This document shows, piece by piece, positions 1 to 64,000 of a DNA stretch of 64,000 nt. A program made the translations under genes and the position numbers. This stretch comes from Eubacteriaceae bacterium. Its GTDB lineage: Bacteria; Bacillota; Clostridia; Eubacteriales; Eubacteriaceae. Position 1 is the stretch's first letter. The number at the start of each line of letters is the position of its first letter. Where the stretch lies: NCBI GenBank assembly GCA_017405085.1, contig JAFRBB010000069.1, positions 1 to 64,000 on the forward strand, in the 5' to 3' direction. The notes under the pieces were generated by a model. That model was given only the letters and a program-made list of their open reading frames with translations. It did no database searches and was not told the origin of the DNA.

Positions 1-406
1 GACGAACAACAACGGTTATTGGTAGCCTGACAGCCTGACATAGTTTAAACACTGGTATATCCGATATGCCTTGAGACAATACATTTTCTACCTAAAGGTC
101 ACCACATTTTTTAATTTTACACCAAATTTAGGACTTGACTGAAATCATCACCCGACAGTTCACAGTTCAGCTTTAAATTCAATCCGATAAATACACCGAT
201 AAAAGATAGAAAAGAAAATTTTATAAATCCAGTATCACGCGACATGAGATAATGTTTTAACAACTCATTGATAGAAATTTTACCTTAGAAAATAAAATTT
301 CCTCATAAAACAAATAAAAATAAAGGTAAAATCTAATAATTTAAATCAAATGATTTCAAAAAAAGTGGTACTCAAAATGTGATCAAAAAATAAACAAAAG
401 CTCCCA
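1..406. other. AT-rich intergenic stretch, no gene recognised
   Basis: No open frame of useful length with a ribosome binding site lies here on either strand, and I see no tRNA, riboswitch box or repeat. The stretch is strongly AT-rich towards its right end. It could hold the promoter of a gene beyond the left edge, but I cannot support one. Confidence 0.5.
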
Positions 407-430
407 AAACCCGCAATATTAGCGGGTTTC
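401..430 (-). terminator. Rho-independent terminator after ilvB
   Basis: On the minus strand AAACCCGC and GCGGGTTT pair around a 7-base loop (TAATATT), followed by TTTTGGGAGCTTTT. It lies 15 bases past the ilvB stop and probably ends the long branched-chain amino acid transcript. Confidence 0.75.
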
Positions 431-443
431 AGGAGATGTGACG

Positions 444-2108
444 TTATTCATAATATATTTCATCGATGGGTTTGCCCGCCGGCACCATGGGGTACACGCC
501 CTCCTCATTGGAGATGACGCAGTGCACCAGTACCGGCTCTCTGAGATCTTTGATCTCGTCAAGGGTTTGATCCAAATCGTCAAGGGTCTCCACATTAAAG
601 TGTTTCATGCCGAAGGCGTCGGCAAGCTTGAGATAATCCACAGCGCCTTCATCGAGATCCGTCTGGGCATAGCGTCGGCCGTTGAAGAGCTTTTGCCATT
701 GACGCACCATGCCGAGGGTGCCGTTGTCAAAGAGGAAAATCTTGATGGGCAAGTGATAGCGGCTCACCGTGGTCAGTTCCTGAAAATTCATACGGAAACT
801 ACCGTCGCCCGCCACCAAAATCACATCGTTGTCAGGTTTCGCGCATTGCGCCCCGATGGCCGCACCCAAGCCGAAGCCCATGGTGCCCAGCCCCCCGGAA
901 GTAATGTATTGCCCCGGGAAAGAAAATTTCCAATGCTGACCGACCCACATCTGATGTTGTCCAACTTCGGTGACCACATAAGCGTTGTCAAAAACCTTGT
1001 TGATGTGCTTGATGATGTTTTGCGGACAATATTCGCTCTCGTCGCGTTCAGGCAATGCCCATTCGGCAATTTGCTTGTACCAATCGTCATGGCTGTTGGG
1101 TCTGACGATTTTAATCAGCATACTGAGGGCGTCGCTCACATCGGCGCAAATATGCACATTGGCTTCGATGTTCTTTTCAAATTCCGTCGGGTCCACATCA
1201 ATCTGAATAATTTTTTTATCCCGCATAAACGAGTTGATATTTCCCGTGACACGATCTGAAAAGCGCGAACCGATGGCGATGAGCGTATCGCAATTGATCA
1301 CCGCCAGATTACATTCCTGAGAGCCATGCATCCCAACCAATCCAAGAGAAAGATTGTTGGTTCGGGGAATGGCACCAAGGCCCATCAAAGAATTGGCCAC
1401 GGGAATGCCGGCCTTTTCGGCAAATTTCACCAAGAGATCCGACGCGCCGGATTTAAGCACACCGCCACCGGCGTAAATCACCGGCCGCTTAGCCATATTA
1501 ATATATTCCGCCGCGCGGGTAATTGCGTCCCGCTGCGGATGCATGCGGTTAGAATCCAAAGCATAGGGTTCCGTCACACGATAAGTGGTCTTGGCGAGAA
1601 AAACATCCTTCGGCACATCGATCACCACAGGACCGGGCCGGCCGGTCTGGGCGATGCGAAAGGCTTCGCGGATCGTCGGGGCGAGCATTTCCACATCTTT
1701 CACAATAAAATTGTGCTTGGTGATCGGCATGGTGATACTGGTGATGTCCACCTCTTGAAAAGAATCCTTGCCCAAAAGCTGTTGGGTCACCTGTCCGGTG
1801 AACACCACCAATGGATAAGAATCCATGTGCGCATTGGCAATGCCGGTGATGGCGTTGGTCGCTCCAGGGCCCGAGGTGGTAATGCCGACACCCACTTTGC
1901 CCGATGCGCGGGCATAGCCTTCCGCCGCGTGAATCCCGTTTTGCTCGTGGCAAGGCTCGATTTGCGCGATGTCATGCTCCATATAATAAAATGCGTCAAA
2001 CAGCGGGATCACGACCCCGCCGGGATACGAAAACACATGGTCAACGCCCTGTTCCTGCAGACATTTAACCACAATTTCCGAACCGCTTAAAATCGTTTCA
2101 TTAATCAT
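444..2108 (-). CDS. ilvB: Acetolactate synthase, large (catalytic) subunit
   Basis: 554 residues, the usual length for the ThDP-dependent acetolactate synthase catalytic subunit. It condenses two pyruvates to acetolactate (valine/leucine branch) or pyruvate with 2-oxobutyrate to acetohydroxybutyrate (isoleucine branch). Visible signs are the N-terminal FSYPGG segment, the Glu of the PCHEQNG segment (the ThDP-activating glutamate position), a central FAD-type domain with LGLVGMHG, and the C-terminal ThDP/Mg motif starting GDGSFRMN. It is the last gene of the operon, 13 bases after ilvD. No small regulatory subunit gene (ilvN/ilvH) follows, which is unusual because the two normally sit together; the small subunit may be elsewhere or absent. 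Confidence 0.95.
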   Translation of the reverse strand: MINETILSGSEIVVKCLQEQGVDHVFSYPGGVVIPLFDAFYYMEHDIAQIEPCHEQNGIHAAEGYARASGKVGVGITTSGPGATNAITGIANAHMDSYPLVVFTGQVTQQLLGKDSFQEVDITSITMPITKHNFIVKDVEMLAPTIREAFRIAQTGRPGPVVIDVPKDVFLAKTTYRVTEPYALDSNRMHPQRDAITRAAEYINMAKRPVIYAGGGVLKSGASDLLVKFAEKAGIPVANSLMGLGAIPRTNNLSLGLVGMHGSQECNLAVINCDTLIAIGSRFSDRVTGNINSFMRDKKIIQIDVDPTEFEKNIEANVHICADVSDALSMLIKIVRPNSHDDWYKQIAEWALPERDESEYCPQNIIKHINKVFDNAYVVTEVGQHQMWVGQHWKFSFPGQYITSGGLGTMGFGLGAAIGAQCAKPDNDVILVAGDGSFRMNFQELTTVSRYHLPIKIFLFDNGTLGMVRQWQKLFNGRRYAQTDLDEGAVDYLKLADAFGMKHFNVETLDDLDQTLDEIKDLREPVLVHCVISNEEGVYPMVPAGKPIDEIYYE

Positions 2109-2121
2109 GATGACCTCGTCA

Positions 2122-3777
2122 TTATTCTAAAATTGCGCCTTTATTCGCGGACGACACCTGTTTGGCGTACCGCGCGAGATAACCGGTGGTAACCGCGGGC
2201 GCCTTGGGCGTCCAGCTTGCTTTCCGTTTGGCCATCTCTTCATCACTGACCATCAAATCCAGGGTTCGATTCGGAATATCGATTTTGATAATATCGCCGT
2301 CTTCCACAAAAGCGATGGGGCCGCCGGCCGCCGCTTCCGGCGACACATGGCCGATGCAGGCGCCGCGGGTCGCGCCGCTGAAACGGCCGTCGGTGATCAG
2401 CGCGACACTGTTGCCCAGACCCATCCCCATAATGGCCGAGGTGGGATTGAGCATTTCACGCATACCCGGGCCGCCCTTGGGACCTTCATAACGAATGACC
2501 ACGACATCGCCAGGTTTAATCTTGCCGGCGTTGATGGCACTCTGGGCATCCTCTTCGCTGTCAAAGACCCGGGCAGGCCCTTCGTGAACCATCATTTCCG
2601 GAAGCACCGCCGATTGTTTGACCACCGAGGTTTCCGGCGCGAGGGATCCTCTCAGCATCGTGAGACCGCCTTTTTCGCTAAAGGGATGATCAATGGGGCG
2701 AATAATTTCAGGATTTAAGTTGACGGCTCCCGCGATATTCTCACCGACGGTTTTACCGGTCACGGTCACACAATCGGTTTTGAGCAGGTTCTTTTTATTA
2801 AGCTCGGCCATCACGGCGTAAATACCGCCGGCGGCGTTTAAATCTTCCATGTGAACCGTTCCCGCCGGTGCCAAATGGCAGAGATTGGGGGTTTTGTCCG
2901 AAATGGCGTTGACCATATCGGGATTGATTTCCACATCGCATTCGTGGGCGATGGCGGGCAGGTGAAGCATTGTGTTGGTGCTGCAGCCCAGGGCCATATC
3001 CACGGTCAGCGCGTTATAAAACGCGTCTTCCGTCATAATGTCGCGGGGACGAATGTCGGCTTCGTACATCTTCATCACCTGCATGCCGGCGTGTTTGGCC
3101 AAGCGAAGGCGTTCGGAATAGACCGCGGGAATGGTACCGTTGCCGCGAAGCCCCATCCCGATGGCCTCGGTCAGGCAGTTCATACTGTTGGCTGTGTACA
3201 TGCCGGAACACGATCCGCAGGTCGGGCAGGTATTGCAGGTATAATCATTCAACGCTTCGCTGTCGATTTTTCCTGCCGTATAGGCGCCCATGGCTTCAAA
3301 CATGGCCGATAAACTCACCTTTTTGCCGCCGACATGGCCGGCCATCATCGGACCGCCGGCAACAAATACTGTCGGCAGATTGAGTCTTGCCGCCGCCATC
3401 AAAAGCCCCGGCACATTTTTATCGCAATTGGGAATCATGACCATCGCGTCCAAATGATGGGCAATAGCCATGCATTCGGTGGAATCGGCGATGAGATCGC
3501 GGGTCACCAGCGAATATTTCATGCCCTGATGCCCCATAGCAATGCCGTCGCACACGGCGATGGCGGGAAATTCCACCGGTGTGCCGCCGGCCATGAGAAT
3601 GCCGGCTTTAACCGCTTCGGTGATTTTGTCCAAGTGCATATGACCCGGTACAATTTCGTTAAAAGAATTGACCACGCCGACCAGCGGCCGTTCCAGTTCT
3701 TCTTTGGTATAACCCAGAGCGTTAAACAGCGATAAAGCTGCCTGCGTTCTTGGTAAAACTTTTGTTGATTCTGACAT
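2122..3777 (-). CDS. ilvD: Dihydroxy-acid dehydratase
   Basis: 551 residues, full family length. Converts 2,3-dihydroxy-isovalerate and 2,3-dihydroxy-3-methylvalerate to the matching 2-keto acids, the last step before transamination to Val and Ile. The Fe-S ligands are visible in CDKNVPG and in the cysteine-rich segment [16 protein letters not shown]; the glycine-rich GDGRFSG-type segment near the C-terminus appears as [10 protein letters not shown]. It lies between leuB and ilvB with short gaps, in the same transcript. An AAAAGTTTTACC-rich start region follows a GGAGAACC-type ribosome binding site. Confidence 0.96.
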
Positions 3778-3800
3778 ATTGGTTCTCCGTTATATCATTC

Positions 3801-4862
3801 TTAAATATTGGCAATGACAGCATCCGCCATCGCCTTACAACCGATGACTTCTTCCCCTTCGGTGGCGATGTCCGCGGTGCGGAAACCCTGTGAAAGGGTT
3901 TTTGCGACAGCGTCTTCAATAACCTGTGCCGCGTCAGGCAGATTTAATGAGTATCTCAACATCATCGCAACAGAAAGAATCGTCGCGAGAGGGTTGGCTT
4001 TATCCTGCCCCGCAATATCCGGTGCTGAACCATGAATGGGTTCATACATACCCAAAGATCCTTCACCGAGACTGGCCGACGGCAGCATCCCAATGGATCC
4101 GGTGAGCATACTAGACTCATCGGAAAGAATATCACCAAAAAGATTACCGGTTAAGATGACGTCAAATTGACGGGGATTAATAACGAGCTGCATGGCTGCG
4201 TTGTCCACATAGAGATATTCCACATCCACTTCCGGATAATCCTCGGCGACTTCAGTGACGATTTTTCGCCACAGACGGGATGTTTCCAGAACATTGGCTT
4301 TATCGACGCAGTGGAGTTTTTTGCCGCGTTTCATCGCGCTGTCAAAACCGATTTTCGCGATACGTTCAACCTCAGGACGGGAATAATTCATTAGGTCAGA
4401 CGCAAATTCGTCCCCGTCTCTTTTCTTTTCGCCGAAATATACATCACCGGTGAGTTCACGCACAACGAGAACATCCAGCCCTTGACTGACGATTTCCGGT
4501 TTTAACGGAGAGGCGTTTCTAAGCTCTGGAAAAAGCATCGCCGGACGCAAGTTGGCAAAAAGACCGAGAGCCTTTCTAATACCGAGAAGGCCAGCTTCCG
4601 GACGCTTGTCTCCGGGCAGATTATCCCATTTGGGGCCGCCCATGGCGCCTAAAAGCACCGCGTCGCTTTTTAGGCAAACATCCACGGTTTCCTGAGGCAA
4701 CGGACTGCCGGTTTCGTCAATGGCAATACCGCCGGCCAACACTTCCGTATAGTTAAAATCGTAATGATATTTTTCTCCCACTTTATCGAGGACACGCATA
4801 CTGGCTTCCACGATTTCGGGGCCGATTCCGTCCCCTTTGATGACTGCGATTTGATAAGCCAT
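3801..4862 (-). CDS. leuB: 3-isopropylmalate / citramalate-branch dehydrogenase
   Basis: 353 residues from the ATG at 4862, which has an AAGGAGAAT ribosome binding site; a longer upstream frame exists but lacks one. NAD-dependent beta-decarboxylating dehydrogenase: signs are KGDGIGPEI at the N-terminus, the substrate-binding arginine region, and [10 protein letters not shown] for Mg and substrate. In this operon, which carries cimA and not leuA, it is expected to oxidise 3-methylmalate to 2-oxobutyrate for isoleucine as well as 3-isopropylmalate for leucine. Dual use is an inference from context; which substrate is preferred cannot be read from the sequence. Confidence 0.94.
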
Positions 4863-4930
4863 AGATTCTCCTTTATTTAAATGCAAACGGGACTTTACCC
4901 GGCGGTAAAGCCCGCTAAAACGCAAGATGT

Positions 4931-5419
4931 TTATAATGTTTGATTGATGTAGTTGACCAGACCGCCAGCGGCGATGAGTTCCTGCATAAACGGCGGGAAT
5001 GCCTGACCTTGAAAGCTTTGGCCTTTGGTGACATCGGTGATTTTTCCGCTGTCGAAATCTACTTCCACGGTATCGCCCGCTTCAATGACGGCCACGGCTT
5101 CGGGACACTCCAGAATAGGCAGACCGATATTGATGGCATTTCGATAGAAAATTCGCGCGAAGCTGTTGGCGATCACACAGGAAACGCCGGATGCCTTGAT
5201 GGCAATGGGGGCGTGCTCCCGGGATGAACCGCATCCGAAATTGTCATCGGCCACGATGATATCCCCATCGTGAACCTTTTTGGCAAAGGTGATGTCAATA
5301 TCTTCCATGCAGTGTTCAGCGAGTTCCAGAGGATCGCTGGTGTTTAAATAGCGCGCGGGAATGATCACATCGGTGTCGACGTTGTCCCCGTAACGAAAAA
5401 CTTGTCCTTTTGCGTTCAT
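4931..5419 (-). CDS. leuD: 3-isopropylmalate dehydratase, small subunit
   Basis: 162 residues, the short LeuD form that pairs with the short LeuC type found next to it. It supplies the swivel domain of the isomerase that moves a hydroxyl group in isopropylmalate or citramalate. [13 protein letters not shown] and RYLNT are typical. It starts 10 bases after the leuC stop with a GGAGGCAATC ribosome binding site, so the two subunits are made in step. Confidence 0.95.
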
Positions 5420-5429
5420 GATTGCCTCC

Positions 5430-6692
5430 TTATACTTCGTCCGCCGAGGCGATCCGGCCTAAAAGGGCAGACGCCGCCGCTGTTTCGGGACTGGCCAGAT
5501 AGACCTCCGAATCGACATGGCCCATTCTTCCGACAAAATTCCGGTTTGTGGTGGATACGCAGCGCTCACCGGCCGCGAGAATCCCCATATGCCCGCCGAG
5601 GCAAGGCCCGCAAGTCGGAGTGCTCACCGTCGCGCCGGCCAATATAAAGTCTTTCAGATAGCCCGCTTCCATACAGTCCAGATAAATCTTTTGCGTCGCC
5701 GGAATGATGAGCACGCGGACACCGTCAGCCACTTTTTTACCGCGCATGATGTTTGCCGCTTTTTCAAAATCGCTGAACCGTCCGTTGGTGCACGATCCGA
5801 TCACCACCTGATCGATGGCGATGGGCTCGGTAATTTCATCCACGGTTTTTGTGTTTTCCGGCAGATGAGGGAAAGCCACGGTCGGCTTCAATTCTGAAAG
5901 GTCAATATCTAAAACCCGCACGTAGTCGGCGTCATCATCGGCATCGTAAACGGTGTAGGGCTTGTCCCCATGTGCTTTCATGTAAGAAATGGTCTGCTCA
6001 TCAACGGGGAAAATGCCGTTTTTGCCGCCGGCTTCGATGGCCATATTGGCCACGGTGAATCGGTCATCCATTGTCAGATTCGCGACGCCTTCTCCGGCAA
6101 ATTCCATCGATTGATAAAGCGCGCCGTCAACACCGATCTCGCCGATGATATGCAAAATCAAGTCCTTGCCTGACACTCCGGGCTTAAATTCGCCGGTCAG
6201 ATTGATTTTGATGGCGGAAGGCACCTTAAACCACGCTTTGCCCGTGGCCATCCCCACAGCCATGTCGGTGGAGCCGACGCCGGTAGAAAAAGCGCCAAGG
6301 GCCCCGTAGGTGCAGGTGTGCGAATCGGCCCCGATGACGAGATCGCCGGCCACCACCAGCCCTTTTTCGGGAAGCAGCGCGTGCTCCACACCCATTTCCC
6401 CGATTTCAAAATAATTCTCAACCGCTTGATTTTTGGCAAAGCAACGGACCTGTTTACACTGTTCGGCCGCTTTAATGTCCTTATTCGGCGCGAAATGATC
6501 GGGCACCAGGGCCACTTTTGATTTGTCAAAAACCGTATCCGTCTTGATATTTTTAAACACGTTGATGGCAACCGGCGCCGTAATATCGTTGGCGAGTACC
6601 ATGTCGAGATCAGCCATAATCAGATCGCCCGCCTTCACGGAGGAAACCCCCGCATGGGCGGCCAGAATCTTTTGGCTCATTGTCATACCCAT
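5430..6692 (-). CDS. leuC: 3-isopropylmalate dehydratase, large subunit
   Basis: 420 residues, the short homoaconitase-like LeuC type rather than the about 465-residue enterobacterial type. Aconitase-fold 4Fe-4S enzyme: the three cluster cysteines fall in GSCTNGR and TCGPCLGGH, and [13 protein letters not shown] is conserved. With LeuD it isomerises 2-isopropylmalate, and in the citramalate route converts citramalate to 3-methylmalate. An AAGGAGAACAAT ribosome binding site supports the start. Gene order cimA-leuC-leuD-leuB follows the order of the reactions. Confidence 0.95.
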
Positions 6693-6723
6693 ATTGTTCT
6701 CCTTTTTGACTGTATAAAATTGA

Positions 6724-8322
6724 TTAACCCAAATGGTAGGCTTTGATTTGCCGTTCCATATCGATTAAAAGCTTGTATTCAATGGAATCCACCAGGGCGA
6801 TGAGGCTGGCTTCGATGACATCCGTCGACACGCCGACATTGGTCCAGATGTCCTCACCGTCGGTGCTCTCGATGAGCACCCGCACTTTGGAAGCCGTCGC
6901 TCCCTGATCGATCACGCGGACTTTGAAGTCCGTGAGCCTTAATTCCTTGATTTTAGGGAAGAATTTTTCAAGGGCTGTCCGAAGGGCCTTATCCAGCGCG
7001 TTGACGGGGCCGTCTCCCTCCGCCGCGTTGACCGCTTCCTTGCCCTCCACGGAAACCTTCACGATGGCCGAAGCCGATAGCGCCCTGCCGTCCACGGGTT
7101 TTTCCCCGATGGTTTTGAAATCGGCGATGGTAAAGAAGGGTTTAAACTTACCCAACTCTTTGCGGATCAGCAATTTAACACTGCTTTCGGCTCCTTCAAA
7201 TTGATAGCCTTCGTATTCCAGTTCTTTGATTTTATCCATGACCCGGGTGGTCTCTTCGGATTTTTTTCGCACCGTCGGGTCAATTTCGTGGATAAGATTG
7301 ATAATCGTGCTTCTGCCGGACACCTCGGACATCAGGATTCGCCTTTCGTTTCCGACGGATTCGGGATCGATATGCTCAAAGGATTTCGGTGATTTCATCA
7401 CCGCGTCAATGTGCATGCCGCCTTTATGCGCAAAAGCCGACCGGCCGACAAAAGGTTCTCTGCCCGTCAGCGCGTAGTTTGAAATTTCCGCAACGCGAAT
7501 GGCCGAGCTGGTGAGCTTTTTCATGCCCGTCTCGGGAATACAGGCATAGTCGCGTTTAAGTTGTAAATTGGGAATGATGGTTGACAAATTGGCATTGCCG
7601 CATCGCTCGCCAAAGCCGAGAAACGTCCCCTGAACCTGTCTGGCGCCGGCTTCCACGGCCGTCACGCTGTTGGCCACAGCCATCCCACAGTCATTGTGAC
7701 AATGAATGCCGATATCCGCCGTCACCCGGGTTTTGACAGCCTCAATGATGGTCTGGATCTCAGCCGGCAGGGTGCCGCCGTTGGTGTCGCAAAGCACCAA
7801 AGCTTTCGCGCCGCCCCGCTCTGCCGCCGCGAGTACGCTTAGGGCATAATCGGGATCGTCCTTATAACCGTCGAAAAAATGCTCGGCATCAAAATAGACC
7901 GTCTTCCCCGCCGACGTCAGATAGGAAATGGTGTCTTCTATCATGCTGAGATTTTCTTCACGGGTTGTTTTAAGGATTTTTTTGACATGAAAAACCCAGG
8001 ATTTCCCGAAAATCGCGACAATCGGCGTTCCCGCTTCCAAAAGCGCCTGCACATTCGCGTCATCGGCCGGGGCGATGCCCGGGCGTCTAGTGCTCCCAAA
8101 AGCGCACAATTTGGCGTGGGTTAAAGGCAAATCCTTAATCCGGTCAAAAAAAGAAATATCCTTGGGATTGGAACCCGGATTGCCCGCTTCGATGACGTCA
8201 ATGCCGAGTTTATCCAGGGTTTCCAAAATTTTTAACTTATCTTCGACTGAAAAGGAGATGCCTTCCGCTTGGGCGCCGTCCCGGAGCGTCGAGTCAAAAA
8301 TCGTTATTTTTTCCATTGCCAT
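6724..8322 (-). CDS. cimA: (R)-citramalate synthase
   Basis: 532 residues, the length of CimA and not of classical LeuA. Condenses pyruvate and acetyl-CoA to citramalate, bypassing threonine for isoleucine synthesis. HMGL-like TIM-barrel signs: [13 protein letters not shown] at the N-terminus, the metal-binding HCHNDCGMA, and [10 protein letters not shown]; a LeuA-type regulatory dimer domain fills the last 130 residues. The second ATG (position 8316) is better spaced from the weak AGCAGGT box, so the protein may be two residues shorter. Its presence with no threonine deaminase and under an Ile T-box suggests this is the isoleucine entry step. Alternative call: a divergent LeuA; the QAEG motif and length argue against it. 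Confidence 0.92.
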
Positions 8323-8344
8323 ACCTGCTTTGTTTTATGATGTC

Positions 8345-8507
8345 AAAGAAAAGGCCGCGGCCTCTCCTTTGGGGTTAATCGGTGAATGTTTTGGTTTGCC
8401 GTTAGAATGCCTGAGAACGAATAGCGTTCTCGTTGGGGATGAGAGATTATTGTTGAATAATTAATAATGAATCATTTTGGAAGAAATCCGGCAAAGCCGG
8501 ATTTCTT
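8345..8507 (-). promoter_or_regulatory. Three stem-loops between ilvC and cimA
   Basis: The 222-base gap holds three hairpins on the minus strand: AAGAAATCCGGC with its exact partner (8481-8507, 3-base loop), GAGAACG/CGTTCTC (8413-8431, 5-base loop), and an AGGCC/GGCCT stem inside a purine/pyrimidine pair (8345-8370) that ends in TTTTCTTTG. Such a spacing is unlike the tight joins in the rest of the operon. It may be a second control point or an mRNA processing site. No leader peptide rich in Leu, Ile or Val is evident. Confidence 0.5.
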
Positions 8508-8544
8508 TAAATCTGAATAGGTTGTAGGCTTTTCGCTTGCTTTT

Positions 8545-9561
<1,017 letters not shown>

Positions 9562-9583
9562 TCAAGCAAAATATTATTTATAT

Positions 9584-9633
9584 AAAAAACCCGTCTCTTT
9601 GTATACGAAAGATTTTAATATACAAAGAGACGG
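9584..9633 (-). terminator. T-box regulated terminator upstream of ilvC
   Basis: A perfect 15-bp stem (9591-9605 with 9619-9633) and a following T run on the minus strand. It lies between the T-box core and the ilvC ribosome binding site, as expected for transcription attenuation. Confidence 0.9.
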
Positions 9634-9900
9634 ATTTGATATATCCGCGGTACCACTCTTTTTGATAAACAACGTTGTTTATCCGCTTCAGGTCGGAGCC
9701 TAAGCCCTTAACCCTATTCCGTTAACGCCGGACATTCCCCTTGGAATTTCGTCCTCCCCTACTCTCATGACGATTTCGGGTCGGCTGCTCCGAAGTGATT
9801 ATTCCATGCCGAAAACCTGCCGGATTTCCACCGTCACCGACTCTCTGAAAGGTTTGGTTACAAGCATCTTTCTCTTCATCATTGCATTTTAATGACTTGC
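9584..9900 (-). promoter_or_regulatory. T-box riboswitch (Ile specifier) of the ilvC-ilvB operon
   Basis: The minus strand carries the T-box core AGAGTGGTACCGCGG at 9659-9645, a Stem I with the AGAGAGTCGGTG segment, and a specifier loop GGAATAATCACTTCGGAG in which ATC (9799-9797) is at the codon position, followed by the usual AC. ATC is isoleucine. A stem GATAAACAAC/GTTGTTTATC (Stem III) precedes the T-box core. The terminator is CCGTCTCTTTGTATA with its exact partner at 9591-9633, then a T run. Uncharged tRNA-Ile should favour the antiterminator and raise expression of the whole operon. Confidence 0.92.
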
Positions 9901-9915
9901 TTTATTGACTTTTTT

Positions 9916-9944
9916 AGTATAAGCAAAGCGAAAGTGATTGTCAA
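9916..9944 (-). promoter_or_regulatory. Sigma-A type promoter of the ilv/leu operon
   Basis: TTGACA and TATACT on the minus strand, 17 bases apart, just upstream of Stem I of the T-box. Confidence 0.85.
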
Positions 9945-10015
9945 CCTGATTTTCACATGAATGCAAATGGTTGCGATTTCATATTATTTTCTTTTAAGTT
10001 TTATATATTAAATGA

Positions 10016-10501
10016 TTATCTGCGTTGGCTTTCCTGCGCGGGGCGGCAAAAGCATTGTCTCATCACGGCCTCACACTCTAACTCCAAAATGCCCGGGTAT
10101 ATTTCGATATGATTTGACAGCATGGGATGATGCGCCAATTGCGCTGTGGTCTCAACGGCGCCGAAGCGTTTTTCCGCCGCGCCGTAGACCAGCTTTGACA
10201 GCCTCGTCTGTATCACGGCGCCCATGCACATCGGACAGGGCTCCGCCGTCGTGTAGAGTTCACAGCCCGGCAATCGCCAGTCTTTCAATAGCGACGCGGC
10301 CTTTCGGATGACGAGAATTTCCCCGTGGGCTGTCGGATCCCCCGTTTGTTCTTTACGGTTATGGTCTCGGGCGATGATGTTCCCGTCCTTGACAATGAGC
10401 GCGCCGACAGGAAATTCCCCTTCGGAAAGGGCTTTTTCCGCCTCAATCAGCGCCTCACGCATCAAGCGCCGCATTTTCGCGAGATGGGGTTTGTCATTCA
10501 T
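10016..10501 (-). CDS. tadA: TadA-like tRNA adenosine / nucleoside deaminase
   Basis: 161 residues, cytidine-deaminase fold. Zinc-site residues are visible as H59 and E61 in PTAHGEI and C89/C92 in EPCPMC. TadA converts the wobble adenosine of tRNA-Arg(ACG) to inosine. Overall pattern (GEFPVGALIVKDG, AVETTAQLAHH, NHIEIYPGILE) is TadA-like, but the usual AHAEI reads AHGEI, so a related nucleoside or guanine deaminase is possible. Its start overlaps the stop of the upstream MBL-fold gene by four bases (ATGA), so the two are co-translated. Confidence 0.8.
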   Translation of the reverse strand: MNDKPHLAKMRRLMREALIEAEKALSEGEFPVGALIVKDGNIIARDHNRKEQTGDPTAHGEILVIRKAASLLKDWRLPGCELYTTAEPCPMCMGAVIQTRLSKLVYGAAEKRFGAVETTAQLAHHPMLSNHIEIYPGILELECEAVMRQCFCRPAQESQRR

Positions 10502-11319
10502 GGTATCTCCTGCATTAAAAGCCGCTCTCCGCTGGAAAGCGCCAAGAGTTGATCTCCCATGACGGTTTTCATCATCTCAAAAGCCGGTTTACCCGTGCAA
10601 TGCCCAGAGAAAAACAACGTGTCCGTTTCGGCCAGTTCTTTTGCCGTCCGCAGGATTTGATTTTTATCATTGGCGGTGTATTCCCCGGACTGAATCATAT
10701 GAAAACCCGTGATGACGACATCGGGATTGCCGCCGTAAATCTCACGAAAGCGATCCATAATATTCAATATGCCGTTGTGCGCGCAGCCGGAAATCAATAT
10801 TCGCCTGCCGTGTTGGGTGATCACTAAATATATCTCATGGTGGAAATCGTCTTTTTGGAGCTTGCCGTTAATTTCCACCGTCAGTTCATTGTTCCCTTTT
10901 GGGTAACATCGTCTGCCGGTTACGCCGCCAAAAATGGATAATTCATCGTCTATCTGTGTGAAGCCATCGATCAACGCAAGGCCAGACAGAGTTTTGATTT
11001 CCGGCGCCACTCCGATGTAACTCTCTTCATGATATCGAGGCAAAAACGCGTCTTTGTGCAGATAGACCGCCGCATGGGGATTGACCTCTCGAAAAGCCGG
11101 AAGGCCGTCGGCGTGATCATAATGCCCGTGGCTGATGACCACGGTGTCAACCAGCGACAAATCAATTCCTAAGCGATCCGCGTTTTTCAAAAAGAGACCG
11201 GACTGTCCGGTGTCGGACAGCAGTTTGTGATTTTCCGTCTCGATGTATAAACTGAGGCCATGCTCACGCTCAAATTCGGGAGCGGCTTTTGTGTTTTCTA
11301 TCAAACATATGATGTTCAT
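10498..11319 (-). CDS. MBL-fold metallo-hydrolase
   Basis: 273 residues from the ATG at 11319, which has a GAGGAAA ribosome binding site; the frame is open further upstream but that part lies in the repeat region. The metallo-beta-lactamase motif HGHYDHADG starts at residue 64, and a later GCAHNGILN and FSGHCTGKP supply further metal ligands. The pattern matches the subfamily that includes the so-called dihydropterin ribofuranosylaminobenzene phosphate synthase homologues, whose true substrates are mostly unknown. I would not assign a reaction. Overlaps tadA by four bases. Confidence 0.8.
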   Translation of the reverse strand: MNIICLIENTKAAPEFEREHGLSLYIETENHKLLSDTGQSGLFLKNADRLGIDLSLVDTVVISHGHYDHADGLPAFREVNPHAAVYLHKDAFLPRYHEESYIGVAPEIKTLSGLALIDGFTQIDDELSIFGGVTGRRCYPKGNNELTVEINGKLQKDDFHHEIYLVITQHGRRILISGCAHNGILNIMDRFREIYGGNPDVVITGFHMIQSGEYTANDKNQILRTAKELAETDTLFFSGHCTGKPAFEMMKTVMGDQLLALSSGERLLMQEIP

Positions 11320-11381
11320 GATTTTCCTCAATACAGCATGATCAACCCGAATGGCTCCGCTTCGCTCCCGCCATTCGGCGT

Positions 11382-11432
11382 CCATTCGCACGCCATGCTA
11401 TCGCATGATGTGCTCATGTCCGTTGCCTTATC
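11382..11432. repeat. Intergenic repeat module, copy 1
   Basis: About 50 bases sharing CCATTCGCAC and TGTGCTCATGTCCGTT with copy 2 at 11532-11583. Between the conserved parts lies a hairpin CATGC-TATC-GCATG (11394-11407). Confidence 0.65.
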
Positions 11433-11531
11433 AAATGACCGCATGGCCTGATGAGCGAGCTCGTCACGGATCTCACAGGTTTCGCCGTGATAAGCCCGAA
11501 CCCTCCGTGATTCGCACTCCCGGGTTCGACG

Positions 11532-11583
11532 GCCATTCGCACCCGCGCTGTCGCGCAATGTGCTCATGTCCGTTATTCTTGTC
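11532..11583. repeat. Intergenic repeat module, copy 2
   Basis: Second copy of the module, with the same flanks but a different hairpin, GCGC-TGTC-GCGC (11545-11556). The stem bases differ from copy 1 while pairing is kept. Confidence 0.65.
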
Positions 11584-11642
11584 TAATGATCATACGCCCT
11601 TATACGCAAGCGTAACGGCGTATGACCATTGACAAGAGCTTA

Positions 11643-12938
11643 TCACTCAAAGTATTCAAATTCAATATTTTCCAGTCTGACAATGTCTTCTTCCTGGATG
11701 CCCATTTCTTCCAATTTTTTGAAAATGCCGGCATCCTTGAGCCGCCTTTGAAAGTAGCCCACCGAGTCCCAATCGTCAAAATTGACCGAATGAATGAGCT
11801 GATCGAGGAAATCGGCTTCCACCACATAGGCGCCGTCCTCGGCGCGGGTGATTTCAAACGTCTCTTTTTGACGGTCTTTTAATGTATAGACCGCTTCTTC
11901 TTCGGATGCTTTTTCAAACAGCGGCGGAGCCTGCGGCATTTCGTCAAGCAATGCGATGGTTCGCCCGAGCAACGCGTCAATGCCTTTTCCCGTTGCCGCG
12001 GAAATGGGAAACACCTCACAGCCCAAATCAGAAAATTCTTCTTTAATCATGGCAAGCAATTCATCGTCTATCAAATCGGTTTTGTTCAGCACCACAAGCT
12101 GCGGTCTTTCGGCAAGGTTTTGATTGTATCTCGCCAGCTCCGCGTTGATTTTTTGGTAATCTTCCACGGGGTCTCTGCCTTCCTGTCCGGAGGCGTCGAT
12201 GAGATGAAGCAAGAGACGCGTCCGCTCTACATGACGCAAAAAATCAAAGCCCAGCCCAACTCCTTCTCCCGCGCCTTCAATGATGCCCGGAATATCGGCG
12301 ATGACAAAGGTGTCGAAATTTTTCCATTCAACCACACCGAGATTGGGGGTGAGGGTAGTGAAGGGATAATTCCCGATTTTCGGCTTCGCTTTAGTCACCA
12401 CGGACAAAAACGTCGATTTGCCCACGTTGGGAAATCCGACCAGACCGACATCCGCCAGGAGTTTTAACTCCAACACCAAAGTACGGGTCTCGCCTTTGCT
12501 ACCGCCCTGGGCAAAGCGCGGCGCCTGTCTGGTGGACGTGGAGAAGTTCATGTTGCCAAGGCCGCCGCGTCCGCCCCGGGCCACCACGCAGGTCTCCCCA
12601 TCGGCGCTTAGATCTCCGATGATCTGACCGGTCGTTCGGTCATAAATGACCGTTCCCACCGGGACCTTCACCGTCAGGCTTTCGCCTTTTTTGCCTGAGG
12701 ACCGCTCCGCCGCGCCGTCGCCGCCGTTTCCGGCTTTGTATTTTTTTCGGTATTTAAAAGCGGCAAGGGTCCTTAGGCCCCCCGAGGCCTCTAATATCAC
12801 ATCGCCGCCCCGGCCGCCGTTGCCGCCGTCGGGACCGCCGTTGGGGATGTATTTTTCTCTGCGAAAGCTCATGCTGCCGTGACCGCCGTTTCCTGCCGTC
12901 ACATAGATTTGAACACGATCGACAAATGAATTTTCCAT
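11643..12938 (-). CDS. obgE: Obg/CgtA GTPase
   Basis: 431 residues with all three parts: the glycine-rich Obg domain (residues 1-158, GGNGGRGGD repeats), a GTPase domain with GFPNVGKST (G1), DIPG (G3) and NKTD (G4), and a C-terminal OCT domain (about 350-430). Acts in 50S subunit maturation and stringent response control. In most Firmicutes it follows rpmA directly; here rpmA lies over 10 kb upstream, with the trp operon and the IscB locus between them. Confidence 0.96.
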   Translation of the reverse strand: MENSFVDRVQIYVTAGNGGHGSMSFRREKYIPNGGPDGGNGGRGGDVILEASGGLRTLAAFKYRKKYKAGNGGDGAAERSSGKKGESLTVKVPVGTVIYDRTTGQIIGDLSADGETCVVARGGRGGLGNMNFSTSTRQAPRFAQGGSKGETRTLVLELKLLADVGLVGFPNVGKSTFLSVVTKAKPKIGNYPFTTLTPNLGVVEWKNFDTFVIADIPGIIEGAGEGVGLGFDFLRHVERTRLLLHLIDASGQEGRDPVEDYQKINAELARYNQNLAERPQLVVLNKTDLIDDELLAMIKEEFSDLGCEVFPISAATGKGIDALLGRTIALLDEMPQAPPLFEKASEEEAVYTLKDRQKETFEITRAEDGAYVVEADFLDQLIHSVNFDDWDSVGYFQRRLKDAGIFKKLEEMGIQEEDIVRLENIEFEYFE

Positions 12939-13190
12939 TTTTTCTCCTCTGCGCGTGATAAACGTTTGTCAAGTTTAACCCATTGTCATGAACGCAACCC
13001 TCACGAATCGTTGCCCCAGACCTGACGCATTTTCTTAAGCCGACGCGTCATGGATCAGACAGATTTGGTGCTTTGAGGCTTAGTGAGGCAAATCACAACC
13101 GCTTCATGACTTTCCATTTTATACCCTCTCATTGTACCACACCCAGTCAATACACAAAACGCCCGGCACGTCTATTCGGCCATCAGCGCT
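12939..13190 (-). promoter_or_regulatory. obgE upstream region with hairpins
   Basis: On the minus strand a possible extended -10 (TGGTACAAT) follows the trpA stop. The leader then has a TGACGC/GCGTCA stem and a GCAAC/GGTTGC stem. A later TTGACA lacks a convincing -10. So obgE probably has its own start rather than depending on the trp transcript, but the exact promoter is uncertain. Confidence 0.4.
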
Positions 13191-13961
13191 CTATGTTATG
13201 GCTCCTTTCATCGATGCCACATAGTCCCCGATAGGCGCTGCCGCGTCCCTGCCGTGACGCGCAAGCAGACGCACAATGGCAGAGCCGACAATCACGCCGT
13301 CGGCCATATCTGCCATTTTTCTTGCCTGTTCCGGCGTAGAAATGCCGAAGCCGATGGCACAGGGGATGTCTGTATTTTCTCTGACGACCCTCACCATGGA
13401 TTCAAGATCCGTTGTGATTTCCTTTCGCGTTCCCGTCACCCCAAGACTCGATACAATATAGAGAAAGCCTTCGGCTTCCTTCGCGATCATGGCGATTCGA
13501 TTTTCGGAAGTCGGTGCGATCAGGGATATCAAATCGATACCGTACCGGCGGCACAATGGCGCGAATTCTTCCTTCTCTTCAAAGGGAAGATCCGGCAGGA
13601 TCAGCCCGTCCATTCCGATTTCATAACATGTTTTGATGAATTTTTCCGCGCCGTAAGAAAAAACGACATTGGCATAGGTCATAAAGACCATCGGCACCGT
13701 CACATCACGGCGGAGGGCTTTTACCATATCAAAAATCTTGTCTGTCGTGACACCGCCCTCAAGGGCCCGAAGGTTTGCCCCTTGAATGACCGGCCCTTCG
13801 GCCGTAGGATCCGAGAAAGGAATCCCGAGTTCAATGAGATCCGCGCCATGATTCACCGCCGCGCGAACCACTGCCGCGGTCGTTTCCAGGTCAGGATCAC
13901 CACAGGTTATAAAAGGGATAAAGGCTTTGCCATTTTCAAAGGCTTTTTTGACGTTACTCAT
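13191..13961 (-). CDS. trpA: Tryptophan synthase alpha chain
   Basis: 256 residues from the ATG at 13961; the frame upstream belongs to trpB. Cleaves indole-glycerol phosphate to indole for TrpB. The catalytic Glu lies in [11 protein letters not shown] and the catalytic Asp in the [11 protein letters not shown] segment; GFGISTPEQ binds phosphate. Start overlaps the trpB stop by eight bases, consistent with coupled translation of the two subunits. Last gene of the trp operon. Confidence 0.96.
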
Positions 13962-15144
13962 AAATATTCTCCCCTCTGTATCGCGCGATGGCAGCACAGT
14001 CTTTGTCGCCTCTTCCGGAAATGGTGATAACGAGGATTTTGTCCTTATCCAGTGTTGGCGAAAGTTTCATCGTATACGCGACGGCATGGGCTGATTCGAT
14101 CGCCGGAATGATGCCTTCGGTTTTGGCCAAGTATTCAAAGGCCTCCACCGCCTCATCATCGGTTACCGGCACATATTCGGCTCTGCCGATATCGTGCAGA
14201 TGGGCATGCTCAGGGCCGACGCCGGGATAGTCCAGTCCCGCGGAAATGGAATAGACCGGCGCGATTTGACCGTATTCGTCCTGGCAAAAATAAGATTTCA
14301 TTCCGTGAAAAATGCCCGGTTTTCCCGTGGCAATCGTCGCGGCCGTTTCAAAAGTACCGATGCCCCGTCCCGCCGCCTCGCAACCGATGAGTTTCACGTC
14401 TTTATCCTCAATGAAATGATAAAAGCTGCCGATCGCGTTGGAGCCGCCGCCGACACAGGCGATCACCGCATTGGGAAGCCTACCCTCCTTTTCTAACATT
14501 TGCGTTTTGATTTCTTTGGAGATGACCGCCTGAAAATCACGAACAATGGTCGGAAAGGGATGCGGTCCCATCACAGAGCCAAGGCAATAATGGGTATCGC
14601 TGATGCGGGACGTCCATTCCCGCATGGCTTCGGACACGGCATCTTTTAAGGTTGCCGTTCCGGTTTTAACGGGAATGACTTCGGCGCCGAGCAGTCGCAT
14701 GCGATAGACATTCAGCGCTTGACGAACCGTATCTTCTTCTCCCATAAACACCACGCAGGACATGCCCAAAAGCGCTGCGGCTGTTGCCGTGGCTACGCCG
14801 TGTTGTCCGGCTCCCGTTTCGGCGATTAAACGGGTCTTACCCATCTTCTTGGCTAGAAGAGCCTGGCCGAGGACATTATTAATTTTGTGGGCGCCGGTAT
14901 GATTGAGATCTTCCCGTTTGAGATAAATCTTTGCTCCCCCAAGATCCTCTGTCATTTTTTCGGCATAATACAACCGCGACGGCCTTCCCGCATAGTCGTT
15001 AAACAACTCGGTAAGCTCTTTTTGGAAATCAGAATCCTTTCGAAAAAAATTGTACGCTTCTTCCAGTTCGATGACGGCATTCATGAGCGTCTCAGGAATA
15101 TATTGTCCGCCGTGAATGCCGAAGCGTCCCTTTGGATTTGTCAC
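13954..15144 (-). CDS. trpB: Tryptophan synthase beta chain
   Basis: 396 residues, the standard TrpB1 type. PLP-dependent condensation of indole with serine. The PLP lysine is K87 in [10 protein letters not shown]; the phosphate-binding loop is [11 protein letters not shown] before it and the C-terminal SGRGDKD are typical. Four-base overlap with trpF upstream. Confidence 0.97.
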
Positions 15145-15749
15145 GTTGTCTCCTCCTTTCTGACGGCGGCAACAAACGCCGCCATTTTTGTTTTATCTTT
15201 CATACCCGCCGTTTCAATACCGGAGCTGACGTCCACCGCAAAAGGATGGAGCGTTTTGATCGCCACCTTCACATTTTCCGGTGAGAGTCCTCCCGCAAGA
15301 AAAAACGGTTTGTTAAAATTTTTGATCAAATGCCAATCAAATACCCTTCCTTCCCCCTTTCCGGCATCAAGCAGGACATAATCCGCCGAGCATTTTTTTG
15401 CCCTGTCGATATCTTTTGGGCCATCAACGAGAAATGCTTTAATGATCGGATGATCCGTCAGCCTTCGCAAATGAATTATCGTGCTTTCGTCCTCCTGGCC
15501 GTGAAGTTGAACAATATCAATGATGCCTTGATTTAGGAATTTTGCAATCTGTTCGGGTGATTCATTCACAAACACACCGACGGCTTTGATTTCGGGAATG
15601 AGCAACCGCTTTAGCGCTTTTGCACGTTCAGACGATACATACCGTCTGCTCTTTGCCGCAAACACAAAGCCGACAAATTCCGGCTTCAGCTCGTTGGCAG
15701 CAGCGATATCGCCGGGTCGTGTTAAGCCGCACAGCTTGATCTTTGTCAT
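15141..15749 (-). CDS. trpF: Phosphoribosylanthranilate isomerase
   Basis: 202 residues. Amadori rearrangement of phosphoribosylanthranilate. The catalytic cysteine is in [10 protein letters not shown] at the N-terminus, the catalytic aspartate in VQLHGQED or nearby, and [10 protein letters not shown] plus VDVSSGIE make the phosphate site. Free-standing, not fused to trpC. Overlaps both neighbours by four bases. Confidence 0.95.
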
Positions 15750-16528
15750 AGCGATCCTCTCAATTCTGCAAGTTTAGCCCTTTTATCCTCTGCGCGCATC
15801 AATGTCTCGCCGATCAACACTGCATCGGCGCCGATTTCACGAAGGTCTTTCACATCGGCCGCATCTTTCACACCGCTTTCGGATACAAATAACACATCTC
15901 TGGGAATAAGGGCCCTCAGTTTTCTGCTATTGTCCGTATCTACAGTAAAATCTTTCAGGTTTCGATTATTTACACCAATTATTCTTGCCCCGGCTTTAAC
16001 GGCCAAATTGATTTCCCCTTCATCATGCGCCTCCACCAAGGCAGAAAGGCCCAATTTATCACACACCTTAATGAATTCTCTAAGCTGGTCCTCGCTCAGA
16101 ATGGAGCAGATCAAAAGCACCGCCGACGCGCCCAAAAGTTTAGCCTCATAAATCATATAATCATCAACGGTAAAATCTTTTCGAAGACAAGGAATCGACA
16201 CATTAGCCGCGATCTCCCGAAGATATGCATCATCCCCCAAAAACCACTTTGGCTCTGTTAAGACGGAAATGCAGTCCGCTCCCGCTTCCTCATAAGCTTT
16301 GGCAATTTTAAGATAAGGGAAATCAGGAGCGATCAGTCCTTTGGATGGAGAGGCTTTTTTGCATTCGCAGATAAAAGAAATGTCCGGTTTTCTCAATGCT
16401 TTTTCAAAAGCAAAATCCCCTTTTTCCAAAGCAAACGCCTGTGATTTTATTTTCTCCAGCGAAAGCCCTTCTTTTGCCCGGATGACACGTTTTTTAGCAT
16501 GGTCCGCAAGTTGATCCAAAATCGTCAT
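15746..16528 (-). CDS. trpC: Indole-3-glycerol phosphate synthase
   Basis: 260 residues. Ring closure and decarboxylation to indole-glycerol phosphate. The catalytic lysine falls in [12 protein letters not shown], a second in [10 protein letters not shown], and the ligand residues in [11 protein letters not shown] and SESGV. Four-base overlaps with trpD and trpF. Confidence 0.96.
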
Positions 16529-17559
16529 GACGCATCGGCCTCCGGACGATTGCTGACGTCGATGAACTTTCTGAGGGTTTCAAGCGCTTTTCCCGAATCA
16601 ATCAGCCTCCCCGCAAGGGCAACCCCTTCTTTTATATTATCAACCTTGCCGCAAAGATAGAGCGCTGCGCCGGCGTTTAACAGCACGGCGTTTCGTTTGT
16701 GCCCTTTTTCACCGTTTAAGACGGCAAGGGTGATCTTCGCGTTTTCTTCCGGTGTTCCTCCTCTTAAATCTTCTTTTGCACAACGCTCAAATCCGAATTC
16801 TTCCGGTGTGATCACCGAGGATTTAAACCATCCGTCACGAATTTCACAAACCCTTGTCGGCGCATTTAAAGATATCTCATCTAATTTATCCTGTCCATAG
16901 ACAACCATCCCGCGCTTTACACCGAGATTGATTAAAACCTGAGCCAAAGGCTCCACTAGATAATCGTCATATACGCCAAGAAGCTGCATCGATGGCGTTC
17001 CGGGATTGGTGAGGGGGCCAAGGATATTAAACACTGTACGAAATCCCAATTCTTTGCGGATTGCTCCGACATATTTCATCGAGGTGTGATATTTCTGCGC
17101 AAAGAAAAAGCACATGCCGACCTCATTTAAAAGCTCGATACATTTTGCGGGGCTCTGGTCAATATTCACTCCGAGAGCCTCCAGACAATCTGCTGTTCCG
17201 CACTGAGAGGATGCGGCACGATTACCGTGTTTGGCCACTTTCGCTCCGGCCGAGGCAGCCACAAGCGCTGAGGTTGTTGAAATGTTAAAGCTGTGCGCGT
17301 TATCGCCTCCCGTCCCCACAATTTCAAAAAGCTCCATTCCAGTTTCTACTTTGGTTGCATGAGATCTCATAGCCGCAGCGCAGCCCGCAATTTCATCGGT
17401 GGTTTCTGCCCGGGCGCTTTTGGTAGACAGCGCGGCAAGAAAGGCCGCGTTTTGCGTTGCGGTGGTTTTTCCGCTCATGATTTCATTCATCACGGTATAC
17501 GCCTCATGATAGGTGAGGTCCCCTTTATTGACTATTTTAACAATCGCTTCTTTGATCAT
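16525..17559 (-). CDS. trpD: Anthranilate phosphoribosyltransferase
   Basis: 344 residues. Transfers phosphoribose from PRPP to anthranilate. Signs are the GTGGD PRPP loop near residue 81, the KHGNRAASS segment, and an R-rich anthranilate pocket. It is a separate protein and not fused to the TrpG glutaminase. Starts three bases after the trpG stop. Confidence 0.96.
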
Positions 17560-17562
17560 GAA

Positions 17563-18129
17563 TTAGTTCTCCTTTATAAAATTTTCAAGCATTTGTTTAC
17601 CGTATGGTGTCATGATGGATTCCGGGTGAAACTGAACACCGTATATGGGCAATGTCTGATGAGCCACAGCCATAATTTCACCATCTGTCGTCATGGCAGT
17701 GATTTTTAATAATTCGGGAATGGTATCAGCATCTGCCGCAAGGGAATGATACCGCGCAACAAGTGACTGCGTTGGACAGTCCGCAAACAACGGACAGTTT
17801 GTATCGAAACGCACCTCTGACTGTTTACCGTGCATCATTTTTTTGGCGTAGGTCACCGTAGCGCCAAATGCCGCGCAAATTGCCTGATGTCCGAGACACA
17901 CACCAAGGATGGGTACATTGTGTATCTTTTTAACTACATCAATAATGACTCCCGCGTCCTCGGGTCTGCCCGGTCCCGGAGATAAAATGATATGATCCGG
18001 CATTAAATCCTGAATCTGTTTGACAGTCATTTCATCATTTCGGATCACTTTAATATCCGCTTCAATCTCCCCAATGAGCTGATAGAGATTATAAGAAAAA
18101 CTGTCGTAATTATCGATTAGTAAAATCAT
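17563..18129 (-). CDS. trpG: Anthranilate synthase, glutamine amidotransferase subunit
   Basis: 188 residues, class I glutaminase. C78 in GVCLGHQ is the nucleophile and HPES near residue 170 supplies the other catalytic residues. It feeds ammonia to TrpE. Could also serve as PabA, as in some Firmicutes, since no pab genes are seen here. Overlaps trpE by four bases (ATGA). Confidence 0.95.
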   Translation of the reverse strand: MILLIDNYDSFSYNLYQLIGEIEADIKVIRNDEMTVKQIQDLMPDHIILSPGPGRPEDAGVIIDVVKKIHNVPILGVCLGHQAICAAFGATVTYAKKMMHGKQSEVRFDTNCPLFADCPTQSLVARYHSLAADADTIPELLKITAMTTDGEIMAVAHQTLPIYGVQFHPESIMTPYGKQMLENFIKEN

Positions 18130-19604
18130 AACGCCTCCTCTTGAGCAAGTTTTAATGCCTTGAGTGACGCTCTTGCCTTATTCAGACATTCCTCGTATTC
18201 CTTTTCCGGAACGGAATCCGCCACAATGCCGGCACCGCTTCTCACGAATACTTTGCCGTTTTTCTTATAGGCTATGCGAATTGCGATGCAGGTATCCATA
18301 TTTCCCGTAAAATCAATATATCCGATGGCTCCACCGTAGATGCCCCGTTTATTGTTTTCCAGCTCTCCAATAAGCTGACACGCTCTAATTTTCGGAGCAC
18401 CCGAAAGAGTCCCGGCGGGAAGAATTGCCTCAATGGCGTCCAACGCATCTTTGTCCTCTCGAATCTTTCCACGCACGGTTGAACCAATGTGCATGACATG
18501 AGAAAATCGTTCAACAGTGTGGAGCTTTTCAACCTTCACCGTACCGAATCGACTGATTTTTCCAAGATCGTTTCTTCCGAGATCAACCAACATATTATGC
18601 TCGGCAAGCTCCTTTTCATCGGCAAGAAGTTCTGCTTCCAGACGAAAATCTTCTTCCTCCGTTTTTCCTCTCGGTCTTGTGCCGGCAAGGGGAAAAGTGT
18701 GAAGCACACCGTCTTCCAGCTTCACCAAGGTCTCTGGAGAAGCGCCTGCCACCTCGACGTCCGTTCCCGAAAAATAAAACATATACGGTGATGGATTGAT
18801 GGTGCGCAAAACACGATAAGTATTAAGCAAACTTCCTTCAAACGGCGCACTCAACCGGTTGGACAAAACAATTTGAAAAATATCCCCTTCTCGAATATAT
18901 TGCTTCGCTTTATCCACCATCTGACAAAACTGTTCCTCATTAAATAACGGTGTCACTTCTCCAAGGAGTTTTCCTCCGGGCTCCTCATTCTTTTCTCCGT
19001 AGTGAAGCAAATCCGCTATCTGCTGAAGCTCAAAAGCTGCTTTTTCGTAATTCTTTTCAGGATCATCAAGCGCCATATTCGCTATTAAAATGATCTTTTG
19101 GCGAACATTGTCAAAAGCAATCACCTTATCAAACAGCATTAAATCCACATCCCGAAAGGCTTCGCTGTCATAGGCCTGTCCTCTTACCCTCGGCTCACTA
19201 TATCCAAAATAATCAAATGAAAAAAAGCCAACCAATCCTCCGGTGAAGGGCGGAAGATAATCAAAGCGTGGACTTTTGTATTGAGATAGAACCTCTCGCA
19301 AATAGTCTGACGGATGACCGGCAAAGCTTTGTTGCTCACCGGATTTCATTGATACGGTAATTGTCCCTTCGATGCAAGTAATCTCCATTTTCGGCTCGAA
19401 GCCAAGAAAGGTATATCTTCCCCACTTTTCATCCGCCCCCACCGATTCCAGCATGTAGCAATGCTTTGAACGCGTCTTCAGTCTTTTCATCACCTCAATC
19501 GGTGTTGTAAAATCGGAAAGCATTTCAAAACTTACCGGAAGTACATCATACGCCATGTCCGCTGCAATGGTTTTGGCCTCTTCCAAATTTGGCCTGATTT
19601 TCAC
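18126..19604 (-). CDS. trpE: Anthranilate synthase component I
   Basis: 492 residues. Makes anthranilate from chorismate. Chorismate-binding domain signs: PEKEYEEC-type C-terminus, [11 protein letters not shown], and [13 protein letters not shown]. The N-terminal half has the LLES-like tryptophan feedback pocket as MLESVG. The start codon is GTG at 19604, seven bases after a strong GGGGAGGTGA box; no ATG upstream fits. First gene of the trp operon, following the T-box. Confidence 0.96.
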
Positions 19605-19699
19605 TCACTCACCTCCCCTGCCAATGTTTTATAAATCAATCAAGTTTTTCTTTCAGTCTTTTTCCCCACTCACGCAAAGCATGGCTAAATGGTAAAGCA

Positions 19700-19985
19700 A
19701 CGGCAAAAGAAAAACGCCCTTAACGGAAAAACCTTCCGTCAAGGACGAATAAATAACTTATCCGCGGTGCCACCTTGATTCACGAGATGCCCCGTGCCCT
19801 TAAGCGAGATACCATCATATCCCCGGCAAATGACGTCTGCCTGCAACGTCGCAGCATACTCAGCCTTAAAGCACGCCTTTGACTGCGCCCTCAGCGGTCC
19901 ATTTGACAATTTGTTTCTTACCCGGCTCTCAGCGTCCCGGGCTCTCTGTTAAGGCATCATTGCCGTTATCTCCGCGTCAACGGTT
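19700..19985 (-). promoter_or_regulatory. T-box riboswitch (Trp specifier) of the trp operon
   Basis: The minus strand has the core AAGGTGGCACCGCGG (19776-19762), a Stem I with AACAGAGAGCCCGGG, and a specifier loop reading GTCAAATGGACCGCTGAG, in which TGG (19901-19899) is the tryptophan codon. The terminator follows the core at 19747-19709. Uncharged tRNA-Trp should switch the operon on. Confidence 0.93.
19705..19747 (-). terminator. T-box regulated terminator upstream of trpE
   Basis: Minus-strand stem CGTCCTTGACGG with CCGTTAAGGGCG around AAGGTTTTT, then TTTTTC. Its left arm overlaps the end of the T-box antiterminator, as the mechanism needs. Confidence 0.85.
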
Positions 19986-20032
19986 TAGAAAATGACTATA
20001 TTTTTTTATAAACCTGTATTAAAATGATATTA

Positions 20033-20061
20033 ATATTAGCATACCCGCATGTTGATGTCAA
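20033..20061 (-). promoter_or_regulatory. Sigma-A type promoter of the trp operon
   Basis: TTGACA and TAATAT, 17 bases apart, on the minus strand, about 55 bases before Stem I of the T-box. Confidence 0.82.
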
Positions 20062-20223
20062 GTCATGATAGATAAAAAGATAAAATGAACACCATCTAAA
20101 CCATGTTCGCATCAACGGGGGTCAACCGGACAATTTGCCGTTGGTGAATAAACAGAGATATGATAAGATGAATAAAGCGGGACAAAGACATCGACAAAAT
20201 CAAAAAGAAATGGAGAAATATTC

Positions 20224-20240
20224 ATGGCAGAACCGGTCAA
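20224..20240 (+). other. 5' stub of the ADP-ribosylglycohydrolase-family gene
   Basis: A GGAG box eight bases before ATG at 20224 opens a frame MAEPV that is cut at once by the IscB element. A possible promoter (TTGCCG, 18 bases, TATGAT) lies upstream near 20135-20166. Joining this stub through one C to the sequence from 21851 gives MAEPVNVVFMKAWEMARLL, in frame with the downstream gene. Confidence 0.65.
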
Positions 20241-20550
20241 CCACCCACGACTAAAGTCGTGGGCTTGTGAAAGCAAGCCAATCGAAGAAGTCGTTGTCGT
20301 TATTGTGGCTTGCCATTGATAGCGATGTTGACCAGCCTAAGCAAAAGCTACGTTGTAGAGTCAAGACACCTTCGGATGCCTCCTCAGTCCGTCGCTCTGT
20401 CGTGTCAGCATTAATCATTCTGATGGGTAGGAACAGTGTGCTGCGCGTAAAAAGCTTTAACAACATTGGCGAGAGGATATTAACCGCCTGTAGGGAAACG
20501 TAGTATTTATACTACGCGACCTTACAGGCGAGAAAGGATTGAAAATCCAA
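20241..20550 (+). ncRNA. OMEGA RNA (HEARO) scaffold of IscB
   Basis: The roughly 300 bases before iscB have no coding potential but many stems. The left-end hairpin opens it; near the 3' end a long stem pairs GCCTGTA (20486-20492) with TACAGGC (20523-20529), enclosing CGTAGTA/TACTACG. Position and length fit the HEARO family, in which the guide lies at the RNA 5' end and is read from the DNA just outside the left end of the element. If so the guide here would be the host sequence ending at 20240. Confidence 0.75.
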
Positions 20551-21831
20551 ATGGTTTTTGTATTAGACAAAAACAAACAGCCGCTTGACATGTGTCATCC
20601 GGCAAAAGCCCGAAAACTGTTAAAAAGCGGAAAAGCAGCGGTATACCGTAAACAACCGTTCACGATCATATTAAAAAAGGAAGGAGAAAACAAACCTAAA
20701 GGCTATCGTTTGAAAATAGATTATGGCAGCAAACATACGGGTCTAGCTATTTTAAAAGGCAACGAAGTTAAATGGCTCGCTGTGCTACACCATAAAACAA
20801 CGATAAAAAAAGAAATGGAAAAGCGGAGAAATTACCGAAGGAGAAGAAGGACAGCTAATCTACGATATCGCAAACCACGATTTAATAATCGCAAACGAGA
20901 GAAAGGCTGGCTTCCACCATCACTTTACAGCAGGGTAAACAACATTAAGACATGGACAAAACGGTTAAAAACATTGTGTCCTTTGATAGATGTATCCTAT
21001 GAGAATGTTAAATTTGACACTCAAAAAATGCAAAACGAAAACATTCAAGGAGTCGAATATCAGCAAGGCACCTTGGAAGGATACGAAATTCGAGAATATC
21101 TGCTTGAGAAATTTGGAAGGAAATGCGCGTATTGCGGAAAAGAAAACGTACCGTTTGAAGTCGAGCATATCATTCCAAAATCACGAGGCGGATCAAATCG
21201 AATTAGTAATCTAACAATCGCTTGTCATGAATGTAATGAAGAGAAAGGCACGCTGACAGCAGAAGAATACGGACATCCGGAAGTACAAAAGCTCGCGAAA
21301 AAGCCATTAAAAGACGCGGCAATTGTTACAGCGACACGATGGGCAGTATACGATATTCTTGTTAAAACAGGATTAAAGATAGAATGCGGAACCGGTGGAC
21401 GGACAAAATACAACCGGATTAAACAAGAACTGCCGAAAGAGCATTATTACGATGCTTGTTGTGTAGGCGCTTCTACTTCGGAAAACTTGTATTTTCAAAC
21501 AGATACAGTTCTTAATATAACAGCGGAAGGCAGAGGACAACATAGAAGAACCCTCGTAACAAAAGAAGGCTTTCCAAGAGCGTATTTAGCAAGGCAAAAA
21601 GAATTCTTCGGATTTCGAACAGGCGATTTGGTAAAAGCCGATGTTCCGAAAGGAAAGAAATTCGGTAAATATTACGGCATTGTTAAGTGTCGGAAAAGCG
21701 GAAGTTTCAATATTAAAACAGCCACCGGAACAGTACAGGGTATTAATCACAAATACTTTACTCTTGTGCAACACATGGATGGCTATAGTTACTCAGAAGA
21801 AAGGAGGAATGGCAATTCTTCCCACGGTTAA
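20551..21831 (+). CDS. iscB: IscB RNA-guided nuclease (RuvC/HNH)
   Basis: 426 residues from the ATG at 20551, 12 bases after a GAAAGGA box; a TTG at 20539 touches that box and is less likely. The N-terminal PLMP-type domain reads PLDMCHPAKARKLL. RuvC residues look intact: D57 in IDYGSKHTGLAI, E151 in SYENVKFDTQ, H298 and D301 in HYYDA. The inserted HNH domain has a zinc knuckle (C192, C195 in CAYCGK; later CHEC) and H206 in VEHIIPKSRGGSN. This is the ancestor family of Cas9. The stop codon lies inside the right-end hairpin. Everything needed for a working nuclease is visible; activity is not proven. Confidence 0.93.
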   Translation: MVFVLDKNKQPLDMCHPAKARKLLKSGKAAVYRKQPFTIILKKEGENKPKGYRLKIDYGSKHTGLAILKGNEVKWLAVLHHKTTIKKEMEKRRNYRRRRRTANLRYRKPRFNNRKREKGWLPPSLYSRVNNIKTWTKRLKTLCPLIDVSYENVKFDTQKMQNENIQGVEYQQGTLEGYEIREYLLEKFGRKCAYCGKENVPFEVEHIIPKSRGGSNRISNLTIACHECNEEKGTLTAEEYGHPEVQKLAKKPLKDAAIVTATRWAVYDILVKTGLKIECGTGGRTKYNRIKQELPKEHYYDACCVGASTSENLYFQTDTVLNITAEGRGQHRRTLVTKEGFPRAYLARQKEFFGFRTGDLVKADVPKGKKFGKYYGIVKCRKSGSFNIKTATGTVQGINHKYFTLVQHMDGYSYSEERRNGNSSHG

Positions 21832-21859
21832 AACCGTGGGTTTCCTTGCCGTAGTTTTT

Positions 21860-23269
21860 ATGAAAGCCTGGGAAATGGCGCGTCTGCTCTTTGAGAGCGC
21901 GAAGCCCGTCGTGAGACAAAAAGAAGAACAAACCTGGGAAGACAACATTGATGTCGCAAAATATCACGACGATCAGCTTTCCCTGGATTGGGGAAGCAAC
22001 GTTCCCGGAAGCGGCGCGCCGGAAAAAATCATGATCGCCGCCGTACAGGCGCTGGAAAATCGGGGATACATGGTCTCCGAAAAGGGCTATACCTTGCTTA
22101 GACAAGGTATCGGCGCTTTCGAAGCCAAAGATTTTATCACCCTCCACAAATGTTCAGCGCGGCTCCGATACGAACTGGCCAACGCGAAAAGAGACGATAC
22201 GTCGGATTATTGGAACTTCCGATATTATGTCAATTTCATCGACTATCAAAAAAGCGTTTCCTTTCCCGAAGCCAAGCCCGTCGACGTCAAATCTTCGGCA
22301 TTTCGAGACAAAGTTCAAGCCGGGTGGCTGTGCCAATTGATTGGCGGCGCCATGGGAACCATGGTGGAAGGCTACAGCAGCCAAATGCTCCATGACACCT
22401 TCGGAGACGTCTATGATTTTTTAAGAGAGCCCAACACCTACAACGACGACATCACCTATGAGCTCGCTTTTCTCGACGCCTTTTTCGAAAAAGGCTACGG
22501 CGTCACCTCTGAGGACATCTCGTTGGCCTGGGTGGGCCATATTCCCTGCGGTTGGTCAGCGGAAGAGATTGCCATCAGAAACATCAAAAACGGCATATTG
22601 CCGCCGGAAAGCGGGCAATTTAGAAATCCCTTTAACGAGTGGATCGGTGCCCAAATGCGCGGGGGAATTTGCGGCATGGCCGCGCCGGGAGACCCGTTTC
22701 GCGCAGCCGAACTGGCCTGGAAAGACGGTTCCGTCTCTCACGCCAACAACGGAATATTAGGAGAAGTCTTCGCGGCGGTGTTGACCGCCTTGAGTTTTAC
22801 TCATCAAAATGAACGGGACATCCTCAAGACGGCCATCGGCCTGATTCCCGCTGACAGCGAATACCGCTCGGTCATTGACTTCGCGTGGGAATGCTGTCAA
22901 ACCCGCGAAAACTGGCGGGAAGCCCTTACCGACTGCGAGGAAAAATACAAAAAATACAACTGGATTCACGCCTACCCCAATGCCTGCTGCCTGGTCATTG
23001 CCTTGTATTACGGCCATGGCGATTTTACCGAAACCCTGCACATCATCACCATGTGCGGACTCGATGCCGATTGCAACGCCGGCGTGCTCATGCCGGTGAT
23101 CGGCATCAGCCAAGGGCTGTCGTCCATTCCCCAAAAATACCGGCATCCGGCCTTTGAACGGCTGACGACGTATATGCGGGGAGACTACGGCGAAATCAAA
23201 ACAGAACAGCTGGTCGATTTGACTGTAACTGCCGTTTTAAAAGCCCAAGGAAAACAGATCGAAACATAA
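21860..23269 (+). CDS. ADP-ribosylglycohydrolase-family protein, 5' end separated by IscB element
   Basis: 469 residues from the ATG at 21860. ADP-ribosylglycohydrolase fold: LIGGAMGTMVEGY resembles the GDALG start motif, YNDDITYELAFLDAF the acidic Mg site, and GLDADCNAGVLMPVIG the C-terminal metal-binding motif. These enzymes usually remove ADP-ribose from proteins or hydrolyse related glycosides; the substrate is unknown. About ten N-terminal residues and the original ribosome binding site are lost to the element. No good ribosome binding site precedes 21860, so expression may be low or depend on read-through. The frame also runs on upstream into the element to 21641, overlapping iscB, which I take as chance. 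Confidence 0.75.
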   Translation: MKAWEMARLLFESAKPVVRQKEEQTWEDNIDVAKYHDDQLSLDWGSNVPGSGAPEKIMIAAVQALENRGYMVSEKGYTLLRQGIGAFEAKDFITLHKCSARLRYELANAKRDDTSDYWNFRYYVNFIDYQKSVSFPEAKPVDVKSSAFRDKVQAGWLCQLIGGAMGTMVEGYSSQMLHDTFGDVYDFLREPNTYNDDITYELAFLDAFFEKGYGVTSEDISLAWVGHIPCGWSAEEIAIRNIKNGILPPESGQFRNPFNEWIGAQMRGGICGMAAPGDPFRAAELAWKDGSVSHANNGILGEVFAAVLTALSFTHQNERDILKTAIGLIPADSEYRSVIDFAWECCQTRENWREALTDCEEKYKKYNWIHAYPNACCLVIALYYGHGDFTETLHIITMCGLDADCNAGVLMPVIGISQGLSSIPQKYRHPAFERLTTYMRGDYGEIKTEQLVDLTVTAVLKAQGKQIET

Positions 23270-23314
23270 TTTTCCGCACATTTAAAAATCACCTCAACCC
23301 TCCGAATACAAAAC

Positions 23315-23365
23315 AAAAGCCTGTCAAAAGCGCTAATGGCTTATGACAGGCTTTTCTTTTTCATC
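23315..23365. terminator. Bidirectional terminator between converging genes
   Basis: AAAAGCCTGTCA (23315-23326) pairs with TGACAGGCTTTT (23344-23355) and is followed by CTTTTTC on the plus strand and by an A/T-rich run on the minus strand. It lies between the ADP-ribosylglycohydrolase gene and rpmA. Confidence 0.8.
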
Positions 23366-23388
23366 AAAACGAATGAGAAAATAATAAA

Positions 23389-23667
23389 TTATCTAGGATA
23401 AACGGAACATTGTTTTTTGTCGCGGCCCAAGCGTTCAAAAGCGACAACGCCGTCAACCAGCGCGAACAATGTATCGTCACCGCCGCGTTTGACGTTGGTG
23501 CCGGGATGGATCTTGGTGCCTCTCTGGCGGACCAAAATGTTACCGGCTAAAACGTGTTGGCCGTCCGCACGTTTGACGCCGAGTCTTTTCGATTCGGAAT
23601 CACGACCGTTTCTGGAACTCCCAACCCCTTTTTTATGGGCAAACAATTGTAAATCCATTTTAATCAT
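23389..23667 (-). CDS. rpmA: 50S ribosomal protein L27 with cleavable N-terminus
   Basis: 92 residues from the ATG at 23667, which has GGAGGTGAAC. The N-terminus reads [14 protein letters not shown]: the LQLFA segment before HKKG is the extension that Prp removes in Firmicutes so that the mature protein can reach the peptidyl transferase centre. The body ([12 protein letters not shown]) is typical. Start overlaps the prp stop by eight bases. Confidence 0.96.
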
Positions 23668-24007
23668 GTTGTTCACCTCCATTGGCAAAAATGATGCTGA
23701 CGTCATCGGCATAAGATGCCGCCAGACTTTGAAATCCAAGTGTGAATGTATTCATCAAAAGATCCGCCTGCGCGCGTTGGGCGGGCGACAGCCCGTCTGC
23801 CAAGACAATATGGCCGAATCCCCCCTCAACGGCGCATTCAACCGTTGGGATATGGGCAATCTCGGTGAGTCCGTTGGCAAGGGTAACTGCTAAGCTTGAA
23901 ACCCCTGCGCAAACAATGTCTTCGCCTTCCTCCGCGTAATCGGAATGTCCTTCGATGAAAAGACTGTCGACATGACCGTCTGACCTGAAAACCGTAACGG
24001 TAATCAT
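23660..24007 (-). CDS. prp: Ribosomal-processing cysteine protease Prp
   Basis: 115 residues, YsxB/Prp family. The catalytic pair is H21 in GHSDYA and C33 in [10 protein letters not shown]. It cleaves the N-terminal extension of L27, encoded just downstream. Sits between rplU and rpmA in the usual Firmicute order, with a one-base overlap (TAATG) to rplU. Confidence 0.94.
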
Positions 24008-24321
24008 TAGGCTTCGACAGCGGTAATCTTAACCTTCATGAAAGGTTGACGATGACCTTGTTTACGACGATAATCTTTTTTGGCTTTATATTTGTAGACA
24101 ATGACTTTTTTGCCTTTGCCGACTTCAAGAATTTCGCCTTTGACGGTTGCCCCTTCAACAACGGGCGTGCCAATTTTTAAATCAGCGCCTTCGCCAATGG
24201 CAAAAACATCTTCGAAAACAACTTCGTCGCCTTGGGCTTTGTCTTTGAGTTTTTCAATCTCAATGACATCATCTTTGGCAACGCGGTATTGTTTTCCGCC
24301 TGTTTTGATAATTGCGTACAT
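24007..24321 (-). CDS. rplU: 50S ribosomal protein L21
   Basis: 104 residues, full length. MYAIIKTGGKQYRV at the start and KKDYRRKQGHRQPF near the end are diagnostic. First gene of the rplU-prp-rpmA unit. A GAGGAGGTC box precedes it. Confidence 0.97.
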   Translation of the reverse strand: MYAIIKTGGKQYRVAKDDVIEIEKLKDKAQGDEVVFEDVFAIGEGADLKIGTPVVEGATVKGEILEVGKGKKVIVYKYKAKKDYRRKQGHRQPFMKVKITAVEA

Positions 24322-24400
24322 CGTGTTTTGACCTCCTCTTTAGGACTCGCCATCGTGGGTGATTCACTTATACCCACAATGAGCGGCTTTCACAACTCGT
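24322..24400 (-). promoter_or_regulatory. Putative L21 leader
   Basis: Between promoter and rplU the minus strand has a GTGGGT/ACCCAC hairpin and a following GATGGCGAGTCC segment. Position and form resemble the L21 leader that autoregulates this operon in Firmicutes; a covariance-model match is not confirmed. Confidence 0.5.
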
Positions 24401-24402
24401 GT

Positions 24403-24432
24403 ATTATAGCATAGAAATTTGGCGGGCGTCAA
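24403..24432 (-). promoter_or_regulatory. Promoter of rplU-prp-rpmA
   Basis: TTGACG and TATAAT, 18 bases apart, on the minus strand, about 80 bases before rplU. Confidence 0.75.
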
Positions 24433-24510
24433 GGACTTCCATGCTTAATTTTCAGCGTTTTTCGCGCCTTTGATAGGGCAGAACATAGCAAAGCGTGTTT
24501 GAAAATCCCG

Positions 24511-25923
24511 TTAGGCCTTCGTATTTTTTCTGGCCTCGCGTTCAGGAACGATAAACCCTTCCTGATAGTCAAAGCATTCCTTAGCAATGTCACCGCTGAG
24601 CACCAACAGGCAGATGAGATTCGGGATGGCCATGAGCCCGTTCATTGTATCCGAGAAATTCCAAACAATTTCAAGGGTCGTCGTCGAACCGACAAAAACC
24701 ACCAGGCTGAACACAATGCGGTAGATCTTGGACGCGATCGGCGCGCTGATTAAATATTCCAGAGATTTTTCACCGTAATATTCCCAGCCCAAAATCGTCG
24801 AAAACGCGAAAAGCATAATCCCGATCGTCACCAAAAGTTCCCCGGGAAGACCCAGCACACTGGCAAAGGCCGCTTTGGTCAGGTCAACACCGGTCAGCAA
24901 CTCTCCCGCCGCGTCGGTGGTTCCGAGCATGCCCGAAGAGGCAATGACCAATCCGGTGAGCGAACACACCACAATCGTATCAAAAAACGTTCCTGTCATG
25001 TTAATATAGCCCTGGCGCGACGGATGATCGGTTTTGGCCGCCGCCGCCGCGATCGGCGCGCTCCCGAGACCCGCTTCATTGGAAAAAACCCCGCGGGCCA
25101 CGCCGTAACGCAAAGCCGACGTGATCATCATGCCGCCAAAGCCTCCGGCCATCGCCTGGGTGGAAAAAGCCATGGAGAAAATATCAGCCAAGCCCTTGGG
25201 CACATTGGCAAAATTCATGGCGATGACCACAACCCCAGCCACAAAATAAAACACGGCCATGACCGGAACGAGGGTTCCGCACACTTTGCCGATGCTTTGA
25301 ATACCGCCGATGAGGACGATAAACACCAGAACCGTCAAAATCAAGCCGATGATCCAAAGGGGAACGCCGAAGGTGCCGTTGATCGCCTTGGAAATCGAAT
25401 TGGCCTGGGTCATATTGCCGATGCCAAAAGAGGCCAGCACCGCGAACAGCGCAAAAAGAAAAGCCAGTACCTTTCCGAGGGTTTTGTTTTTAAATCCGTT
25501 TTTCAGGGCGTACATCGGTCCGCCGGCCATCTCGCCATTGGCATTTTTTTCTCGGTATTTCACAGCGAGCACGCTTTCGGCGTATTTGGTGGACAGACCG
25601 AAAATCGCGGAAATCCACATCCATACCAGCGCCCCGGGACCGCCGAGAACCATCGCCGTCGCCACGCCGACAATATTCCCCGTGCCGATGGTGGCGGCCA
25701 AAGCCGTCATCAGCGATTGAAAAGGCGAGATATCCCCTTCCCCGCTCTCAGCATCTTCTTTTGGATCACTGCGTTTAAAAACAGATTTGAGCGCATAGCC
25801 CAAATTGCGCCAAGGCAAAAACTTAAGCCGAATAGTCAAAAAAACACCCGTGCCGACCAATAATGTCAGCATAATCGGACCCCATACAAAATCATTAACG
25901 GCCGAAATGATATCGTTGATCAT
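24511..25923 (-). CDS. Sodium:alanine/glycine symporter (AGCS family)
   Basis: 470 residues from the ATG at 25923 (GGAGGAG about ten bases before); another in-frame ATG is 11 codons upstream. About ten membrane segments. AGCS signs: FVWGPIMLTLLVGTG at the N-terminus, ATIGTGNIVGVATA, and EMAGGPMYALKNG. Imports alanine or glycine with Na+. Alone on its strand, with no partner genes. Confidence 0.92.
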   Translation of the reverse strand: MINDIISAVNDFVWGPIMLTLLVGTGVFLTIRLKFLPWRNLGYALKSVFKRSDPKEDAESGEGDISPFQSLMTALAATIGTGNIVGVATAMVLGGPGALVWMWISAIFGLSTKYAESVLAVKYREKNANGEMAGGPMYALKNGFKNKTLGKVLAFLFALFAVLASFGIGNMTQANSISKAINGTFGVPLWIIGLILTVLVFIVLIGGIQSIGKVCGTLVPVMAVFYFVAGVVVIAMNFANVPKGLADIFSMAFSTQAMAGGFGGMMITSALRYGVARGVFSNEAGLGSAPIAAAAAKTDHPSRQGYINMTGTFFDTIVVCSLTGLVIASSGMLGTTDAAGELLTGVDLTKAAFASVLGLPGELLVTIGIMLFAFSTILGWEYYGEKSLEYLISAPIASKIYRIVFSLVVFVGSTTTLEIVWNFSDTMNGLMAIPNLICLLVLSGDIAKECFDYQEGFIVPEREARKNTKA

Positions 25924-26100
25924 AATCCTTAACAACTCCTCCCATTCATTGTTCATCTTCTTTAAAAATCCATAAAATGATTATAACTATGATTGTATAC
26001 GAGATTTCAAAAAAAGTATAGTAACATAATTGCCACGTTATGTTTATTTTTTAATCATTTGACTTATTTTTTGTTTTTCTTAGAAAATTCCCGAAAACGC

Positions 26101-26129
26101 TTTAAATCCGTTCTTAAACATGCTATAAT
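26101..26129 (+). promoter_or_regulatory. Promoter of the NhaC-family gene
   Basis: TTTAAA and TATAAT, 17 bases apart, 33 bases before the start codon. Confidence 0.6.
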
Positions 26130-26162
26130 GTATACAATATTTTATATTTTTGAGAGGTCATT

Positions 26163-27761
26163 ATGGAAAGTATTAATGTTGGCATCCTATCTCTCGTTCC
26201 GCCGATTCTGGCGATCGCCCTCGCCCTCATTTCAAAAGAGGTCGTCTCGTCGCTATTTATCGGCATTTTATCGGGAGCCCTCATCTATTCGGTTTACACC
26301 GGCGGCGGCATCATCGAAATGATCTCCGTTGCTTTTACGGCCATGGGTGAAACCGTCGGTACGCCGGATAAAATTTACATCATTTTGTTTCTCACCCTGC
26401 TGGGCGCTGTGGTTTTTGTCGTCACCAAAGCTGGCGGCTCCAGAGCCTATGGCGCCTGGGCCGTCAAAAAGCTTAAAAGCCGCGTTGCAGCGCAGCTGGC
26501 CACCTCCGTGCTTGGCGTCATCATCTTCATTGATGACTATTTCAACTGTCTGACCGTCGGGACGGTCATGAAACCCGTCACGGATAAATTTCGCATTTCC
26601 CGCGCAAAACTATCCTATATCATCGACTGCACAGCAGCGCCGGTGTGCATCATTGCCCCGATTTCCAGTTGGGCCGCCGCTGTGGCCTCCACCATCACGG
26701 ATACGGGATACAGTTCTGGCGGATTCGGCGCTTTCATCGCCACCATCCCTTTTAATCTGTACGCCATTTTGTCCATCATCATGGTCGTCACCCTGTCCGT
26801 CACCAATTTAGAATTCGGACCCATGGAAAAAGCCGAATACGAAGCGATTCATCACGGCAAACTCGGCGCCATCGACAAAGAAGTCGACGAAGGCATCGAG
26901 ATTTCCGACAAAGGCAAAGTCTATGACTTAATCGTTCCGATCGTCTCCTTGATTCTCTTTTCCATTCTGGCCATGCTATGGACCGGCGGCCTGTTTTCCG
27001 GAGAAGCGAAATCCATCGCCGAAGCCTTCGGCAATTGCAATTCATCCCTATCTTTGGTTCTCGGCGGTTTTTGCGCCCTTGTCATTTGCATGATCATGTT
27101 TATTCCGAGAAAGCTCATCTCTTTCAAAGATTTCATGGGCAGCATCGTCGAAGGGGTCAAATCCATGGCGCCGGCCTTTGTCATTCTGGTTCTCGCCTGG
27201 ACGTTGGGTTCCATCTGTGAAAACTACATCGGCACCGGCAACTTTGTCGGAGAGGTCATTCGCAACAGCCATATGCCCGTTCAACTCATTCCGATGATCG
27301 TTTTCCTGGCTGCGGCCGGTTTATCCTTCTCCATCGGCACCGCTTGGGGCACCTTCGCGATTTTAATTCCGATCGTTGTCTTCATTTGTCAAGCCAGCGC
27401 GCCCGAGCTTGTGGTCGTCACCTTGGCCGCTACCCTCGCGGGCTCTGTTTTCGGCGATCAATGCTCCCCGATTTCCGACACTACCATTTTGTCCTCGGCA
27501 GGGGCAGGAGTCAACCACATGGAACACGTCTCAACCCAGCTTCCCTATGCCCTGCTCGTTGCCGCCTGCTGCGCCGTCGGCTATTTGGTCGCCGGTCTGA
27601 CTTACGGCAATATTTTCGCGACACTCATCACCGGTATTGTCTTGCTTGCGGTTGCGTTGGTTGTCCTGCATAAATTCAGCACAAAACGTTTGGTCGCCGA
27701 TCACCTCGGCAACCCGATTTCCGAAGGCGAATCCAAACCGGACAAAACCGAAGATCAATAA
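26163..27761 (+). CDS. NhaC-family Na+/H+ antiporter
   Basis: 532 residues with some 12 membrane segments. The FIDDYFNCLTVGTVMKPV segment and FGDQCSPISDTTILSSAGAG near the C-terminus mark the NhaC family. Members exchange Na+ for H+ or move malate/lactate, arginine/ornithine and the like, so the substrate is open. A GAGAGG box precedes the ATG. Confidence 0.88.
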   Translation: MESINVGILSLVPPILAIALALISKEVVSSLFIGILSGALIYSVYTGGGIIEMISVAFTAMGETVGTPDKIYIILFLTLLGAVVFVVTKAGGSRAYGAWAVKKLKSRVAAQLATSVLGVIIFIDDYFNCLTVGTVMKPVTDKFRISRAKLSYIIDCTAAPVCIIAPISSWAAAVASTITDTGYSSGGFGAFIATIPFNLYAILSIIMVVTLSVTNLEFGPMEKAEYEAIHHGKLGAIDKEVDEGIEISDKGKVYDLIVPIVSLILFSILAMLWTGGLFSGEAKSIAEAFGNCNSSLSLVLGGFCALVICMIMFIPRKLISFKDFMGSIVEGVKSMAPAFVILVLAWTLGSICENYIGTGNFVGEVIRNSHMPVQLIPMIVFLAAAGLSFSIGTAWGTFAILIPIVVFICQASAPELVVVTLAATLAGSVFGDQCSPISDTTILSSAGAGVNHMEHVSTQLPYALLVAACCAVGYLVAGLTYGNIFATLITGIVLLAVALVVLHKFSTKRLVADHLGNPISEGESKPDKTEDQ

Positions 27762-27775
27762 AATGTCTTATATAA

Positions 27776-27818
27776 CAAAAGCAACCGACGCCAACAAAGA
27801 ACGCCGGTTGCTTTTTTA
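27776..27818. terminator. Bidirectional terminator
   Basis: GCAACCGACG (27781-27790) pairs with CGCCGGTTGC (27802-27811) with one mismatch, followed by TTTTTT on the plus strand and by a T-rich stretch on the minus strand. It serves the converging NhaC and lipid-kinase genes. Confidence 0.78.
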
Positions 27819-27829
27819 AGTGAATCCCG

Positions 27830-28753
27830 TTAGTTTGAATGGTCTTCGGGTTTGGGAATCATAATGCTAAGGGCCTTGGGCCGCACTTCAATGTCGATGC
27901 CCTCCGGCGCTCCGCCGTATTCCCCATCCAAAGTCCAGGGAATGCTGTCAGGGTTTTCAAAATGGACAGCATTGCTTTTAAAATAGGTGATGTAAGGATT
28001 ATCCAGCAACGATTCCTGACCGATCAAAGCCGAGAAAGTCTGCTGCATTTCGATAAAATTTTCCGGCGCTCGGATTAAAAGCACCTCAAAGAGACCATCG
28101 CTTAAATCAACGGTTTCGGCATAAGGCGCTTTAAATCCGCCGACAGACGTCGAATTACACACACCGCCATAAATAAAATCATCCTCAAAGGTCTCCCCAT
28201 CGTGGGAGACAATCATATGACATCGCTTGGAAAGATTTTGCGATAAATTAAAAGCCCCGTTAATGACGTATGCCGCGTGGCCAAAAATGTTTTTATGCTC
28301 CTGTTTTGTGTTATAACTGACTTCTGTAAAAGCGCCGAAGGCCGCCACATAGTTAAAATAACGTTCATTAAACATCCCGACATCAAAATCAAAAGCGATG
28401 CCGTCCGTAATCGCCGCGCAAGCCTTCTCAACCTCCGGGGAAATCCCCAAGCTTCTGGCAAAATCATTGGTGCTGCCGCAGGGAATATAGCCCAAAGGCA
28501 CATGGATGCCTTCCTCCAAAAGCGCTGTCATGGCATGATTGAGCGAGCCATCCCCCCCGGAGCACACAATCAAATCATATTCCGTTCCGTGGTCGGCAAC
28601 AATTTTTTCGGAGACAATGCCTTTTTTCGGCAGAATCGGATAAGCCGTCACTTCATAACCGCCGAGAGACAACGCCTCAATCACTTTGTACGATATTTGT
28701 TCTACGGTGCCGGCCCCTGCGCTGGCGTTAAGTAATAATAATGCTTTTTTCAT
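27830..28753 (-). CDS. Diacylglycerol/lipid kinase family protein
   Basis: 307 residues, DagK/YegS type. NASAGAG at the N-terminus, the nucleotide-binding CSGGDGSLNHA, and PCGSTNDFARSLG are the family motifs; the C-terminal half has the beta-sandwich domain. Phosphorylates diacylglycerol or a related lipid at the membrane. Single gene with its own promoter. Confidence 0.9.
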   Translation of the reverse strand: MKKALLLLNASAGAGTVEQISYKVIEALSLGGYEVTAYPILPKKGIVSEKIVADHGTEYDLIVCSGGDGSLNHAMTALLEEGIHVPLGYIPCGSTNDFARSLGISPEVEKACAAITDGIAFDFDVGMFNERYFNYVAAFGAFTEVSYNTKQEHKNIFGHAAYVINGAFNLSQNLSKRCHMIVSHDGETFEDDFIYGGVCNSTSVGGFKAPYAETVDLSDGLFEVLLIRAPENFIEMQQTFSALIGQESLLDNPYITYFKSNAVHFENPDSIPWTLDGEYGGAPEGIDIEVRPKALSIMIPKPEDHSN

Positions 28754-28804
28754 GACTGATACCCTACTTCAATATTTTGTTCAATTCGTTCTAAACTTAG
28801 CTTT

Positions 28805-28833
28805 ATTATAAAGGTTTTTGGGGCTTATATCAA
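28805..28833 (-). promoter_or_regulatory. Promoter of the lipid kinase gene
   Basis: TTGATA and TATAAT, 17 bases apart, on the minus strand, about 50 bases before the start. Confidence 0.75.
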
Positions 28834-28957
28834 CTAAAGAATCATTCAAGTCCCTCTTGATCAAACTTTCTTAAGCCGCGGCACGTTGTTAGATGCGGTC
28901 CGCGCTTTTGGCCATTCTTCTTTTTCCGTCAAAGAACAAATTAGCATTGCCTTTCAT

Positions 28958-29656
28958 CTATTTTAATTTGCAAAGTCCGGTTTTGTAATAATCCCTAAGT
29001 CCCTCCGGGTTACAAAGGATAATTTTTCGCCCTTCGATCAGCAAATAGCCGAATTGACAAAGTTTTTTGAGGGCCTTTGACGTTTTTTCCCTGGATGCGC
29101 CGACAAGCTCCGATAAGAAAGCGACACTGAGCCGCATGTTAATCACAATTCCATCCGGTCCATCTTCCCCAAAATCCTTGGCAAGCTTCCAAAGCTTGGC
29201 AGCCAGGCGTTGTTCTAAGCTGATATTGAAAGCTGTATTTTTTAACTGATGACTCATTCGCCGAGTTTTGTGCTCCTGATATCGCATGAGCGTGAGGGTC
29301 AATTCAAAATCCGTCGCCATCATCGATAAAAGCGACTTTCTCTGAACCGCGAAAAACGCGGAGGGCTCAATCGTTTCGCAGTAAACGCTGTTTTTACCTT
29401 CAACGATGCTCTCATTGGCAATTTCATTATCACCCAAAATAAAAATGCTGCGTTTTTGACCTTGATCGGAATGATAATACACAAGAACTTTGCCATCCAC
29501 AATGAAATAAACGGCATCCGTTTCTTCCCGGGCAGAAATAATCACATGCTTTTCGGGATAGTATACCAATTTTCCGGAACGAAGCAACGTGGTTTTCGTT
29601 TGATCACTGCAAGTATCGAGTAAACGCAAATTGTCATTGATCGGTCTTCTTTCCAT
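28958..29656 (-). CDS. Crp/Fnr-family transcription regulator
   Basis: 232 residues from the ATG at 29656 (GGGGGTGA box); the upstream part of the frame, which looks hydrophobic, is not needed. An N-terminal cyclic-nucleotide-type beta barrel (about 20-120), a long dimer helix, and a C-terminal winged helix with FLSELVGASREKTSKALKK as the recognition part. There is no cluster of N-terminal cysteines as in Fnr, so an oxygen-sensing Fe-S centre is unlikely. The ligand is unknown. No obvious partner gene. Confidence 0.88.
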   Translation of the reverse strand: MERRPINDNLRLLDTCSDQTKTTLLRSGKLVYYPEKHVIISAREETDAVYFIVDGKVLVYYHSDQGQKRSIFILGDNEIANESIVEGKNSVYCETIEPSAFFAVQRKSLLSMMATDFELTLTLMRYQEHKTRRMSHQLKNTAFNISLEQRLAAKLWKLAKDFGEDGPDGIVINMRLSVAFLSELVGASREKTSKALKKLCQFGYLLIEGRKIILCNPEGLRDYYKTGLCKLK

Positions 29657-29919
29657 CGAATCACCCCCAATTCTGTAGCAATATGATGCCATACAAACAA
29701 GAATCATCATAGCGGTATAAAAAACAAACCGAATCATCAACGGAGTCAATCTATCATGTCGTATGATTTTATGAATCTCAAAACCCGCAAATCATTTTTT
29801 CTTTCATCAAGGTCAAATATTAATACAACTCTATCACAATCCGATTTCCAAAGGCAAGACAAAGGTCAAATTTTTGATGGAGCAATCGGTAAAACAAATG
29901 TAAATCACCAATCAAAGGA

Positions 29920-31254
29920 TCAAATACGCTTGATTCTTTTTTCAAAATTGTTAAAACGTAAGCACATCAGTATCGCGCGAACGAACCAATCAACATACAT
30001 CGCGTACCATACGCCGAGCACATCCCAATGAAGCACCATTACAAAGAAATAAGCAAGCCCCACCCGGAAAAGCCACATACATCCAATGGAAACCAGCATT
30101 GTAAATGTTGTGTCAAACCCCGCGCGAAGGGCGTAAGGAATCGTAAAGCCCAACGGCCAAATCACCATTGCCAGGCAATGCGACAGAGTAAGAGCTGCCG
30201 CGTATCCGGCGGCATCGGGGGACAAATTAAAAAATCCGATAAAATACCATCTGCCAAATCCAATGATCGAACACAAGACAGCGAGCATCGCATAGTTGAG
30301 CGCAACCAGCCATTTCGTGTACATTTTTGCCTGATCAATTTCCCCTGCGCCGATACATTGTCCGACAACCGTAATGGTCCCGTGACCAATCGCGTTTCCC
30401 GGCAGGTACAGAAAATTGACCAACGTCCCGGCGACGGAAAATCCCGCGATCGCAGCGGTTCCCAACGTCGAAACCAAAGACGAAAGCATAATTTTCCCGA
30501 AATTAAAAAGCCCGCTTTCCACACCGTTGGGAATTCCGACACTCAAGATAGCCATAATGTCTTTTCTCTTCGGTTTAAGCGCGTCAATCGAATCAATGCG
30601 AATGACGTTTTTCTTATTTTGAATACAAACAGCCATGACGACGCAAGCGAAAACCCTGGAAATGAGCGTCGGCACAGCCACCCCTTCAACACCCCAATGC
30701 AGACCGAAAATACAAATGGCATTACCCGCAATATTAATCAAATTCATCGCAATCGACACAATCATCGGCAGTTTAGTGTTGTTCATCGATCGGTAAAGCG
30801 CGGCAAAAGAAGTATAGACCGCCAAAAAAGGAAATGACAGAGCAATGATTCGAAAATATCTTTCGCCATTATCCAAAACCGCGGCTTCCGCCTGCCCGTA
30901 AAGCAAGGTGAGAATTTCCCGATTAAAAAAGGTGAACGCAATGGCCACGCTCACAGAAAACACGAGGACAATCAATAGCAGTTGACCCGCAGCCCGCCGC
31001 GCGGTTTCATCTTCTTTTTTTCCGAGATATTGAGAGCAAACCACAGCGCCCCCTGTTCCGAGGGCCATTAAAATCTGGATGATGAGTTGACCGATCGCGT
31101 CAACCAGAGACACCCCCGAAACGGCGACTTCTCCCACTGCCGCCACCATCAACACATCAACCATTCCCACCAGCATCGTAAAAGTCTGCTCCAAAACCAG
31201 CGGGTAAATGATTTTAAACAAGTCCATTTTGCTATAGCGTAAATTTGATGCCAT
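29920..31254 (-). CDS. MATE-family efflux transporter
   Basis: 444 residues, 12 membrane segments. MATE/NorM pattern: IIYPLVLEQTFTMLVGMVDVLMV at the N-terminal end, GTGGAVVCSQYLGKK in the first repeat, and the matching GNAIGHGTITVVGQCIGAG in the second. Exports cationic or other compounds with Na+ or H+. The AAAGGGG box is rather far (16 bases) from the first ATG. First of three MATE genes in this window, all single genes. Confidence 0.9.
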   Translation of the reverse strand: MASNLRYSKMDLFKIIYPLVLEQTFTMLVGMVDVLMVAAVGEVAVSGVSLVDAIGQLIIQILMALGTGGAVVCSQYLGKKEDETARRAAGQLLLIVLVFSVSVAIAFTFFNREILTLLYGQAEAAVLDNGERYFRIIALSFPFLAVYTSFAALYRSMNNTKLPMIVSIAMNLINIAGNAICIFGLHWGVEGVAVPTLISRVFACVVMAVCIQNKKNVIRIDSIDALKPKRKDIMAILSVGIPNGVESGLFNFGKIMLSSLVSTLGTAAIAGFSVAGTLVNFLYLPGNAIGHGTITVVGQCIGAGEIDQAKMYTKWLVALNYAMLAVLCSIIGFGRWYFIGFFNLSPDAAGYAAALTLSHCLAMVIWPLGFTIPYALRAGFDTTFTMLVSIGCMWLFRVGLAYFFVMVLHWDVLGVWYAMYVDWFVRAILMCLRFNNFEKRIKRI

Positions 31255-31380
31255 TTCTATAATTGCAAACCCCTTTCACTCATATATCTCAATCTTAATA
31301 CGTGTATCAAAATCTTTCAATTATTTCTTATGATATATTTTTATGTTTAAAGGCTTTGCAAAAGCACTATGTATTCACAA

Positions 31381-31417
31381 AAAAAACACAGAGTCGTCAG
31401 CACAACTGACAACTCTG
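31381..31417 (-). terminator. Terminator after lon
   Basis: CAGAGTTGTCAG and CTGACGACTCTG pair on the minus strand around five bases, then TGTTTTTT. Confidence 0.85.
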
Positions 31418-31432
31418 CACTTTCTTGTTTGA

Positions 31433-33808
31433 TTATAAAATGACAGACGCGTAATCTGTGTTTTCATCGATTTTTTCAGGTTTTAAATCAAAATGGATAT
31501 CATAAGCCGGAAGAGACAAACCGAGAGCTTCTCCCAAAACATCATCGATGGTTTCAGCGAAAACAAAAGTTAATTGTTCCTTCACTTCTTCCGGAATATC
31601 TTCTAAGTCCGCCTTGTTTTCTTTAGGAAGAATGATCCGTGTGATACCGCTTCGCTGCGCTGCCATCACTTTTTCTTTGATGCCGCCAACGGGAAGCACT
31701 TCCCCGCTTAACGTAATTTCTCCGGTCATAGCCAATTTGCTGTCAACGGCCTTTCCGGTAATGAGTGACGCCAAAGCCGTCGTGATGGTCACGCCGGCAC
31801 TGGGACCGTCCTTGGGTGTCGCCCCCGCAGGGACATGAATATGTGTGTCAAAATGACTGTACTCAAAGCCGAGGCTCTCTTTTCCGAAACGCGAGCGAAT
31901 GAGGCTCATCGCGATGGTCGCGCTTTCCTTCATCACATCACCCAACTGGCCGGTCATAATCAGATGACCGCTCCCCGGCATAAAAGTCGCCTCGGTAAAC
32001 AGAATCTCTCCGCCGACGGCAGTCCATGCCATTCCCGTGACAACACCCGGCGCTTTTGCTTTGCCGGCTTGATCGTGATGTCTTTTTTTATGTCCGAGAT
32101 ATTCTTCCAACTCTTCGGCGTTCACATGAATTTCCTTGGCTTTTCCCGAAACGATTTTTTCCGTGGTCATTCGGGCAAGCTTGGACAGTTCTCGGGTCAA
32201 CCCCCTTACGCCGGCTTCCGCCGTATAATCCTCGATAATTTTCATCATGGCTTCATGAGAAACGGTGAATTGCTTTTCGGTTAAGCCGTGCTCCTCAAGA
32301 ACCTTCGGCAAGAGATGCTCTTCGCCGATATGCATTTTTTCCGCAGTGGTATAACTCGAGAGTTCAATGATTTCCGCGCGATCAAGCAGCGGTCCCGGAA
32401 TCGTGGAAGCATCATTGGCCGTTGCGATGAAAAACACATCCGACAAATCATAGGGCACTTCCAAATAATGATCGGCAAAAGTGCTGTTCTGCTCGGGATC
32501 AAGGACTTCAAGAAGTGCCGCTGATGGATCCCCTTGATAAGACACACCGAGTTTGTCAATTTCATCTAGGACAAAAACCGGATTGGTCACGCCGGCGTTT
32601 TTTATTCCTTTGATAATGCGCCCCGGCATGGCGCCGATATAGGTACGTCTGTGACCGCGAACCTCGGATTCATCCCGCACGCCGCCTAAACTGGCCCGCA
32701 CGTATTGCCGATCCAATGCTTCGGCAATGCTTCTGCCAAGGCTTGTTTTTCCGGTTCCGGGAGGTCCCACCAAAAGCAAAATCGTCCCCTGCTTGTCTTG
32801 TTTGAGCTTCATCACGGCGATATGTTCAATGATGCGTTTTTTGACATCCTCAATACCGTAGTGATTAGCGTCTAAAATCTCTCTGGCACGGTCAATATCA
32901 ATCTCGTGTTTTTCCGTCGTCCAAGGCATATCCAAAAGCCAATCGAGGTACGTCATGATAATATTGTTTTCCGAACCACCCTGTTGGGATGCTTGAAGCC
33001 TTTTTAATTCTTTTCGGGCAACTTTTTTTACTTCCTCCGGCATATCGGACGCCTCAATACGGCTTGCGTAATCGTCCGCCGGATCGTCATCCTCACCCAA
33101 TTCGCTTTCGATATTTTTAAGTTGCTCGCGAAGCATCGCCTCGCGATAGTTTTTATCTTTTTCACGACTGTATTTTTTGCTGATTTCAAGTTGCAAATGA
33201 ACTGTATCTTTTTCGTGAATGAGATGATCAATAAATTTGAGCGCACGGCGCTTCTGAGAATTAATTTCCAGAATTTCCTGCTTTTCCGCTTGGGAAATGC
33301 TCATCATCGGCACCACATAACCGATAATTTCCTTCACGCCGTTCAGTTCGTCAAGCAACTTGAGAAAATAATCGGCGCCGCGGAAATTTTCGCCGATTTG
33401 ACGCAGCAAATGCTTGATATACTCTGCCATTTCGGCATCTTCATCTTCGGATAAATCCGGCCAATCCGGATGTTCAACATATTCCGCCCGAAGACCTTCT
33501 CCGTTATTGGTAATCTGAACGATATTCACCCGTCTCAGGGAATCAATATCGACAATATAACCATTCTCCGCTTCTTCAATGCGGTTAAAACGCAGAAGCA
33601 CGCCGATACGATAAAAATTATCTTCTGTCAACCCCTCATAATCATAATAGTTTTTTGTCGCCACCCCGACAGCCATAGTATTGCTGTCGCCGATGTATTT
33701 TTTGATATTTGAACCGATGACGTCACTTACAAAAATGCGATTATGAATTCCGGGGAAAATCACGGTTTCCGTAATGGGAATCACCGGTGCTTTGGTCAGT
33801 TGTTCCAT
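31433..33808 (-). CDS. lon: ATP-dependent Lon protease
   Basis: 791 residues. N-terminal substrate-binding LON domain (about 8-205), coiled coil, AAA+ module with GPPGTGKT at 348-355 and VFVLDEIDKL as Walker B, and a C-terminal protease domain with the Ser in KDGPSAG (about 670) and the Lys in GGIKEK (about 711) as dyad. Degrades damaged and regulatory proteins. It lies 12 bases after a MarR-family regulator on the same strand, so the two appear to be one transcript. No heat-shock (CIRCE) repeat is seen in front of either. Confidence 0.96.
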   Translation of the reverse strand: MEQLTKAPVIPITETVIFPGIHNRIFVSDVIGSNIKKYIGDSNTMAVGVATKNYYDYEGLTEDNFYRIGVLLRFNRIEEAENGYIVDIDSLRRVNIVQITNNGEGLRAEYVEHPDWPDLSEDEDAEMAEYIKHLLRQIGENFRGADYFLKLLDELNGVKEIIGYVVPMMSISQAEKQEILEINSQKRRALKFIDHLIHEKDTVHLQLEISKKYSREKDKNYREAMLREQLKNIESELGEDDDPADDYASRIEASDMPEEVKKVARKELKRLQASQQGGSENNIIMTYLDWLLDMPWTTEKHEIDIDRAREILDANHYGIEDVKKRIIEHIAVMKLKQDKQGTILLLVGPPGTGKTSLGRSIAEALDRQYVRASLGGVRDESEVRGHRRTYIGAMPGRIIKGIKNAGVTNPVFVLDEIDKLGVSYQGDPSAALLEVLDPEQNSTFADHYLEVPYDLSDVFFIATANDASTIPGPLLDRAEIIELSSYTTAEKMHIGEEHLLPKVLEEHGLTEKQFTVSHEAMMKIIEDYTAEAGVRGLTRELSKLARMTTEKIVSGKAKEIHVNAEELEEYLGHKKRHHDQAGKAKAPGVVTGMAWTAVGGEILFTEATFMPGSGHLIMTGQLGDVMKESATIAMSLIRSRFGKESLGFEYSHFDTHIHVPAGATPKDGPSAGVTITTALASLITGKAVDSKLAMTGEITLSGEVLPVGGIKEKVMAAQRSGITRIILPKENKADLEDIPEEVKEQLTFVFAETIDDVLGEALGLSLPAYDIHFDLKPEKIDENTDYASVIL

Positions 33809-33820
33809 AACGACCTCCTT

Positions 33821-34240
33821 TTATGATAGTTTTCTCAGCAAATAGATGAGCTGATCGATTTCTTCTTCGGTCAGCGCGCTTTCAATACGTTCGACCAGAC
33901 GCATCTGCGCTGCTTCTTCGGCTCCTGCAATCTGCTCGCCTTTTTCCGTCAAACGAATGAAACAGACGCGTTTGTCTCTGCTCGAGCGCTCTTTATACAC
34001 ACATCCGTATTCTGAAAGCCTGCCGATCAATTCCGTCACCGTTGGTTTTGAAATCTCACCATAATCCGCAAGCTCGCTGAATGTCATTTGTTGATGCGCA
34101 TGAATCACTCTCAAATAAGCAATCTGTTTCGGTGTTAAATCCTGACAAGCGCAAGCGGCTTTGGCTTGAGCGCTGCATTCATAGCCAAGCTTAACAAAAT
34201 TGATGTAAGCCTCAAACAGGCTTTGGTTTTTACATCCCAT
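33821..34240 (-). CDS. MarR-family transcription regulator
   Basis: 139 residues from the ATG at 34240, six bases after GGAG; an ATG at 34252 has no box. Winged helix with FSELADYGEISKPTVTELIGRL as reader and DKRVCFIRLTEKG as wing. Unusual cysteines: MGCK at the start and CSAQAKAACAC before the DNA-binding part, which could bind metal or sense oxidation. Probably represses its own operon with lon, since repeats of TTAGTTAGG type flank the promoter. Confidence 0.85.
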   Translation of the reverse strand: MGCKNQSLFEAYINFVKLGYECSAQAKAACACQDLTPKQIAYLRVIHAHQQMTFSELADYGEISKPTVTELIGRLSEYGCVYKERSSRDKRVCFIRLTEKGEQIAGAEEAAQMRLVERIESALTEEEIDQLIYLLRKLS

Positions 34241-34255
34241 CATAAACTCCATTAT

Positions 34256-34335
34256 TTAGTTTGTATTTACCTAATCTTTTTTTATTATAGGCACGGTATC
34301 CATTTTTGTCAACCGTAAAAGATAATTAGTTAGGC
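34256..34335 (-). promoter_or_regulatory. Candidate MarR operator half-sites
   Basis: TTAGGTAAATACAAACTAA (34274-34256) just downstream of the -10 and CCTAACTAATT (34335-34325) upstream of the -35 share TTAG/CTAA arms. They bracket the promoter, as expected for repression by the MarR protein. Binding is inferred only. Confidence 0.4.
34284..34312 (-). promoter_or_regulatory. Promoter of marR-lon
   Basis: TTGACA and TATAAT, exactly 17 bases apart, on the minus strand. Confidence 0.87.
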
Positions 34336-34425
34336 TTTACTTAAGTATTTAAAGACTAGATAACATTTTCTGAATCATTTAAACTATATTCACGATTTAA
34401 TTCTGATGTGGTGAAAAAGCAATAC

Positions 34426-34456
34426 AAAAAAGCCGGCAAAAATACCGACTTTTATA
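34426..34456 (-). terminator. Weak terminator after the second MATE gene
   Basis: AAAGTCGG and CCGGCTTT pair on the minus strand with one mismatch, followed by TTTTG. Moderate quality. Confidence 0.5.
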
Positions 34457-34480
34457 TTTAACAGTTTGACGGTCAACTGG

Positions 34481-35926
34481 TCAACTGTTTAACGCGGGGT
34501 CTTTTATCGAAATGTTGGCTTTCGCTTTTTCTTCCATCGGTTTGATATCCTGAAGTGTGACCACACGCATAAGCGTAAGGGAAAGCAAGAATCCGCAAAT
34601 TTCCGCAATGGGAAATGCCCACCAAATGATGTTCTCGGCTCCAGGCAAAAGTGATAATCCCCATGCGACAGGCAAAGCAACGAGAATCATGCGCACCAAA
34701 GACACCCACAATGAGTAATAACCATGCCCGAAAGCCTGAAAAATACCTTGATAGGCAATATTGGCGCCGATAAAAACATACCCGATTGTGACAATTCGTA
34801 TTGCCGTGATGCAGAGTCCTTGAACTTCCGAAGATAAAGCGAAAATTCCGGATAATTGCTCAGCAAATATTTGGAAAGCCACCATACCGATCGCCATTAT
34901 GCCAATGGTATAGATTAACCCCCAACGTACTCCCTGTTTCACGCGGTCGGCGTCGCCTGCTCCATAATTGTATCCGATAATCGGAATCATGGCATTATTC
35001 AACCCGAATGCCGCGAACATAACAAATTGCTGAAGCTTATAATACACGCCGTAAGCCGTTACCGCATTTTCCGCCACAGCTCCAAAAATAATATTGACAC
35101 CATAAGTCATAAAAGACATGAGTGCTTGCATCACGATCGCCGGCAATCCAACCTGATAGATGGCTTTGATATAACGCCATTCAGGTTTGATATAAGAGAA
35201 AGATGTATCCATGACATCACGATTATAAATATAATGAAAAACCGCATCCAAAATAAACGAAACCACTTGACCGATCACTGTCGCAAGAGCTGCACCTTCA
35301 ATCCCCATCGCCGGTAATCCAAACATCCCGAAAATAAAAACAGGATCAAGAATAATATTGGTCATTGCGCCAGCAATCTGAGCAATCATCGATAAAGTCG
35401 TCTTGCCCGTTGCCTGAAGCAGCTTTTCATAGGAAACAAACATGGAAGCCCCGAAAGAGAAAATCATACAAATTCGCAAATATGATATCGCCATTTTGGA
35501 TACCTCCATATTTTGCGTTTGGCTACTCACATAAGGTACGGTTCCAAAAATGCCAAAGGCCAAAAATACTAGGTAGATGATAAAAGCGACAAAAATGGCG
35601 TTACCTGCAATTTTACTGGCTTTTTCACGATTTCCCTCACCCAGTGTTCGGGAAATAATTGCGTTGATGCCCACTCCTGTTCCAACGCCTACAGCAATGA
35701 GCAACATCTGAATCGGATAAGAAAGGGTCAACGCATTGACGGCAATATCTCCCATATGTTCACCCGGTATGCCACTGACAAAATAAGTATCGACAATGTT
35801 GTACAGCGCTTGAACCATCATCGAAAGAATCATCGGGATGCCCATTTGAAACATCAATGCTCCCATTGGTGCCGTTCCCATTTTTGTTACAGAATCTGAG
35901 CTTTTTTTCGTCCGTAATCCAGCCAT
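34481..35926 (-). CDS. MATE-family efflux transporter
   Basis: 481 residues, 12 membrane segments. MATE pattern with MGIPMILSMMVQALYNIVDTYF near the start and GVGTGVGINAIISRTLGEG in the first half. This subtype (MepA/DinF-like group with YNIVDTYFVSGI) is often multidrug-related. A GGAGGTTAGTGA box precedes the ATG. A terminator-like hairpin lies directly upstream of that box, suggesting attenuation. Confidence 0.9.
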   Translation of the reverse strand: MAGLRTKKSSDSVTKMGTAPMGALMFQMGIPMILSMMVQALYNIVDTYFVSGIPGEHMGDIAVNALTLSYPIQMLLIAVGVGTGVGINAIISRTLGEGNREKASKIAGNAIFVAFIIYLVFLAFGIFGTVPYVSSQTQNMEVSKMAISYLRICMIFSFGASMFVSYEKLLQATGKTTLSMIAQIAGAMTNIILDPVFIFGMFGLPAMGIEGAALATVIGQVVSFILDAVFHYIYNRDVMDTSFSYIKPEWRYIKAIYQVGLPAIVMQALMSFMTYGVNIIFGAVAENAVTAYGVYYKLQQFVMFAAFGLNNAMIPIIGYNYGAGDADRVKQGVRWGLIYTIGIMAIGMVAFQIFAEQLSGIFALSSEVQGLCITAIRIVTIGYVFIGANIAYQGIFQAFGHGYYSLWVSLVRMILVALPVAWGLSLLPGAENIIWWAFPIAEICGFLLSLTLMRVVTLQDIKPMEEKAKANISIKDPALNS

Positions 35927-35944
35927 TCACTAACCTCCTTAAGT

Positions 35945-35990
35945 CAAAAAAAGCGTAAATCCGTTGTTAATCCGGATTTACGCTTTTTCG
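35945..35990 (-). terminator. Terminator-like hairpin in the 5' leader of the MATE gene
   Basis: On the minus strand AAAAAGCGTAAATCCG pairs exactly with CGGATTTACGCTTTTT around a 9-base loop, ending in a run of seven T, and lies only a few bases before the GGAGG box of the MATE gene. A possible promoter (TTACGA, 17, TAAAAT) is upstream near 36010-36040, so the hairpin would be in the leader of the gene. Confidence 0.7.
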
Positions 35991-36098
35991 CCACACGATT
36001 GTTTTTATTAACTTGTGTATTATTTTAACAGATAAATTATTTTTTCGTAAGTATTTTTTTAATTTTTTCCTAAGCACAAAGACTTTGTTTGTACAACA

Positions 36099-36138
36099 CA
36101 AATACACCCCTAAACGATTTAATCTGCTTAGGGGTATT
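36099..36138 (-). terminator. Terminator after pckA
   Basis: CCCCTAA and TTAGGGG pair around a 14-base loop, extended by AATAC/GTATT with a one-base bulge. The T run on the minus strand is imperfect. Confidence 0.55.
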
Positions 36139-36154
36139 GTTAAAAATTTATTTT

Positions 36155-37729
36155 TTATTCGACGACCGGCCCCGCCGCGATGACTTCCTCGCTCATATTA
36201 TTGTATTGTTTAAAGTTTTCGACAAAATGTTTTGCGAGATCTTTGGCGGTTTTGTCATAGGCGTCTTTATCCGCCCATGTGTTTTTGGGAATCAAAACTT
36301 CAGAAGGCACATTGGGACAGGTTAACGGCACTTCCACGTTGAAAATATCATCATGAGTATATTCGACGTTTTCCAGTTCACCAGCTGTTGCCGCCGCGAC
36401 AATGGCACGGGTGTACGCTAGCTTCATACGTTTGCCGACGCCGTAGGCACCGCCGGACCATCCGGTGTTGACAAGGTAAACATTACAATCGTAGGTGTCA
36501 ATGCGGTTTCCGAGAAGCTCCGCGTAACGCGCTGCCGCCAAAGGCAAAAACGGCGCGCCGAAACAGGTGCTGAATGTGGTCTGGGGTTCTGTGACACCGC
36601 GTTCAGTACCAGCCAATTTACTGGTATAACCGCTGACAAAATGATACATCGCCTGATATTTATTGAGCTTAGCCACCGGCGGCAACACACCGAAAGCATC
36701 GGCTGTCAAGAAAATAACGGTTTTCGGATGACCGCCCACACTCGGAATCACCGCGTTGGGAATGTATTCCAAAGGATAGCCCACACGGGTATTTTGTGTG
36801 TATTTGGCGTCACTATAATCCGGAACGCCATTTTCGTCCAAAACGACATTTTCGCAAACTGAACCGAATCGAATTGCGCGGTAAATTTCAGGTTCGCTCT
36901 CTTCCGTCAGGTCAATGCACTTGGCAAAGCAACCGCCTTCAAAATTGAAAATGCCGTTTTCGCTCCAGCCGTGTTCATCATCACCGATGAGTCCTCGGTT
37001 GGGATCAGCGGATAAAGTAGTTTTTCCCGTTCCGGACAATCCGAAGAATAGCGCTGTGTTGCCATCATCATCCACATTGGCAGAGCAATGCATCGGAAAG
37101 ACATCTTTCTGAGGCAAAAGGAAATTCATGGTAGAGAACACAGCTTTTTTGATTTCGCCGCAATACATCGTCCCGGCAACTAAGATCACTTTCTTTTTGA
37201 AGTTGAGAATGACCGCAGCCTCACTGTGGGTGCCGTCAACAGCGGGATCACACTGATAGCCTGGAGCGGCAATAACAGTAAAGCCCGGAACAATGGCTTT
37301 TGCAGCTTCATCATCTTCGGGTGTGATAAAAAGATTGTTTCCGAAAAGATTCTGAGCAGCAAGTTCGTTAATAACACGAATCTCTAATTTATAATCTTCA
37401 TCAGCGCCGACATGACCGTTAAACACATAAACTTCATCGAGACCATTCATATAAGCGATCATTTTGTCGTAAAGCGCGTCAAATTTATCTTCGGCAATGG
37501 GCATATTGACTTTTCCCCATTCGACAATGTCATGGGACACTTCATCATCGACAATAAAGCGATCATCAGGTGAACGACCGGTATATTTGCCCGTATTAAT
37601 TACAATCGCGCCGGTATCAGATAACACACCTTCTTTTTTTGCCAATGCGCGTTCCACCAGAAACGGCGCCTTCGCGTTGGCAATGGCATCGGTATGGATG
37701 CCAAGATAACTTAAATCAACTTTATACAT
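36155..37729 (-). CDS. pckA: Phosphoenolpyruvate carboxykinase (ATP)
   Basis: 524 residues, the ATP-dependent family. [16 protein letters not shown] is the P-loop, followed by IGDDEHGW, and RSPDDRF near the N-terminus. Interconverts oxaloacetate + ATP with PEP + CO2 + ADP; in anaerobes it often runs toward oxaloacetate. Single gene with an AAGGAGAACAA box. A possible extended -10 (TGGTAAAAT) lies near 37795. Confidence 0.96.
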
Positions 37730-37883
37730 TTGTTCTCCTTCTTTGTTTAGGACAATCGACAGAACGCTTGTCTTTTATATTGATAAAAACACAATTGCAT
37801 TTTACCACAAATTGATAAGCGTGTCTCTAAAAAAACCTTAAAAATGAAATTATTTCTAACCATTTTTCATTTTTAAAGACATT

Positions 37884-38561
37884 TTATAGGTTTTGCATTG
37901 TTAATCGTTCGGAAACTGCATGTAATTTATTTTTCATTTCATTATAATCCGGGCAAAGCTTAGATACGTGATCCCAGAAACGCGAGGAATGGTTCATTTC
38001 GAGCAAATGACAACATTCATGAATCACCACATAATCGATGGCATCCGGCGGCGCCGCTATTAAGCGATAACTGAAATTAATATTGCCTTTTCCTGAACAA
38101 GATCCCCAACGTTTGCTCGCTCTGCTTATTTTGACAGCCGCGGGTTTAACATGGATCTTCGGGGCGTAAACACCAACACGCCCGGTCAAATAGGCAGAGG
38201 CCAGTTGTCGATAAAAGTCAATCACGCTAAGTCTGATTTCTTCGGGGCTCAATCCTGATGGCATGTGAATAAAACCGTTTTTTTGATCCAAAAATATTCG
38301 ATCGGTATTTTCTTGATGGATTGTGTATTCATATCCCAACACAAGCACAGAAGCGCCGTAATCCATCACAAATGATTTCTTCATTCGCTCTCTCATTTTT
38401 GCCCGGCTTTGATGTTTTTCAATCCATTGACGCTTTTGCTTGACAAAGGCGTCAATCTCTCGAACAGGCATGCGCTTCGGTGCCCTGGCAATCAATTCTC
38501 CTTCTTCGGTTATCTGAATGGCCAAATGTTTTCTGTTTGAACGAATGAGTTTGTACTTCAT
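37884..38561 (-). CDS. YgjP-like (DUF45) metallopeptidase
   Basis: 225 residues. The zinc motif HECCH sits in VVIHECCHLLEMNHSSRFW, with the third ligand expected in the NHSSRFW part; KRWGSCSGKGNINFSYRL before it is the family hallmark. Members of this SprT/M48-like group are largely uncharacterised. A second, smaller family member is at 62428. Single gene. Confidence 0.85.
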   Translation of the reverse strand: MKYKLIRSNRKHLAIQITEEGELIARAPKRMPVREIDAFVKQKRQWIEKHQSRAKMRERMKKSFVMDYGASVLVLGYEYTIHQENTDRIFLDQKNGFIHMPSGLSPEEIRLSVIDFYRQLASAYLTGRVGVYAPKIHVKPAAVKISRASKRWGSCSGKGNINFSYRLIAAPPDAIDYVVIHECCHLLEMNHSSRFWDHVSKLCPDYNEMKNKLHAVSERLTMQNL

Positions 38562-38718
38562 AGAAGAATAATCCTCCTAATTGAGCTCGAGCTATCCGAT
38601 TAATGTTCCGCTTAAAACAGTATGCTAATCGCCATCATTTTCACCCTTCTCTTAAACTATATCATTTTGGGCTAAAAAAACAATTCCGTCAATACCTCTG
38701 AAAATATATTTTCCAAAG

Positions 38719-38750
38719 CAAAAACGTCCGCAGATCACCGCGAACGTTTG
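38719..38750 (-). terminator. Terminator after the P-type ATPase gene
   Basis: AAACGTTCGC and GCGGACGTTT pair on the minus strand with one mismatch, followed by TTG. It lies about 37 bases past the ATPase stop. Confidence 0.65.
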
Positions 38751-38786
38751 AAAAAGAGAGATATATGAATGATGAGGGTTAAAAGC

Positions 38787-41186
38787 TTACATAGAACGTT
38801 TTTTATACAGGACGCGAATGGAGTTTAAAACACACAGAATCGAAACACCGGTGTCGGCAAAAACCGCAAACCACATATTCGCAATTCCCATAAAGCCCAA
38901 AATCATGACAATGGCTTTGACACCCAGGGCAAAGACAATGTTCATCACCGCAATGCGATTGGTCTGTTTGGCAATGTCTATGGAAGTCGGAAGAGCTTTG
39001 AGATCGGTATTCATGAAGACGACGTCCGCTGCTTCAATGGCTGCGTCTGCGCCGCTGCCCATGGCAGCTCCGACATCGGCGCCGGCCAAAACCGGAGCGT
39101 CGTTAATACCGTCACCGACAAACATGACAGCGCCGACTTCTTCGCGCACTTTTTTGAGAGCATTCAGCTTATCCTGAGGCAAAAGTTTTGCCATCACTTT
39201 GGCGATGCCGGTCTGTTCAGCAACCGCTTTCGCGTTTTCTTCGGTATCACCGGTGAGCATAACTGTCGTGACGCCATTCTTATGAAGAGCAGAAACCGCA
39301 TCCTTTGCGTCGGCTTTAATGGTATCCGCGATGATAATGGCACCGGCAAATTTTCCGTCTTTTGCGATATAAACCGGAGTTCCGTAAGAAGGAACGGCTT
39401 CTTTCGGAATAGCAATGTTGTTTTGCGCCATTAATTTTTCATTTCCGGCAAGCACAACTTCGCCGCCAACATCAGCCTGAATACCATGACCGGCAATTTC
39501 CTGAACGTTTTCCGCGTTGGCAATTTGTAATTTCTTTTCTTCCGCCGCTTTGACAATACTTTCACCGATGGGATGTGTTGAGAATTTTTCACAAGCCGCA
39601 CAAACGGCAAGCAATTCATCATCAGCCATTCCGGATGTCGAAACAATGTGCTGAACCACAAAGTTACCTTTGGTGATAGTCCCTGTTTTATCCATAACAA
39701 CGGCTTTGACATTATTGAGGGCTTCAAGGGAAATCCCGCCCTTAAAGAGAATGCCGAGCTTAGATCCGGCACCGATACCCGAGAAATAAGCAAGGGGTAC
39801 CGAAAGGACCAAAGCACAGGGACAGGAAATAACGAGGAAGCTAAGAGCGGTATAAATCCATTTATACCAATCTCCACCAAAGAATAACGGCGGAACAATC
39901 GCGGTTAAAAGTGCCACTACCACAACAAAGGGGGTATAAACACGAGAGAATCTGGTAATAAAACGATCCATTTTCGGTTTGGTCGCGGCAGCGTTTTCCA
40001 CGGAGTCCAAGATCCGGGTAACCATTGATTCTTCGAGAGGTTTTTCGACGCGGACCGTCAATGTTCCGCTGGTATTGACACAACCGGAAACCACTTCATC
40101 CCCGACTTGCACCTTCACGGGAACCGGTTCTCCCGTAACGGGAGAGGTATCAATTCGGCTTTCGCCTTCCGTTACAATACCGTCAAGCGGCACACGATCG
40201 CCGGGTCGAACAATAACCAGATCGCCGACTTGCGCGTTTTCAGAGGGAATGACTTCGACTTCCCCATTTTCGTTCACTAAATTGACAACTTCGGGGCGCA
40301 TATCCGCCGCTTCCATAATTTGATCGCGGCTTCTGTCCGATGCCATTTCTTCGAAATATTCACCGATACGATAAAACAGCATAACGCCCACAGCTTCGGG
40401 ATATTCTTGGATGCAGAAAGCGCCAATTGTCGCGACGGACATTAGAAAGTTTTCATCAAAGAACTGTCCTTTGAAAATCATCCGAATGGCGGTAAGCACA
40501 ATCGGTGCGCCGACAAAGAAATAAGCAATAAAGTACATGGGAATAGCCATAGCTTCATTTCCCATGAAATGTTCCAAAATAAGGCCAATGACAAAAAGAA
40601 TACCGCCGATAATCATTTGATGTTTGGCATAGGCTTCACCGAAAAACCATTCTTGCAAGAAAGGCTTCTTTTCTTCGACCTTGGCGGCGCGGGCTTTTGC
40701 CACGGAACGCTCTCTTTGGCACACAACGCATCCCGGTTCAAGCTTATCTGCCACTTCGTTGACAATGTTCAAAAAACGATCCGGTTGTTCTGCACGAATA
40801 CGAACCTGTTCGGTAGCGTAAACAACGCTGACATCCTCGATGCCTTCAATTTTAGAAAGACCCCGTTCGATCTTGCTGGCGCAATCTGCGCAGTCGAGAC
40901 CTTTAATATCATAAATCTTCTGGGTCACCCCTTTGGGATCCGGGGGACATTCACATTCGTCCATTGGTTCATCACACTCTGCGCAGATAATGTGATGAGC
41001 ATCCATTTTTGATTCATCCAACTCCACTTCTTCATGATCATGGTCATGTTCATGATTGTGATCGTGGTTATGGTCGTGATCATGGTCATGTTCATGATTG
41101 TGATCGTGGTTATGGTCGTGATCGTGATCATGAGTATGTTCATGGTCATGTTCGTGAGCTGCTGTTTTGTCCTTTAACTCAGCCAT
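38787..41186 (-). CDS. Heavy-metal P-type ATPase (Zn/Cd/Pb type) with His-rich N-terminus
   Basis: 799 residues from the ATG at 41186 (AAGGAGAATAATT). The first 55 residues are almost pure His-Asp/Asn repeats, followed by a small CAEC...CECPP cysteine patch and one HMA domain with GLDCADCASKIE. Transmembrane CPC motif in ISCPCALVLS, DKTGTIT phosphorylation site, and MFVGDGINDAPVLA hinge are intact; CPC plus GLDCADC favours Zn2+/Cd2+/Pb2+ export (ZntA/CadA group) over copper. An ArsR-type palindrome overlaps the transcription start region. No regulator gene of that family is adjacent. Confidence 0.94.
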   Translation of the reverse strand: MAELKDKTAAHEHDHEHTHDHDHDHNHDHNHEHDHDHDHNHDHNHEHDHDHEEVELDESKMDAHHIICAECDEPMDECECPPDPKGVTQKIYDIKGLDCADCASKIERGLSKIEGIEDVSVVYATEQVRIRAEQPDRFLNIVNEVADKLEPGCVVCQRERSVAKARAAKVEEKKPFLQEWFFGEAYAKHQMIIGGILFVIGLILEHFMGNEAMAIPMYFIAYFFVGAPIVLTAIRMIFKGQFFDENFLMSVATIGAFCIQEYPEAVGVMLFYRIGEYFEEMASDRSRDQIMEAADMRPEVVNLVNENGEVEVIPSENAQVGDLVIVRPGDRVPLDGIVTEGESRIDTSPVTGEPVPVKVQVGDEVVSGCVNTSGTLTVRVEKPLEESMVTRILDSVENAAATKPKMDRFITRFSRVYTPFVVVVALLTAIVPPLFFGGDWYKWIYTALSFLVISCPCALVLSVPLAYFSGIGAGSKLGILFKGGISLEALNNVKAVVMDKTGTITKGNFVVQHIVSTSGMADDELLAVCAACEKFSTHPIGESIVKAAEEKKLQIANAENVQEIAGHGIQADVGGEVVLAGNEKLMAQNNIAIPKEAVPSYGTPVYIAKDGKFAGAIIIADTIKADAKDAVSALHKNGVTTVMLTGDTEENAKAVAEQTGIAKVMAKLLPQDKLNALKKVREEVGAVMFVGDGINDAPVLAGADVGAAMGSGADAAIEAADVVFMNTDLKALPTSIDIAKQTNRIAVMNIVFALGVKAIVMILGFMGIANMWFAVFADTGVSILCVLNSIRVLYKKRSM
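41041..41124 (-). repeat. 42-bp tandem duplication in the His-rich tail
   Basis: Two adjoining copies with a period of 42 bases (41041-41082 and 41083-41124), encoding 14-residue units of the type HNHDHNHEHDHDHD. It points to recent expansion of the metal-binding tail. Confidence 0.8.
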
Positions 41187-41217
41187 AATTATTCTCCTTG
41201 AGATTTGTATTTTTGCA

Positions 41218-41241
41218 ATATATGAACTTTTGTTCATATAT
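41218..41241 (-). promoter_or_regulatory. Palindromic ArsR/SmtB-type operator
   Basis: ATATATGAAC and GTTCATATAT form perfect 10-base arms around TTTT, just downstream of the -10 of the ATPase promoter. The form TGAAC-N4-GTTCA is like that of metal-sensing ArsR/SmtB repressors. Confidence 0.7.
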
Positions 41242-41244
41242 CAT

Positions 41245-41272
41245 ATTATAGTGATAATTCTATTTTTGTCAA
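41245..41272 (-). promoter_or_regulatory. Promoter of the P-type ATPase gene
   Basis: TTGACA and TATAAT, 16 bases apart, on the minus strand; the operator starts four bases further on. Confidence 0.8.
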
Positions 41273-41292
41273 CCCTTTTAAAGATTTTTATT

Positions 41293-42651
41293 TTAAGCAA
41301 AATCAAATTCATGAGAATGCTTTCCGCATATTTCAATTTCTTTATATCTCTGCATGATTATTCCGTCATATATTGTCAATGCAACCGCAGAGACAATCCA
41401 TGTTAAAGGATAACTGACATAGATAATCGCAGGATCATCAATGAACATTTTTAATATTAAAATCCATGAGACGCGCAACAGACACATACACGTCATCGAA
41501 ATGATCATGGGAACAAATGTTTTGCCCAAGCCTCTTAAATAACCGATAATTGTTTGATTATAAGCATAGATGAAATACAACGGCACAACCCAATAAATTT
41601 GTTTGACACCGTAACCGATAACCGTTTCGTCCGAGGTAAACATACCGATGATCTGATGTGAAAACAGAGCGATCACCCCGCAAAACACGATGGTAATGAT
41701 GATGTTCATGAAAAGCGCGATACGCTTTCCTTCTTTGACACGCTTCCAGTTTCCGGCACCGATGTTTTGACCGACAAAAGATGAAATCGCCATTGAAATC
41801 GCATCGATCGGCATGAAAATAAATCCATCAATTTTCATATACGATGTAAAACCGGCCATAATCGTTATTCCAAAGGTGTTAATTTGAGATTGAACGACAA
41901 GATTCGCAAAACAAACCAAAACAGATTGAAAACCTGCCGGCAGACCGATGGAAGCGATTTTTTTAAAGGTTTTTAAATTTAAACGGACGCGGCTTAGTAT
42001 AAGTTTATAAACATCGGAAGTGCGCATCATACGGACAATCACAAGGACCGCCGCAGCTAATTGCGCAAGAGATGTCGCGGCTGCAGCACCGCCGACACCG
42101 AAGGGTAAAACAGCGACGAATAACAAATCGAGGACAATATTGACAAAAACAGTAACCGCCAGGTAGATAAGCGGTGTTTTTGAATCTCCTACAGCTCTTA
42201 AAATACCGCTGCCCACGTTATAAATCATCATCGGAATCATACTTAGAAAGTAGATTCGAATATACGTTACGGCAAAAGGCATTCCTTCTTTGGGTATCTG
42301 CATCCAGCCAAGGAAGGTCGGTGCGAATACAATACCGATAAGCATTAAAGCACCGCCGGCAATCACACTCATCGCAATGGACGTATGAACAAGCTTGTCA
42401 ATGGCTTGACGGTCCTTAGCGCCATAAGCTTGAGACACCAAAACGCTTGCACCCTGAGATAAACCGATAAAAAAATAAATCATAAAGGTGACAAGCAACG
42501 ATGAAGATCCCACCGCTGCCAATGCCACCGACCCAAGCGCTCTGCCAACAATGACGGCATCAACCGTGTTATAAAGCTGCTGCAAAAGATTTGAGATCAT
42601 TAACGGTATCGCAAAGGCAATGATAATTTTTTTGATATTTCCCGTTGTCAT
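41293..42651 (-). CDS. MATE-family efflux transporter
   Basis: 452 residues, 12 membrane segments. IAFAIPLMISNLLQQLYNTVDAVIVGRALG is the family start pattern and GLSQGASVLVSQAYGAKD the first-repeat motif. Upstream is an imperfect copy of the palindrome seen before the P-type ATPase, so both may answer to one regulator. A GAGGAGGACATC box precedes the ATG. Confidence 0.88.
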   Translation of the reverse strand: MTTGNIKKIIIAFAIPLMISNLLQQLYNTVDAVIVGRALGSVALAAVGSSSLLVTFMIYFFIGLSQGASVLVSQAYGAKDRQAIDKLVHTSIAMSVIAGGALMLIGIVFAPTFLGWMQIPKEGMPFAVTYIRIYFLSMIPMMIYNVGSGILRAVGDSKTPLIYLAVTVFVNIVLDLLFVAVLPFGVGGAAAATSLAQLAAAVLVIVRMMRTSDVYKLILSRVRLNLKTFKKIASIGLPAGFQSVLVCFANLVVQSQINTFGITIMAGFTSYMKIDGFIFMPIDAISMAISSFVGQNIGAGNWKRVKEGKRIALFMNIIITIVFCGVIALFSHQIIGMFTSDETVIGYGVKQIYWVVPLYFIYAYNQTIIGYLRGLGKTFVPMIISMTCMCLLRVSWILILKMFIDDPAIIYVSYPLTWIVSAVALTIYDGIIMQRYKEIEICGKHSHEFDFA

Positions 42652-42679
42652 GATGTCCTCCTCTTCAAAACATTTCTTT

Positions 42680-42734
42680 TATATGTTTTATTGTTCATAT
42701 AATTATATGTTATCAATTATAGGTTCTATGTCAA
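42680..42734 (-). promoter_or_regulatory. Possible promoter and operator of the third MATE gene
   Basis: TTGACA at 42734-42729 on the minus strand is followed at 16-17 bases by a weak -10 (TAACAT). Just downstream TATATGAAC, four bases, then AACATATA form an imperfect palindrome that shares its left arm with the operator at 41218-41241. Confidence 0.4.
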
Positions 42735-42794
42735 GCATAAATAACGGGAATCCTGTCATTTTTTCTAAAATCGCCATATTACATGAAAGGCAAG

Positions 42795-42832
42795 GATAAA
42801 AAAAGCACGTCTGCAGCAAAGGGCAAACGTGC
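42795..42832 (-). terminator. Terminator after the EIIA-Glc gene
   Basis: GCACGT and ACGTGC pair around a 16-base loop with partial inner pairing, followed by TTTTTTT on the minus strand. It likely ends the riboswitch-led operon. Confidence 0.8.
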
Positions 42833-42844
42833 GGAAAAACAAGG

Positions 42845-43336
42845 TTATTGTTGAAAACGCAAAATTTCGTCTTTGCCGGCAGCAACGGTAATATCGACAT
42901 TTTCGGTACTGCGGTAATTGCCTTTCGTATTAATGACAATCATCGTGATTGGATTAATATTATTTTCAACAAGAAGCGCAACATCAACGTCTAACACAGG
43001 CTCCCCTGCTTTAACGCTTCCGCTTTTGAGGACATGAAATCCCCTGCCTTCCATCACAATGGCTTCCAATCCTACATGTACCAAAATCTCAATGCCATTT
43101 TCTCCTCTGATTACAAAGGCATTGTACGCATCAGTTGCGGATTCGCATTCACCATCCATAGGTGCCAAAACAGTCATTAGCGAGGTATCGTTGGGAATGA
43201 TTGCGACGCCATCTCCAAGCACACGAGATGAAAACACTTGATCCGGAACCTGTTCTAAAGGAACAACCTGTCCATCAATGGGTGCGACCACCGAAACGAC
43301 AGGATCTGTCTTCTTTTTAAATAATCCAAATGCCAT
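42845..43336 (-). CDS. PTS EIIA-Glc-type protein lacking one active-site histidine
   Basis: 163 residues, a free-standing glucose-type EIIA domain. The phospho-acceptor H87 lies in IEILVHVGLEA, but the second active-site histidine (H75 of the E. coli protein, in NHAFSIE) is Asn72 here (YNAFVIR). In E. coli that His is needed to pass the phosphate on to EIIB. So this protein may take phosphate from HPr without feeding a sugar transporter, which would fit a regulatory role. It starts 45 bases after the last ABC transporter gene with no promoter visible between, hence probably the same operon. No EIIB or EIIC is near. Confidence 0.85.
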   Translation of the reverse strand: MAFGLFKKKTDPVVSVVAPIDGQVVPLEQVPDQVFSSRVLGDGVAIIPNDTSLMTVLAPMDGECESATDAYNAFVIRGENGIEILVHVGLEAIVMEGRGFHVLKSGSVKAGEPVLDVDVALLVENNINPITMIVINTKGNYRSTENVDITVAAGKDEILRFQQ

Positions 43337-43381
43337 CTTATTCTCCTTCCTGCTCCGTTTCGAGCGTCAACCCTGAATTGG

Positions 43382-44368
43382 TCAAGATGCGTTTTGCATT
43401 GATGAAACTTCTTTAACTAAATGACATGCGCATTGATGTCCGGGAGCCACAGTTTTAAGTTTTGGCTTTTCTTTGCGGCAAATATCCTGACAAACCGAGC
43501 ATCTGTCGGCAAAAGGACATCCCGGCGGCAGATCAATCGGACTTGGAATTTCACCGGGAATCGTCTTGATCTCCTGTGTAAAATCCATATTCAGGTCAAA
43601 GATCGATTCGATCAAAGATTTTGTATAGGGATGGGCAGCACCGCCAACGACCAGATTTTCTCCCGGCAGCAATTCGACAATATTGCCGAGATACATGACA
43701 GCCGCGCGATGCGCGAATTGGGCAACCAATGAAAAATCATGGCAAATAAAGACGATGGCAATGCCTTTTTCTTTTTGAAGCTTAACCACTAAAGTTAAGA
43801 TACTTTTTTGAACGGATACGTCAAGGGCGGATGTCGCCTCATCAAGAACAATGACATCGGGATTAAGCGTTAGCGCTCTGGCAATCCCAACGCGCTGTCT
43901 TTGTCCACCGCTCATGCTGTGAGGATATCTGTCGGAAAATGATTCAGGAAGCTCCACCATTTTAAGATACTCTTTGGCGACAGCGTCTTTTTCTTTTGCG
44001 GATATTCTGCCGAAGTTGAGCAAAGGTTCGCAAATGATATCCCGAATGCGCATTTTCGGATTGAAGGCTCTTGCCGGATCCTGGAAAACCATTTGAATAT
44101 TCTGGCGTTCCAATCGGCTTGCCTCACCTTTTAATTTGGTAATATCTTTTCCGTTTAGATAGATTTCACCGGAAGTGGGATCGTGGAGTTTTAAAATAGT
44201 GCGGGCAAATGTACTTTTCCCGCAACCGCTTTCTCCGACGATTGCGACGGTTTCTCCGCGGAAAAACTGGATGGAAATATTATCACAGGCTGTCAGGGTT
44301 TTCCCCCCGTCCGCAGGGAAACATTTGGTTAGATTTTTTGTTTCAAGAACTGGTTGTCGATCAGACAT
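43382..44368 (-). CDS. Family-5 ABC importer ATP-binding protein (OppF/NikE type)
   Basis: 328 residues from the ATG at 44368 (GGGAGGCGAG box); the frame upstream lies in the preceding gene. Walker A GESGCGKST, signature MSGGQRQR, Walker B VIVLDEATSALD. The C-terminal Opp/Dpp domain has the cysteine-rich segment CPFADRCSVCQDIC, which in some relatives binds an Fe-S cluster. Pairs with the OppD-like protein just upstream (8-base overlap). Confidence 0.92.
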   Translation of the reverse strand: MSDRQPVLETKNLTKCFPADGGKTLTACDNISIQFFRGETVAIVGESGCGKSTFARTILKLHDPTSGEIYLNGKDITKLKGEASRLERQNIQMVFQDPARAFNPKMRIRDIICEPLLNFGRISAKEKDAVAKEYLKMVELPESFSDRYPHSMSGGQRQRVGIARALTLNPDVIVLDEATSALDVSVQKSILTLVVKLQKEKGIAIVFICHDFSLVAQFAHRAAVMYLGNIVELLPGENLVVGGAAHPYTKSLIESIFDLNMDFTQEIKTIPGEIPSPIDLPPGCPFADRCSVCQDICRKEKPKLKTVAPGHQCACHLVKEVSSMQNAS

Positions 44369-45143
44369 AGCGCTCGCCTCCCATCGTCGGAACCGCACTT
44401 AAGAGATTTTTGGTATACAGATTTTGAGGGTGATTTAATATTGCGTCTCGATCGCCGGATTCGACAATAAAACCATTGCGCATTACAATGATCTGATCGG
44501 ACATGTAAGCGGCAAGGCCGAGATTATGCGTCACGCAAATGATGCTTTGATGATATTTTTTGTTGATTTCCATCATTTGGCGCACGATCTGCGCCTGCGT
44601 TGTCACATCAAGGGCGCTTGTCGGCTCATCGGCCAACAGCAATTCGGGATTAAACGTCATTGCCATCGCGATGCCGACACGTTGTTTCATACCGCCGGAG
44701 AGCTCAAATGCATAGGAATTCATCACGCGGTCCGGATCGGGAAGACGCATGTTGGATAACATTTCCACCGCTCTGTTATAGGCGGCTTGTTTGTCCATTT
44801 TATCATGAACTTGAATGTATTCAACATATTGATCGCCGATTTTTTTGATCGGGTTAATCATGGCGCCGGAATCCTGAAAGATCATGGCCATCTTGTCGCC
44901 GCGAAGTTTTAACCATTCCTCACGACTATTGGACAAGACCGATTGACCGTTAAGCAGGATATCCCCCGCAGAAACGCGGCCGTCCCCGGGAAGAAGTCCC
45001 AGGGCGGCGCGTATCACAGTGGTTTTACCACTTCCGCTTTCTCCAACAATACTGACAATCTCGCCGCTTTCAACCTTCATATTAAATTTTCTGACAATTA
45101 CATTTTGTCCATATTGAATGGTTACATCTTTGAACTCGAGCAT
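44361..45143 (-). CDS. Family-5 ABC importer ATP-binding protein (OppD/NikD type)
   Basis: 260 residues, short for OppD (usually about 330) and lacking the C-terminal cysteine-rich extension, as in the nickel-type NikD. Walker A GESGSGKTT, signature ELSGGMKQR, Walker B LLADEPTSALD. Acts as a heterodimer with the next gene. Confidence 0.91.
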   Translation of the reverse strand: MLEFKDVTIQYGQNVIVRKFNMKVESGEIVSIVGESGSGKTTVIRAALGLLPGDGRVSAGDILLNGQSVLSNSREEWLKLRGDKMAMIFQDSGAMINPIKKIGDQYVEYIQVHDKMDKQAAYNRAVEMLSNMRLPDPDRVMNSYAFELSGGMKQRVGIAMAMTFNPELLLADEPTSALDVTTQAQIVRQMMEINKKYHQSIICVTHNLGLAAYMSDQIIVMRNGFIVESGDRDAILNHPQNLYTKNLLSAVPTMGGERYV

Positions 45144-45208
45144 GATTTTCTCCGTCAGTCATTTGTTTTCAAATAATTACTGTTTTACTGATTTCTTTTG
45201 ACTCGTTT

Positions 45209-46798
45209 TTACTTAGGTGCGATTTCGTTGGTGATCCAGTAGTAGTCAAATGTGTTGATGTTGGCGTTCTGGACGCTTGCTTGCGAACACATATTGGATT
45301 TGTAATATCCGTGAACGAGAACAGCATTGTCATCAACTAAGTACTGCTGCAGTTGGGTGATTTTTTCTTTACGGGCAGCGGTATCTTTTTCGGTTTTAAG
45401 TTCTTCGTAAACTTTGTTGTACTGGTCGTTATTGTATGCGCAATAGTTGGCTTCGGATTTACCATACCAGTTTTCGAGGAACCCATAGGGGTCGCCTGTC
45501 TGAGCGGTCATCCAGTTGGAGTCGCACAGGTCATAGTTTCCGGCAACCATTTCGTTCCATTCGGTATCGGCATCAGTTGCTTTAACGGTAGCTTTGATTC
45601 CGATTTTTTCCATGGAAGCGGTGCAAGCTTCTGCAAATTCCTGGAGGTTACGGCTGCTGTAGGTGATGTATCTGAGTTCGATTTTGGAACCGTCTTTGGC
45701 TTCTCTGTAGCCGTCACCGTCTTTATCTTTGATGCCAGCATCGTCAAGCACTTTTTTAGCGCCTTCAACATCATATTTGGGCAGGTTTTGCAGATCTTTT
45801 GTTCCGAAATCAAGACTGTCGGGAAGGACGCCATATCCAGGTGAATACATTCCGCCGACGGTTTTGTTGCAGAGGGTATCATTATCCATCGCCATAATGA
45901 TGGCTTTACGGAGATCAGCGTCTTTGAGAGCGCCTTTTTGGTTCATATAAGCAAAACCGGTACGGATGGATGTCGCTTCGCTGACGTTGTATTTGGACGT
46001 ATCGCCCTTGATTTCGGATAAGTCTGTGGCAGTCGTGATGTTTTCGACCACGTTGGCATCGCCGTTTTTGAGAGCCATCGCTTTGGTGGAACTGTCATCC
46101 ATGAAGGAAATCTGGAGTTTGGCGTAAGGCACGTTACCGTTCCAGTAGTTTTCGTTGCGAATGAGCGAAACGGAAGAACCTTCAGTCAAGCTTTCAACGG
46201 CATAGGGGCCGGTACCGATGGGGTTTTTGGCATAATCTTTTGTGGTATCGGGGTTGATGATGACGAAGAAAGGATTAGCAAGCGCTGCGGGAACATCGAG
46301 ATATGTTGCGGCGTCAACGTTCAAAATGATGTTGCCATTTCCATCCGCTTCAAGTTTTTTGATACTTTCTTCGGGAAGAATGGTTGACGGTGTGGATGTG
46401 TATTTTTTGTCTTTTTCATTGGTGTACATTCTCTTGATGGATTTAACCGCGATGTCCGCCGTCAAATCGGAACCGTCAGAGAATTTAACGCCGTCGCGAA
46501 TGTGGATTTTATATTCGGTTTTGGCATCGTTAACTTCGTATTTGTCGCAAAGATTTTCGACAACGGAGCCGTCTTCTTTAAATTTGAAGAGGCATTCCCC
46601 AACACCGTAACGGGTGCAGGCCCATGCTGCGTTGGTCATTGCGGAGGGATCGAGGGAATCGGAATAATTTTGGCAACCGAATTTCAGTGTTTCATTCGAT
46701 TTGGAAGCACCACCGCCGCAACCGGCAAGCAACGTCACGGAAAGCACAACCGCAATCAAGGCTGCAATCGCGAGAGACAGATAACTTTTCTTTTTCAT
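45209..46798 (-). CDS. Family-5 substrate-binding lipoprotein (Opp/Nik type)
   Basis: 529 residues. Lipoprotein signal with LLAGCGGG, Cys at about residue 26. SBP_bac_5 family: DNDTLCNKTVGGMYSPGYG and NPIGTGPYAVES are typical. The opening segment with WACTRYGVGECLFKF resembles nickel/metal-type members more than classical OppA, but sequence by eye does not settle the ligand. The cobalamin riboswitch in front of the operon suggests cobalt, a cobalt chelate or a corrinoid-related compound; that is inference. Confidence 0.9.
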   Translation of the reverse strand: MKKKSYLSLAIAALIAVVLSVTLLAGCGGGASKSNETLKFGCQNYSDSLDPSAMTNAAWACTRYGVGECLFKFKEDGSVVENLCDKYEVNDAKTEYKIHIRDGVKFSDGSDLTADIAVKSIKRMYTNEKDKKYTSTPSTILPEESIKKLEADGNGNIILNVDAATYLDVPAALANPFFVIINPDTTKDYAKNPIGTGPYAVESLTEGSSVSLIRNENYWNGNVPYAKLQISFMDDSSTKAMALKNGDANVVENITTATDLSEIKGDTSKYNVSEATSIRTGFAYMNQKGALKDADLRKAIIMAMDNDTLCNKTVGGMYSPGYGVLPDSLDFGTKDLQNLPKYDVEGAKKVLDDAGIKDKDGDGYREAKDGSKIELRYITYSSRNLQEFAEACTASMEKIGIKATVKATDADTEWNEMVAGNYDLCDSNWMTAQTGDPYGFLENWYGKSEANYCAYNNDQYNKVYEELKTEKDTAARKEKITQLQQYLVDDNAVLVHGYYKSNMCSQASVQNANINTFDYYWITNEIAPK

Positions 46799-46836
46799 AA
46801 AACGTTCTCCTTTTCTAAAGAAATATAAGGTTTATC

Positions 46837-47664
46837 TTAACTTCTGGGATCGAGTATATCTCGCAGACTGTCTCCCAAAAGATTAAAGATCGATACAACG
46901 ATGGCAATCGCAAGACCCGGGAATAAAATCAACCAGGGATATGCTGTAATGTACTGTCTGCCTTCATTGAGCATCAGGCCCCATTCGGGAATCGGCGGTT
47001 GAGCGCCAAAACCCAAGAACGAAAGACCGGCCAACTCGAGCATCATGGCCCCGATATCGGTTGTCGCTGTAATCACAAGGGTCGGCAGCACATTGGGCAA
47101 CATGTATTGTCTTAAAATATAGATGACTTTTGATCCCGTTGTAACCGCCGCGTAGACATAATCCTCATGCCTGATTTTCAGCACCAAGCTTCTGGCAAGT
47201 CTCGCATACTTGGTCCAGCTGACGACAACAAGCGCGATGATGGCGTTTTGGATGCTGGCACCCATAATACCGGCAACGGCAATGGCCAAAACCATCCCCG
47301 GGAAGGAAATCATCATATCGGCGATACGCATGATGACGGTGTCAACCCATCCGCCAAAATAGCCGGCAACGATACCCAAAACGGTTCCGATAACCAAAAT
47401 GGCTAAAACGAGAATGAGTGCGGCCGGAACGGAAATTCGCGTGCCGTAAATGACGCGGGACAACACATCCCGTCCGAGTCTGTCGGTCCCGAAAAGATGA
47501 CCAGGACCCGGCGCTTGAAAGGCTGATCCCATATCGCTGTAGGTAGGATCTTGCCAAGCCAAAACCGGCGCGAGCAGCGCGATCAGAAGAATCAGCACGG
47601 CCAAAGCCAAAAGAATCGAAAACCCTTTATTTTCTTTTATAAAACGAATTGCTTTTTCCATCAT
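46837..47664 (-). CDS. Family-5 ABC importer permease (OppC/NikC type)
   Basis: 275 residues, about six membrane segments. GTDRLGRDVLSRVIYGTRIS is the OppC-type hallmark and the EAA loop reads ELAGLSFLGFGAQPPIPEWG. Start and stop with the upstream permease overlap by one base (TAATG). Confidence 0.93.
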   Translation of the reverse strand: MMEKAIRFIKENKGFSILLALAVLILLIALLAPVLAWQDPTYSDMGSAFQAPGPGHLFGTDRLGRDVLSRVIYGTRISVPAALILVLAILVIGTVLGIVAGYFGGWVDTVIMRIADMMISFPGMVLAIAVAGIMGASIQNAIIALVVVSWTKYARLARSLVLKIRHEDYVYAAVTTGSKVIYILRQYMLPNVLPTLVITATTDIGAMMLELAGLSFLGFGAQPPIPEWGLMLNEGRQYITAYPWLILFPGLAIAIVVSIFNLLGDSLRDILDPRS

Positions 47665-48602
47665 TACGCCCCCAATCTCACACGCGGATCAAAGAAATTA
47701 TAGGAAGTGTCAACAATGAGATTGATGACCATATAGATAAGCGCAATCCAAAGCACATATCCCTGAATCAGCGGATAATCATATGAGGTGATTGCTTGAA
47801 CCGCCAAATTACCGAGTCCGGGATAAGAGAAAAGCACTTCGACAACGGCAGTCCCGCCCAAAAGCGAACCCAGCGACAAGCCGAGCAATGTGATGAGCGG
47901 AAGCGCGGCATTGGGAAAAACATGCTTCCATAAGATTGCTTTTTCGGATAATCCTCTGGCTCTCGCGCCGACCACATAATCCTGATGGAGTTCTTCAAGC
48001 ACCGCCGTTCGAACCTGACGCGCGTATTTGGCTGACATCGGAAATGCCAAAGTGAGCGCCGGCATAATCATACTGGTCAGTCCGGTATCCGGCGACGTGA
48101 CAGGCAGCAAATGAAGTTGAAGGGCAAGCACTAGCATCAAGATCATCCCAAACCAAAAGTTCGGAATGGAGACGCCCAGGAATGTCCAACCCCGCACCAG
48201 ATAATCAGGCCATTGGTTTTGCTTCACCGCGGAGACCATGCCGAAAGGCACAGCGATGATGATCATCAAAATCAATGAAAAGAACGCAAGTTTTAAGGTC
48301 GGCCACAGCCTTTGAAGCAAAACGGAAACAACGGGCTTATGCATGGAAAAGGAATTTCCGAAATCTCCGCGCAGGCAGTTTCCGAGCCATGTGCCGTATT
48401 GAACGATAAACGGCTTGTTGAGGCCCATTTCTTCACGCACTTCTTCAACTTCCGAGGCTGTCGGCGAAATTCCCTGAGACGTAAAACTTGCCAAAGCAGG
48501 ATCGCCCGGTGCCAAATAAGTCAGAGAAAAAGTCAGAAAACTGACACCCAAGAGCACAACAAGTATTTCAAGCACCCGTTTGACGACTGTTTTTACCTTC
48601 AA
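47664..48602 (-). CDS. Family-5 ABC importer permease (OppB/NikB type)
   Basis: 312 residues, about six membrane segments. FLTFSLTYLAPGDPA near the start and the EAA loop ARGLSEKAILWKHVFPNA are diagnostic, with SLGSLLGGTAVVEVLFSYPGLG after. A GGAGGAGGTTATTTG box precedes it. Confidence 0.93.
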   Translation of the reverse strand: MKVKTVVKRVLEILVVLLGVSFLTFSLTYLAPGDPALASFTSQGISPTASEVEEVREEMGLNKPFIVQYGTWLGNCLRGDFGNSFSMHKPVVSVLLQRLWPTLKLAFFSLILMIIIAVPFGMVSAVKQNQWPDYLVRGWTFLGVSIPNFWFGMILMLVLALQLHLLPVTSPDTGLTSMIMPALTLAFPMSAKYARQVRTAVLEELHQDYVVGARARGLSEKAILWKHVFPNAALPLITLLGLSLGSLLGGTAVVEVLFSYPGLGNLAVQAITSYDYPLIQGYVLWIALIYMVINLIVDTSYNFFDPRVRLGA

Positions 48603-48692
48603 ATAACCTCCTCCTTTTTTATATTATTTTTGAACGGCTCCGAAACCCCCACCTTCGGACGCCGACTCAAACGCAAAATTGGGTTTGATGCT

Positions 48693-49652
48693 TCATCGGT
48701 CTATGACACCGATGCAAGCCATCACATCATCTTCTAAGATATTGAGACTTTTGGTTTGATAGAGAATAACGCCGTCCGTTTCGGCTCGGCAGGTGTAAAT
48801 AACCTCACCGAAATAATTGTGAATTTCTCCGATCAAACTGCCTTTCGTCACATAAGTCCCTTTGTTCCAACGCGGATACCAAAGACCTCTTTGCGGCGAC
48901 ATTTGATAGATGCAGTCGGACAAAACAATGCCGTCCGTCGATGCCGCGTGTTTGCGATGCCTAAGCATACCGAGCCCGACCATGATGTTATATACATCGT
49001 TTTTCATCATGGTGGAATCCTCGGTATTGCGCTGGGACAAATTACCCCGCTCTATGAGAATCCCCGGTATACCTTCGGTGCCTGCCTGGTTATACAAGCC
49101 GTGAGTATACTCGTTTGAAACCACGATATAAGGTACATTGACGTCCTTTGCCATATCCAGGGATTTTTCCATGACTTCGGGCGCCGCGTTGCCTTGACAA
49201 TAGACATATGGCGTCAATTCCTCAAAATTATCGCCGCTGTGCATATCGATGCAATAATCGATCAGTGGGAAAACGTCATGCACAAACCAATGGGCATAAA
49301 TTTCGCTGATGCTACCTTCGGGATCACCCGGAAAGACACGGTTGAAATTTTTACCGTCTTCGTATGTGTAACTCATGGTGCGGTGCTCAAAGCCGCTTCG
49401 ATTGACCATCGGAAATATCAAAACCGTTCCGTTAATATGATCGGGATCAAATTCCCGGGCAAGCTCAACCGCACTTTGAATACCGATAAATTCCTGATTA
49501 TGAACACCGGCCGTGAGCATCAAAACCGGTCCTTCTGCAGAACCATTAACGACGACATAAGGAATTTCATAGGGATAATTGTCAATCGTCACGATGTTTT
49601 TAAATTTTTCGCCCGGTTGGATGTGGTGGCCGTCAAAATGAAAAGTTGTCAT
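48693..49652 (-). CDS. Aspartoacylase / succinylglutamate desuccinylase-family zinc hydrolase
   Basis: 319 residues, AstE/AspA (M14-like) family. Zinc ligands H51 and E54 in GVHNQE and H138 in DMHSGDN; the catalytic Glu is likely in PGILIERGN. These enzymes cleave an N-acyl group from amino acids or open amide-linked conjugates. First gene after the cobalamin riboswitch (AGGAGATTATTT box) and 90 bases before the ABC importer genes, so it may process the imported compound. No signal peptide, hence cytoplasmic. The substrate is unknown. Confidence 0.88.
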   Translation of the reverse strand: MTTFHFDGHHIQPGEKFKNIVTIDNYPYEIPYVVVNGSAEGPVLMLTAGVHNQEFIGIQSAVELAREFDPDHINGTVLIFPMVNRSGFEHRTMSYTYEDGKNFNRVFPGDPEGSISEIYAHWFVHDVFPLIDYCIDMHSGDNFEELTPYVYCQGNAAPEVMEKSLDMAKDVNVPYIVVSNEYTHGLYNQAGTEGIPGILIERGNLSQRNTEDSTMMKNDVYNIMVGLGMLRHRKHAASTDGIVLSDCIYQMSPQRGLWYPRWNKGTYVTKGSLIGEIHNYFGEVIYTCRAETDGVILYQTKSLNILEDDVMACIGVIDR

Positions 49653-49704
49653 AAATAATCTCCTGTGGATATTAAAAAATAGTCATGCTGTTATTTCTAA
49701 CTAA

Positions 49705-49735
49705 CAAAAAAATGTCCAAACTGATTTCGGACATT
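49705..49735 (-). terminator. Riboswitch-controlled terminator
   Basis: AATGTCCGAAA with TTTGGACATT pairs on the minus strand and is followed by TTTTTTG. It lies between the cobalamin aptamer and the first gene. Confidence 0.85.
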
Positions 49736-49787
49736 AAATGATATAACTAATCGATTCATTTTGCCTATCAGCCGTAGGAATGAAACT

Positions 49788-49938
49788 GTAAAAGCAGGTC
49801 TCCTGACTCATAAAGTATCGCGTTTTTGGCCTTCCCAAGTTTTACTCAGTGGCATCGTCAAAAACACACTTTAATTACAGTGACGGGATCGTACCGGATT
49901 CGCACCGATTTCCCTTTTAATCTTTATAGAACTTTTAC
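49788..49938 (-). ncRNA. Cobalamin riboswitch
   Basis: The minus strand has the B12 box GAGTCAGGAGACCTGC, the core segments GGGAAATCGGTGCGAATCC and GATCCCGTCACTGTAA, and a P1 stem GTAAAAG/CTTTTAC closing the aptamer at 49932-49938 with 49788-49794. High adenosyl- or other cobalamin should favour the terminator downstream and shut off the hydrolase-importer operon. Confidence 0.95.
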
Positions 49939-50078
49939 TCAATATTTAATTTTCCTTAAGTTTCTCATATGTAACAAATCATGTAAAGGGTGATTTATTG
50001 TACATAACTTAAAATATTTATGTGAATCAAGATATAGTTGTACTTATAGCGGTGATTTTTTATCTTAAAAATATAATT
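49939..50078 (-). promoter_or_regulatory. Upstream region of the cobalamin riboswitch
   Basis: AT-rich. A possible promoter on the minus strand is TTCACA, 18 bases, TACAAT, near 50025-49996. Nothing else is seen. Confidence 0.4.
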
Positions 50079-50819
50079 TTAAACTACAGGAAACTTTTTT
50101 GACAAAAGACGCAATATTCCCGTCAACACCAAACTATAAAACGGAATTAAGAAAATATTTGTAATAATACGCGCCGGCAATAAAACAGACGCCGCCTGTC
50201 CATATACAACCGTTAAAAACCATGTGTTTAAAATAATGCTGCAAAGAATTTGCGTAACCGTCACTGTAAAGAGCACCAGGTAGCCCGATGAATCATCTGT
50301 TTTTGAAAATTTTTGGTAAAAAAACGGAAAAGCCGCAAAACCCAAAAGCAAAACGATCATCAAAACCATAAAAAATGTCGACACCGGCTTGCCATCATAG
50401 GTGACGCCGGTTTCGCTCACGCCAAAAACACCGCTCGCAACCATCACAAGGGCAAACAACGCGGCAATGATTAAATTAAACCATTTAAAAGAGATTTTGA
50501 TTTTATCTTTATACATAAAGATGAGCCCGGGCAAAAGCCCCGATAAAGCGGAAGCGACGGTAAATCCCGGAAAATAAGGACCAGAAGGCTTGATGAGAAA
50601 ACAAAGAATATCCGACAGGGCACCGACGGCGAGTCCGAAAAAAGGACCGGCTATGATGCCCGAAAGATAAATGGGCAGTGCCGTTAAATTAACTCTGAGG
50701 GTGGGCAAACCGCCAATGGGAATGTAAACTTCAAATACGATTTTCAACACGATGCTTAAAGCAAGCAGCAAACCGCAAATGACCATTTTTCTTGTGCGTG
50801 TTTTAGCATTACTTTTCAA
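50079..50819 (-). CDS. folT: Folate ECF transporter S component (FolT type)
   Basis: 246 residues from a TTG at 50819, eight bases after AAAGGAGA; the ATGs further up lie before the box and are poor starts. Six membrane segments, with GGLPTLRVNLTALPIYLSGI and GALSDILCFLI, the ECF S-component pattern. It binds folate and works with a shared EcfA/A'/T module encoded elsewhere. The THF riboswitch directly upstream supports folate as the ligand. Confidence 0.88.
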   Translation of the reverse strand: MKSNAKTRTRKMVICGLLLALSIVLKIVFEVYIPIGGLPTLRVNLTALPIYLSGIIAGPFFGLAVGALSDILCFLIKPSGPYFPGFTVASALSGLLPGLIFMYKDKIKISFKWFNLIIAALFALVMVASGVFGVSETGVTYDGKPVSTFFMVLMIVLLLGFAAFPFFYQKFSKTDDSSGYLVLFTVTVTQILCSIILNTWFLTVVYGQAASVLLPARIITNIFLIPFYSLVLTGILRLLSKKFPVV

Positions 50820-50890
50820 TTTGATCTCTCCTTTCATCATGGCGAAACAGTAATGCTCCCGCGTGATGCAAAAGACTCAAAATGAAAAGC

Positions 50891-50984
50891 GAATAGCGGA
50901 AGCGGTAAGACACCGCGCAAAAGCTTCGTCCGAAGGCAACTTCCCATCCTTCGACACTTGACGCGTCTTACCTACTCTATATTT
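50891..50984 (-). ncRNA. Tetrahydrofolate riboswitch
   Basis: The minus strand reads ATAGAGTAGGTAAGAC ... GCGTCAAGTGTCG ... GGATGGGAAGTTG ... GGACGAAGC ... GCGCGGTG ... GTCTTACCGCTTCCGCTAT. GGTAAGAC pairs with GTCTTACC and ATAG with CTAT. This is the THF-I pattern found upstream of folT genes in Firmicutes. No terminator is obvious before the gene, so control may be at translation. Confidence 0.88.
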
Positions 50985-51066
50985 TTAACGGCTTTTATTA
51001 TAGCATGGAACCACCCGCGCTTCAAGCGTACACGGTCAAAATTCAAAATCCGTTCATCAAAACAAA

Positions 51067-51097
51067 AAAACAGACCTCGATTCGGAGATCTGTTTTT
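51067..51097 (-). terminator. Terminator after tRNA-Thr
   Basis: ACAGATCTC and GAGGTCTGT pair on the minus strand with one mismatch, then TTTTTTT. Confidence 0.85.
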
Positions 51098-51104
51098 GCC
51101 TCAC

Positions 51105-51180
51105 TGGAGCTGAGAGCCGGATTCGAACCGGCGACCTATTGATTACGAATCAATTGCGCTACCAACTGTGCCATCCCAGC
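51105..51180 (-). tRNA. tRNA-Thr (anticodon CGT)
   Basis: 76 bases with encoded CCA. Acceptor GCTGGGA/TCTCAGC, D arm with AGTTGGTAG, anticodon stem ATTGA/TCAAT with loop TTCGTAA, T arm GCCGG-TTCGAAT-CCGGC. Anticodon CGT reads ACG, threonine. Confidence 0.96.
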
Positions 51181-51200
51181 ATTTCTCAAGTTGCCTAATG

Positions 51201-51229
51201 ATTATACCGAAAGTTTAAAAGAATTGCAA
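51201..51229 (-). promoter_or_regulatory. Promoter of tRNA-Thr
   Basis: TTGCAA and TATAAT, 17 bases apart, on the minus strand, 20 bases before the tRNA. Confidence 0.78.
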
Positions 51230-51397
51230 GGAACTTTTGTCATAATTTTTCTGTGAAAATAAATATTATCTTTAAAAACGCTTTTTCGTAATGACAGTCT
51301 CTAGATACCCCTCCATATTTTGCATTCACAGCAATTGATTCTCCATAATTTGGATTAAGATGAAAAATAAAAGGAAAAATTCAATTAACATGGTATA

Positions 51398-51689
51398 ATA
51401 CTTATCACAACTGCAGCGTCACGCCATTGTGGCAAGACAAAACCAAAGTCGAAATCACGTGACTATCTTGCAAAGTTTGTCCAAAAAAACCGTTTTTTGC
51501 GAACAAAGGGTTGTCTCCCTAACAAAAGTTTTTTTACTTTAGTGTTATCGTAAATCGTCAAGTCGAAGGGCGAAGTTCGAGAAGGTAAATTTCACTAAAA
51601 CCGAAAGACACTCGGAAGGCGCGCCTTGATCAAAGACCTGCCCGAATCGTTAAAAACAAACCTTTTAAAAAATATCGAAAGGATGAGCC
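51398..51689 (+). ncRNA. Long structured leader before the CYTH gene (unidentified)
   Basis: An extended -10 (TGGTATAAT, ending 51399) starts a leader of about 290 bases with no open frame. Pairings seen: GTCACG (51418-51423) with CGTGAC (51458-51463), GCAAGA (51432-51437) with TCTTGC (51466-51471), which cross as a pseudoknot; AGGG/CCCT near 51507-51520; and TTTAGTG (51538-51544) with CACTAAA (51593-51599), enclosing TCGAA/TTCGA. It does not match any riboswitch class I know by eye, including the ppGpp-binding ykkC type. Confidence 0.45.
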
Positions 51690-52196
51690 ATGGAAATCGA
51701 ACGCAAATGGATGGTCGCCGGATGGCCAGACCTTCCCCTATTATTTACGCATTTTATGCGCCAAGGATATATCTCCGTCCGTCCGACGGTTCGCATTCGT
51801 GAGGAAGCCCTTGAAAACGGCGAAACCGCTTATATTCTCTGTTTTAAATCTCAAGGTAAGCTTTCCAGAAAGGAAATTGAACTTCCCCTAGACAAGCAAA
51901 CTTTTGACGAATTGGAAGACTTGATCGGTCTGCCGATGATCAAAAAAACCCGCAGGACTTACGCCCTGCCCTCGGGCTTGAAACTGGAAGTCAATGACGT
52001 GGACGTGGGAATGGATTGTGGATTTATGTACGCGGAAATCGAATTTGACACCGTGGAGGCCGCCAAATCCTTTGACCCCGCTTCCGTCGGCCTCGATCAA
52101 TATCTAACCGACGACGTCACCATGGAGGACGGCGGGAGCATGGGCGCCTATTGGGAAAAAACACGATTGAATAAATCATACAAGGAGAAGATATGA
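51690..52196 (+). CDS. CYTH-domain protein (triphosphate tunnel enzyme)
   Basis: 168 residues. The signature MEIERKW gives the ExExK motif of CYTH phosphatases, and alternating basic/acidic strands (SVRPTVRIREE, KLSRKEIELPL, YAEIEFDT) line the tunnel. Family members hydrolyse inorganic triphosphate or act as thiamine triphosphatase or adenylate cyclase. It overlaps the alarmone synthetase gene by four bases (ATGA), so a role in (p)ppGpp or polyphosphate turnover is possible but not shown. Confidence 0.9.
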   Translation: MEIERKWMVAGWPDLPLLFTHFMRQGYISVRPTVRIREEALENGETAYILCFKSQGKLSRKEIELPLDKQTFDELEDLIGLPMIKKTRRTYALPSGLKLEVNDVDVGMDCGFMYAEIEFDTVEAAKSFDPASVGLDQYLTDDVTMEDGGSMGAYWEKTRLNKSYKEKI

Positions 52197-52819
52197 CAAC
52201 AGAAAGTATATACGGTCATTGTAAAGAAACTCTCTCGTTGGTTGAGAACATTATGTTGGATCGTCTGACGCGATTAAATAAAGAAACAAAGGCAAAAACC
52301 GGTGAAGGTATTTATGAGCACCTCAATTCCCGCGTTAAAACCGAAGAGAGCATGCGGGAAAAATGCGCAAGAAAAGGCCTTCCGGAAACACCGGAATCCG
52401 CGCTGACCAAAATCCACGACGCCGTCGGATTTCGTGTCATTACCACATTTATCGACGACATTTATACCAATGTCGACTATCTCAAAAGCTTTGATGATAT
52501 TACGGTCATCGAAGAAAAAGATTATATTCGCCATGCCAAGCCCAACGGTTATCGAAGCTATCATATGATTTTGGCACTAACCCTTCCCTATGAAGATATT
52601 CTGGGAAACAATCCAGGCACATTTTACGTTGAAATTCAACTACGCACCATCGCGATGGATACCTGGGCCAGCCTCGAGCACCAAATGAAATACAAACACG
52701 ACATCGGAAGCGCCAATCAAAAACTGATTACGGTAGAACTCAAACGTTGCGCCGACGAACTCGCGTCCTGCGATGTATCCATGCAAACCATCAGAGATCT
52801 AATTCGTGACAGTCGATAA
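52193..52819 (+). CDS. Small alarmone synthetase / GTP pyrophosphokinase
   Basis: 208 residues, RelA/SpoT synthetase domain alone, like YjbM/YwaC. RVKTEESMREK is the ATP-binding motif, DAVGFRVI the start of the core, KPNGYRSYHMIL the GTP-binding motif, and VEIQLRTIAMDTWASLEHQMKYK the C-terminal signature. No HD hydrolase, TGS or ACT domain. Makes (p)ppGpp under stresses other than those sensed by the ribosome. Lies between a CYTH gene and a two-component system on the same strand. Confidence 0.93.
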   Translation: MTTESIYGHCKETLSLVENIMLDRLTRLNKETKAKTGEGIYEHLNSRVKTEESMREKCARKGLPETPESALTKIHDAVGFRVITTFIDDIYTNVDYLKSFDDITVIEEKDYIRHAKPNGYRSYHMILALTLPYEDILGNNPGTFYVEIQLRTIAMDTWASLEHQMKYKHDIGSANQKLITVELKRCADELASCDVSMQTIRDLIRDSR

Positions 52820-52849
52820 AATCGACAACCAAAAGAAAAACCTTCACAA

Positions 52850-52871
52850 ACTGTTGTTTATAAACAACAGT
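52850..52871. promoter_or_regulatory. Perfect 22-base palindrome
   Basis: ACTGTTGTTTA followed at once by its exact reverse complement. It lies 30 bases past the alarmone synthetase stop and 50 bases before the response regulator. No T run follows, so it is not a terminator; it may be an operator or an mRNA hairpin. Confidence 0.55.
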
Positions 52872-52921
52872 CAAAATGATCATGACACCAACCATAGAAA
52901 TTTTAGAAACGAGGTCAAACC

Positions 52922-53599
52922 ATGGCAAAAATATTACTGGCGGAAGATGAAAAGGAATTGCAAAAGGCCGAGGTCACGGTCCTTCAAATGTCCGGATATG
53001 AAGTTGACGCCGTCGATAATGGTATGCAGGCTGTCGAAGCCGCCAAAACCAACATTTATGACTGTATGGTCATCGATATTATGATGCCCGTCATGGACGG
53101 AATTGAAGCACTCAAGGCCATTCGGGCATCCGGCAATGTAACCCCGGTGATTTTACTCACCGCCAAAGCCGAAATCGACGACCGCATCACGGGGCTGGAT
53201 GCCGGAGCTGACGATTATCTGACCAAGCCTTTCGCCATGAAAGAACTCCTTGCGCGCATTCGTTCCATGACCAGAAGGCAGGAAGCCTACACTCCCACCA
53301 AACTAAGCATCGGCAACGTCACATTAAACACCGAACAACAAGAGCTATCGGTTGAAAACGCCATACGCCTAGCCAACAAAGAAAGCAAATTGATGGAATT
53401 TTTAATGCTTAACGCCGAAAAAGACGTCTCGACCATGGAAATTCTCAATCATGTTTGGCACGGTGATCCCGAAGCCGATATGGATATCGTTTGGATTTAT
53501 ATTTCTTATCTGCGAAAAAAACTTGAATCTATCGATGCCAACATTTTCATTGACGGTGAACGTGATCAAAGCTTCATCCTGACATCACACGAGGTTTAA
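52922..53599 (+). CDS. OmpR-family response regulator
   Basis: 225 residues. Receiver domain with D52 in VIDIMMP as phosphorylation site, T in LLTAK, and K in LTKPF; C-terminal winged helix ends with the VWIYISYLRKKL reader helix. The output part has an unusual DNA-binding spacing (NKESKLMEFLMLNAEKDVS) but is of the normal type. Partner of the histidine kinase downstream. Confidence 0.94.
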   Translation: MAKILLAEDEKELQKAEVTVLQMSGYEVDAVDNGMQAVEAAKTNIYDCMVIDIMMPVMDGIEALKAIRASGNVTPVILLTAKAEIDDRITGLDAGADDYLTKPFAMKELLARIRSMTRRQEAYTPTKLSIGNVTLNTEQQELSVENAIRLANKESKLMEFLMLNAEKDVSTMEILNHVWHGDPEADMDIVWIYISYLRKKLESIDANIFIDGERDQSFILTSHEV

Positions 53600-53627
53600 A
53601 CAGCACCGATTTATGTGAGGAATCAAC

Positions 53628-54878
53628 ATGTTTATAAAAAAACTCAGACGTCGATTTATTATCTTATCCACTATCTCAATCTTTGTGATTCTTGTCGTTG
53701 TGCTGGGCCTTTTAAACATCCTATCCATCCAAACGACATATTATGAAATCAATGCCATGTTGGATTATATTCTTCAATATGACGGTCAACTTCCCAAAAC
53801 ACAGATCAAGCCCAAAGATCCCGACAATATTTTTAACAGACGACCTCATTTCAATGAAGAAACAGCGTTCCAAATTCGCTATTTTACCGTCGTTGTCGAT
53901 CAGAACAACAACATCACGTCCATTGAGGATAGCAATATCGAAGCCATGACAACCGCTGAAATCAGCGCTCACATGAAAGATATTATAAGCAACAATGTAC
54001 AATCGGGAATTTTCACGGATGAGGATCAAGTCTATAACTACAAAAGTATCAAAAAAGAAGACGGCACCACATTGATTGCCACACTAGATTCCACACATTA
54101 TTGGTATTCGGCCAACCTTGTCATCAGACAATCTCTTTTACTTGGTTTGGGTTCGTTGGTTTTCTTTGTCATCGTGTTGACCTTTCTCTCCAATTTGGCC
54201 ATACGTCCCGAAATTAAAAATATGGAAAATCAAAAGCGATTTATCACCAATGCCGGTCACGAGCTCAAAACACCGCTGGCCATTATATCCGCCAACGCCG
54301 AAGTGCTTGAAATGGTCAACGGAAAAAACGAATGGACGGACAGCATTTTAAACCAGACGAAGCGACTATCTGTGCTCATTGGCAATCTAATTTCCCTAGC
54401 GAAAATGGACGAAAAGCAAGACTTGGTTTTTTCAAAAATCAATGTTTCTCCCATTGTGAGTGAAACGGTGGATGGTTTTAAACCCCTTTGTGAGACGGAC
54501 GGAAAAAGCATGACCTCCGAAATCGAAGAAGACGTCATCATCAAATCCAACGAACAAATTTTCAGAGAGCTGGTCAATATTCTCACCGACAATGCCGTGA
54601 AATATTGTGATGACGGCGGAGAGGTTCACGTTGAGTTATCCTATAGTTTGGGTCACCGCGGCGCCAAACTCATCGTTACCAACACCTACGCTGAAGGCAA
54701 AAATGTGGACACATCCAAGTTTTTCGAACGTTTCTACCGAGAAGACACCTCTCATAATAGCGAAAAAAAGGGTTACGGCATCGGTCTCTCAATGGCAGAA
54801 GAGATTGTCAAACAGCATAAAGGCCACATCAAAGCCGAATACAAAAACGGTAACATCTCCTTTATCGTTACGATTTAG
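53628..54878 (+). CDS. Sensor histidine kinase
   Basis: 416 residues. Membrane segments near 11-32 and 164-187 enclose an extracellular sensor part of about 130 residues with no recognised fold. Phospho-acceptor H211 in NAGHELKTPLA; ATPase motifs NILTDNAVKYC (N box), FFERFYRED (F box) and GYGIGLSMAEEIV (G box). Lacks a HAMP domain. Start preceded by TGAGGAATCAAC. The signal sensed is unknown. Confidence 0.93.
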   Translation: MFIKKLRRRFIILSTISIFVILVVVLGLLNILSIQTTYYEINAMLDYILQYDGQLPKTQIKPKDPDNIFNRRPHFNEETAFQIRYFTVVVDQNNNITSIEDSNIEAMTTAEISAHMKDIISNNVQSGIFTDEDQVYNYKSIKKEDGTTLIATLDSTHYWYSANLVIRQSLLLGLGSLVFFVIVLTFLSNLAIRPEIKNMENQKRFITNAGHELKTPLAIISANAEVLEMVNGKNEWTDSILNQTKRLSVLIGNLISLAKMDEKQDLVFSKINVSPIVSETVDGFKPLCETDGKSMTSEIEEDVIIKSNEQIFRELVNILTDNAVKYCDDGGEVHVELSYSLGHRGAKLIVTNTYAEGKNVDTSKFFERFYREDTSHNSEKKGYGIGLSMAEEIVKQHKGHIKAEYKNGNISFIVTI

Positions 54879-54909
54879 TATCGCAAGATTTTCCCATATT
54901 AATCAATTC

Positions 54910-55008
54910 ATAAAAAAAGAGTCTATTTAAAGCGCATTATCTTTCTCTCATCAAAGAAACATCTCCATAAGAGAGTGACTTTACAGCGCAGAAAATAGAC
55001 TCTTTTTA
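54910..55008. terminator. Long branched inverted repeat between converging genes
   Basis: AAAAGAGTCTATTT (from 54916) pairs with AAATAGACTCTTTT (to 55006); inside are GCGC/GCGC and CTCTC/GAGAG pairs. T runs on both strands make it a bidirectional terminator, but at about 95 bases it is long. Confidence 0.65.
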
Positions 55009-55017
55009 TTTATATAT

Positions 55018-55854
55018 TTATCCTGCCTTCACAAATCCTATAAAAGCGAAGATCAGAAATCCCGCGAAATCAACAGCGACAATTGTTGAACCCACCGGCG
55101 TTCCGAAAAGAATTGATGTAACCATTCCGAGGACAGCACAAATCACTGAAAACACAGCGGAACCGATGATGACACCTTGAAAGCTTTTAAATATGCGCAT
55201 AGCGGACAATGCCGGAAAAATAATTAACGCTGAAATTAAAAGCGATCCCACAAGATTCATCGCAAGAACAATAATGATTGCGATCAAAACGGCAATCATC
55301 AAATTATAAAAATCGACTTTAGTTCCGACCGCCTGAGCAAAGCTCTCATCAAAAGTCACTGCGAATATTTTATTGTACAATAAAATAAAGCACCCCATTA
55401 CGACAATCGAAAGGATTACGCACAACCATACTTTCACAGGCGTAAGCGTCAAAATCAATGTCGAACCGAAAAGCGATGAACACACGTCTCCGGATACATT
55501 GGCGGAAGTGGAAAACAAATTCATCAAAAGGTAGCCGAAGGCCAAAGCTCCAACAGAGAGCATCGCGATGGCCGCGTCTCCTTTGATTTTGGTGTTTTTT
55601 CCTGTTCGCAGAAGCAAAACGGCAGTTATTAAAGTCACCGGCAGAACAACAATCATATCGCTGACCAGATTGAACACGGCTGCCACCGCCATCGCTCCGA
55701 ACGCCACATGCGAAAGTCCATCCCCGATAAAAGAAAATCGCTTGAGAACCAAAATCACACCGAGTAATGACGAACACAACGAGATAAGCACACCCACAAT
55801 AAGTGCGAAACGGACAAAGGGCATTTCAAAATACATCATCAATTCATTAATCAT
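55018..55854 (-). CDS. znuB: Zinc/metal ABC transporter permease
   Basis: 278 residues, about eight membrane segments, ABC-3 family. Typical SLLGVILVLKRFSFIGDGLSH near the start, then ALIIFPALSAM. Moves Zn2+ (or Mn2+) across the membrane. Overlaps znuC by four bases. Zinc is preferred because a Fur/Zur-type regulator heads the locus. Confidence 0.92.
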   Translation of the reverse strand: MINELMMYFEMPFVRFALIVGVLISLCSSLLGVILVLKRFSFIGDGLSHVAFGAMAVAAVFNLVSDMIVVLPVTLITAVLLLRTGKNTKIKGDAAIAMLSVGALAFGYLLMNLFSTSANVSGDVCSSLFGSTLILTLTPVKVWLCVILSIVVMGCFILLYNKIFAVTFDESFAQAVGTKVDFYNLMIAVLIAIIIVLAMNLVGSLLISALIIFPALSAMRIFKSFQGVIIGSAVFSVICAVLGMVTSILFGTPVGSTIVAVDFAGFLIFAFIGFVKAG

Positions 55855-56543
55855 CGCGTGCCTCCTGATTCCGTGTTTTGATTGCTCTTGTAAGATTTTA
55901 TATCTTTAAATTGTACATTTGAGCCCAGATTGAGAATATGAGACGCGTATTGAACGGATATATCGACATCATGAGATATCATCATAATAGTCATCCCGTC
56001 ATGATTTAATTTGTTGATAATTGAATACATCTGATCCACCGCGCCGGGATCTAATCCGGTCACCGGTTCATCCAGAAAAATCATTTTTTTTGACGCGCAC
56101 AGCGCCCGTGCAAGGAGTACACGCTGCTGCTGTCCTCCGGAAAGCTCTCGATAACATTTTTGAGTCAAATCCGTAATCTCTAATCTTTCAATTTGATCGG
56201 ACGCTGTCGCTTTGTCCGCTTTGGAATAGAAAAAACGGTGTTTCAAACGGTTTTGGCACCCCGAAAGCACAATTTCAAAAACCGTCGCCGGGAAATCCTT
56301 CTGGACCTCGGTTTGCTGAGGCAAATAACCAATGGTCTGAGGTGTTACGCCTTCTCCCCATTCAATGTTTCCTTTAAGCGCCGGTTGCAATCCCAAAAGT
56401 GTTTTCATCAGAGTGGATTTTCCCGTTCCGTTTTCTCCTATCATACAAACATAATCACCTGATTCTATTTGAAAACTAATACCATCAGTTAATACATGTC
56501 TGTCATAACCGATCGCTAAATCTTTTACTGATAACTGTGTCAT
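55851..56543 (-). CDS. znuC: Zinc/metal ABC transporter ATP-binding protein
   Basis: 230 residues from the ATG at 56543 (AGAGGTTTAC box). Walker A GENGTGKST, signature LSGGQQQR, Walker B MIFLDEPVTGLDPG. GYLPQQTEV is typical of the zinc/manganese type. Confidence 0.92.
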   Translation of the reverse strand: MTQLSVKDLAIGYDRHVLTDGISFQIESGDYVCMIGENGTGKSTLMKTLLGLQPALKGNIEWGEGVTPQTIGYLPQQTEVQKDFPATVFEIVLSGCQNRLKHRFFYSKADKATASDQIERLEITDLTQKCYRELSGGQQQRVLLARALCASKKMIFLDEPVTGLDPGAVDQMYSIINKLNHDGMTIMMISHDVDISVQYASHILNLGSNVQFKDIKSYKSNQNTESGGTR

Positions 56544-56667
56544 ATGTAAACCTCTTTGAATTTTTCTCCCCATTTAATCGCCTTATGATATGTTCGGTTT
56601 TTGAATCGATAAATTATTTCAAATCGAAGCGTGCAATGACGAAGTATTAATAAATTAGATAATGAAT

Positions 56668-57654
56668 TTACTGAAGCGCTTCTTTTATAACGTTCAAATT
56701 GCTTTCCATAATTTTTAAATATGTTTGTCCGGATTCCATATCTTTTTTTCCAACACTTTGCAAAGAATCAAGGATAAGAATTTTTTGATTTTTGTTTTTG
56801 GTGTTTTTTATAATTGTTCTGGCAATTTCCCCGTCGGAATTTTCAATAATCATCACATTTTTCAGATTCAGTTCATCCACTTTACCGGCCAAAAACTTGA
56901 TGGTCTCAAAGCTGGCTTCAGTTTCTGCGGAACACCCGTTAAATGCGGCGTAATAATCGATCCCGTAGTCTTCTGTCATATAACGAAAAGGAAAACGATC
57001 TCCGAAAAGCAATGTCCTTTGTTTTGCGTTTTTGACGGTTTTTGTATATTCGCCGTCTAATGCCGATAGCTTGTCACTGTAGCTCTTGGCATTAGCCAAG
57101 TAGATATCGGCATTCGCGGCGTCAGCCTTGGCGACGGCATCGGCAATAGCCATCACGAATTTTTGCGTGTTTTTGAGGGACAGCCATACATGCTCATCAT
57201 ACTCCGGTTCTGTTTCCTCTTTTTTAATTATTTCTTTTTTGGTCTGCATGCCTTCTTTCAGTTCTTCTTCTTTTTTCGTGTCGCCCATCACATCCATCAA
57301 ATTGACAACCTGCATGTTCTTGTTGGTTGCCTGTTTAAGGGCATCCTCAACCCATTGATCCGATTCACCTCCGACGTAAATAAAAACATCGCATTTAGCG
57401 ATTGTAACCATATCTTTCGCTGTCGGTTCATAACTGTGTAAATCCGTTCCGTTATCGACAAGCAACATGACTTCTGCGTTATCTTTCTTTTCCCCGAGGA
57501 TGTTTAAAACCCAATCATATTCCGGATAAATAGTCGCGACAATGCTGAGTTGTTTATTATCGTTTGAGTCTGTATTATTGCGCGCGTTGGAACAACCTGC
57601 TAACAGCAAAACAACCATCAAAGATACTGCCAACATCATCAAAAATCTTTTCAT
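56668..57654 (-). CDS. znuA: Zinc/metal-binding lipoprotein
   Basis: 328 residues, lipobox LLLAGCSN (Cys about residue 21). Cluster A-I family: metal-binding His in DLHSYEP and in DEHVWLS, and a later FGDRFPFRYM region. The variable loop between the first two His sites is Lys/Glu-rich (KKEEELKEG, KKEETEPEYDE) and not His-rich as in many ZnuA. 124 bases before znuC. The 3' gene order zur-znuA-znuC-znuB is compact. Confidence 0.9.
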   Translation of the reverse strand: MKRFLMMLAVSLMVVLLLAGCSNARNNTDSNDNKQLSIVATIYPEYDWVLNILGEKKDNAEVMLLVDNGTDLHSYEPTAKDMVTIAKCDVFIYVGGESDQWVEDALKQATNKNMQVVNLMDVMGDTKKEEELKEGMQTKKEIIKKEETEPEYDEHVWLSLKNTQKFVMAIADAVAKADAANADIYLANAKSYSDKLSALDGEYTKTVKNAKQRTLLFGDRFPFRYMTEDYGIDYYAAFNGCSAETEASFETIKFLAGKVDELNLKNVMIIENSDGEIARTIIKNTKNKNQKILILDSLQSVGKKDMESGQTYLKIMESNLNVIKEALQ

Positions 57655-57866
57655 AATGCTCCTTTTGTTTTATTAACCCTTTTGTCGTTTTGGCAATAAT
57701 GAAAAAAATCAAAAATTTGATATAGCGTTTTCTGTTTACTCGTCAAAGTGTTTTCCAAAACGATATTTTCACTTGCCATCACTAAAAACACTTGGGATTC
57801 GCAAGACACTGCTATGAATGTTTTCCGGATTGTAATCATCCAAGAATAAAATCTGATAATCTTTAA

Positions 57867-58295
57867 TCAGGATTTAAAGCGTTCTTCGCTACACGTATCA
57901 CATATTCCGTAAAAAACAGTTCGGTTCATATCAATCAAAAAACCGTGTCGCTTATGAATATGCGATACTAAAGCTTCAATGTCTCCACAATTGAGATGAA
58001 CCAATCTCCCGCATTCCCGACATTTCAGATGATAGCATCTCGGTTCAGCACAGGATGATTCCGGATTGATATACTCAAAACAGGCGGCGGATTGTTCATC
58101 GATAATATATTTTTTAACTTTTCCTTCTTCGATTAATCGTTCCAACGCACGATAGACCGTCGCAGCGCCGAGCGGCTTTCCTTCAGCGCGAAAATGGGAA
58201 CAAACATCCGCCACAGTAAAATGATCTGTAGTAGAACAAATATATTCTTCTATCGCTAGTTGCTGTTTGGTTTGGTAGTGTTTTTTAATGGTCAT
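57867..58295 (-). CDS. Fur-family regulator, probably Zur
   Basis: 142 residues. Winged helix with LGAATVYRALERLIEEG, regulatory metal residues in CYHLKCRECGRLVHL, and a structural zinc site from CREC and CDTC. Located directly upstream of the znuACB genes. It likely represses itself through the box at 58337-58359. It could also be Fur or PerR by sequence alone; the neighbours favour zinc. Confidence 0.88.
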   Translation of the reverse strand: MTIKKHYQTKQQLAIEEYICSTTDHFTVADVCSHFRAEGKPLGAATVYRALERLIEEGKVKKYIIDEQSAACFEYINPESSCAEPRCYHLKCRECGRLVHLNCGDIEALVSHIHKRHGFLIDMNRTVFYGICDTCSEERFKS

Positions 58296-58336
58296 CGTAT
58301 TACCTCTGATATGAATGATTTTATAAAGATAATTTG

Positions 58337-58359
58337 AATTTGAAAATCATTTTCAAATT
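58337..58359 (-). promoter_or_regulatory. Zur/Fur-type operator
   Basis: AATTTGAAAAT, one base, then ATTTTCAAATT: a perfect 11-1-11 palindrome with the 7-1-7 core TGAAAAT-C-ATTTTCA. It overlaps the -10 of the zur promoter. Confidence 0.85.
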
Positions 58360-58385
58360 ATAATACAAAGACTTTTTATCGTCAA
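58357..58385 (-). promoter_or_regulatory. Promoter of the zur gene
   Basis: TTGACG and TATAAT, 17 bases apart, on the minus strand, overlapping the palindromic operator. Confidence 0.8.
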
Positions 58386-58534
58386 TTTTTTTCAATATTA
58401 TATGTCTTTTATCACCCAATAATCGCCAATCTTAGAGGTATTTAATTAATCACGAATTTCTTAGGTAAAAACAGCTTCATCCGCATCATTTCTGATCTTA
58501 AAGAAACAATAAGATTCTTGATAACGTATAATAA
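58386..58534. other. Intergenic stretch between zur promoter and the IS element
   Basis: AT-rich; no gene, RNA or repeat recognised. It was probably continuous with 59976 onwards before the IS arrived. Confidence 0.4.
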
Positions 58535-59975
58535 ATTGCGCAAATTTAAAAACAAAAAAACAAATGACATAGTCCGAAGATCCTTGTAGAATTATATTAA
58601 CTAACAAAATCCTAAGGAAGGAACAAAGAACTATGTCAGACAATATTATAACGCTTAATAAGGAACTTATCCACACAGAATTAAAGGAACTTGTAAAAAA
58701 CAGCGTAGAAGAAACGCTGAATGCCCTGCTTGACGCAGAAGCAGAACGTCTGGTAAACGCAGAACGTTATGCCCGAAATGAGAAACGTAAAGGCTATCGA
58801 GCCGGCCATTATGATCGTACATTCACGACAAGTGCAGGAGATGTGAATCTGAGAATGCCAAAACTCAAAGGAGTCACATTCGAAACAGCCATCATAGAAA
58901 GATACCGTCGGCGAGAAACATCCGTGGAAGAAGCACTGATAGAAATGTATCTGGCCGGTGTTTCAGTCCGCAGGGTAGAAGATATTACAGAAGTGCTCTG
59001 GGGAACAAAAGTATCATCCGGAACGATTAGTAATCTGAACAAAAAAACATATGGACATATTGAACAATGGCGCAACCGGCCATTGAGAAATGACTATCCT
59101 TATGTTTATGTTGATGGAATTTTTCTAAAACGATGTTGGGGGGAAGGATTCGAAAACATATCGATTCTTGTAGCCATAGGTGTTAATAGTGATGGCTATC
59201 GTGAAATCATAGGAGCGGCGGAAGGGTTAAAAGAGGATATGGAAAGCTGGAAAAACTTTTTAGTATGGCTTAAACAACGTGGCTTGAACAATCCTCGTCT
59301 TATCATTGGAGATAAAGCTCTCGGAATGGTTGAAGCCATCAATCAAGTATTTCCACATGCGAAATATCAGCGTTGCGTTGTTCATTTTTATCGGAATGTA
59401 TTTACAGTCATACCAAAGAAAAAAGTTAAAGAAGTAGCCAGGATGCTAAAAGCGATTCATGCCCAAGAAAACAGGATTGCCGCGTCTGAAAAGGCCAAAG
59501 CGGTTGAAGCAAAGCTACGCGACATGAAGCTGATCAAAGCAGCAGATAAAGTCCGCGACAGCATCAATGAGACATTAACATACATGAGCTTTCCAGAAGA
59601 GCACTGGCAACGTATCCGAACAAACAATACATTAGAACGAATTAACCGTGAGATTAAGCGTCGTACGAAAGTCGTTGGCACATTTCCAGACGGTGAATCC
59701 GCGTTAATGCTGGTATGTGCCAGATTACGGTATATAACAAACAGCGACTGGGGAAACACAAAATACCTCAACATGAAGCATTTATGCTCCGATGAGTTTT
59801 CTGAAGAGATAAACTCAAAAATAGGATAACTATCTTTTCTAAAACAAGGAACATTTGGATAACCGTCAAACAAGCATATCTGAATAATCTGCTACTGTAT
59901 AAAGCACTAAAGTTTTTGATATTGCTAAGTTATTGAACTAATAAACAGTTTTATCTTGTTTTAAATTTGCGCAAT
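58535..59975 (+). mobile_element. IS256-family insertion sequence
   Basis: About 1.44 kb with a transposase and imperfect terminal inverted repeats. The left end reads ATTGCGCAAATTTAAAAA and the right end, on the other strand, ATTGCGCAAATTTAAAAC. No clear 8- or 9-base target duplication is seen; only a 4-base TAAA flanks both ends, so it may be old or have recombined. Confidence 0.85.
58633..59829 (+). CDS. IS256-family transposase
   Basis: 398 residues, full length for the mutator-type IS256 group. DDE residues appear in VYVDGIFLK (D), IIGDKALGM (D) and TNNTLERINR (E). The CVVHFYRN segment is the family signature. An AAGGAAGGAAC box precedes the ATG. No frameshift, so it may be active. Confidence 0.95.
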   Translation: MSDNIITLNKELIHTELKELVKNSVEETLNALLDAEAERLVNAERYARNEKRKGYRAGHYDRTFTTSAGDVNLRMPKLKGVTFETAIIERYRRRETSVEEALIEMYLAGVSVRRVEDITEVLWGTKVSSGTISNLNKKTYGHIEQWRNRPLRNDYPYVYVDGIFLKRCWGEGFENISILVAIGVNSDGYREIIGAAEGLKEDMESWKNFLVWLKQRGLNNPRLIIGDKALGMVEAINQVFPHAKYQRCVVHFYRNVFTVIPKKKVKEVARMLKAIHAQENRIAASEKAKAVEAKLRDMKLIKAADKVRDSINETLTYMSFPEEHWQRIRTNNTLERINREIKRRTKVVGTFPDGESALMLVCARLRYITNSDWGNTKYLNMKHLCSDEFSEEINSKIG

Positions 59976-60033
59976 AAACTTGACAGTACCAGATTCTTCT
60001 TTTTTTATCAGTGATTATTGGCTTGGCCAGTGT

Positions 60034-60046
60034 TATAATAGCTTTT
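60034..60046 (+). promoter_or_regulatory. Extended -10 promoter close to a start codon
   Basis: TGTTATAAT (TATAAT at 60034-60039) lies only seven bases before the ATG at 60047. Transcription would begin at or next to the start codon. Confidence 0.5.
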
Positions 60047-60997
60047 ATGATAAATTATACAATCGATCAAAACAGTGAAGGTCAGCGAGCTGACAGATTC
60101 TTACAAAAGTTTTTTCCCGAAGCATCCAAAGGGTTTCTTCAAAAGATGCTTCGCAAAAAACGAATCAAACGCAATCATGCCCGTCTTGAGGCGAACACGA
60201 TGCTCAAAGCCGGAGATATCCTAACATTTTATTTTTCCAATGAGACCTACCATCGTTTCCGGGGAACGAAAACGGATGAGCAAACACCGGATTTAACAAA
60301 AGCACTTCCTTTATTGGATATGATGAACTATCCGATAATGGAAACAGGATCACTTTTGGTATTAAACAAGCCGGCGGGTTGGCTAACACAACCTGATGAC
60401 AGCGGAAAAATCTCCGTCGCGGATGTGGTCAAAATCTTAGGGCCGAAACATGATACTTTTCATCCCGCCCCCGCCAACAGACTCGACTATGGCACCAGCG
60501 GCATCATCCTCGTCCCTAAAGATTACGACACACAAAAAAAACTATTGACAGCCATCAGAGACCACCGGGTTCAAAAAGAATATCTCGTATTGGTAGAAGG
60601 CAAAATAACAGAGTCCGGTAATATTCAGGGATCTCTTAAAAAATATTCCAAATCCAATAGAGTAAAAGCTGATGCTGCCGGAAAACCGGCTTCTCTGAAA
60701 TACACGCCGGTTTATGCAACTGATGATTTCACCCTTTTGAAAGTCAGGCTGATCACCGGACGCTCTCACCAAATCCGTGTGCAGCTGGCAAGCATCGGAC
60801 ATCCTGTGATCGGTGATTACAAATACGGAAACGGCCCCCTCAATCGTAAGCTTGAAGCCGCTGTATCCTCCCTCCCGCTGATGCTTCACAGCTATCATTA
60901 CGCCGCTCCGGATTTAAATATTGATGTAACCGCTCCTCTATCAAAAGATTTCAAAACGGTACTGAAAGCCGTCGGCATCAAAAAGAGGCAATTCTAA
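60047..60997 (+). CDS. RluA/RluD-family pseudouridine synthase
   Basis: 316 residues from the ATG at 60047; the frame is open further up but only the later start fits the family. N-terminal S4 domain (GQRADRFLQKFFP) and catalytic domain with the Asp in NRLDYGTSGIILV and TGRSHQIRVQLASIGHPVIGD. Modifies uridines in rRNA; which site is not clear. No ribosome binding site is seen, and the promoter abuts the start, so the mRNA may be leaderless. Overlaps recU by one base (TAATG). Confidence 0.88.
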   Translation: MINYTIDQNSEGQRADRFLQKFFPEASKGFLQKMLRKKRIKRNHARLEANTMLKAGDILTFYFSNETYHRFRGTKTDEQTPDLTKALPLLDMMNYPIMETGSLLVLNKPAGWLTQPDDSGKISVADVVKILGPKHDTFHPAPANRLDYGTSGIILVPKDYDTQKKLLTAIRDHRVQKEYLVLVEGKITESGNIQGSLKKYSKSNRVKADAAGKPASLKYTPVYATDDFTLLKVRLITGRSHQIRVQLASIGHPVIGDYKYGNGPLNRKLEAAVSSLPLMLHSYHYAAPDLNIDVTAPLSKDFKTVLKAVGIKKRQF

Positions 60998-61530
60998 TGG
61001 GATACTGGCATTCCAGAGGCCTTCGCGGCTCATATCTTGAAGATTTAATCAATCAAGCAAACGATCTGTATATGAAACAGGGTTTGGCTGCCGTTCAAAA
61101 AATTCCGACACCGATCAAACCCGTTGAACTCGATCGAGAGCGCGGCGCGATTAAGCTTGCCTATTTTGAAGAAAAAAGCACGGTAGACTATATCGGAAAT
61201 GTACAGGGCATTCCCATTTGTTTTGATGCGAAAGAGACCAATCTGACAAGACTGCCCATTTCCAACATACACGAACACCAAATTCAGTTTATGGATCGTT
61301 TTCGCTCCCTTGACGGCCTCTCTTTTTTGATCGTCCTGTTTAAAGCCACCGACTGCTGCTACCTGCTTCCCTTTGAAACGCTGATTCACTATTGGAACGA
61401 AGCGCAAAAAGGCGGCAGAAAGTCGATTCCCGCCGATGCTTTTGACCCAAAATATCTGATTAATCCTCACGGTCACCTAAGACTGCATTATCTGGAAGCG
61501 TTAAACACCTATTTAAATGCGCTGAAATAA
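60997..61530 (+). CDS. recU: RecU-like Holliday junction resolvase
   Basis: 177 residues, a little shorter than B. subtilis RecU (206). Nuclease motif STVDYIGNVQGIPICFDAKET supplies the D...E/D-x-K residues; the N-terminal YWHSRGLRGSYLEDLIN and HEHQIQFM are typical. Resolves recombination intermediates in Firmicutes. Follows the pseudouridine synthase gene with one-base overlap. Confidence 0.9.
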   Translation: MGYWHSRGLRGSYLEDLINQANDLYMKQGLAAVQKIPTPIKPVELDRERGAIKLAYFEEKSTVDYIGNVQGIPICFDAKETNLTRLPISNIHEHQIQFMDRFRSLDGLSFLIVLFKATDCCYLLPFETLIHYWNEAQKGGRKSIPADAFDPKYLINPHGHLRLHYLEALNTYLNALK

Positions 61531-61554
61531 AAAACAAAAAAAAGGAAAAACACC

Positions 61555-62328
61555 ATGGAAACATCCCTTCATGTCAATTTAATCGCCCATACCCCCGAGC
61601 CTGAAAAGGTCATTGCCGCAGCGGCCAAGCTTTGTTATTCCCACGCCGGCACACAAGAACTGCTCGATGACCTGACTCCTGAAAAAGCCGAAGGATTTTT
61701 AAAAAAATTGATGACCTTTGGGCATGCCTCCCCACTGGAGCACGCGTCGTTCACCTTCGGCATTGAAGGCGTCAGCCGAGCGCTTACGCATCAACTCGTT
61801 CGACACAGACTGGCCAGCTACAGTCAAAAATCCCAACGTTATGTCACGGAAGGCCAATTTGATTACGTGGTGCCGCCGGAAATCAAAGCCGTTCCGGATG
61901 CTGAGAAAATATATATCAAAGCGATGAAAGACGCCCAGGCCGCCTATGACGCCATTGCGGAAAAACTTGCCGACGGGCATTACATCACGATGATCAATCA
62001 GGGGGCGGACGAAAAAACCGCCAGAAGAAACGCCGAAAAAAAGGCTATTGAAGACGCTCGTTTTGTCCTTCCCAATGCCTGTGAGACCAAAATCGTCGTC
62101 ACCATGAACGTTCGCGAACTTTTGCACTTTTTCGAAAACCGCTGCTGCAACCGCGCCCAATGGGAAATTCGCGAATGCGCGACACAAATGCTTAAGCTCT
62201 GCAAACAAACAGCTCCAACCCTCTTTGCGAATGCCGGTCCCGGTTGTGTCAGAGGCGCATGTCCCGAAGGCGCCATGAGCTGCGGACAAGCAAAAGCTGT
62301 ACGTAAAAAGTTTTTACATCTATCATAA
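61555..62328 (+). CDS. thyX: Flavin-dependent thymidylate synthase
   Basis: 257 residues. The ThyX motif [14 protein letters not shown] spans residues 83-96. Methylates dUMP with methylene-THF and [14 protein letters not shown] near the C-terminus is also characteristic. Lies 24 bases after recU with an AAAAGGAAAAACACC box. Confidence 0.96.
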
Positions 62329-62427
62329 AAAGCAGCATCATCGGGCAAATAATTACACCATGCAGACAACTTAATCATTCGCGGTTACGGATTAATTACC
62401 GTATAATAATGTTGTTGGAGGCTTATT

Positions 62428-62973
62428 ATGTATAAAAACCGCTATTCAAGTCAGCCTGTCATTCCTGAACACGAACGTGTGTATCATTATGTTTCCGGCG
62501 AGCTGCACAAATATTTAGGATATCACTATCCCCTTTCCATTATCGGCACATCCGATGAACCGCGTGTGGTATTAAACGGTTCTCATTTGGTGCTTTATAC
62601 CAAACATCCTCAAGATAGAGGCGAAATCGCTTTTATCCTTGACATGTGGTATCGTGAACAGGCAAAAGCCATTTTTGTCCCCGTTGTCGCCGATGCCATT
62701 GTCAAGGCAGCGCCGTATAAAATCAGCATGCCCAAACTGCGCATTTACAAACTGGATGACCGCTGGGGTTCCCTTTCTCAAAAATCCAAAATTCTGGTGA
62801 TGAATTTGGAACTTATCAAAACGCCCAAGCCATGCATCGAATACATCGCGCTTCACGAAGTTATTCACGCCCGCTATCCAAGTCACGATATGGGCTTTTA
62901 CTCGGCACTCAGTAATCTGATGCCCGACTGGCGCGAACGCGAGAATATTTTGAGAACAAAATTTCCCATTTGA
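62428..62973 (+). CDS. YgjP-like metallopeptidase-family protein
   Basis: 181 residues. HEVIH zinc motif in ALHEVIHARYPSHD, preceded by DDRWGSLSQKSKILVMN, the same hallmark as in the protein at 37884. Shorter and divergent. Function unknown. A GGAGGC box precedes the ATG. Confidence 0.8.
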   Translation: MYKNRYSSQPVIPEHERVYHYVSGELHKYLGYHYPLSIIGTSDEPRVVLNGSHLVLYTKHPQDRGEIAFILDMWYREQAKAIFVPVVADAIVKAAPYKISMPKLRIYKLDDRWGSLSQKSKILVMNLELIKTPKPCIEYIALHEVIHARYPSHDMGFYSALSNLMPDWRERENILRTKFPI

Positions 62974-63032
62974 GTTTATTTCAATCATTTTGATTGATCT
63001 TTAACTGTCAATCCTTTTTAATTGAAAATTAT

Positions 63033-63078
63033 AAAAACAGCACTTCCCCGAAAGAATAGGAGAAGTGCTGTTTTATTA
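63033..63078. terminator. Bidirectional terminator
   Basis: AAAACAGCACTTC (63034-63046) pairs with GAAGTGCTGTTTT (63062-63074), with T-rich ends on both strands. It serves the converging YgjP-like and NptA-like genes. Confidence 0.85.
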
Positions 63079-63143
63079 TGAAAATGAACAAACATCATTC
63101 ATACTATATTTAAGTGTTAATTTGCTTGACATAGTTAACCGAA

Positions 63144-64000
63144 TCAGGCCTCTGAAATCTTTTTTAAATCTCTGATATCCTTAGCAAGGTTTGCGGAGTG
63201 ATCACCGACACGTTCCAAATTGGCTAAAAGATCCAAGAAGACAACACCGCTGACAGCGTTACATTCTTTTTTACTGACACGCCTGATATGATTATTTTTA
63301 TACAATTCCGTAAGCTTATCGGATTCATCTTCTTTTTCTAAAATGCGGGAGCAGATTTCAAGATCTTCAGAATCAAGCGCCAACTCGACATCATCTAAAA
63401 TACTGCCAATCAAATTAATCAGGTTTTCAGCCTCCTTAGAACCGGTTTCGCTGAGATCAATCTTATCGTTGATCTTCATTTGAGCAAGCTCGGCAATATT
63501 TTCGGCGTGATCTCCAATCCGTTCAATATCATGGGCACCCTGAAGATAAAAAGCGACACGATTGCTTTCTTCTTCTGACAGATTCGTGTTAGTCAGCTTT
63601 GTCGCGTAATCAATGAGTCCCCGTTCAAATTCATCAATGCGTTTTTCACGCTCAAACACATCAGTGAGTAGTTTTTCGTCATCGGTTAAAAGTGCTGTAC
63701 AGGACTTTTTCAAATTTTTTCTGGCCATGCGTTCCATGTGCGATATTTCGTTGCTGACAGCACCGATGGCAACGGCCGGGTTATTTAAAAGTCGTTCATC
63801 AAGTTGAAGGCCTTTTTCCTCGTCATTCATCGGGAAGCGTTTTTCTAAAAACGCAACGAAATAATCGACGAGAGGCAACATCGCTATGGTGTTAACCACG
63901 TTAAACAGTGTATGTGACCAAGCAATTTGCCGAGCAACATTGGGCACCGTGTTGCCGGCGGCATCGGTCATCGTGCCGGAAATGTTCACAATAAACTCAT
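63144..64000 (-). CDS. Na/Pi cotransporter-family protein, C-terminal part (PhoU-like), partial
   Basis: The frame is open to the right edge of the window, so at least the membrane N-terminal half is missing. The visible part ends a membrane domain (HTLFNVVNTIAMLPLVDYFVAFL) and carries a PhoU-like helical domain (about the last 200 residues, with AHDIERIGDHAENIAEL and LANLERVGDHSANLAKDI repeats). Such NptA/PNaS proteins import phosphate with Na+. A GTG at 63989 is not the true start. Confidence 0.88.
   Translation of the reverse strand, partial: EFIVNISGTMTDAAGNTVPNVARQIAWSHTLFNVVNTIAMLPLVDYFVAFLEKRFPMNDEEKGLQLDERLLNNPAVAIGAVSNEISHMERMARKNLKKSCTALLTDDEKLLTDVFEREKRIDEFERGLIDYATKLTNTNLSEEESNRVAFYLQGAHDIERIGDHAENIAELAQMKINDKIDLSETGSKEAENLINLIGSILDDVELALDSEDLEICSRILEKEDESDKLTELYKNNHIRRVSKKECNAVSGVVFLDLLANLERVGDHSANLAKDIRDLKKISEA

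Follow-up and report, generated by a model that had tools for sequence, protein, structure and literature searches.

The locus raises the question of what an EIIA-Glc-family protein with Asn in place of its second active-site histidine does at the end of an ABC importer operon. The window denotes the whole stretch of DNA analyzed (64,000 nt), and residues of E. coli EIIA-Glc carry its own numbering. The genes concerned form a single-direction run in the order AspA-type deacylase, OppB, OppC, solute-binding protein, OppD, OppF, and EIIA. These genes and the features downstream of them are listed below.

48693..49652, minus strand: AstE/AspA-family deacylase, first gene of the run
47664..48602, minus strand: permease, Opp2B/NikB type (391.2 bits, cut-off 350)
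46837..47664, minus strand: permease, Opp2C/NikC type (327.4 bits, cut-off 300)
45209..46798, minus strand: extracellular solute-binding protein family 5 (profile matches)
44361..45143, minus strand: OppD-type ATPase (profile matches)
43382..44398, minus strand: OppF-type ATPase (ABC_tran and oligo_HPY), with its stop 45 nt before the EIIA start
42845..43336, minus strand: EIIA-Glc-family protein, 163 aa (ORF, profile matches, alignments, AlphaFold2 model)
42805..42832, minus strand: terminator-like hairpin, 10 pairs and then TTTTTTT (consensus match)
42707..42734, minus strand: promoter-like site, 10/12, with TG before the second hexamer (consensus match in the gap between EIIA and MATE)
41293..42651, minus strand: MATE-family transporter, whose relatives directly follow OppF in seven family genomes

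The placement of EIIA at the end of the operon, proposed in the preliminary description, agrees with the terminator-like hairpin, which begins 12 nt past the EIIA stop codon; consensus matches of this kind numbered 12 in the region, compared with 8.5 expected in shuffles. The site at 42707..42734 was the top-scoring minus-strand promoter-like match, in a region with 27 such matches and 12.2 expected in shuffles. Since only the permeases passed the Opp2B/Opp2C (nickel) cut-offs, nickel, a metal complex, and a peptide are all possible substrates; among the matches listed, neither the binding protein nor the ATPases reached an NCBIfam cut-off. The AspA-Opp run lies near a gene for a His-rich heavy-metal P-type ATPase in the window (38787-49652) and also in G033, G027, and G023 (loci L194, L278, and L279), a hint of metal transport by this importer.

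The EIIA ORF has an ATG start with GGAAGGAG, a good ribosome-binding site, six bases upstream. Its product matched PF00358 over residues 15-138 (E 2.9e-34; 117.9 bits, curated cut-off 27.2), passed TIGR00830 narrowly (105.4 bits, cut-off 97.5), and fell far under the cut-off of the Crr equivalog NF006962 (110.5 bits, cut-off 212). An AlphaFold2 model built from 18 sequences (mean pLDDT 83.2, pTM 0.79) matched 1f3g with a Z of 22.2 and an rmsd of 2.0 over 147 aligned residues at 31% identity, followed by six more EIIA-Glc entries; the highest-ranking match of another fold was an M23-type peptidase at Z 9.7. The predicted fold is the EIIA-Glc beta-sandwich.

In phmmer alignments to 1f3g (E. coli EIIA-Glc) and 3our, "tnHaf" stood over "ayNaf" and "fvHfgid" over "lvHvgle," and the block between the two active-site motifs was gap-free. 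Asn72 occupies the slot of H75 and H87 that of H90, and the same columns were obtained from MAFFT (187 rows) and from an 18-row alignment, so that both the Asn at the second histidine and the retained H90 equivalent were confirmed as first described. The change is wider than was then noted, with Ala70 at T73, Ala92 at T95, and Ile93 at V96. The sole remaining other histidine, H101, lay opposite E. coli K104 in the phmmer alignment. A shifted active-site histidine found no support in the three sequence alignments or in the structural match to 1f3g. The structure-based alignment with EIIA-Glc, proposed earlier as a check, gave that match at Z 22.2, which argues against a hidden register shift at Asn72.

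To place these substitutions among related proteins, EIIA segments were extracted from the collected loci with an HMM (E 1e-6, frames of at least 60 aa). The 191 segments came to 186 after substrings were dropped and to 185 others without the window's own copy. The set is uneven, as its members were chosen as best matches to the window protein and some matches were left out, and it contains nine near-identical rows from Peribacillus and its relatives. When the 185 others were aligned with MAFFT, His occupied the H75 column in 177 of 181 non-gap rows; Tyr stood there in three proteins of one genus (G335, G128, and G224) and Asn in one protein (G229). Natural H75-less EIIAs are rare in this sample, at 4/181, and all four were without Thr or Ser at position 73, a column in which one of these two residues was found in 174/180 rows. 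At T95, where the window protein has Ala, Thr was present in every other non-gap row (183/183). The H90 column held His in 181/182 rows, with Gln in G070; this EIIA (L274:689-1171) keeps H75 and has a GroEL-like gene beside it, as read by eye.

With the window's protein included, five of five H75-less EIIAs were without Thr or Ser at 73, compared with 2 of 176 that keep H75 (Fisher p 1.4e-8, uncorrected for kinship, with three of the five rows from one genus). The H75-less proteins span three lineages, the window's own and two others. Nineteen columns were at least 90% constant; the window protein departs from four of these (75, 95, 96, and 110), three of which fall on or next to the two active-site strands, and retains the other 15, including H90, D38, F41, and the loop glycines. 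Four departures was the top count among 181 rows, shared by two other rows.

At the DNA level, a pattern for an EIIA with a residue other than His at 75 matched two genomes, G128 and the one containing the window, in a phylum sample of 398; the pattern covers codons starting with A, G, or T, so that codons starting with C and indels are missed, and just 15 of the 398 genomes are from the window's class. The backwards control of this pattern gave zero matches among the genomes listed, and a stricter pattern with position 75 left free picked up 134 distinct segments of the collected loci. Two other EIIAs were observed in passing: an EIIA domain spread over two frames (L064; G036:C1:193474-193865), which looks like part of a disrupted fused EIIBCA gene, and a very divergent stand-alone EIIA (L076:1967-2329; G032:C103) with an end branch of 2.04 and both histidines kept.

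The occurrence of EIIA in this operon was examined through OppF, for which matches at E 1e-60 were found in 17 of 40 family genomes, the window's own included. In the eight best non-own matches (L168 to L175), no EIIA was found beside OppF, and EIIA was not seen as a usual member of this importer operon. OppF and MATE were adjacent without EIIA in all seven of the related loci holding both, G033 having the C-terminal part of MATE only. The EIIA gene was therefore most likely inserted in the window lineage. In L175 (G039), tblastn detected neither EIIA nor MATE in the roughly 0.6 kb after the OppF match, and a different MATE-like ORF was read there by eye. The contig of G023 (L279) ends within 0.2 kb of OppF.

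A maximum-likelihood tree of 181 rows, from which six of the 187 rows were left out for being under 100 aa, paired the window EIIA with the stand-alone EIIA of G029 (support 95/86), a placement made tentative by the small number of columns, a bootstrap that had not settled, and the length of the branches. The end branch of the window protein was 1.48, compared with a median of 0.41. The G029 protein (L068:7870-8409) resembles the window's in being stand-alone and is its nearest whole relative in the tree, at 42% identity, but it has both histidines, and its gene is flanked within a PTS operon by genes for an alpha-glucoside IIBC (701.6 bits against a cut-off of 607.3) and for a family-4 glycosidase. 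Over 43 N-terminal residues, the best row was a partial EIIA of G032, with 30 identical residues. The gene for this partial EIIA is preceded by those for a sucrose IIBC (560.3 bits against a cut-off of 559.3) and a sucrose-6-phosphate hydrolase (375.9, cut-off 356.4). The C-terminal half of the G032 EIIA, with residue 75, was sought and not found, as the contig ends inside the gene.

The statement of the preliminary description that no EIIB or EIIC was in sight held for the operon, with none among its genes or elsewhere on its contig, but not for the genome, which has three EIIBs of PF00367 type and three EIICs of PF02378 type. Three other EIIA domains were found there, each with both histidines and one of them stand-alone (C60), together with five HPr matches, one of which has an EI next to it (L006; recognized by eye). 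A genome without PTS proteins was ruled out by the EIIA, HPr, EI, EIIB, and EIIC matches. Because HPr, EI, and three other EIIAs with both histidines are present, sugar transport need not depend on the window EIIA. One EIIB stands by itself and has a partner in the sister species.

L141:8742-8978 (G000:C19): stand-alone 79-aa EIIB, Cys present, no EIIC gene beside it
L193:2765-3001 (G001, sister species): partner of this EIIB, 84% identical and of equal length

Between G000 and G001, dN/dS was about 0.05 (NG86) to 0.12 (YN00) for this EIIB and 0.02 for its YqxD-like neighbor gene. The best match of the EIIB was a sucrose IIBC, at 88.4 bits and far under the whole-protein cut-off. The EIIB gene is divergent from a phosphatase-ArsC gene, the G032 relative of that phosphatase-ArsC gene (50% identical) is divergent from the sucrose operon, and a BMC shell-domain gene lies downstream of the EIIB gene, detected as a profile match in G000 and seen in G001 as an unbroken frame. 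Most simply, a sucrose PTS would have disappeared from this locus, leaving its EIIB behind.

The explanation we prefer, tentatively and at a little less than an even chance, is that the window protein is a captured EIIA in which the phospho-acceptor histidine has been kept and the onward-transfer pocket has not, making it a phospho-accepting sensor or regulator with a closed outlet. It may sense or signal instead of passing phosphate to a sugar carrier, and the combined replacement of T73, H75, and T95 agrees with the earlier suggestion that the protein has ceased to be an ordinary phosphocarrier. An EIIA from a sucrose- or alpha-glucoside-type PTS operon would have been captured at the end of the Opp2/Nik-type importer operon in this lineage. 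H87 would still be phosphorylated by HPr~P, with onward transfer to an EIIB lost or slow, so that the phospho/dephospho state of the protein would report the PEP/PTS state and be read by another protein, most likely by another protein encoded in this operon or by the stand-alone EIIB.

Capture is supported by the EIIA-free OppF-MATE loci (7/7) and by the nearest relatives, which are EIIAs of PTS operons. The explanation is further supported by the clustering of the departures at the active-site strands while 15/19 near-constant columns are kept and by the presence of HPr, EI, and three other EIIAs with both histidines in the genome; the predicted EIIA-Glc fold and the joint losses at 75 and 73 (5/5 versus 2/176) point the same way. 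Binding of dephospho-EIIA-Glc to MalK and LacY and regulation of LacS by an EIIA-like domain are described in PMC10710835; by analogy, the cases of MalK and LacS would favor a regulatory EIIA here. Against this, the MalK-type regulatory domain is absent from both ATPases, which matched ABC_tran, oligo_HPY, and generic P-loop models (Pfam, E 0.001), and a single sequence of the window EIIA gene was found. Inducer exclusion of this importer, put forward in the preliminary description, is possible, but no positive evidence for it was obtained, given ATPases without that domain and no EIIA in the eight related loci. A bolder version, which we consider very unlikely, is that a sugar PTS was dismantled into a sugar-free relay, with the pocket-less EIIA under the Opp2/Nik-type operon and its former partner, the 79-aa EIIB, beside the microcompartment shell gene; PEP status would then control import and microcompartment genes without a sugar carrier.

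The other H75-less proteins are encoded at the following positions.

L115:8897-9391, L116:9713-10201, and L117:9848-10342: H75Y EIIAs of MurNAc-type PTS operons
L273:9334-9828: H75N EIIA of G229

The H75Y operon, found in three species of one genus, encodes a SIS-domain protein, EIIBC, MupG, and EIIA (families scanned in L115); the best model for its EIIBC was MurNAc IIBC, at 332.5 bits and under the cut-off of 516. An H75Y EIIA beside an EIIBC in a PTS operon means that loss of H75 alone does not show loss of phosphotransfer, and it suggests that H75 can be replaced, which counts against the sensor reading. It is also a ground for an alternative that we regard as unlikely, namely, a working EIIA in which Asn, or Tyr elsewhere, stands in for His75 and which feeds a stand-alone or fused EIIB. 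The stand-alone EIIB, with its Cys, its 84% identity to the G001 protein, and its low dN/dS, would be a possible recipient, and sucrose-type sequences are the best matches of both this EIIB and the N terminus of the window EIIA. However, T73 and T95 have been lost too, the stand-alone C60 EIIA with both histidines is on hand, and G001 keeps the EIIB while no EIIA match was found in its genome, which is 75% complete. In E. coli EIIA-Glc, moreover, H75 is required for transfer to EIIB, and the H75Q mutant is still phosphorylated and cannot hand the phosphate on. A V. vulnificus study terms the crrH75Q mutant the "dephospho-form" (PMC9040800), a label that disagrees with this view of H75Q and counts against a phospho-accepting sensor.

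The loss of T95 raises a related doubt, as H87 may not be phosphorylated at all. An unphosphorylated scaffold, binding its partner constitutively, would account for Ala at a position that is Thr in all 183 other non-gap rows, but the retention of H87 together with D38, F41, and the loop glycines leaves it hardly probable. The same substitution would also be expected of an EIIA copy that arrived in the operon and is now idle or degenerating, with its active site starting to go. We hold such decay to be somewhat unlikely: the long end branch, the presence of EIIA in this operon in one genome only among the loci checked, and the joint-highest number of departures from near-constant columns (4/19, tied with two of 181 rows) speak for it, whereas the full-length frame with its own ribosome-binding site and terminator-like hairpin, the fairly confident model matching 1f3g over 147 residues, and the 15/19 near-constant columns kept, H90 included, speak against it.

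The H75-less EIIAs offer natural material for determining whether transfer to EIIB truly depends on H75, the H75Y protein in its MurNAc-type PTS operon being the sharpest test, and for learning whether phospho-sensing EIIAs that serve non-sugar importers occur in nature. A literature search covering titles and the beginnings of abstracts, with few subscription journals, returned no natural H75-less EIIA and no EIIA gene in an Opp operon, and no passage on these active-site residues was found in PMC10942615 or PMC11077940.

Compared with known systems, the window EIIA shares with E. coli EIIA-Glc (Crr; 1F3G) the fold, as predicted here, the H90 equivalent, and the stand-alone form. It differs in that T73, H75, T95, and V96 of the E. 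coli protein are all replaced, its gene lies in an importer operon, and its score is under the Crr equivalog cut-off. The H75Y EIIAs have likewise lost the second histidine and Thr73 and kept H90, but they have Tyr instead of Asn, retain T95, and have EIIBC and MupG alongside. The G229 EIIA is likewise stand-alone, with Asn at 75, no Thr at 73, and H90 kept; in contrast to the window protein, it retains T95, its neighbors appear housekeeping-like by eye with no transporter directly beside it, and it is no neighbor of the window protein in the tree. The IIA domain of LacS is also an EIIA-like unit and one that regulates a transporter (PMC10710835); it is fused to a secondary transporter, whereas the window EIIA is a separate protein encoded beside an ABC importer.
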